From Acanthamoeba castellanii str. Neff (Eukaryota; Discosea; Longamoebia; Acanthamoebidae): a DNA stretch of 39,941 bases. How positions within the stretch are numbered: the first letter of the stretch is position 1; every line of letters starts with the position of its first letter. The position numbers were made by a program, and so were the translations under genes. Of the stretch, positions 1-39,941 are shown one piece after another. The stretch is taken from assembly GCF_000313135.1 (NCBI RefSeq), contig NW_004457384.1:1-39941 (forward strand), read 5' to 3'. Below the pieces are notes generated by a model. The model saw only the letters and a program-made list of their open reading frames with translations. It had not been told where the DNA came from and did no database searches.

Positions 1-9
1 TCAACTCAG

Positions 10-1696
10 GAATCCGAGCTTCTGGCGCGCGGCTACAAAATGTGCGCTCACACGACGGCACGCGCACACCGCACACACTCGCGCGCGCATGACACGAGTG
101 CTGACCTGACCCAACAATGTCGGTTCCAGTGGCCAGAGGCTGGGACCCATATCGCGGATGGAGGCGAACGGGCCGGTTCAGTCGCTGGCGGCCATGCGCC
201 TGCGTACGCTGCTGCGACGGTCGATCGACGCTCTCCGCTCGGCCTTTCGTGCGGTCCCGTCAGCGTCGTCGTCGTCGACGCCCACGGCTTCATCGCATTC
301 TGAAAAGTCGAGCGCCGAAGCGGAGGGCACCGAACGGGATGCCGACTACTGGAATCGGACGCTGGCGGTGCTGAAACAGGACTACTACGCTCTGCTCAAC
401 GAATCGGAAGAGCACTTGGACCGCCTCGCCGACATTCTACCTGGTACCCGCACCCGCACCACCACCGCACATTCATGACGCAGTGTGAACGGCAAGAGGC
501 GCTGTCTCACGTTTTATTGTTGCGCGCAGAGTTGGGGGCGTACGGCCTGAGAGCGCACCTGGAGCGGCTGAGCGAGCTCTACGCCCGGCAGTGCTTGGGC
601 TTGCAGGCCGCACTCAGTACGTGTCACCCAGAGCCTCGTGTGTGTTGTGTGTGTGTCGGTCGGCTAGTTTGAGGCGTCGTCGCTGACGAGCAGCACTCCC
701 CCCGGGCTCCGCTCAATCTCCCCGAACGTGGTAGAGGGCCAGCGCGGCGTTGCGGAGAGCAAGAAGCGGGGCCTGCCCCGAGCGGCGCCTCGCCGCCTGG
801 GCGATAAGAAGTCGCCCAGGGCCAAGCTGGCGGCGAAGCTGGTACGCACATCGCACCTCTTCTCCTACATCGGTGCGCTGCATTCACTGGTGGCGACCAC
901 TCAAATTCCATTCATTCCTCCCATCGCGTCTCGCTCCAGGACCGCATCCTGCAGCTGTCCAAGCAGACCCGCGCCACGACCCGCCTGTTGCTGCAGCTCG
1001 GTACCATAGGCACATTCCTCGCATTCATCAAGATTGAGCTGATATCGACTCCATTTTCGCTGGGGGGGGGCAGAGGGCGTATGGCAGGGCGAGGCGGACG
1101 ACGGTGATGAGGCATTGCCGACGATGGGCGGCAGGCCGCAGCATCAGGCGTGGGAGGACGCGGCGCGCCACTACCACGCGCTCGGCGAGGAGCTACGCCG
1201 GACGCACGACGAGTGGCTGCAGGGCCAGGCCACCCTGCTCGCCATCCTCTCGGCTGGCGGCGACCAGTCCCCAAACAACACGTCGGCCTCGTCGCGCGCC
1301 GTCGACAGCGACACGTCGACATTCGAAGCCGCTGACTCCACATCATCACCACAGCCCTCGGTCATCGCCGCGGCCCGCCTGGAGGGCCTCATCGCGGAGC
1401 AGATCTTCGAAGCCCAGACCCCGCCGGAGGCCCCCGCCGCGGTGGACGAGACGACGACGAAGGGCGGCGGCGCGGGCCTGACGAAGCGCGAGCAGCGGAT
1501 CGCCGAGCGAAAGCGGCAGGAGGAGATGAAGCGGGCGGCCGCGGCGGAGAGGGCCGCCAGCGGTGCGGCCGGCAGCGTGGACGAGGAGCGGCTGCAGCTG
1601 GTCAACGAACTCAAGTCCGTGCTGGCCCTCACCGACCAGCGGCGACCACAGCTGCGACTCTCACAACCCTCTGGCCACGAAGAAGGCCAAAGTTGA
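10..1696 (+). CDS. Unrecognised coiled-coil protein, 3' part (possibly vezatin/Inp2-like), multi-exon
   Basis: This is the 3' part of a gene that starts before the window. Exons consistent with splice phase are about 10-45 (ESELLARGYKM), 139-443, 497-620, 691/694-891, 949-999 and 1070-1696. All introns are under 100 bases and the stop is TGA at 1694-1696. The first residues are followed by a basic amphipathic stretch (MRLRTLLRRSIDALRSAF) and a helical region that includes LSHVLLLRAELGAYG. The last exon holds a low-complexity Ser/Thr section and a charged coiled coil (TKREQRIAERKRQEEMKR) ending near ELKSVLAL. The opening ELLARGY-type motif followed by an LRT-rich helix reminds me of the vezatin/Inp2 myosin-binding family, but that is only a weak impression. 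I see no catalytic motif. The gene being real is well supported by exon phases; the family is not. Confidence 0.55.
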
Positions 1697-2199
1697 AAAC
1701 AGAACACACCTTTGGCGCGTTTCGCCAACCCAATTTCAAGAAGAGGGATATTGTCGTGTTCGGAAATATTTTGCATACCAACATTCAATTTTGGGTGAAT
1801 CACGCTGGCGTGCGCGAATCGGGCACGCAACGAGAGCCTGCGTTTCAGTTCTGAAAAAATTCTTGTATGAAATTTGCGGTCGACACAAAATATAGCGAAA
1901 TGTGGTGTAAATGCGTGCGCGGATTGGTCAGAAGGTTGCCTGGCAGGTCGAATTGGCCATTTCTGATTTTCGATTGGCCATTTCTTTTGCTTCTGCGTCG
2001 CGTGGTTCAGTGAAAAAAAGGGAACAAAATTTTGCCGGCGCTGGGCGATAAGTAGGGACGGTCGCCGGCCGAGTCTTCTTTGTTCTCGTTGCCTGCCTCT
2101 CGCGTCCTCCACCCAGTTCGCAAGTCGGCCCGCTCAATCACTCTCTCTCTTCATCTCAACCCACCAAGGCCTATTTTTCCGAACAACACTACACACAAG
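1697..2199 (+). promoter_or_regulatory. Promoter and 5' UTR region of the major vault protein gene
   Basis: This 503-base stretch between the preceding stop and the MVP start codon has no convincing exon. It is AT-richer than its neighbours. It holds three ATTGG (inverted CCAAT) boxes at 1923-1927, 1952-1956 and 1973-1977. The last two lie in a perfect 13-base direct repeat, ATTGGCCATTTCT, at 1952-1964 and 1973-1985, spaced 21 bases start to start. A pyrimidine-rich leader (about 2135-2180) precedes the ATG. The first part must also hold the 3' UTR of the upstream gene. No clear TATA box was identified. Confidence 0.5.
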
Positions 2200-4894
2200 A
2201 TGTCGAGGGACCCCAACGTTATTCGTATCAAGCCCTACCACTACATTCACGTTCTGGACAACAACACGAACGTGACTCGCGTGGAGGTGGGTCCTAACAC
2301 ATACACCAGGCAGGTTCGTAAAAACATATACCACGACACCCCTCTCGCTTGTGTTGTTAGACGTCATTACCATTCGAGTAATTCTCTGGTTGAAATTTGT
2401 TGTAGCGTCTTCGATTGCTCTCTTTTAAGCGACAGTGCAGCCGGTCTCGATTTGACCTTGACTTACCTCGTTCTACTACTTGTTGATATCGACAACAGGA
2501 ACATGAGAAGATCGTGTTCGGCCCTGAGTCGATGATCATGATCCCCCCTCGCCACTACTGCATCATTTCGAACCCGGCGACCAAGGATGCCAAGAACCAG
2601 CCCGTCTTCGATGGCCACCACAACGTCAAGGTGCGCTTCGGAGACGAGGAGATTCGCTTCGAGCAGGAGCCCTTCCCGCTCTACCCGGGCGAGCTCCTGC
2701 GCGGCAAGGTGAGCGCGCTCCAGGTGGTGGGTCCCGATGCCGCGCTTCGCCTGCGCGCGATCCGCGATTTCGAGGACAAGGTCGCCGGCGACGAGTGGCT
2801 CTTCCGTGGCCCGGCCACCTACAAGCCGCGCGTCGAGGTGCAGGTCGTCGAGATCATCCGCTCGACCATCGTCAAGCCCAACACGGCGCTCAAGCTGCGC
2901 GCGCGCAAGGCCGCCGTCGACTCGGCCGGCACCAAGCGTGAGGCCGGCGAGGAGTGGCTCGTGCGCACCGTGGGCGCCTACCTGCCCGGCGTCGACGAGG
3001 AGATCGTCCAGACCGTGCCCGCCAAAGTGCTGACCGACAAGAAGGCGCTGCACCTGCGCGCCACCAAGACCTTCACCGACGTGTACGGCACCAAGCGCAA
3101 GGCCGGCGAGGAGTGGCTCGTGACGCTCGACGACGCCGAGACCCACCTGCCCGACGTGTACGAGGAGGTCGTGGGCGAGGTGCGCATCACCACGCTGTCC
3201 AACCGTCAGTACACGGTCGTGCTCGACCCGCTCGACAAGAACGGCCACCCGCAGCTGGGCCTCAAGCACCTGCGCGTCGGCCCGGCCTCCTTCTTCCTCC
3301 GCCCCGGAGAGAGGCTCGAGGCCGGCATCCAGAACATCTACGTTCTCGCCGCCGAGGAGGCGCTGCTCCTGCGCTCGCGCGAGGCCTACCAGGACGGTGC
3401 CCTGGCGCGCAAGCCCGGCGACCGCTGGATGATCGTCGGCCCGTGCGACTACGTGCCGCCGATCGAGGTGGACGTGCTCGAGACCCGCCGCTCGATCCCG
3501 CTCGACGAGAACGAGGGCATCTACGTGCGCGACCTCAACACCGGTAAGGTGCGCGCCGTCATCGGCGAGTCCTACATGCTCAAGGCCGACGAGGAGCTCT
3601 GGGAGAAGCAGCTGCCCCAGGTCGTCGAGGACCTGCTCTCGCGCGAGCGCACCTCGGGCGAGGTCCGCTCGGCCACCTGGTCCAACGCCCGCGGTGGCGT
3701 CCAGCCCGCCGTGTCCGCCCGCGACAAGACCCGTCTCGTCACCTACCGCGCGCCCCACGGTGCCGCCGTGCAGATTTATGACTACAAGGAGAAGAAGGCC
3801 CGCATCGTGTTCGGCCCCGAGCTCGTCACGCTCGGCCCCGAGGAGCAGTTCACCGTGGCCGACCTGTCGGGCGACGTGCCCAAGCGCCCCAACGTGATCA
3901 AGTCGCTCGCGCTCCAGCTCGGCCCCGACTACATGACCGATATCGTCACCGTCGAGACCGCCGACCACGCGCGTCTCTCGCTCAAGCTCTCCTACAACTG
4001 GCACTTTGAGGTCGACAAGGCCAACCCGCAGTCGGCCGCCTCGATCTTCCGCGTGCCCGACTTTGTCGGCGACGGCTGCAAGGCCATCGCCTCGCGCGTG
4101 CGTGGCGCCGTCGCGCAGGCCTCGTTCGACGACTTCCACAAGATGTCGTCGGACGTCATCCGCGCCGCCGTGTTCGGTATCGACCCCGAGACCGAGCAGG
4201 TCAGGAACAGGTTCTTCTTCTCGGCCAACCACCTGGTGATCACCAACATCGATATCCAGTCGGTCGAGCCCGTCGACCAGCGCACCCGCGACTCGCTCCA
4301 GAAGTCGGTCCAGCTCGCCATCGAGATCACCACCAAGTCGCAGGAGGCCTCGGCCAAGCACGAGGCCGCGCGCCTCGAGCAGGAGGCCAAGGGTCGCCTC
4401 GAGCGCCAGAAGATTAACGACGAGGCCGAGGCTGAGAAGGCCCGCAAGAGCCTGCTCCAGCTCCAGGCCCAGAGCGCCGCCGTCGAGTCCACCGGTCAGG
4501 CCACCGCCGAGGCCAAGGCCCGCGCCGAGGCCGCCCAGATCGAGGGCGAGGCCGCCGTCACCATGTCCAAGCTCAAGGCCCAGTCCACCAAGATCAAGTC
4601 CGCCGACTCGAGCAGCTCAAGAAGAAGCAGTTCCAGGAGATCGACCACCGCAAGGCCATGGCCGAGCTCGAGGTCAACAAGGCCAGAGAGCTGGCTGCCA
4701 TCGAGTCCAAGAAGTTCTCGGAGATCGTCGACGCCATCGGTGCCGAGACCATCAAGAAGATCGCCCAGGCCGGCCCCGAGATGCAGGCCAAGCTGCTCCA
4801 GGGCCTGGGCCTCAAGAGCCTCATGATCACCGACGGCTCGTCGCCCATCAACCTCTTCAACACCGCCTCTGGCCTCATCGCCCAGCACCAGTAA
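2200..4894 (+). CDS. MVP: Major vault protein (MVP)
   Basis: This encodes the shell protein of the vault, the large cytoplasmic ribonucleoprotein barrel. Exon 1 is 2200-2313, starting [20 protein letters not shown] and containing the family-typical RVEVGPNTY. The intron is 2314-2498 (GTTCGT...ACAG), and exon 2 starts at 2499 in phase ([11 protein letters not shown]). The N-terminal half is a run of MVP repeats with PPRHYC, FPLYPGE and repeated EEWLV/LRLRA units. The shoulder and long cap helix follow (about 4290-4850, rich in AEAEKA and EAKARAEAA), then a short C-terminus ending IAQHQ. The frame breaks once, at about 4605-4608. Frame 0 ends near IKSAD, and the homologous helix resumes in another frame with [19 protein letters not shown]. 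Counting one missing base, the product is about 836 aa, close to other MVPs. No vault RNA gene is seen nearby. Confidence 0.95.
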
Positions 4895-5298
4895 GCCCCT
4901 CCTGGTTCTGGCACTGGCCACCCACAGGGGAGGTCTGCGGGGACTCCCCTGTGCCTGACTGTAAAACTCAACTCTTGCTCCCCCACCATAAAACATCATC
5001 AAAACCCAAACACGCGTCCCCTCTTCTTGTTCACTTTTGCCACCTCTCTCTCACCACCACAGCTTTTACCAACAGGAAACTTTGATGTTCGTGTGACAAC
5101 CCCTTTGCTAAGACACGCAGTGGTGAACGACACACGCGCTCAGCAGATTGCCTCTGGTCGAGCGGAAGAGGAGTACGCAGTACCGGCGTTTCGATCCTTG
5201 CTTGGGTCATCCGCTCCCGTTCACGACTCAAAGTTGAAGTTGTTGATTGTCAATTCAACAAGGCTGCATAGGTGGTGATAACACATCACTTCACTTCA
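4895..5298. other. Convergent intergenic region (3' UTRs)
   Basis: This lies between the stop codons of the plus-strand vault gene and the minus-strand molybdenum hydroxylase gene. It should hold both 3' UTRs. An AT-rich stretch (CATAAAACATCATCAAAACC, about 4987-5006) may carry the vault polyadenylation signal. The short open frames here have no recognisable protein character. Nothing else is seen. Confidence 0.5.
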
Positions 5299-8200
5299 TC
5301 ACTTCCTGACGGTGGTCTCCAGGGTGTGCTCGAGGCCGAGGTCGCCGCAGGCCAGGCGCACGCGTTCGACGGTGAGCGGCAGGTCGAGCACGAGGTCGTC
5401 GCTCGACAGGCCGGCCTGGGCGCGGGCCGCGACGATGGCGTCCTTGATGGCCAGCGCCACCGTCGCGCTCATCGACTTGGGCGGCTCGCCGATGCCCTTG
5501 GACGAGAGCAGGCCGCGCGCGTTGGGCCCCTTGAGCAGGTTCACGTGGAACTCGATCGGAATGCTCTCCGGCGTCGGAATCTCATAATTGTGGTCGACAC
5601 GGCCCTGTGATCATCCACCACTCGTCAGTCACGCTGTCGTGTGTCGTGTCGTGTCGTGTCGTGTGGTGAAGGCACCTGAGCGTCCCACTTGAGTTCTTCG
5701 GAGGTGAGCCAGCCGACGCCCTGCACGAAGGCGCCCTCAACCTGGCCCACGTCCACGGCGGGGTTGATGCTCGTGCCCACGTCCTGCACCAGCTCCACCT
5801 GCGCGACCCCAAGTTAGTCACCACGACACACACCGACACGCGCAGCACACGACACACACGGCACATGAGACGACACACACGCGATGCACAGCATGACACT
5901 CGCGCAGCACGCACCCGGAGGATGCGGTGGGAGCCCGTGAGTACGTCCACCTCGACCTCAGCAAACGCCGTGCCTGGATCGACGCATGCTCGTTAAGGTG
6001 GCGATGGAAGTGGCGCCACATGTGGTTAAGGTGGCTGTAGGGGGGCGGGTACCCCAGGTGTAGTAGAGGAACTTGCGGTCCTCGAAGTCGACGGCGTGCC
6101 AGCCGTAGGAGGAGAGGCACACGCGCGAGAAGAGGGCCGCCTGGACCACCTCCTTCCACGCCTTCCCCGCCATCGCCTCCTTCAACGGCGCCAACCGCGC
6201 GTTCAACTCCTCGCATGCCTGCGTGTGTGTCATGTGTCGTGTGGTGCGGGTGTGTGCGTGTGTCGTGTGGCGTGTGGCGTGTGTGTCGTGTCGTAAGCGC
6301 CAGAGGCATTGGGGGGGGGGATAGAGGGCTTTCGTACCTTGCGGACGGCGCTGCCGTTGAGTTCGAAGGTGAAGGAGCCGCCGGTCGCGCCGCCGTGCTG
6401 CAGGACCTCGTTGGACGTGGGCGGCACGTGCACCGTCTCCAGCGGCACGCCCAGCGTCTCCGCCGCCAACTGGCCGAACGCGCATGGGTGTAAGCCGTGT
6501 ATCGTGTCGTGTCGTGTCGTGTTGTGTCGTGTCGTGGACGCACCTGGGCGATCTTGATGTTGAGTCCCTGGCCCATCTCCACGCCGCCGTGGTTGACGAT
6601 GACGGTGCCGTCAGAGAGGATGTGCACCAGCGCGCAGGCCTTGGCCCACACCGCCATCGCCCCGCCGATACCCACGCCCTGCTTGATCGGCATCGCCGCC
6701 ACCTGCACCGCAACACACCAACGACACACATCATCATCATCAGCACACGCGTGTCATGTGTCGTGTGTGTCGTGTGTGTCATGTGTGTGTGTGCCGTGTA
6801 CCCCTCGCTTGGCGTAGGTGCTGTGCTGGTTGAAGGCATGCGCCTCCTTGAAGCGGCGGTCGAAGTCGGACTGCTGGCGACACGCGTGCCACACGGCGCC
6901 CAGGCTGCATTCGTCCAGGTGCTGGCCGGCCACCGTCACCTCGCCCTGAACCCCAATTCAATTGGCACCCCGCGTGTGTGAGCGGCTCGGCCTCTTCACC
7001 GCACACGCACCACCGCACACACACACACACATACACACAACACAGGGCGGGGTGTTCCGTGGTGAATGGGCACCTGCTGGTAGAAGTTGAGTTCGCGCAC
7101 GATGTGGGGGGCCAGCCCGAGCTTGCGGGCCACGTGGTCCAGACTGAACTCGCCTGTAACAAGAGGCCAATAAAACAACATATTAATTATTTATCCGCTT
7201 TTTATATATTATTATCCCGTTTATATATAATAAAAGAGAGGTATGTACCAGCGACGATGCCCTGCGGGATGCCGGCGCCGCGGTAGGGCTTCGTGGGCGC
7301 AATGTTCGACCTGATCACTGCGCGTGCCCTTGCGTGAGCGAGTACCACCACCTGGACGGGAGAAGAGCCGAACCTTTGCCGACGGCGCGGAAGTGGGGCA
7401 CGTTGTAGCAGTTGTCCAGGTGGTTGATGGTCTCGGCCAGGATCGAGTACGACAGATCGATCGCCGCACCTCCGTTCGCGTACACCTGCGTTCCCGCCCG
7501 CCCGCCCAACCAAACACGCTCAGAAAAGAGTTACGAAAAAGAAAACGAAATCGAAAGAGGGCGAGCGAGACCTGGAAGTCGGCGGCGATGATCTTGCCGG
7601 CGGAGGTGGCCCCCACCTTGTACTTGAAGTTGTAGGGCGCACGCGTACCAGCCGCCTGCGAGTCAGTGCCGCGGTCCAGCGTGTGCTTCACCGGCCTGTG
7701 CACACGCACACGCACACGCACACGCAAGTGTGAGGTGAGCGAAGCAAAACCGTGTGGCGTGTCGTGTGGTGTGTGCGGAGGGGAGCTGAGGGCACCTGTT
7801 GAGGAGCTTGGCGGCGAGAGCGGCGGCGGAGTACATGAAGAATCGGGTGCCCTTGCCACCGAAACCGCCGCCCACGCGCTTCACCCGCACGTCGACATCC
7901 TTCTGGTGCATGTTCAACGCGAACGCCACCTGCAATGCAACGCAACACGCAACACGCACACGACGCGCACGTACCAACGGTCAACGGCCCGAGACGCACG
8001 AACAAGGTCTGAACAGAGAGAGAGAGAGAGAGAGAGAGAGACGCGCACCTCCTCCTGCACGAGGGCCACGCTCTGAGCCGTACAGTGGATCAAAAGGCCG
8101 CCGTCGTCCTTGGGTTCCACCAGACACGAGTGCGGCTCCATGTACCTGCGCGCGTGTGTGCGGTGGCGTGTGTTGCGTGAGCGATGATGGAAGTCTCGCG

Positions 8201-8977
8201 CCACTGTGCGCCGCGTTGGAGTGGGGGGCGTGCGTACCAGTGAAGGGCACCGCCGAGGTTGAACTCGCCCTCGACGACGGTGTCGGCCTGCTTGAACGCC
8301 TCCTCCACGTTGCCCCGCTCGACGTGGTCGTGGAACATGGGCGATGTCTCGAAGAAGCTGCCCGCCTTGATCCCTAATCTCGCACCAATCGCCCACGACA
8401 CGACACGCCACGCGCAGATCAGTCGCGGATTTCAATTGTGGCGGTGGTGTTGGTCGGGCGCAGAGGGCACCGTCTTCGATGGTGATGATGGCCGGCAGGT
8501 CCTCGTATTCGACCTTGACGAGGCGGGCGGCGCGGGAGGCGCGCTCCTGGGTGTCGGCCACCACGATGCCCAGCGGCTGCCCGTAGTACTGCACCTCGTC
8601 CGCCGCGAACAGCACTCCGTCCTGTTTCACGCACACAGCGTTGTGTCGGGTCAGCACCACACACGCACACACGCACGCACACACACACGCATGCACACAC
8701 ACACACGCACACGCACACGCACCGCACATCGCTCACATGCGAGGAAGTGGGGGGGGGCGTACCTTGAAGAGTTCGCCGACGTTGACGGGCACGTTCTTGG
8801 CTGAGTAGAAGGCGCGCACGCCGGGGAGGGCGAGTGCGGGCGACGCGTCGATGCTCACCACCCGCGCGTGCGCCTTCGTGGCCAGCACCATCGTCGCGTA
8901 GAGCATCCTCCGAGCTTGCACATCGTCCGCGAATAGCTGCATCGGTTCGTTCATCGCACCACACACGCACACGCACA

Positions 8978-9022
<45 letters not shown>

Positions 9023-11824
9023 GACACACACACGATGTGAGCGATGGCAAGGGGTTTGGGGGAGGGAGGAGCTGAGCAGGAGTACGGCTTCGCCGGAGGA
9101 CTGGATGTGGGAGGTGGTGTGCTTGGTCGGGTGGGCCACCACCTTGAAGGACTCGGGTTCGGCGAAGCGCTGCTGGCCCCGTGTGACGCGCGATTGGTAG
9201 GGCGCGAACACGTCCTCCTCGCTGCTCACGTGCGCCACCACCCTGAACAATCGAATAGTTCGAATTATTTAGCACACACCGCACACACACCGCATTGGGA
9301 GCATACGCACACGCACCTGCTGTAGAATTTGAAGAAGATGCCGCTGATGACGGCGCGCTTGTACTCGGCGCCCTCGCCCTCAACGGGGATAGTCCTCGGC
9401 CAGCAGACCGAAGACGGTCTGCAGGTCCGAATGGAGGCCCCGCAGGCTCTTCCCGGCCAAGTACGCCTCGGTCTTGGCGGCCCTGCGAGCGATCAAATAC
9501 CGCAGCGTGTACGCGGTGAGTGTCGTGTCGTGTCGCGTGTCGCGTGTGCGATCGCGAAGCGGGTGTTGCGTGGTGGTAGGGACTGTACGATTGGCCGGGC
9601 TTGGGGCTTACGCCTCCCAGGCAGATGGTGGCCGACTTGATGACCCAATCGCCGTCGCGCTCCTCCAGCTGCAAGCGACATCCGCCCGTGACCTGGCCAC
9701 ACACGCAAACGCGCATAGTTAGAATTCCGATGACGCGAAGCGAGTTCGCAGGGCCTAGGCCGTACCAGGGAGGCGCTGCTCGTCTGGCGGCCGGACTGCT
9801 TGTAGGACTCGACGTGATCTCCCGGCTGCGAGTGAGGAATGTCTGCAATTCCAAGAATATGATTGCACGTGCCACGTCAGCAAGGCGAGAGCGAATGGAT
9901 GGGGGAGGGGGGGGGAAGGGCATCGTACGAATGGAGAGAATCAGCTCGTCGGGCTGGAGGTCGACCTTGCCGCCGCCCTTCACGAACGCCGACACGGGCA
10001 CGCTCCGGCGGTCGCCGCTGCCCGCCACGATCGTCACCGTGGCGCCCAGCACCACGAGCACCGGAATGAGATCACTCGCCTCCTGGCCTGTAGTGTGGTA
10101 CATTAACCATCGGTGAAGGCCAGTAGGAATGTGAGGAATGAATGGGAGGGTGGAATGCTTGGCTGGCGTACCGCCCCAGATGTGGCCGGCCACGAGGGAG
10201 CCGCCCACGGTGGCGCTGTTGCGGACCTGCGTGCCGCCGATCCACTTGATCTGCTCGGCGAGCGCTGCGAAACCCGACGTCTTGCTTTCGTCCTGAGTAG
10301 CGACGGCCGCGACGAGGCTGTCCTTGAGGGTGGTCAGGGTGACCGCGGCGCCCACGTCCAGCCCGGCGTCAGTGAACGCCACGGCCTTGAGCTCTGGGAT
10401 CTACCCACCACCCGCCGACGAGATGAGAATGCTGACGTGGCACATTCCACTTGGGGCTGTAGGGGGGGGGGCAAGTGTGGAATGTGGAAAGTACCAGGCC
10501 CACGGAGATGACGACGGTGGGCTGGAGCTTCTTGTTGACCAATCGCGTGTTGCCAGCGAGGATCTGGGCTTCGGGATGCTTGGCCTTCAACGCGAGCGCC
10601 GCCTTAAGCGTGGTCGGCTTGTACCTAAAGGGCGCACAACACACATACAAGAGATCGGTAGGCCTCCTACGTGTAGTGGGGAGGGAATTGAACGGTGAGG
10701 CGTACGCACCAGTCGATCGTGTCGCCGACGTAGTGGGCGGAGCGGGGAGGGTGGGTCATCAGGAAGGGCGGGAAGATGGGCTCTGACGTCAGGTTCAGCG
10801 GATGGTAGGTGGCCCCATCGAGCCCTGCCCAACACACAACACATCACACGCGCAGTTGGATGCAGGGCTCATCACCATAGAAAAAAGTGGTCGATTTGAT
10901 CAAAGCAGTTCTTACCGAGGCTGTGCGTCACGACGTAACCGTTTTCGTCCTTGGTCACCTCCTGCTTGGCGCACTCGGTGTTCTTGGCGAAGGTGCGCAT
11001 GGCGTCGAGGATCGGCCGATAGCCCTGCATTCCCACAGCACACGACGCACGCACGCACGCACACGCACACACACACGCACACACCACACGCAACACGTCA
11101 GCAACACAGCGTGGTGGATCGGCAGGCAGGTGGGGAGCGGGTACGGTGCAGCGGCAGAGGTTGCCGTCGATGTTGGCCTTGACGTCCTCTTCGGTGAGAC
11201 CGTCCGGATGGCTGCGGAGGAGCGCGTAGAAGGCCATCACCATGCCCGGCGTGCAGAAGCCGCACTGGCTCGCATGCGCCAGCGTGAAGCGCTCCTGGAT
11301 CGGATGCGCCGCGCCGGGCGCCCGCGTGTTGCCCAGTCCTGTGCACAGTCGTTCTCTCGTTGAGCTCATCATTCTGCGGTGATCTCAGAGCACACAACCA
11401 AACGCGTACGACGGCGTACCCTCGATGGTGGTGACCGCCGCGTGGTCGATCGAGCACAGCGGCGCCAGGCACGCGTTAATCGACCTGTGGGTCACCTGTG
11501 TAGCGATGTTATATTCATTATAAAATATTACATTAAAATACGCTGGTGTATTGCTGCCCCGCAAAACAAATGAAATAAAACCAAAAAAATACAAAATAAA
11601 CGGGGACCAGGGGTGGGGAGGCGGGGAACCTGCTTGGTGTGGGGGTCGTGGGTGGAGAGCATGACGGTGCAGGCACCGCAGAGGCCACGGCCGCAGCCGA
11701 CCTTGGTGCCGGTGAAGCCCTCGCCTCGCAGGTAGTCCGCCAGGCTTTGGGCCGGGTCGGGCCGCTCCACCTCCACCTTCTCGCCATTCAAGAAGAACAC
11801 CAGCACGTCGCCACTCTTCTCCAT
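5299..11824 (-). CDS. Molybdenum hydroxylase, xanthine dehydrogenase/aldehyde oxidase family, ~28 exons
   Basis: This is a full-length three-cofactor molybdo-flavoenzyme. Exon 1 (11824-11630, [20 protein letters not shown]) has the plant-type 2Fe-2S motif [12 protein letters not shown]. Exon 2 is 11495-11420. Exon 3 (11338-11145) holds the second cluster (QCGFCTPG and NLCRCT), and exon 4 (11024-10916) starts GYRPILDAM. The FAD domain spans about 10827-9310 ([27 protein letters not shown]). The Mo domain runs from about 9243 to the stop at 5299, with [60 protein letters not shown] and GIGEPP. The general-base Glu of GEPP is kept. Residues equivalent to bovine Gln767, Glu802, Arg880 and Phe914 read Ala, Gly, Glu and Ala, so xanthine is unlikely to be the substrate. 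One exon (about 9500-9310) has a frame break at a GGGG run, 9385-9388. Introns are short, with GTAC donors and CA/TG repeats. The family call is firm; the substrate is unknown. Confidence 0.93.
5641..5663. repeat. GTGTC microsatellite in an intron
   Basis: Tandem GTGTC units sit in the intron between the last two exons of the molybdenum hydroxylase gene. The same unit or its complement recurs in other introns of this gene (5820-5910, 6230-6295, 6495-6540, 6755-6795) and in introns of most other genes in the window. Confidence 0.85.
8015..8041. repeat. (GA)n microsatellite in an intron
   Basis: About 13 uninterrupted GA units lie in an intron of the molybdenum hydroxylase gene, near the donor of the exon ending ALVQEE. 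On the sense strand this is a CT tract. Confidence 0.9.
8655..8725. repeat. CA/CG-rich dinucleotide repeat in an intron
   Basis: An imperfect ACAC/GCAC tract lies between the exon ending GELFK and the exon starting DGVLFAADE of the molybdenum hydroxylase gene. It is interrupted by G substitutions and so appears degenerate. Confidence 0.85.
8955..9032. repeat. (CA)n / (GCAC)n repeat in an intron
   Basis: GCAC units followed by an almost pure CA run sit in the intron just upstream of the exon starting [10 protein letters not shown]. The tract begins within about 20 bases of the acceptor. Confidence 0.88.
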
Positions 11825-12035
11825 CTTGTGTGGTGCGTTGGTGTGCGTGCGCAGAGGCCTTGTGTGGTAGAGGTTTAGTTGGGGAGCCACAACCGCGGCG
11901 TTTTATGTCAACAGTTCTGAATTCTGGGCGAAAAGAACCGGACACGGAACCGGTAAGAGTTGTGTAGAGGGTCGAGATGATGATGAAGAAGAAGAAAATG
12001 ATGAAAAGGGAACTACAACAGAAGGGGGTTGAGGG

Positions 12036-15000
12036 TTATGTCGAGGAGGTGAGGGTCGACGTGGTGCGGGAGAGGCGGGCGAGGATGTTGTTGCGCTCGG
12101 CGGGGATGGCGCCCTCCATGTAGCGCTCCACAATGTCGTGCAGCTGGATGCGTCTTGTGTTGCTGAACTTGAACACAAAGTCCTTCGCGTGGAACGCCGC
12201 ACGCTCTCCATTCACCACTACGCACGACGACACGACACGCAACACAACACGCACACGACACACGACACGACCTCATCGTAAGTAAGGTGGCCGATGATGA
12301 CGAAGATGATGGTGGTGGGAACAGAACGCACTCTTGGTGAGGAGGAACTCTCGGAACTTGCGACCTCGCCTGAAGAGGGCGGGTTCGGGCAACGACGGCC
12401 CGAATGGCTTCACCCCCTGCTTACACACCACCGCCACCCTGTAGCACGTCTTCTTGCCCTCCTTCTTCTCCGGCGTGATAACGATGTACACATCTGTCGA
12501 AGTGTGCGGGTGCGTGTGTGAGTGTGAGTTGTGTCTTGCGCCGTGTGTTGTGTGTGTCGTGTGGGTGTCGTGTCCCCAACACGGAAGGGCGGAAGAGCGT
12601 ACGATTGAACTGGGAGCGGATGGTGAGGGGTGAAAACTGGTCGTTGGGTCCCTCGCGGAAGATGACGATGACCACGTCGTTGCCCAGGTGTCGCTTGCGC
12701 TCGACCTGCTGCGGATCCTCGGGAAAGAAGGGCAGCAGGGTGCTGACGTGAAACATGATCTCCTGCCCCCTATACTCGGTATATACAGAGTGGGCGCCCG
12801 TCGTGTCGGCTGTGTAAACCCCACCCCACACGCGCACAAAAGATCAGCCATGCCCTGCCCTGCCCTGTATCGTTTGGCTCGCGCGCTCGTGTGCGTGTGG
12901 CGGTGCGTACTCTTGGCGTCAAGCCCTCCTCGGAAGCGTGAGAAGCCCAGCATGCGCACGCGTTCGCCCAGCATGTTCAAGAACTCTTCGAAGAGCGGAC
13001 TGCCGTGTTCTGATCACACAAGTGTTTTCGCCCACCCAAGCGACGAGATCAGCTCCCCGGCACCGATACACGACGCTACACGACACGCGAAGCAGCCGTA
13101 GTGTGTGTGTGCGCGTTGTGTGTGTCGTGTGTCGTGTGTCGTGTGTCGTGTGTCGTGTGTGTGTGTGATAAGCTGAAGTAAGGTTACCGTTATTGTACAT
13201 CTGGTCCTCGATCGACTGGTTGGCGCGGCAGTAGAGAATTCCGAACTTGTATCTCGTGGCGATCAGCTTGTCCTCGTAGTCCAGCATGTCCTGCAGCCAG
13301 CCAGCCAACCGGTCGGCAAACGTTAGACGGGCGGCAATCGAATGAGAGGAATGGGGAAGGGTGTGGTCGAACCTTGCCGAAGCGGGGGTCCTTGACTCGG
13401 AGGAAGCGAATGGAGGATAGGCCGGGCTGAAGCGCTTTCAGCGCCTTGATTCGGTTCCCTCCGTCGTTGGGGATAAAGGTTCGGTCGGTGCCCTTCTTGG
13501 TGTGTATGAGCACCTTGACGCGCGGCTGTTCTCTGTTGCCGCCCTCGCAGCATATCACCACCGGACCCACCAGGTTCTCGTCCTCCACGTGGCTGATGAA
13601 CGATTCCACTTCTACGCCACAAGAATTGTTCGCAATTCAATCGATGCACGACACACACGACACACACACCACACGCACACGACTCGACTCGACACGACAC
13701 GACACGACACGACACACACCACGGGTCGTACCACCAGTGCCGTGGAGGTAGTCCTTGTAGTAGTGGCGGTACTTGTCGGCCTCGATGAGCGGGAAGGCGT
13801 TGGCCACCTTGGGGTCGATTCGGGCGTAGGCGTCGGTGAAGGCCGGCCGGCCGAGCTCCCGCATGAATCCGCCGACCTTCTCGATGAGGCTCTTCTTCTC
13901 CGCCTCCGGCGTGTATTCCTGGCCCAGGACATAGCTGCCAGGTCAGCTCGCCCGAGCAGCAGCGTCGAGTTGGGTGTTAAGGTGGCGGCGTACGTCGGAC
14001 CACTGGAGAATGTTGGGGGTCTGGGTGACCCACTCTCGCTCGGCGGCGGTGAAGGCGTCCTTGCCCACGGAGAAGGTCTTGGCCTGGGACATATCCGTCG
14101 GTCGCGGGATCAGCGTGGGCGGCGACACCTGCGGTAGCACCAGCGGCGCCTGCTCGCACTCCTCGTCCTCCTACGCTCCCGCGCAGCATACCCCGAGTCA
14201 GTGTTCAATTGAATCAACATCACACCCAAGACACTGCCTGTTCATGCTATCGAGGCATAAAGGCATATAGACGTAAAGGTCCAAATAAAATGGATTAGAG
14301 CCATAGATGTCGTGTAAAGCGTGCCTCTTCGGAGGAGCCCCAGATGCCCTTGCGCAGGCTCGTGCGCAGGCTGGCCCGCGACAGAGACCCGAAGCCGGAC
14401 TTCTTGCTGGAGCGGGCCTTGGGTCTCTGTACGGCATTCCCATCGCACAACGGTAGTTGATCAACAACAACCACACACACACGAGGCCACATGCAACACA
14501 CAGAACACGACGACACCAGACACAAGGCAGTGGCAGTGGCAGAACCTCGGGCGTGCTCGAGTCTTCGCCGGACTTGGTGCTGTGCATAGGGATGGCCATA
14601 GAGGGGCTGCCGATGGCTGGCTCTTCGTTGGACGGCAGGCGCCGGCGGCTGAGCGGTTCGAGCGACGACGACGATGACTCCACCAGCCGCGACGACGATA
14701 TCGACCTGTGCTTCAGCGCCGGCCCCCTACTGCTGCGCTTGCCCTCCGTCCTCTCCGACTTCTCGGCCTGCTTGAACACGACCCCCCCCCGAGTTAGTCC
14801 TCTGAGTCATTAATGGGGGGGGGGCATGGCGAGTAGAGAACAGTGGTACGTACCTCGGCGGGCGGGGGGGATGTGGCGGTCTGCTTGGGGTGGGCCTTGA
14901 TCAAGTCATCGGCCGACTTTTGTGAGTTGTGCCGGTAGATCACGCGGGGCGATCTCGGGCTGGCGCTCACTGTGCGGGGCGAGCACGGGCTCAGGGCCAC

Positions 15001-15410
15001 GCGGGGCGATGACCCGGGCGAGGTGGAGAGGTTTGGGACCGGGGCCAGGTCGCCCGAGGCAGATGTGGTCGTGCCCCCCTGGGGGTGGTTCAGCAGGAAG
15101 TCCCGGGGTCCGTTACGATAGGCGTCGCGGCCCTTGAGCGTGGGCTTGGGGGCCGAGGGCACCGTAGGGGGCTGGGCCGCCCCCGGCCGCGTAGCGGCTC
15201 GCTGCTGTTGCGATGAGCCTGAGGGCGATGAGGGGGAGAAGCCGAGGGGCGATTTGGGCCTCTTGCTGCCGCTTGGGCTGGGGCTGGTGGAGGTGGAGGT
15301 GGAGGTGGTTCTGGGTGAAGATGGTGGGAGGAGGAGGACGTTCTCAGTTCCTCCACGAGATCCCCCTCCCCGCTGCTGCTCCCGCCATCGTGGAAGACAG
15401 ACGAGTCCAT
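12036..15410 (-). CDS. RapGAP-domain protein (GTPase activator for Rap/Ras-type GTPases)
   Basis: The C-terminal half is a Rap/Ran-GAP domain. Exons in order include 13610-13372 (FISHVEDENLVGPVV, LRVKDPRFGK), about 13292-13190 (KFGILYCRANQSIEDQMY), 13012-12913 (FEEFLNMLGERVRMLGFSRF), 12818-12601 (SVYTEYRGQEIMFHVSTLLP, then HLGNDVVIVIF), 12497-12330 and 12217-12036. HLGND carries the catalytic asparagine thumb of this family, so activity is expected. It should stimulate GTP hydrolysis on a Rap-like GTPase in adhesion or motility signalling. The N-terminal half (about 15410-14320) is disordered and rich in Ser, Pro and SPR motifs (RVALSPCSPR, VSASPRSPR). The proposed start at 15410 (MDSSVFHDGG) reaches the main frame only if one base is missing at the CCCCC run 15362-15366, so the N-terminus is the least certain part. 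Confidence 0.88.
13102..13170. repeat. GTGTCGTGTG microsatellite in a RapGAP intron
   Basis: Repeated TGTGTCG units followed by a TG run occupy most of the intron between the exon carrying SIEDQMY and the exon carrying FEEFLNMLGER. Confidence 0.85.
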
Positions 15411-15773
15411 CGGCCTCTCCTTTCTCTCTCTCTTCAAGATCCTTCGCGAACTGAGCTGAGCCTGCTGCTTCTCGCTCGACGACCTTCTCCTTTCCCTCCG
15501 AGAGACGGTAGTTGCAAGAGGCGGCCCAGAATAGGAAGGAGAAGCCAGGTTTGGGGTCGTTACCGATGAACTGCGCAGTCGACAACAAAAGGGGAGAAGA
15601 ACGCGCAATCGCGACGCAGGCCTGTTTCTGCGGCCAAAAGCGAACAGCGGAGGGAAGGAACACAACACACGACACAAGACACGACACTACGCGAGAGTGA
15701 GAGAAAGGAGAAGGCGGCGGCGAGAAGAATAGGAAAAGAGGCTGGCGTGTATGATGATGGTGGTTTGGGGGGG

Positions 15774-15794
15774 NNNNNNNNNNNNNNNNNNNNN
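15774..15794. other. Assembly gap (21 N) between RapGAP and epsin genes
   Basis: Twenty-one N bases follow a run of seven or more G. On the minus strand the epsin C-terminus runs into the gap from one side (ending MGYVAGA) and C-rich, AT-poor sequence follows on the other. The epsin stop codon, or a further intron, must lie in or past the gap. The gap size is probably nominal. Confidence 0.98.
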
Positions 15795-17707
15795 GGCACC
15801 GGCGACGTAGCCCATGGGCACCATACCCGGCACGCCGGGCGCATAGCCCACCGACGCCTGCGCGCGCGCGATTGGGTTGATAACGATCCCAGCGCACGAC
15901 ACACACCTCACGACATGATGCACGACACACGCGAAAGTGAGCGCGTACCACCATGCCGGGATGCATCATGGCGGCGCCGCCATAGGGCATGCCATAGGGC
16001 GTGGCGACCATGCCTGGGTAGGCGGGCGTCATGCCGACGGCGCCCATGGGGGTCATGCCGGGCGACAGCGGCGTGAGGGTGGGGCCGGCCGCGGGCTTGG
16101 GCGAGACGGGGGCCGCAGCGCCGCCCATGGGGCTGCCCCTCCCTCGCCCGGCCGACGTCATCGTCGCCATCGGCCTCTTCTGCTGCGCACCTCCGGCCGC
16201 TGCGTTGTGTTTGGTTGGTTGGGGGGGGGGCAAGAATGTGGCATGTGAGCGCTCACAGTCGAATTGAGAGGATTGGGGGGGGGGGTGATGAGGTAATGAG
16301 AGAGTACCGGCAGCGGCAGCCTCCTTCTCGGAGAGGCTGAGGTGCTGGAGGTCGAAGAGGTTCTTGTGCTTGTTCCAGATGTCGTTTTGGTTCTCCTCCT
16401 TGGCCTGCTCTCCCGCACGTAAGGCGAGTGAATGACAGTGCTTTTGCGGCGGGTGCTGCTGGGGAAAAACAAACAGCGCTGATTGGGGGGGGGGGTAAAG
16501 GGTACCTTTCTGGGGTCGTCGAAGCCGACGAAAGCGTCCCACTCGGCCTCGACCGAGCCCTGGCCCTGGGCGGCACCCCTCGGCGGGGCGGTGCCGCTGG
16601 AGGACAGGGGCAGAGTGCCGGAACCGCCGGTCGGCGGGAACAGCGACGGGCCGCTCAGGTGCGCGCCGAGCGGGGCGCCCATGCCGGCGGGCGGCGGCGT
16701 CGAGGTGGTGACCGGCGTGTCGAACAGGTTGGGCGGCAAGACGGACGAGCTCGAGCTGCCGTTGCCCACGGCCGGCCCGGGGCTCGTGGGGAACAGCGAA
16801 GCCGGCTCTGCTCACGTGGGTGGTGGCCACAGTGGGTGAGCGTGCGTGTATCCGATTGGCGGACTTTGTTGGGAGGGGGATGATGGGGAGAAACTTTGGG
16901 TACCGCTGGGGAAGAAGGGCGACGAGGTGGAGCTGCCGCCCGTGGCGTGGGTCGAGGCCAGCTCGCCGAAGGGGTCGAACGTGGCGCCGTTGTCCACGCT
17001 GGGCTTGCGCGGCACCGAGCTGCCGCCGCCGCCGCCGGCCTGCAATTAATTGGCGACAACAAAGCCGACGGTCAGCTCCCTCCCACACGCGTGTAGCTAC
17101 ATCACAGGCCCCTGGTCCCGAAGCGAGGGGGGCTTAGCGCGGCACGTACGGCAGGAGGCCTGGCACTGGTTCGTGTGGAGGCGGGCAGCTCGAGGTCCGA
17201 GTCCGAGTCGGAGTCACTCAGCTCGGACGCGCGGGACCTGTAGGCGCCCGAACCGCCGCCACCCTCCCTTCGGCCGCCGTAGGGGCTCTCGCTCTCCCTG
17301 CGGTCGCCGTACGGGCTGCTCTCTCTGCGGCCGCCGTAGGGGCTCTCTCGCGACCTGTACGAGTCGCCGTCGTCGTAGCCGCCTCTGCTACCTCCGTACG
17401 AGGGGCGGTCGTCGTAGTCGTTGCCATCTGCAAGCCCGGTGGGCGAGGCCGCCGCAGTCAGTAAGGCCTCGGCGACGCTTGGGAGGGGTTTGGTGGGAGG
17501 CGAGGCGAAGCGTACAGCCGCCGGTTCGGGGACCGCCGCGCATGGACGAGTCGGAGCCGTAGCCCTGGTACTTGTTTCGGTTCTTTTGGGCCTTGTCCCG
17601 CTCCTCCTTCATGCGCCTCTCGTCGTGCAGCAGCTCGAGCACCTTCTTGGCCCTCTCCCTGACTGCAAGACCGCGGTAAAGAGAGATGAGACGCCGCACC
17701 AGTGCAC

Positions 17708-17744
<37 letters not shown>

Positions 17745-18612
17745 AGACACGACACACACACAGAGAGAGACACGACACACACACACACGACACACACACA
17801 CACAGCCCCGACCGGGGCACAAGGCAAGAGAGCGTGAGAGGAGTATCCACGAACCGCTCTGGCCGACGTCCTGGTAGTTTTCGTCCATGTACTGGAAGGA
17901 GGTGAGGTTCTGCAGGTCGACGATGTGATAGCGCATCTCGCGAATGGCCTGCTCGGAGCCGTGCTTGATCAGGAAGTCCAACACGATCATTGACTGCACA
18001 CCGACACGGCCACCACCATCGACACCGCGCGCGCAAATGGTGAGCTTTGCGTCCACACAGCCAAGGGACACCGACGCTGGAGGTCCTGGCGCGATGCCGA
18101 GAGCAGGTGCGTGTGTACCTTGTACACGTGCCTCCAGTCCTTGCCAGTGTCGGCCATGCGCCTCCAGAGAGTGTTCATCACAATGGGCAGGTCCGCGCTG
18201 CGTGCGCAATGGGAGGAGAGACAACAATGAGCTGACAATGCCACAGCCACGCGAGGCAGCCGGGCTGCGCTGTGGGGAGTAATGCTGCAACGTACTAGCT
18301 GAAGCTGGCCTGTGCTAGGGACTGCATCTCAGCAGTGGTGGGTCCCCACGGCTCATTGGACGTCGCCTCGCGCACTTTAACTTCGATTTCGGGAGTACCC
18401 AACGCGTAGTCCTTGCTGCGATCGCAAACGGATCATTTGCAATCAATCATCTTTCAGTATACTCGATTTAAATCGCTGAAAATCCAGCCAACAATTTTGT
18501 TGATGACGATCCTACTGGCAGGCCAGCATTCACAGCAAATGAGGACAGCCACGTACCCCATCTTCCATGACTTGTTGGCAACCTTGGTCAAGTCCTTCAA
18601 GAGGTCTGCCAT
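15795..18612 (-). CDS. Epsin-like ENTH-domain endocytic adaptor (C-terminus truncated by gap)
   Basis: The protein starts MADLLKDLTKVANKSW at 18612. Exons 18612-18557, 18415-18296, 18197-18119, 17993-17855 and the one from about 17664 build an ENTH domain: VREATSNEPWGP, then SYADLPIVMNTLWRRM formed across two splice joins, HVYK, VLDFLIKHGSEQ and ENYQDVGQSG. ENTH domains bind phosphoinositides at the plasma membrane. Next come a charged helix (RERAKKVLELLHDERRMKEE), three imperfect repeats of the type ESPYGGRRE, and an acidic SDSDSDSDLE stretch. The tail has adaptor and clathrin ligands: FDPF (DPF type), NLFD, DAFVGFDDPR and NLFDLQHLSL, which resembles a clathrin box. A Met/Gly/Pro-rich segment (PYGMPYGGAAMMHPGMV) follows and enters the N gap. 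The expected role is clathrin-mediated endocytosis. Call is firm to the gap. Confidence 0.92.
17707..17812. repeat. (CA)n with CGACA interruptions in an epsin intron
   Basis: CA dinucleotide runs, CAGACA and GACACGACAC units fill nearly the whole intron between the ENTH exon ending DVGQSG and the exon starting VRERAKK. Confidence 0.88.
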
Positions 18613-18899
18613 CTCGCCGTTCGCAGTGAAGTTGTTTTCTCGCCCCCTTCGCGAAATTATTTGTCGGTTTCAAAATTCTGTTTTTCTTTTTCTTTTTCTT
18701 TCTTTGCGAGACTGGCTGCGACGAGGTTCGAAGCCGTACCACCATAGCGCAGGTCCAATGAAACGCGGCAGAACTTGCTCGCGAGCCCGGGTTCCTGCCG
18801 ACCAGCTCAAAAGGACAACGCACCTTTTTGATTGAAACTGTTCAATCATCATCACTCTCAGTAGCGCCGCAAATCAACAAAACACGCCACTTCCAACAA
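18613..18899. promoter_or_regulatory. Divergent promoter region between epsin and rhamnose-synthase genes
   Basis: This 287-base interval separates two outward-facing start codons (18612 minus, 18900 plus), so both promoters and 5' leaders lie here. It contains a TTTTTC/CTTT tract at about 18679-18703 and no supportable exon. Confidence 0.6.
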
Positions 18900-20316
18900 A
18901 TGCAATCGCAGGACGAGAGAAAGGTAGGAGCTCAAAACTCATTCCATGTGCTACGCTGCGGCTATCTGTTCTTCATCTCACCAAGATTTTTGGCCAGGGC
19001 TTTTTGATTTTTGGCGGCTCGGGCTGGCTCGGTGGCCTCTTGACCGCCATGCTCAAGGAGCAGGGCGAGGTGGTTAACCTGGCCAGGGCTAGGCTCGAGG
19101 ACAGGGCTGCGATCCAGAGGGACTTGCTTCAGTACAAGCCCAAGTACGTCTTGAACGTGGCTGGCATGGTACGCAGCGCCAATCTTTCCATGTCTCGACA
19201 CAACAGACGTCGACTCATCTATGATTTTAGACCGGCAGGCCCAACGTTGACTGGTGCGAGGATAACAAGCAGCAGACTACGCGGTACCAATTCTCTTCTC
19301 CTCTTCGATGACAAATCTGTCGCCCCTCTTCATTGCTCGAGTACTTACCCTCGGCTGCGCGTAGTGTGAACGTCGTGGGCACTGTCAACCTTGTGGACAC
19401 TTGCTACCTGGAGGGCGTTCATGTCACCAACTACGCCAGCGGGTGCATCTATGAGTACGACGAGCAGCACACAATTGGAGGCCAGGGCTTCAAGGAGGAG
19501 GATGTCCCCAACTACGTCGGCTCCTTCTACTCGCACACGAAGGTCATGGCTGAGAAGGTACGTGAACCGCCCGCTCTAGAGCTTCACATAGGGAACCGTC
19601 TCTGACCAGCGCGCCTCCTTGTACGCACAGCTCTTGGAGGTCTACCCCAACGTGCTTACCCTCAGACTTCGCATGCCCATCTCCGATGACTTGAGCCCCA
19701 GGAACTTCGTTACCAAGATCAGCAAGTACGAGAGGGTAAGTGTTATCATCCTCAAGCTTACCTGCTGTTCGCTTGAACAGTAACAACGGGGAAAGGCTAA
19801 CCGATGCTACGTGGTGATGGTTGATGTAGGTCGTCAACGTGCCCAACTCGGTCTCTATCCTGCACGATCTCCTGCCCATCTCCATCGACATGACCAAGAA
19901 GGAGCGCAAGGGCGTCTACAACTTCACCAACCCCGGTGCTGCTTCGCACAATGAAGTGCTGGCCCTCTACAAGAAGGTACACCTTCCCACCCCAGCATTG
20001 TCTACCTACACGCAACGTGTTGCCCTCGCTGACAGCCGGCCTCGTTCAATCCGCAGTACATCAAGCCTGACTTCGAGTGGAAGAACTTCTCGATCGAGGA
20101 GCAGGCCAAGATCCTCAAGGCCGGCCGTTCCAACAATACGCTGGTACGTGCTCAACTTTGAGTGTCGCACTTAAGTGACGATAGATTTGGTTCTCAACCG
20201 TGGCGCTTACGCAGGACGTGAGCAAGCTTGTCGCCGAGTATCCCGATCTCCCTGAGGTCCACACTGCTCTGGATCAGATGTTCCAGCGCATGCAGAAGAA
20301 CTTGGGCCTCAACTGA
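18900..20316 (+). CDS. Nucleotide-rhamnose synthase: UDP-4-keto-6-deoxyglucose 3,5-epimerase/4-reductase (UER1/NRS-ER family)
   Basis: Eight exons join in phase: 18900-18923, 18998-19168, 19231-19283, 19365-19557, 19631-19735, 19830-19976, 20057-20143 and 20215-20316. The product is about 290 aa. It follows the plant NRS/ER (UER1) protein closely: the nucleotide-binding loop FGGSGWLGG, TGRPNVDWCE, NYASGCIYEYD, GSFYSHTK (the YxxxK catalytic pair of extended SDRs), LRMPISDDL, RNFVTKI, LPISIDM, GVYNFTNPG and KNFSIEEQAKI. These enzymes complete NDP-L-rhamnose from the 4-keto-6-deoxy intermediate using NADPH. The separate 4,6-dehydratase is not in this window. The first exon encodes only MQSQDERK. 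The product should be cytosolic and feed rhamnosylation of glycoconjugates, perhaps cell-surface or cyst-wall glycans; that last point is inference. Confidence 0.93.
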
Positions 20317-20626
20317 AGCACAAGAGTAATCTAATCCACACCAAGATCTTGCGTGATAAACATGACACCGTCGAACCTACGGCTCGATCGGGCATTCTCA
20401 ACTCCTTCCTTGGCCACACTCACGCACAGGGTTCTCCAGTGCAAAGGCCAAAGGCTGAAGCGAACGATGTGGTGGCGTGCTTGGAGTTGGGGCGAAGACG
20501 GAAAGAAGGAAGCGAGAGGAGTAGAGTTTTAGGGTTTATTGTGGCTGTATACATACAAGAAGGCGGCGTGGTGTTCGATAGGAAAAAGGCTGAATCTCTT
20601 GTGGGTGGCGGGTGTGTTGATGCTGC
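20317..20626. other. Convergent intergenic region
   Basis: These 310 bases lie between the rhamnose-synthase stop and the HMG-box stop. Both 3' UTRs are expected. TAATCTAATCC just after the first stop and AGGGTTTATTGTGG (about 20530-20543) are AT-richer patches. A 93-codon plus-strand frame here has no recognisable features and is not called. Confidence 0.5.
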
Positions 20627-21349
20627 TTAATCGGAGGACTCTTCCTCCTCTTCGCTTGAGGATTCACGCTTCTTGTCGTACTTGGCCTTCTCCTTCTCGT
20701 ACCTCTCCTTGTCCTTGTTGGCCTTGGCCTCGTACTTAGCCTTGTCCGACTTGCTGGCCTTGCTCCACTGCTTGCCGAGGAGCTTGCCCAGCTCGCCGAA
20801 GGTGGCGTCGGGGTTCTCCTTCTTGACCTTGTCGCGGTTGGCCTGGGCGAAGAACATGTAGGCGCTGAGGGCCTTCTTGGGGGCGTTGGGATCCTTCTTC
20901 TTCTTGCCGCCCTTCTTGGTCGACTTCTTGCTCCTCGACGGCGACTTGCTCACGGACCTCCTCTTCTTGGCGGGCGCACGCTCCTTGGAGGCGGCCCTCT
21001 TCCTCTTCGAGGTGACAACGCTCTTCTCCTCAGCGCCGAACTCGAAACGGTTGGGCTTCCTGTGCGTTCGCTCGGGGCGGGATGCTGTAGATGGATTAAA
21101 GAATTAGCGAATCGAACCTCAAAGCAAGCTTGGGCACAGTACTCTTGATGCTACGGTCTGATTGTGAGATCAGATCGAGCACAAACTCGAACTTCACATA
21201 GAAGGGGAAGAAGAAGCAAACGAGGAAAGATATAACGTACAGGCCGCGGTGGGGGCAACAGTCTTGGCCTTCCTCTTCTTGGTCTCGCCGGCGTCGGCCT
21301 TGGTGGCCTTGGCGGACTTGGTGGTGGCCTTGCTCTCAGTCTCAGACAT
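20627..21349 (-). CDS. Single HMG-box chromatin protein (NHP6/HMGB-like)
   Basis: Two exons, 21349-21241 ([18 protein letters not shown]) and 21084-20627, join in phase at a Ser codon. The N-terminal half is Lys/Ala/Arg-rich and includes [10 protein letters not shown] and several basic clusters ([23 protein letters not shown]). The HMG box follows: [20 protein letters not shown], then [14 protein letters not shown] and [18 protein letters not shown]. The tail is short and acidic ([11 protein letters not shown]). This resembles HMGB/NHP6 proteins that bend DNA and assist nucleosome remodelling in the nucleus. The basic N-terminal extension is longer than in yeast NHP6. The CCAAT box upstream (21514-21518) fits a well-expressed gene. 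Confidence 0.93.
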
Positions 21350-22013
21350 GTCGGGGGAGGAGGTGTGCTGGTGGCGCGGGTTGCGATGAAGAAAGCCACC
21401 GTACGGCCTCCCGGCACTATTTGTAGTACGCGCGGCCGCTGCCGACCGTTACGGGACTCCTGTACCAGTGTGAAATTTCGCATGCCCAACGGACCAGCAA
21501 AGCACACCCACAGCCAATCAGCGCGCTGAAACCGTTGGCAAGACCGTTGCGAGCAGCCGAACGCAACGCAAGAAATTCTCGCCTTTCTGGCCGAGTTCCT
21601 CCGTCGCTGCCGGAAAGGCGTCACGCACGTTTTGCTCGTTTCGTTTGGCTGAAGAAGAAGGAAGTTGTAATGGCAGTAGTTCGTTGTGTTGAAAGTGTGT
21701 CTGTGTTCCTTCTTGTTGTTCTTGGGGCACGCCCAAAATAAAGAGATAATCATAATAGCGCACGCCTCTCGCCTCCTCTTGTCGAGTCAGTCAATCTAAA
21801 GTTGTTTACATCTCAAAATATTACCAGTATCCGTCTCTCCCTCGCGCTCGTTCGTTCGTTGTTGGTGTCTTCCTTCTCCTTGTCTCCTCTCTTTCGTGTT
21901 GTACGGTTGCCGCGTCGCGCCTCTTCTTCGCTCTCCTCGCCGTGGCGTGCTGGTTGTGGTTGTAGTGGTGGTATGCAGTTGGTGATGGTGGATAAGTGCC
22001 GTCAGGTCGAGGA
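21350..22013 (-). promoter_or_regulatory. HMG-box promoter and CFP1 3' UTR, with a CCAAT box
   Basis: This 664-base interval lies upstream of the HMG-box start and downstream of the CFP1-like stop, both on the minus strand. A CCAAT motif is at 21514-21518 (within AGCCAATCAGCGCG), about 165 bases upstream of the HMG start codon. The rest holds pyrimidine-rich stretches (about 21800-21930). Short open frames in both strands look random. Confidence 0.45.
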
Positions 22014-24253
22014 CTACTTGCTCGCTGGCGAGTGCTGACGGGTGTATGTCGCGCCGTTCTCCTCGATGGTGCGGTGTTGATCGTCCCTGGTCTGGTTCCT
22101 CCGACGTATGCGCGACTTGACGAGCTCGATCTCGGCGTGGAGCGACGAGAGCAGCTGCGTCTGTCGCTTCTTCTCGAGCTTCATCTCCATCTTCCGGATG
22201 TTCTCCCAGTTGAAGTGCTTCACGCAGTCGCTCCGCAGGCGCTCGCAGTGGCCCGAGTCGAAGTCGCCCGTCGGGCAGCCGCAGAGTCGGCGCTCGTCGC
22301 TGCCCCGCTTGTCCGAGTGGAGAGGGCAGGAGTCGAGCGGATGCGCGCAGTACCCTCCGCCGCTGCGCGCGTCAAAGCGGTTGCAGTAGGTGATGACGGC
22401 GCCGCTGTCGAGCATGCGCGAGTGGAGCTTGTGCGCGCTCAAGACCGCCGGGGCGGCCGACAGCGAGGGAGACGGGCAGCTGATTCCCTCCTTCTTAGCG
22501 TAGCACTGCTCGATGTGGCGCCCAAAGTTGCGCCCGGGGATGGGCTGGCCGCAGGAGAAGCAGTCCATGACCTCGACGCCCTCCTGTGATCCCCTGTCGG
22601 CGCCGGTGAGCTGATCCTCCTCCATCCTCGCTGGGTCATCGCCGGCGTGAGTCGAAGCCGTGGCGGCGAAGAGGGTGGTCGAGAACTGGACGGCCTTCGC
22701 AAACTCCTCCCGCTTGGCGGCGAGATTGCGCAGGTTGTGTTCCACCTCGCCTCGCTGTCGCTCCAGCGACTCCAGCTGCCTGAGGTCCGAGTCGTCAGCC
22801 GCCGAAATGTCCGGCGAGTTCTCGAGCGACCTACACGTGATGGGGACACGGAAAGCGGTCAGTCTCTACTAGCGGAGAGAGCGTGGTAGAAGAATGGGGA
22901 GATGTTGGTGTTTCTATCACTACCTCTTGATGAGAGTGAAGTTGACAAGGTTCTCCTCGCTACTCGAGTGGAGCGAGACGTCGCACGGCTTGGGCGAGGG
23001 CTTGGGTGAAGGCGCACGCGCGGGCTCGGCAGCCGCCACCGCTGCGGCCTTCTGCATTTCGAGGAATTGCGTAGCGACCCGCACGCCGCACTCCGTGCTG
23101 CAGTACTTGGACTGAGGCTTGGCCGGGTTATTGCAGTCCTTGTTGACGCACACTCTGCGCGGCATCACATCCTGATGCATAAGTTGGGAAGGGGGCTTAG
23201 CTCGTGACCCGCCAGATGAAGGGGAAATGATTGAAATGGGACAGAGTGATTACCTCCTTACTGGAATCGGTTTCGCCTGCCACCACATGGTTGGTGTCGT
23301 CTTCGATTATTGATTGACTTTTCCTCATGCCTCCAATTCCATTGGTCCCGATGCTCCTTCGCCTCGCCGCCGATGTTGTCGTTGATCCTGGCATTGTGCC
23401 CTTTGTGCGCCCCCTCGCCGCCGCCGGTTGCCCCTTCGCTCGCTTTCGCCTCTGTTGTTGATACTCGTGGTAGTTCTCCTTCTCGTACTGATCCTCATCG
23501 TCGTCCTCATCTTCCACATTTACCTCGACATCTTCCCTCACCTTTACCACGCTCCTCCTACGCTGGCCAGCCGCTCGTGATTTGGTACAGGGAGGGCAGA
23601 CGTAGATCTTCAGCGACTGCGCCTTACGCTCGGTCATGCCCACGCATTCGCCATGGAACCAATCGTTGCATACGTCGCAGGCGATCATGAACACCTCTTC
23701 GTCGTAGGGTTGGCGACACAGGCAGTAAAGCGGTTCATCTTCCTTTCGCTGTCGCTTGATAGGCTACATACATTGGGGGGGGAGGGGATGTTAGCGTGAT
23801 TCAAGGCGATGTGACGACAAGGGGCGAGGTACCTTTTTCGATGAGGAGCCAGGCTTCCTACCCGGCCGACCCCTGCGAGGTTGCTCGGGCTCAGAGTCGG
23901 ATGGGGATGGAGAAGGTACATCGCCCCTCAAGTTGAACATGGCCGCCTTGCGAGGAGGAAGAACATTCTGATTGGAAAAGGTGAAGCGCTCCTTCTCGTT
24001 AGGCTCTGGGATCTTGCGCTTCAGGGCCTGTTAAAAGATGATTAGACTCACGTGATGATGCGTTTGAGAAAACAGGAAATTATTCTGTGGGTACCGATTG
24101 ATTAAGAGGCTCTAGGCGGACGGGGGCGGATGTGGATGAGGGGCGAGGGGGAGGCGTCGTGGGCGTCGATGGAGGACTCGCCGATGATCCCAACGACTTG
24201 AGCCGCTTGCGAGGGGGAAGGGCGGCAGGATTGAGGTCGATGAAGGTTTCCAT
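22014..24253 (-). CDS. CFP1/Spp1-like PHD-finger subunit of a Set1/COMPASS H3K4 methyltransferase complex
   Basis: The start [17 protein letters not shown] is at 24253. Exons are about 24253-24096, 24028-23832, 23762-23253, 23172-22922 and 22832-22014. Exon 3 encodes a PHD finger ([35 protein letters not shown]) with the aromatic Y and W expected for H3K4me3 reading. An acidic and then basic linker follows. Exon 4 has [11 protein letters not shown] and SKYCSTECG, the Cys-rich element that opens the CFP1 C-terminal domain. Exon 5 has a coiled coil and the CFP1-type C-terminal zinc region: [40 protein letters not shown] and HFNWENI. Animal CFP1 also has a CXXC CpG-binding domain; I see none here, so the domain set resembles yeast Spp1 plus the metazoan C-terminus. 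It should act in the nucleus, anchoring Set1 at active chromatin. Confidence 0.88.
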
Positions 24254-24421
24254 CCTAGACCTTACTGGTGATTGAGCTCCTTACTGCGTACGAGTAGACA
24301 AGATGAATTAATTTTCAGCTCTTGCGATGTGGGTGATGTCGTGGCGGCTAACGAATTTCTCGGCCTCGCATCCAATTCTTCAAATGTTGCCGGTGTTTTC
24401 CAAACCCGGAAAAAACCACAC

Positions 24422-24503
24422 ACCAGTGCGTATTTATAAAAATAAATAAAAATACGTGGATGCAAAAAAATAGTGATCTGATAAATAAATAATTTTGTAA
24501 TAA
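24422..24503. other. AT-rich block
   Basis: A block of TTTATAAA/AATAAATAAA-like sequence stands out against the GC-rich surroundings, upstream of the CFP1-like gene and within the 3' part of a small minus-strand open frame. It could be promoter or 3' UTR sequence, and its presence argues that coding ends before it. Confidence 0.4.
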
Positions 24504-24844
24504 ACACGAACAAGAATGGGAAGCTTCCTCGCGTGAGACAAAGACTTTGGATCGTGGGGGTGAGGCACCTTTGCTTTCTTTCCGGTGGGTGGTTCTTGTC
24601 GGATTGAATTCGCGTTGGAACACGCAGGCCAGTAGTAGTGCCACACCGACACCATCACCAATACGGCGGCGGCCAGTAGCAAGGTGGGTACGGCGGGCAG
24701 GTGGAGAGCGGCCTCCGGACCTCGTCCCTCACCGCAGCACTTGTCCAAATCCATGGCCGCTACGCAGGAGTAGCTGCCAGGATCGATCGACAGCGTGTTC
24801 ATGGCTTTGGTGGCTTGGGGAAACTGCGAAGCACTGAAACGCAT
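24434..24844 (-). CDS. Possible small single-pass membrane protein
   Basis: An open frame from ATG 24844 (MRFSASQFPQATKAMNTLS) contains one strong hydrophobic stretch (VPTLLLAAAVLVMVSVWHYY), then a polar, basic part (PTGKKAKVPHPHDPKSLSHA). The last 30 or so residues come from AT-rich DNA and look non-coding, so the real gene may splice out near 24570, where KKAK is followed by GTGCCTC. I do not recognise a family. It sits in a 660-base interval between two divergent start codons (24253 minus and 24914 plus), which is large for this window and leaves room for a small gene. The predicted membrane segment and GC-rich coding-like first part are the only support. Confidence 0.35.
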   Translation of the reverse strand: MRFSASQFPQATKAMNTLSIDPGSYSCVAAMDLDKCCGEGRGPEAALHLPAVPTLLLAAAVLVMVSVWHYYWPACSNANSIRQEPPTGKKAKVPHPHDPKSLSHARKLPILVRVYYKIIYLSDHYFFASTYFYLFL

Positions 24845-24913
24845 TGTTTCGTTTGACCAAATTTCTGTTCCGTTTATTTTATTTATTTGTGTTTTACACA
24901 AATTTGCAACAAG

Positions 24914-25639
24914 ATGGAGGCGCCAAGCCAGCAGGGAGGTGTGGCCACCCTGGACCAGCTCAAGGAAATGTTCTCCCTCTTCGACAAGGATGGTGACGGC
25001 ACCATCACCGTAGATGAGTACACGCCTAGGTTTCGTTATTTATTTATTATTGATTTATTAATCCATAAATCCAACACCACACAGGCTGGAGTCGGTGATG
25101 CAGTCCATGGGCCAGAACCCGAACAAAAAGGAGCTCGAGGAGATGATGAACGAGGTGGACACCGATCACAACGGCTACATTGACTGCGGTACTACCAGCC
25201 ACCGGCGCGAGCGCTGCCTCTGCTCGCATCGTGTGGCACTTACCGTGGGGTGTGGCCGTCCACCGTGCGTGTAGACGAGTTCGTGCAGCTCATGCAGAAG
25301 CAAACGTCGCACAGCAGCGAAGAAGAGGCCCTCGGGGCCTGGAAGCTGTTCAACAAGAAGGGCAGAGACGTCATCTCCGCAGCCGATTTCCGGTACCACT
25401 CGTCGACACTGCGACTGGCGTCAAGCTTGAGCGATGCCGCTGACCATCATCACCATCACCATCATGGCCACACTACTTGCTCGGTCTATGCATGCGCGTG
25501 CAGGGAAGTGATGACGAAGCTCGGAGACACGCCACTCACGCACGAGGAGGTGGATGACATGCTGCGGACATCGGGCGTGCGCGGTGACGGCGAGATCACG
25601 CTGGAAGAGTTCAAGACGATGCTCCTAAACAACAACTGA
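24914..25639 (+). CDS. Calmodulin-like EF-hand protein with degenerate C-lobe loops
   Basis: Four exons join in phase: 24914-25028, about 25083-25188, 25270-25393 and 25504-25639. The product is about 155-160 aa. The N-lobe has a canonical loop DKDGDGTITVDE and a second loop DTDHNGYID completed across an intron as GYIDCDEFVQLM. The third loop, NKKGRDVISAAD, lacks the acidic residues needed for calcium. The fourth, in TSGVRGDGEITLEEF, keeps only part of the set. The order of EF hands and the linker (SMGQNPNKKELEEMMNEVD, LGDTPLTHEEVDDML) follow calmodulin, so this is a divergent calmodulin-like protein whose N-lobe probably binds calcium while the C-lobe may bind targets constitutively. It converges with another EF-hand gene only 120 bases away. 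Confidence 0.9.
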
Positions 25640-25760
25640 CGGCCACTCACCAAGGTGCCGCGCTGGGTTCGCAGGGTCAAATGAAAATTAATGTTATATG
25701 TACAGTGCTCGATCGCCCCGGCGACGATGATGATGGTGATGAGTGGAGCGATCCGAGGCC

Positions 25761-26518
25761 TCAGTTGCGCAGTTCGCTCAGGCCGAGGCCAATGACGATG
25801 TCGGGGTTGCGGATGGCGCCCTCCTTGTACTCCTCGATCGTGATCTTGCCGTCGCCCATGGAGTCCATCTGCTCGAAGAAGGCGTCGGCGAGCTGCTCCA
25901 CGGACTCGAACTTCTTGCCGGAGAAGGTCACCACGTCGCCGCCTACGAGGTTGAGGAACGAGGTCATGATCTTGTTCATGTCCTCGCGCGTGATGTGGCC
26001 CTTGTCGTCCAGGTCGTACATCTGGAACGCGACTACACACTCAACGTCAGCCAACGCAACGCAACACGAAACGAAACGAAACGACACGACACACACAACG
26101 TACATTCGAGCTTTTCGTCAGGCGTGCCTCGCGTGATGATGGAGAGGGCGAGGACGAACTCGGGAAAGCGGATGCAGCCGGTCTTGGTGCCGTCGAACAC
26201 CTTGAAGATGAGGTCCTGCAGGAAGGGGTCCTCCACCCCCATCCGCTGCAGAACCCCCTTGAACTCGGCCTTGGTGATCACGCTCGTGGGGGCCTCCTTC
26301 TTGAACCACTTGAACATGTCGCTAATCTCATTCAAGGCGACTTCAAGAAGAAAGTAGAAGGCAGAACCAAGAGAAAGAAAAAGTTTACCAACTGCTCGTC
26401 CAGGCAAGAGAGCTCTTGCAATTAACGTACAATGCGAACGCCGGTGAATGTCCTCGAGTTGCTCTCGGCTCAAGTGGTCGCCTTTGTCGTCCTTCTCCTT
26501 GCCCCCTTGATTGCCCAT
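25761..26518 (-). CDS. NCS-1/recoverin-type calcium sensor
   Basis: Exons are about 26518-26430, 26342-26106 and 26034-25761, the last ending LGLSELRN. The N-terminus MGNQGGKEKDDKG has Gly at position 2 as needed for myristoylation, though Ser/Thr is absent at position 6. LSREQLEDIHRRSH matches the NCS start. Then come VFDGTKTGCIRFPEFVLALS with ITRGTPDEKLE, the strongest family signature, followed by FQMYDLDDKGHITREDM and MDSMGDGKITIEEYKEGA with IRNPDIV. Three EF loops look calcium-competent to different degrees; the first is degenerate, as is usual for NCS proteins. EF3 ends in Asp rather than Glu, which often weakens calcium binding. A calcineurin B-like or CBL identity is possible but fits less well. 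It likely associates with membranes in a calcium-dependent way. Confidence 0.85.
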
Positions 26519-26630
26519 CGTTTCTTGATGTGTCCGTTGGCGGCAGTGCTTCGAAAATAGGCAAAAGTAGGACATCAAGTTCCTACTTCCCGCCAAAAAA
26601 ATTAATCACAATTTAACTCAAAATCTGCAG
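26519..26630. promoter_or_regulatory. 112-base bidirectional promoter interval
   Basis: The start codons of the NCS-like gene (26518, minus) and the PNKP-like gene (26631, plus) face away from each other with only 112 bases between. Both promoters and 5' leaders must fit here unless there are unseen leader exons. The part near the plus-strand gene is AT-rich (AAAAAAATTAATCACAATTT, about 26596-26615) and ends in TGCAG just before the ATG, so a leader exon for the plus gene spliced at 26630 is also possible. Confidence 0.5.
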
Positions 26631-29600
26631 ATGGAGTGGACAACTCCCATCGCCGGTCCCGAACTCGTCTTGTTCTATGGCCCGCCTCAATCGGTACGCC
26701 AAGGGCCGTGTTCTAGCTCACTGAAAACGCAATAAATAATTGTCTTAAATCAACTTTTATGTTTGCAATCCTTGTGGGCAGGGCAAGACGCGCTACTTCG
26801 AGAAGCAGCTCAAGTCGACCCACATTCGTGTCTCGGCCGAGGACACCTTCCGCGCACAGCCACACATGTCCCTCCACCGGGTGGTGAACATGGCCATGTC
26901 GCATCTGCAAGCCGGCAAGAGCGTCGTCATAGGCATGCTTGCACAGACCCCCTCGCGTGTTGCGTGTTGCGTGGGTACGATCCTCACTCCCTTTGCTTGC
27001 GACAGATGACACCAACAGCAAGAGGGCCACACGAGCATCCTACATTCGAGGTTCGGCGCACTCGTTGTGGTTGGCGTTTGTGTGTGCTTGTTTGCCGACA
27101 TTGCTTCTCGCGGTGTCCAGCACTGCGCAGTCGGCTGGCGATGTGTCGCGTGGTGTGCATCAACTTTAAACCCCTGGGCGATGTATTGCAGTGCCAGGTG
27201 CGACCAATGGACGGTGCCCCTCGTGTCCCCATTTCGTTCTGCTCAGCACTTACTCCATTTCACACGGCAACACGGCACACGACACACACGACACATGCAC
27301 GATGCGAAACCCACTGCAGTGGCAGAACGAGTGGGCTCGGGCGGCCTCTCTCGCGGCCAAGGGTACGTCACTCGCGCAATGTAGAAGCGGCCCAGAAGTC
27401 GTCGTTGGCTTCTGATCGGGCTCCAACCGCCATAGAAGAGGGCCACGTGGGCGAAGCAGCGAACATCGGCGTCGTGGAGTCAGAGGCCTGGGACAACTGG
27501 ATGGCCGACGCCGACCCACCAGACGCAGTACGCGCTCCCCTGTGTCGTGTGTGCGTGGCGTGGCGTGCGTGTGTCGTGTGTTGTCGTGTGTCGTGTGATG
27601 TGCAGCGCATTTGACAGCTCTGCGCAGAGCGAGGGCTTCGACGAGATCAAACTCGTGGAGTGCTCCCTGCGATCATACAGCAGCACGCCCTTCGACACCA
27701 AGGTAGCCCTGGACCCGCAACGCGCTCCCTCTAATCTCGAGAGCTATCATGGTCTATGATCATGTAGGGTCTGACTCCGATCGATCCACGGGCGCGCAGG
27801 GGCTGATGATCGACGCCGAGGCCCTGTACGAGTTCAACGCCGAGCTCCTGTCCGACGCCTTCTTCGGCGGCACGCTACCGGGTGCGGTGCATTTCGTGGC
27901 ATTCCGGAGGCGTACATTCCTCACATTCATCATCATCGTCCGGGCAGGTGGGGACTGGGTGAAGCTGCGCGATGACGTCGAGCAGGTCCTGTGCGAATTC
28001 CAAGACAATTTTGCCAAGGCTCGGTTCATCGTGGTCATGAACGAGGCCAGCATCCTCCCCGCCGAAGTCCACCTCCTGGACCCCACCCAAGTACGTGTGT
28101 GCGGCACCGCACACGCACACGCACCACCGCACATGCAGGCATAACCCGAATTCTCTGACGAACGTGCGTGGTGTCGACCACAGTCCGAAGTGCAGTTTTC
28201 GCGCTTCCGCACGCGGCTGATGGACGAGCTGGCCAAGCTGTCGGTCACCACGTACTACCTCTATCTGCCGCGACGATCGAGTATCCACTCGGCCTTCCTC
28301 AAGCCTCCCTCGCCCGGATTCATTGCCTGGTACGCATCGACCGCACTACCCCAACCTCGGCTGGCTCATCCCCGCGTGTGCCGCGCCGTGTGCGTGTGTG
28401 CGTGTGTGCGCGTGTGATTTCATGTGTGTCGTGTGTGTCGTGTGTCGTGTGCTTAGGCTGCAAGAGCGGCATCGGCTGATGCTGTCGGAGAGTCTGTTCG
28501 TGGTGCGTGAGAACTCGCCGCTGGCAGCGGCGGCGAGGGGCTACGTCACGCAGATCCACGGCGAACACTTCTTCAACTCCTCCGGCTGGCTCGTCCAGAG
28601 CAAAGTGTACGCGCATTGATGACGCCACCACACGACACACTCGCCGCGCACCGCACACACATGACACGCAACACACGGCACGAGACACATACACCGCACA
28701 CACACATGCACGCGTCAAACTTGTGACGCGTGACCGTGTGCTGGCCCAGGCGCATGCACTCCCGAGAACCGACGGCCAGACCGGCCTTCCTGAGCTCGAT
28801 CGAACCACCGGTGGCGGCTGAGGAGAACGCGGCGGACGGCCTCCTGCTGGGCGGCGATTCACCCGCTCCGCCTCTGTGCACCGCCGCCAACCAACACAAA
28901 TCATCGCGTACGCACATAACCGAACGACTCTTCGTGTGCGTGTCGTGTTGTGTGCAGTTGGTGACCTGGTTCCTTGTGTGATGTGTGTTCGCCGCCGGCC
29001 ACAGGAGGGCGCAGCGAAACGATCGACGACGTGCTCATGCACGGCCTTGTTCTCCCGGTCAAGGTGAAGAGTGAATTCGAGTTGAACGTCCACCACGCTC
29101 CAGCTACTGCGCCAGCCATTCCCACGATTACGGCCCCGACGAACGAACTGTCGGCGCCGGTGACGCCCATACCGCGCGAGAAGCAGCGCTCGGCGGCGGC
29201 CAATCTCCTGCGGACGCCCACGACGCCCAACCCGGCGCTCGACTCCCCGTCGGGCGTCTCCCCTCGTCGCCGGCTGCCCGGCTGGATGTCGCCCGGAGCC
29301 CCCAAGCCAATGTACGCTCCTGATCAGTTCTTGGTCGTGTGTGCGTGTTATGTCGTGCGTCGTGTTGCGTGTGCGGCGCTTGTAGCTGAGCGTTTGGCCT
29401 GTGCGCAGTAAGCCGCGGATGCCGAAGCTGAGCGAGGGCGAGGGTGAGGCCGACGAACCCAAGACGCCGGCGAAGAAGAAGAAGACGGCTACAAAGCCCA
29501 AAGAAGCAGCTGCACCGGAGACGCCCAAAAAAGCCAAGCCGGCACCCATCCGCAAGGTGCGCCAAACGCAAACGCTAACAACAATGAAACAAGTTTCGTT

Positions 29601-30652
29601 TGGATCTCAACCATGCGTGGTGGCGTGCGTGAGACCAGGGGGCAGCGGCGACGGCGGTCAAGCAGGAGGAGCCCGAGTCGCCCACGGAGGACCTGCTGCT
29701 CTCCCTGGCAAAGATGGTAGCCCCCCCAATACCCCCCCCCCCAAAGCCTCTACGTAGCGGCTCACGTTGAATCATTTCCGCGGCCAGGAGGAGGATTCCG
29801 AGGATTCCGAGCTGCTGCCGTCGCAGCCCACCTTGAGCAGCGGCAAGCGCAAGCGCGACGCGTCGTCGGTGAAGCGCGAGCTGCCAGATGCGGGGAGCGT
29901 CAAGCCCCGCTTTGTAATGGCCGACGGCGACGGCGGTGGGATTGACGACGCGGGCGGCTCCGACGGAGACGCCGATGACCTTCTGCGACGAAGACGGAAG
30001 CGGCCGCACACGACTGTAGCGACCCGACACGACGACGCCACGCCCGAAACGGATGACGGGATGGGCCACGTCGACCTACCGTGGCCCTCGCCGCCTACGA
30101 GCATCGCCGCCTCAGCCACTGCCACGACGACCACCAACATCACCGACTCGCTGCCTTCGTGGGAGGAGCCGGCCTGGCACGCCTCCAGCGCCGCCGGCAC
30201 CGGCACGACCACGCCGCCGCCTTCGTGGGACGACCTGCGATCGATCGCCGCCGCCGCCACCACGACAACGACGACTACGGCCAACCCAACAACGCCGCCC
30301 TGGGAGGAGTTCGTCGCGCCCGTCGAAAGACGAACAGACACGCTCAACGATGACCTGCTGCCCCAATTCACCGCTTCGCGAGCCACCACCAACGCCAGCG
30401 CAGTGGAGAGAACATCATCATCATCGACAACGACAACGCCAAATCGCCATCGCGACCACCAGCGTCGCCACCACCGCCAGCCACACCCATGCCACTGATT
30501 TTAACAACGGCGACTGCGGCGACTACGACAAGCGAGGGAGGGCTGGGCGCTGGGATGGCGACGCCAACAACGCCGGCCAAGCCCAAGGTGAGCCTGCGCG
30601 AGCAGCTGATGGGTCGTGGCCTCCTATCGCCCAACAAGCCCAACCTCTTCTA
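26631..30652 (+). CDS. PNKP-related protein: N-terminal polynucleotide kinase, degenerate phosphatase fold, Ku-binding-motif tail
   Basis: About 16 exons give roughly 900 aa. Exons 26631-26693, 26782-26932, 27006-27050, 27121-27197, 27320-27362 and 27384-27528 form a PNKP-type kinase: Walker A GPPQSGKT split by an intron, VSAEDTF with the likely general-base Asp, AGKSVVIDDTNSKRATRASY and EGFDEIKLV. The second intron is GC-AG. Next (27690-28607) comes a PNKP-like phosphatase fold: FDTKGLMI where FDxDGT is expected, GDWVKL, RFIVVMNEASI at the FTNQ motif, KLSVTTYYLYL, KPPSPG and SLFVVREN at FVGDAAG. Most catalytic residues are lost. The tail has PRRRLPGWMS (29262-29291), an APLF/WRN-type Ku-binding motif, basic clusters (KKKKTATKPK, SGKRKRD, RRRRKRP), low-complexity Ser/Thr/Pro repeats, and the end GLLSPNKPNLF. 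The last 80 residues need a frame change near 30400. Likely a nuclear DNA-end repair factor. Confidence 0.75.
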
Positions 30653-30745
30653 AAGCTCCTTCACACACTAACTCGAACTGTTTTGTGTAAAATGATAAAA
30701 CCAAATGAAAATGAAAGAGAAAGTGCAAAAAAATTCAATCACAAG

Positions 30746-33621
30746 ATGGAGAGGGAGCCATCCACGGGGGTCAAGCGACCGTTGCAACGGAAGGAGGAGG
30801 GGGAGACGTGGCAGAGGACACAGATGCAGCGGGCACTGCGAAGAAGCAACGCACCGACGAGGCGGCCGCAGATCATCCATCGCAGGAGAACACAGATTCG
30901 ACGGAGTTCCTCACCGAGGCGTGCTTTGCCGATGAGGCCGGGGTGGGGCCACTCACCCTCCGCCACCTCCACGTACCCCCCCTTGGCCCTTCTACATTTT
31001 TTATTTTCTTCATTGATTTATTTATATATATTCCAGGAGGCTGGCTTCAAGCGTATGACCCGCGTCCAGCGCGCCTCCCTCCCAGTCCTTCTTCAAGGTG
31101 CAGTTCCCCAACACACGCACGACCGCACGACCGCACGACACACGCAACACGCGCACACGCGCGGCGGCCTTGGTCAGATCAAGATCGACTGATTACTACT
31201 ACGACCTCGTGCAGGGAAGGACGGGCTGGTGGCGGGCAAGACGGGGACGGGCAAGACCCTGGCCTTCCTGGTGCCCGCCGTCGAGCTGTTGCGCCGGGCC
31301 GGCGTCGATCCCGCACAGCGCGCCATCAGCGTCCTCATCATCTCCCCCACTCGCGAGCTTGGTCCGCACCTTCCCGCTGTCGTGTGTCGTGTGTATCGTG
31401 TGTCGTGTGTGTCGTGTGTGTCGTGTGTCGTGCGTGCGGTTATTGTGTGGTGGTTGGTACTAAGGATCGATCCACGCTGCAGCGATGCAGACCGTGAAGG
31501 AGGCGTGGATGCTGGCGGGCGGCCCGCGCGGCGACATCAAGGTGGGGTGCGTAATGGGCGGCCGCGACTTCCTCGCCGAGCGCCAGGAGATGCAGGACGC
31601 CCCCGCCATTCACATCCTGGTAATATCCTATTATCCTATTATCTCTTCTTTCTTTTTCTCGCATTTGCTTTCGCTTTCGCTTTCGTGGATCGGTTGGGGA
31701 GCGCTCGGTCTCACTGTGAGTCTCTTGGGCGCCAAAAGGTGTGCACGGTCGGGCGGCTACTGGACCACCTGAAGAAGGACGACGCGCTGCGCACGCGCCT
31801 GGCCGACCTCCGCATGCTCATCCTGGACGAAGGTACCCGCCCGGCTCTCGACCCACATCTGAAGCAACCGTAGCTGAGACCCGCTGGTCGTACGTGTCGT
31901 ACGTGTCATGTGTCGTGCGGTCGTGCGGGAGCAGCCGACACGTTGATGCAAACGACGTTCGAGCAGGAGATGGGCGAGATCTTGACCTTCCTCCCTCCCG
32001 CCGACCGAAGACAGACGCTCCTCTTCTCCGCCACCATTCCATCGACCATCCCCGTTGTACGCCCGCCTCTCCATTGCCCTCATCGCTCTGTGGCTGTGCG
32101 TGTCGTGTGGCTGTTGTTGTGTGTCGTGTCGTGTCGCCCGACGAAGCGAGCGAGCTTACGGGGCTGTCCGTGTGTGGGGGCGGCGATTCGCGCAGGAAGG
32201 GCTCATAAGGGAGGACTACACGCTGGTGGATGCCGTGGACAAGAGCGACGCAATCACCAACGTCAACGCCACCCAGCAGTACCTCGTCGTGCCCCTCGCG
32301 TACGCCTCCCCTCCCGCGAAACGAAGACTTGCTGCTCCCACATGGGATCTTCAATCCACGCACCGCTTCGCAGGAGGGCACACTCTCTATCCAGTTATTT
32401 AATTTCTAGAAATTCAACAAAACGCTCTCATTGCGTGCCGATACATCGTATAGGGACACGGTGCGCGCGATCTACTCGCTGCTGCTGCACCACACGACGA
32501 CCAACGCCCGCTACAAGGTGCGAGCAGACCCGTAACAGACCTGCGCCCCACATCCTCCAGGTTGTGACTCACCACCTGGTCGTCGCTTGTGTTTGTTTGT
32601 TTGTTTGTGTCGACATAAACACACACACACGCGCCTCAAAACTGCACCAGATCCTGGTGTTCTTTGCCACGGCGCGGCTCACGCAGTTCATGAGCATGCT
32701 CTTCACCCAGGTCTTCCACATCCCGACCCTCGAGATCCACTCCCGTCGGGCGCAGGTAACGCATACCAACTCAACTCGACTCGACTCAACCCAACCGCCG
32801 CTCTTCATCATCAGCCCTGTCATGTTGACCCGTCATTCGCCCACCAATGCACGGATATGCGCAGGACAAGCGAACGGCCACCTCGGACGACTTCAGGAAG
32901 CAGGACAACGTCATCCTCTTCAGCTCCGACGTCTCCGCGCGAGGTGACCGCACCGCTCGTTTGTGCTGTGTCCCGAAGCTCACAGTCCGTGTGTGTCGTG
33001 TGTCGTGTGTCGTGTGTGTCCGCCAGGTATGGACTACGAGGACGTGACATTTGTGCTGCAGGTGGGGCGGGCGTCGAACCGGGAGCAGTACATCCACCGC
33101 CTGGGCCGGACGGCCCGCGCGGGCAAGGAGGGCTACGGCCTCCTGCTGCTGGCCCCGCACGACGAGTCCTTCCTCGCGGCCCTCCACGACCTCCCCATCC
33201 TCCCCACCACCGCCCCAGCCGCCCACGGTACGGCCGCCCACATTTTTTCCTTTGATTTCCTTTCCTTTCTCACAACCGCACACGCACACGCCGCACACCA
33301 CCGCACACACCGCACGCGATGTGATGTGATGGTGATGACGAAGGAGACACGCCGTTGCCGGAGACGATGGTGGAGGAGTGGAAGCGAGGCGTGCACAGGC
33401 GGGGCGAGCTCAAGTCGCGGGCCGTGCAGGCGTACCAGTCGTGGCTCGGGTTCTACAACAGCCACAAGAAGCAGCTCGACTGGGACAAGGAGCGTCTCGT
33501 GGCCGAGGCCGCCCTTTTCGCGGTCGAGTGCCTCAAGTTCGCCGCGCCGCCCGCCATCCTCCACTCCATCGCCAAGAAGATGGGACTCGGCGACGTCTCC
33601 TCCCTCCCTACCAAGAAGTGA
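30746..33621 (+). CDS. DEAD-box RNA helicase (Mss116/plant RH31-like)
   Basis: Twelve exons from 30746 to the TGA at 33619-33621 encode a complete helicase. Motifs in order: Q-like FKRMTRVQRASLPVLLQG, Walker A AGKTGTGKT, PTRELA (made across an intron), GG, TVGRL, LDEADTL (DEAD made across the intron at about 31831-31935), SAT in LFSATIPS, LVFFATA, SSDVSARGMDY and YIHRLGRTARAGKEG. The C-terminal extension with AYQSWLGFYNSHKKQLDWDK and ILHSIAKKMGLGDV matches the Mss116/plant RH25-RH31 group, which includes organellar RNA chaperones. The proposed ATG at 30746 (MEREPSTGVKRPLQRKEEG) joins the helicase frame only if one G is missing in the GGGGG run at about 30799-30803. The N-terminus is not a clear transit peptide. 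Upstream, 30653-30745 is a short AT-rich intergenic gap. Confidence 0.92.
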
Positions 33622-33689
33622 GTCGTCGCACACGCTGCACGAATAAACAAATATTTATTTGTTTTTATTTGTCAAACAAGAAGTGAAAG

Positions 33690-35483
33690 ATGGAAGGGGC
33701 GAGCCAGGAAGGTGGAGAGGCGGCGGTGTTGGTGGATGAAGGGTTCGAGCAGAAGCTAATGGAGCGCTACTTGAAGAGCTGTTTGAGCATTCTGCCGCGG
33801 CCATACGAGAGTCAGGACAGCGTGCGCACGACCATCCTCTACTTCGTTACGTCGAGCCTCGACGTGCTGGGCTTCCTCGACTCGCCTGCCGCCGAGGCGC
33901 GCGGCCTCATGCCCCCAGATCTGCGAGCCACCGTCATCGAGTGGCTCTACGCCATGCACATCCCTCGCCCCACCCGTACTCTCCCCATTTCTTTTCAATT
34001 TATTCCATTTACTCTTTTGCAATCAAATATATTGTTTGATTTATGTCGATTTATCATTTAATTGGAAAAGATGGGTAAACGTTTGTACTGATACTCGAAA
34101 TGGCGCCCAGACGAGGCAGAGGATGAGGAGCACGCGGCGCCGCGTTGGGGCTTCCGCGGGTCGCCCTTCCTTGGTCTGCCCTGGCACGTGTGCGGCGTAC
34201 GTGTTTGCCCGTCACCCCCAACCGGCACGCACGCACGCAACACACGCACCGCAGGCTACGCGCGTGCGACAATGATACGTTCTTGCTCGGCTGACGCGGT
34301 GTGCGCACACAGCAGGACGAGCACCAGCACGCCGCCGCGGCTGCGGCCGAGAGCGACGGTCGCCACGAGATGGACTGCGCGCATCTGGCCACCACCTACA
34401 CGGCCCTGTGCACCCTGCGCGTGCTCGGGGACGACTTTTCGCGCCTCGACCGCGCCGCCATCCTCTCCGCCATCAAACACCTCCAGCAGCCCGACGGCAG
34501 GTCGCCACCACACGCCCTCGTCTCCGGCTCACTGCGATGTGCGTTGACCGTGTGTGCGGTGTGTGCGGTGGCAAAGTGCAGCTTCAGTGCCAACGTGGGC
34601 GGCAGCGAGAGTGATGTGCGGTTCATCTACTGCGCGGCGGCGATCTGCTACATGCTCCAGGAGTGGTCCTTCGACGTACCCAAGGCCGTCCGCTACATCC
34701 TCTCCTCCCAGGCACCACATCCACCTCCCCATCCTCCACACTCGCTCCGCATTCTCTCTTGCTCACATGTGCGGCGTGCGTGTCGTGTCGTGTCGTGCGG
34801 CGTGTGTCGTGTCATGCGTCGTGTGTGTCGGAGCGCAGACGTACGAGTACGCGATGGCGCAGGGACCGGGCCAGGAGGCGCACGGCGGGTCGACCTACTG
34901 CTCGATCGCGACGTTGGTGCTGACGGGTTTCCTCGACCACCTGCCGCACCAGGACAAGCTCACCCGCTGGCTTCTCGAGCGCCAGGTCACCGGCTTCCAA
35001 GGTTCCTCCCCCTCCCCCGTCCGTGTGCGGTGCGTGCGGTGCGTGCGGTGCGGTGTGCACCGTGTCTGACTGTGTGCCGCAGGGAGGGTGAACAAGGACG
35101 CCGACACGTGCTACTCGTTCTGGATCGGAGCGTCACTGAAGATGCTCGACAAGCTCCACCTGGCCGACTACCGGCTCAGCAAGGCCTTCACCATGAGCTG
35201 CCAGACCCCCATCGGTTCGCTCTTTTCTTTTCTTTTTCTCTTCTCTTCCTCGAAGTAAAGCTAATGATGAAGGTGATGGCGATTCACAGGAGGGTTCGGC
35301 AAGTGCGTGGAGAATCCGCCGGACGTGCTGCACACCTACATGGCCCTGTGCGGCCTGAGCATGATGGGCGCCCCCGGCCTGCGCGACATCCACTGCGCCC
35401 TCGGCATGACCCAGCGAGCAGCCGGTGGCTTCGCCTACCCCCTGCGCACCGCCCGCGACGCCCTCGGCCTCACCCTCGACTGA
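33690..35483 (+). CDS. PGGT1B: Geranylgeranyltransferase type I, beta subunit
   Basis: The start at 33690 (MEGASQEGGEAAVLVDEGFE) leads into a prenyltransferase beta barrel. Landmarks in order: WLYAMHIPRP, WGFRGSPFLGLPW (type I signature), CAHLATTYTALCTLRVLGDD, SFSANVGGSESDVRFIYCAA, AQGPGQEAHGGSTYCSIA, NKDADTCYSFWIGASLKMLD and DVLHTYMALCGLSMMG. The zinc ligands Asp and Cys in DTCYSFW and the His in LHTY are present. With an alpha subunit (not in the window) it attaches geranylgeranyl groups to CaaX-Leu proteins such as Rho and Rap GTPases in the cytosol. A RapGAP gene lies 18 kb away, but no functional coupling is implied. Introns contain CGTGTCGTG and GTGCG repeats. The length, about 370-390 aa, is normal. 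Confidence 0.92.
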
Positions 35484-35559
35484 GCTACCCTTCCCCCTCC
35501 CCCACGTTCATGTTGGTTGGAATGCGGAGTATATATTAATTTGTAGAATGTGACACATT

Positions 35560-36480
35560 CCAGCCCACTGTTGAGGGTGGTTCTCATCCGTTGGCGTTGA
35601 CGAGGCCTCGTCGAAGAAGCGGACCACTTACTCGTCTGTGGTGGTCGCTTGCGGGCCTTCCTGTGCCAGCACCGCACCATCATGGCCCGGTAGTCCCGGT
35701 GCCAGTAGTCGTCGAGAAGCTTCCGATTGGCCGCCCCGAACGCCTCATCAGCGTCGGCTTCGGATTCGGCTGCGGCCGAGTCGTGGCGCAGGTTGTCGCG
35801 GGTGGCGCGCAGGGCGATCGCGGCCGGCATCTGGGCGCGTCCGCGTGAGCAGTTCCCACAGCACCACCCCGAACGCGACGTCGGCCAGCGCCTCCAACAC
35901 TACTTCGTCGCCATCGCCTGCCGTCAGCACCTCGGGGGCCAAGAAGGGCACGCAGCCGACCAGGCCGCGCCGGTGGTGGTGGTGGTGGTGGTGGTGGTGG
36001 TGGTCTCGTGGAGCGAGCCCAGGGGCGTGTGGTCCGTCACCACGCTCAGCCGCGGCCTGGCGTGTGCGCGCGACGCGTCAAAAATGGTGTACGTGCGAAG
36101 TAGTGCAGTGTGTGCGGAAAACCGGACGAAGCCGCCGTGTATGGCGACGATGTGTGGAGCGCGCAGGGTGCTGACCACGGCCACTCGGCGGCGAACGCCT
36201 GTTGGCTGGACTCGCCCTCGGCAGCGGCGCGGGACCACTGCCACCGTAGTCTCCTTCACACAGCCTGCCCGAATACACAGTCAGCCACATGTTGTCGTCG
36301 CTGTCGTGTCGTGTCGTGTCGTGAGGCTTGTGCGGAGAGTGGGCACACCTTGCGGATCTGGCCGAAGCGCCCGAGGGCGATGGGGGCGCCCAGCTCCAGC
36401 TCTCTTTCGTAGGGGCGAACAAGACGTCGTTGGTCAAGTCGCGAACTGGCGGTGTGCGAGAGGTGCTTCTGAGTGGGCCT
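35560..36480 (-). pseudogene. Decayed TKL-type protein kinase lacking its catalytic core
   Basis: Pieces of a tyrosine-kinase-like domain are clear on the minus strand. ELELGAPIALGRFGQIRK (about 36400-36345) is the glycine loop. VAVVSTLRAPHIVAIHGGFV (about 36195-36135) is the region after helix C. LSVVTDHTPLGSLHE (about 36050-36008) is the hinge. PFLAPEVL with VAFGVVLWELLT (about 35951-35855) holds the APE motif and helix F, and AMMVRCWHRKARKRP is the end of the C-lobe. About 70 residues with the HRD and DFG motifs are missing between hinge and APE, and an ACC/GGT repeat (35971-36004) sits exactly there. The VAVK lysine reads Val. The stretch between the glycine loop and helix C reads sensibly only with frame changes. 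Either this is a pseudogene or the repeat caused an assembly collapse. Confidence 0.65.
35971..36004. repeat. (GGT)n trinucleotide repeat inside the decayed kinase
   Basis: Eleven tandem GGT units on the plus strand (ACC on the kinase strand) lie between the kinase hinge and APE segments, in the place of the missing catalytic and activation loops. Confidence 0.95.
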
Positions 36481-36652
36481 CGAGGCCGGCCGAACACAGA
36501 ATGGGCTTTTAGCTCCGTACCAAAATCAAAAAAACGTTTGGCCTTGTGTTTTTTTGCTCCACGTTTCGCTGTAGATTGGCGCGTGTAACCCGTTACGGGA
36601 CAGTTTTAACTGGGAGTTTTGTCGACCGATCAGGTGACAAACAACGTGTCCA

Positions 36653-37636
36653 CTACACGGACGCCTCCTTGGGCTTGTCTGCTTCCTCCTTCCTCTTCTG
36701 CTGCTCTCCTTCCTCAGTCGTCACCGTCTCGTCGGCGGGCTGCTTCTCCTTTTCGGCGGTGCTGGCGAAGACGTCTTCGATGGGCGGCTGGCCGGGGAGC
36801 CGGGGCGGGAAGTCGAGCTCGATGGCGAGCACGTCGAGCTGGAGGATGTCGGTCTCGCAGCCCAGCAGCAGGCCCAGGTTGGGGGTCGTGCGGCCCAGGT
36901 CGCCGTGCACGAACTCCTTCACGTAGGTGCCGGCCTGCGTGGTCAGGTCGAGCGTGATGAAGTGCGGCGAGATGTACTGCGCCCGCATCGCGTAGATCGT
37001 TCGCTTGCGCACCATCAACGTTCGTCTGGGTCGTCACATGTCAGGACACGACACACACTATGACACACACGACACGCACACGACGAGGTGGTGGTGGCGG
37101 TGGTGGACAACAAACCTGTGGAGCACGCGGATGGGAGTGGTCTGGTCGATAACGAGGTCCTTCATGCTTTGGAGCGGGAGAAGGTCGTCGGGGGTGATGG
37201 CCTTGGCCAGCCACACCACACATCGGTACGTCTTCTTCTTGTCCTCCTCGCCCGCCTGCACCGCCGTGCTCTTATCCCTAATATTTAAAGAAAATGTTCG
37301 CACATACCACACATGCCACATATGCGTCGCATAACGATGTCCAGTTAGCCACGTACACATGCACAACGATCTCAAGAATGCGTGTAGTTGCCCGAGAGGG
37401 AAATCGTACTTGGTGATTCGCTGGAGGTCGCGGATGCGGACGAGATGGGTCGACTCGTTGACTTCGCGCTGCATCTCCATGTACTGTGCGGGGGTGAACT
37501 TGGTCCGGTGGGGATCCACGACCTCCAGCACGAACGGCCGTCCCTCCGCCAGCATGCGCACGTCGATGTCCTCCCGTCCCGACGAAGAAAATCTCATCTC
37601 TACGATCCGCGTGTGTTGTGTGTGTGTGCGTTGTGT

Positions 37637-37670
<34 letters not shown>

Positions 37671-39622
37671 GTGTGGTTACGTCAGCATGCAGGTACGAAC
37701 AAAGTGCGCATTCTCGTTAGCTCGATGGGTACCCTCGGCTTGGAAGTGTTTGTTGAGGGGTCCGGTGATGAGCTCCTGCACGGAGCTCTCCGACACGCGG
37801 GCGCCGTCCGCGACCCAGGGCGACTGGCTCAGCTCGCGCGAGAACTTGGCGTAGCGTCCTGCGTGCATTGCCAGGGGGAGTGGGGACGTGTTAGCTACAC
37901 AGTGACGGCGGTGAGCGGTATAGCATAGCGACGGCCGCACCGGCGAGGTAAATGGAATCGTGGAAGAACGTGAGTTCGCACTTGGCCCCTTCGTTGATGG
38001 GCACTGGGGGAACAGCTCCATACCTGGGATCGCGCAGTCAGAACAGAAGAAGTGGAGTTGATGATGGAGGGAGAGCGCACTTGATGAAGGTGGTCATGGG
38101 CAGGTTGCGCAGGGTCTTCGTCACAGCTGTGAGGGACGCCTCGTCGCTTTCGTCCCGCTTCGAAGCCTCCTCGTGCCCCTGGATTCATTAAATCGTGAAT
38201 AAGTCAACCATCAGATCTGTGTTGGGGGAGAGACGAAGAGAGAATTGAAGCAAAAGGTGGGCACCTCGAGGGGAGCTGCGCGTTGCCTGCCGCGGTGCTG
38301 CTGCTGCTTCTTCTTTCGCTGGGGACGCATCCCCGACTGCTCGATGTCGTAGAGGAAATGGTGCTCCGTCTCAGTCTCCGCGTGCTTGTACTTGATCCCC
38401 ACGTGAAACAGCGACTGTGTGGCATGTGTTGCGTGGCGCAACACTTTGATCGTTAGCACGAGGTCTGGCGCACAGAAGACGAAGGACGCGAACGCGCACG
38501 CACCTCGCGGGAGAAGTTGAGACCGATGCGACGGCGGAGCTCGTGGCCCAGAATCCACTTCATGGCTTCCTTGATGTCAACGATGGTGGACTTGTCTTCA
38601 AACTCTTCCGTAAATCTTCGAAGTGATTGTAGCATGTCAGGCGATTGATGATCGTGCGTGCGTGTGTGCGTGTGCGTGTGCGTGTGCGTAGTGCGTGTGC
38701 GTGTGCGTGTGCGTGTGCGTGTGCGTGTGCGTGTGCGTGTGCGTGTGCGTGTGCGTGTGCGTGTGCGTGTGTATAGAAACGTACTTGTGCGTGGCGAGGA
38801 GGTGGTAGTGGAGGGCGTATTGGCGGGTGACGGTGGAGGCCGGCATGGTGATGGTGAGCGAGTAGTCCGAGAACTCGTACTTGCCGGTGCCTCCCGTCAG
38901 AGCCGCCAGCAGCGGTCCCATGAACTTGTCCGACTGCACGTTCTGCAACGTGCCCAGGCAAGCCACGCACGCAGCCGCCTCTGCCCAGCGAGACACGTCG
39001 ATGCATAGTGAGACATGGAAGGACTTGTCTTGTCGATGCAGGATGGCGAGGAGGAGGAGGCAAGTGCACACCGGTGGCTTGTGAGCGGGCGCGCCAGTCG
39101 CTGCCATCGGACCTGCGCTCGGTCTCGGGGAGAGTTGCCCACAGCGACTCCATGATGCAGCGGAGCACCTGGACCCATACATTAACATTTTTACACAAAA
39201 TCGTTAAAATCGAGTAGAAAGCAATTGGAACGAGAAGTAGAAGTGAGAGAGGAGCCAGGGGTGCTGGGTACGGGAAGGGGCTCGCGATAGAGGGAGAAGA
39301 CGCGTTGCCCGAGGAAACGGAGGGCACAGAGCTCGCAGCAGCCACATCGAAGGAGGGTGAACAGGCCGGGAATTCGCGCTTTCATGTCGCTATCGTGGAT
39401 CACCTCGCCCACGTAGCGCCCGGCAGCTGCAGATTCGGCTTCAGTCGCGGTAAAGGGTGAAACCGTTGCCGCCTCTGTCTTCGCCTCCGTTTGATCTGTT
39501 TCCATCTTGGCCTGATTGGCAACAGATTCACCTCCCATTGCCTCCTCCTTGTGGATGTCCATAGCCGCCGAATCAGATGCGGCAACCCCGCCAGACACTC
39601 CTTCTTGCTGCTCGCCCTCCAT
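36653..39622 (-). CDS. PUS10: tRNA pseudouridine synthase PUS10
   Basis: The start at 39622 (MEGEQQEGVSGG) begins a Glu/Ala-rich leader, followed by the N-terminal zinc module: LLRCGCCELCALRFLGQR supplies one CxxC and CVACLGTLQNVQSDKFMGP, three exons later, another. THUMP-like and linker exons follow (YALHYHLLATHK, VDIKEAMKWILGHELRRRIG, KYKHAETETEHHF). The catalytic domain has GRYAKFSRELSQSPW, FSSSGREDIDVRMLAEGRPF with the catalytic Asp in GREDIDVRML, RDLQRITK, VIDQTTPIRVLHR and, near the end, THFITLDL-like FITLDLTTQAGTYVKEFVHG and DLGRTTPNLG. The Lys/Glu-rich tail ends KEASV at 36653. PUS10 makes pseudouridine 54/55 in the tRNA T-loop in archaea and some eukaryotes. The introns hold the longest microsatellites of the window (37617-37670 and 38655-38771). 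Identification is firm. Confidence 0.93.
37617..37670. repeat. (TG)n microsatellite in a PUS10 intron
   Basis: A TG run with a few GTTGTG interruptions directly follows the exon carrying GREDIDVRML (upstream of it on the minus strand). On the sense strand it is a CA tract near an acceptor. Confidence 0.9.
38655..38771. repeat. (GTGTGC)n hexanucleotide microsatellite in a PUS10 intron
   Basis: About 18 units of GTGTGC, with one GTAGTGC break, fill the intron between the exon ending HLLATHK and the exon with RRFTEEFEDK. It is the longest regular tandem array in the window. The 6-base period also gives spurious open frames of alternating residues in both strands. Confidence 0.95.
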
Positions 39623-39755
39623 TCCAGATGACGATTTTCACACTCAAAAACCATTCTTTTCTTTTGAAGAAAAATATTTCTTTCTAATTTCCCACAAAGT
39701 GTGGCTGCAATATAGAGGTGGCCCCTCTACTTGGTCGAGCCGCGAGGAAAGGGGA

Positions 39756-39941
39756 CTAGTAGACCGACGTGCGCGTTCGTGTGTACTGGAGGAGGGCCGT
39801 GCTCTCGGAGGAGACCACCTCCGTCGGGCCCACGTGCGGGAAGGCGAGGTTGTTGTCCTCGTCCTGCAGGTCGTTGGTGGAATCCGTGTCGCCGCCCGGC
39901 TCCTCGTCGCTGTTGGCGTAGAGGTCCTCGATGAACTGGTT
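39756..39941 (-). CDS. Acidic C-terminus of an unidentified protein (5' part outside window)
   Basis: Reading from the window edge on the minus strand, one frame is open for 61 codons (NQFIEDLYANSDEEPGGD, then NDLQDEDNNLAFPHVGP and TALLQYTRTRTSVY) to the TAG at 39758-39756. It has no start codon in the window. The composition is acidic and not repetitive, codon use is GC3-rich as in the neighbouring exons, and an AT-rich non-coding stretch follows the stop. I do not recognise the family. Only 133 bases separate this stop from the PUS10 start codon on the same strand, so the PUS10 promoter must be very short or overlap this 3' UTR. Confidence 0.6.
   Translation of the reverse strand, partial: NQFIEDLYANSDEEPGGDTDSTNDLQDEDNNLAFPHVGPTEVVSSESTALLQYTRTRTSVY

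Follow-up and report, generated by a model that had tools for sequence, protein, structure and literature searches.

A reordered PNKP-type gene in Acanthamoeba castellanii Neff with a probable pseudophosphatase domain and a candidate Ku-binding motif

Analysis of a 39,941-nucleotide window from Acanthamoeba castellanii Neff revealed a spliced gene (26631-30498, +) whose product carries a PNKP-type kinase at residues 1-172, a HAD-like domain at residues 173-355 and a tail at residues 356-822. The reading that we prefer, with a probability of about 0.48, is that this protein is a Ku-tethered 5'-end-processing kinase with a pseudophosphatase scaffold. According to this reading, the tail would dock on the vWA pocket of Ku80 at a break through the motif RRRLPGWM, and docking would bring the N-terminal kinase to double-strand breaks, where it would phosphorylate 5'-OH ends. 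The HAD domain, its catalytic residues lost, would serve as a structural or a nucleic-acid- or protein-binding module, and 3'-phosphates would be handled by the canonical PNKPs of the same genome. Canonical PNKP elsewhere reaches double-strand breaks through its FHA domain and XRCC4. If the reading is correct, end processing would be wired directly to Ku within one polypeptide, PNKP domain order would not be fixed among eukaryotes, the HAD half could persist as a pseudophosphatase and the Ku-binding motif would be predictable beyond animals. One peptide, one kinase and one Ku would then make a simple test system.

Gene structure and the N-terminal kinase domain

The gene model consists of 16 exons and encodes 822 amino acids. 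Fourteen of its 15 introns are of the GT-AG type and one is of the GC-AG type, and every phase is compatible, consistent with the linking of exons by matching phases in the preliminary description of this DNA. A protein search identified the product as ACA1_275490 of A. castellanii Neff, annotated as 'uncharacterized protein'. The public protein is 857 amino acids long and departs from our model at three splice choices only, the differing stretches being retained intron sequence or an alternative donor. Removal of the GC-AG intron at 26933-27005 (+) restores SVVIDDTN, the counterpart of SVVIDNTN of PNKP; at residue 72 the public splice choice replaces one aspartic acid of VVIDDTN with GMLAQTPSH. 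The kinase requires this intron, which the public model misses, and the two other splice choices of the public model retain intron sequence. A chance open frame is ruled out by the 16 phase-compatible exons, the public protein and the codon usage. A paralogue elsewhere is likewise ruled out: a search of the whole Neff genome (38.4 Mb, 250 contigs) with ACA1_275490 gave 14 matches at E<=0.01, all of them inside the gene itself (contig C160).

Upstream of the gene lie two stretches which, by eye, we take to encode EF-hand-like proteins, one calmodulin-like (24857-25639, +) and one calcineurin-B-like (25743-26520, -; MGNQGGKEKDDKGDHLSREQLEDI). A DEAD-box-helicase-like gene, also recognised by eye (AGKTGTGKT), follows directly downstream from 30747 onward.

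The first exons (26631..27672, +) encode a PNKP-type 5'-polynucleotide kinase domain, as identified by profile, PDB and Foldseek matches. The Walker A motif GPPQSGKT (26679-26790, +) is interrupted by an intron and is followed by the catalytic-Asp motif SAEDTFR (26833-26853, +); VVIDDTN and SVVIDDTNSKRATRASY are also present, and the domain closes with PPDASEGFDEIKLVE. The preliminary description had placed such a kinase first and had read GPPQSGKT and SVVIDDTNSKRATRASY in its exons, and both observations stand. Comparison with 31 PNKP kinases by hhalign gave a probability of 99.0 (P 4.2e-18), and the NCBIfam family TIGR01663 (bifunctional PNK-3'Pase) matched with E 4.4e-10 through its kinase part alone. 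Pfam AAA_33 scored 27.5 bits, just above its cut-off of 27. Mouse PNKP was the best PDB sequence match (4.8e-5) and also the best Foldseek match of the AlphaFold model (E 5.1e-8), and eight of the ten Foldseek matches at E<=0.001 were PNKPs.

Analysis of conserved positions found the Walker lysine and the catalytic aspartic acid to be invariant in all 31 aligned rows, ACA1_275490 included. PNKP kinases have 37 columns with conservation of >=90%; our model shares the conserved residue at 17 of these, including PxxxEGF, the aspartic acid of VVID and single T, N, R and C positions, and differs at the other 20. It deviates at the HxNxxR stretch, where the local alignment is uncertain. Since the Walker lysine, the catalytic aspartic acid and 17 of the 37 conserved columns are kept, 5'-kinase activity of this domain is likely, not certain. 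The 20 differing columns would suit a protein whose kinase is weak or inactive too, that is, an APLF-like or WRN-like assembly factor holding end-joining complexes together through the Ku motif and other tail motifs. Such a scaffold would also agree with the degenerate second domain, with a tail that is longer than both domains combined and carries several short motifs, and with the report that WRN catalysis is dispensable for the end-joining effect of its Ku-binding motifs (PMC4831024). Functionless drift would not favour retention of the Walker lysine, the catalytic aspartic acid, the aspartic acid of VVID and PxxxEGF, and we consider a scaffold of this kind somewhat unlikely.

Second domain and domain order

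The exons at 27673..28604 (+) encode the second domain, assigned as HAD-like from profile comparison only. A combined profile of PNKP phosphatases and HisB/GmhB HAD proteins (62 sequences) matched it by hhalign with a probability of 88.8, a score of 41.7 and a P-value of 2.5e-6, which needs correction of the order of seven because seven profiles or versions were compared, covering PNKP phosphatases, HisB, both of these combined, T4, three families together and macrodomains. None of 150 shuffled versions of the domain reached this score (maximum 26.0), and local shuffles, 120 per window size, stayed at or below 28.6 with window 6 and 20.5 with window 10. Controls on the same profile scored 11.3 (reversed sequence), 11.6 (own kinase) and 13.0 (Ku80 vWA), and in calibration six real T4 HADs scored 45-73 and six macrodomains 9-17. 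Against the PNKP-phosphatase or the HisB/GmhB profile singly the match was weak. Searches of Pfam, NCBIfam and PHROGs gave no HAD family for the domain, and the PDB gave no sequence match. When the domain was aligned globally by PSSM to the profile of PNKP phosphatases, the result was not significant, with 12 of 300 shuffles reaching the score under each scheme; 104 of 118 C-terminal 183-amino-acid pieces of PNKPs, which may extend into the phosphatase domain, scored as high as or higher than the second domain.

Analysis of the HAD motifs revealed DTKGL or DAEAL, depending on the alignment, at motif I (intact DxDxT), VMNE at motif II (intact S/T of TNQ) and RENSPL at motif IV (intact GDxxxxD); the motif III lysine is ambiguous, falling in KPP or LKP by alignment. 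Overall, the comparison supports, without proving, a degenerate HAD fold of the PNKP-phosphatase/HisB-GmhB type, and with three of its motifs broken (I, II and IV) the domain is probably catalytically dead. The degeneracy claimed in the preliminary description therefore agrees with the motifs; its phosphatase fold in second position is borne out by the profile score and not cleanly confirmed by structure.

Another alpha/beta domain, for example a permuted macrodomain as in plant polynucleotide kinase fusions (PMC5087659), would explain why no HAD library matched and why structure prediction does not settle the fold. The profile scores point the other way. On a bacterial macrodomain profile (24 sequences) the second domain scored 13.1 plain and 10.9 doubled for permutation, both within the shuffle range, against 41.7 on the HAD profile; a score of 30.8 from a single doubled shuffle in 100 shows that single-sequence hhalign scores are noisy. 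We reject a permuted macrodomain of the bacterial type covered by this profile, as distinct from the plant/APL type, and regard a non-HAD identity in general as quite unlikely.

Polynucleotide kinase-phosphatases are grouped in the literature into a T4-like kinase-phosphatase arrangement and a eukaryal phosphatase-kinase arrangement (PMC1997131). The preliminary description had likened the present layout to that of phage T4. The order of kinase before HAD domain does fit, provided that the HAD assignment holds; the resemblance goes no further, as the second domain scored 9.1 on a T4-type HAD profile (11 sequences), on which 100 shuffles reach 17.4, and the kinase scored 108.7 on the eukaryotic PNKP profile versus 64.6 on T4 Pnkp. 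On these scores we reject inheritance of the layout from phage. Since the T4 HAD profile misses the second domain and eukaryotic PNKP fits the kinase better than T4 Pnkp does, the T4-like order looks like the convergent outcome of a rearrangement of eukaryotic PNKP modules. No FHA domain was found, in agreement with the preliminary description: AAA_33 is the sole Pfam family at E<=1 across the 822 amino acids.

Tail, candidate Ku-binding motif and Ku in the genome

The exons at 28605..30498 (+) encode a low-complexity tail of 467 amino acids, delimited by composition and pLDDT. Disorder-promoting residues make up 78% of the tail versus 59% of the domains, and its pLDDT is mostly below 50; the tail is probably disordered, in keeping with the long disordered tail first described. 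It carries basic NLS-like patches, three psi-K-x-E sites and acidic tryptophan motifs. The last of these (DLPWPSPP, LPSWEEPAW, PPSWDDL and PPWEEF, at 30073-30321) hold five of the six tail tryptophans.

A candidate APLF-type Ku-binding motif, SPRRRLPGWMSPG, occurs at 29259..29297 (+), as judged from the published core and from pattern statistics, and includes RRRLPGWM (29265-29288, +). The core RRLPGW (residues 497-502) matches R-X-X-P-X-W and lies within the disordered region. RRRLPGWM resembles tested peptides such as WRN-cA (RKRRLPVWFA) and MRI (TRVLPSWLTA), and more than 600 proteins are reported to contain the published core, validation being called for by the authors (PMC4831024). In shuffled tails the core arose 1056 times in 20,000; an extended pattern with basic and hydrophobic positions added, which was composed after the motif had been seen, arose four times in 20,000. 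Neither pattern was present in 120 comparison proteins, nearly all of them PNKPs. The canonical-looking Ku-binding motif noted earlier thus holds up as a good candidate of the APLF type. Ku recruitment and an end-joining role are inferred for ACA1_275490, as is its kinase activity.

The protein could instead be a nuclear RNA 5'-OH kinase or RNA-repair factor, its Ku motif being a chance match. Matches to the core are common, Foldseek also returns the fungal RNA kinase 6u00, and the T4-like kinase-phosphatase layout is reported to accompany RNA repair in viruses (PMC1997131). The profile score is best for eukaryotic DNA-repair PNKP and lower for T4, and the extended Ku motif is rare; an RNA kinase is in our judgement unlikely.

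The presence of Ku in the same genome is in line with a Ku-tethered kinase. A Ku80 gene was found on contig C75 and a second, Ku70-like gene on contig C50; the search for XRCC4 gave one match. The vWA domain of the amoeba Ku80, its exons joined manually, matches human Ku80 with E 8.7e-24. The pocket of Ku80 for the APLF motif is formed by L68, I112, M115, I149 and I150 (PMC8224183), and the amoeba protein has L, I, M, V and V at these positions; by this alignment it keeps the pocket.

Two canonical PNKP loci were also identified. One (P0002/P0003, contig C65:359787-363344) carries a PBZ finger (PF10283), and the other (P0017, 472 amino acids, contig C26:77103-77644) has phosphatase and kinase families intact. 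ACA1_275490 therefore stands beside the canonical PNKPs and does not replace them, and with P0017 as a further canonical PNKP the genome holds at least three PNKP-type genes. At the C65 locus the PBZ finger lies upstream of phosphatase and kinase, and a six-frame reading by eye suggests an FHA-like stretch before it, so that APLF-like modules appear fused to PNKP. At least eight of the nine PBZ-finger (PF10283) matches in the genome lie outside this locus; PBZ proteins are therefore common in this genome, as they are reported to be in Dictyostelium (PMC5087659).

The C-terminus of ACA1_275490 was placed at 30652 in the preliminary description. The frame of exon 16 ends at 30498; codon usage switches to another frame from about 30380-30410, and the new frame ends at 30652. 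No intron of >=40 b with a GT or GC donor and an AG acceptor joins the two frames in the ranges tried. Because codon usage changes frame and no intron joins the frames, a frameshift in the assembly, probably of one base, near 30400 is likely, though unproven. The end at 30652 is not cleanly confirmed: codon usage favours it, and the exon-16 frame stops short of it with no linking intron in those ranges. The probable true C-terminus (ENIIIIDNDN...LSPNKPNLF, 30380..30652, +), found by codon-usage scan and out of frame with exon 16, includes ENIIIIDNDN, which we take to be a SUMO-binding-like stretch. This alternative frame ends in KPNLF, a weakly XLF-like C-terminus. It is possible, and we suggest it tentatively, that the protein represents a new class of end-joining factor with a reordered PNKP, a pseudophosphatase platform and a direct Ku80 tether, to which the SUMO-binding-like stretch and the XLF-like KPNLF would be added if the 30652 frame is real. 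Such a factor would couple 5'-phosphorylation straight to Ku, bypassing FHA and XRCC4.

Comparison with known systems

A search of 5.8 billion proteins returned ACA1_275490 alone; the search depends on 5-residue words in common and may miss distant relatives. For canonical PNKP there were 1202 matches, of which 120 were listed, and domain order was viewed in 31 and 23 aligned rows. No title or abstract found in the literature describes such a protein, and ACA1_275490 is not mentioned in the papers searched. The earlier statement that no described protein has this layout is consistent with these searches.

Eukaryotic PNKP shares the type of kinase, and its phosphatase, of the HisB-like HAD family, appears to be a relative of the second domain. 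In eukaryotic PNKP the phosphatase precedes the kinase, the HAD motifs are intact and, in animals, an FHA domain is present, whereas ACA1_275490 has the reversed order, broken phosphatase motifs, no FHA domain and a long tail with the Ku motif. Phage T4 Pnkp (PseT) has the kinase followed by a HAD domain; unlike in ACA1_275490, that domain is of another HAD type with an intact DxDGT. APLF is likewise a disordered protein with a basic-L-P-x-W motif that binds Ku80; it contains FHA and PBZ domains, neither of which is among the Pfam families of ACA1_275490 at E<=1, and ACA1_275490 adds a kinase. WRN and MRI/CYREN share the form of the motif (basic patch, proline, tryptophan), as seen in WRN-cA, in host proteins unrelated to ACA1_275490, the amoeba motif being a candidate. 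A plant fusion is reported that unites an APL macrodomain with domains of aprataxin and polynucleotide kinase (PMC5087659). Unlike this fusion, ACA1_275490 has neither a bacterial-type macrodomain signal nor a HIT/aprataxin Pfam family. Both proteins join a eukaryotic PNK-type kinase to other DNA-repair domains, and the plant fusion of PNK kinase, APL macrodomain and aprataxin is the nearest printed precedent found.
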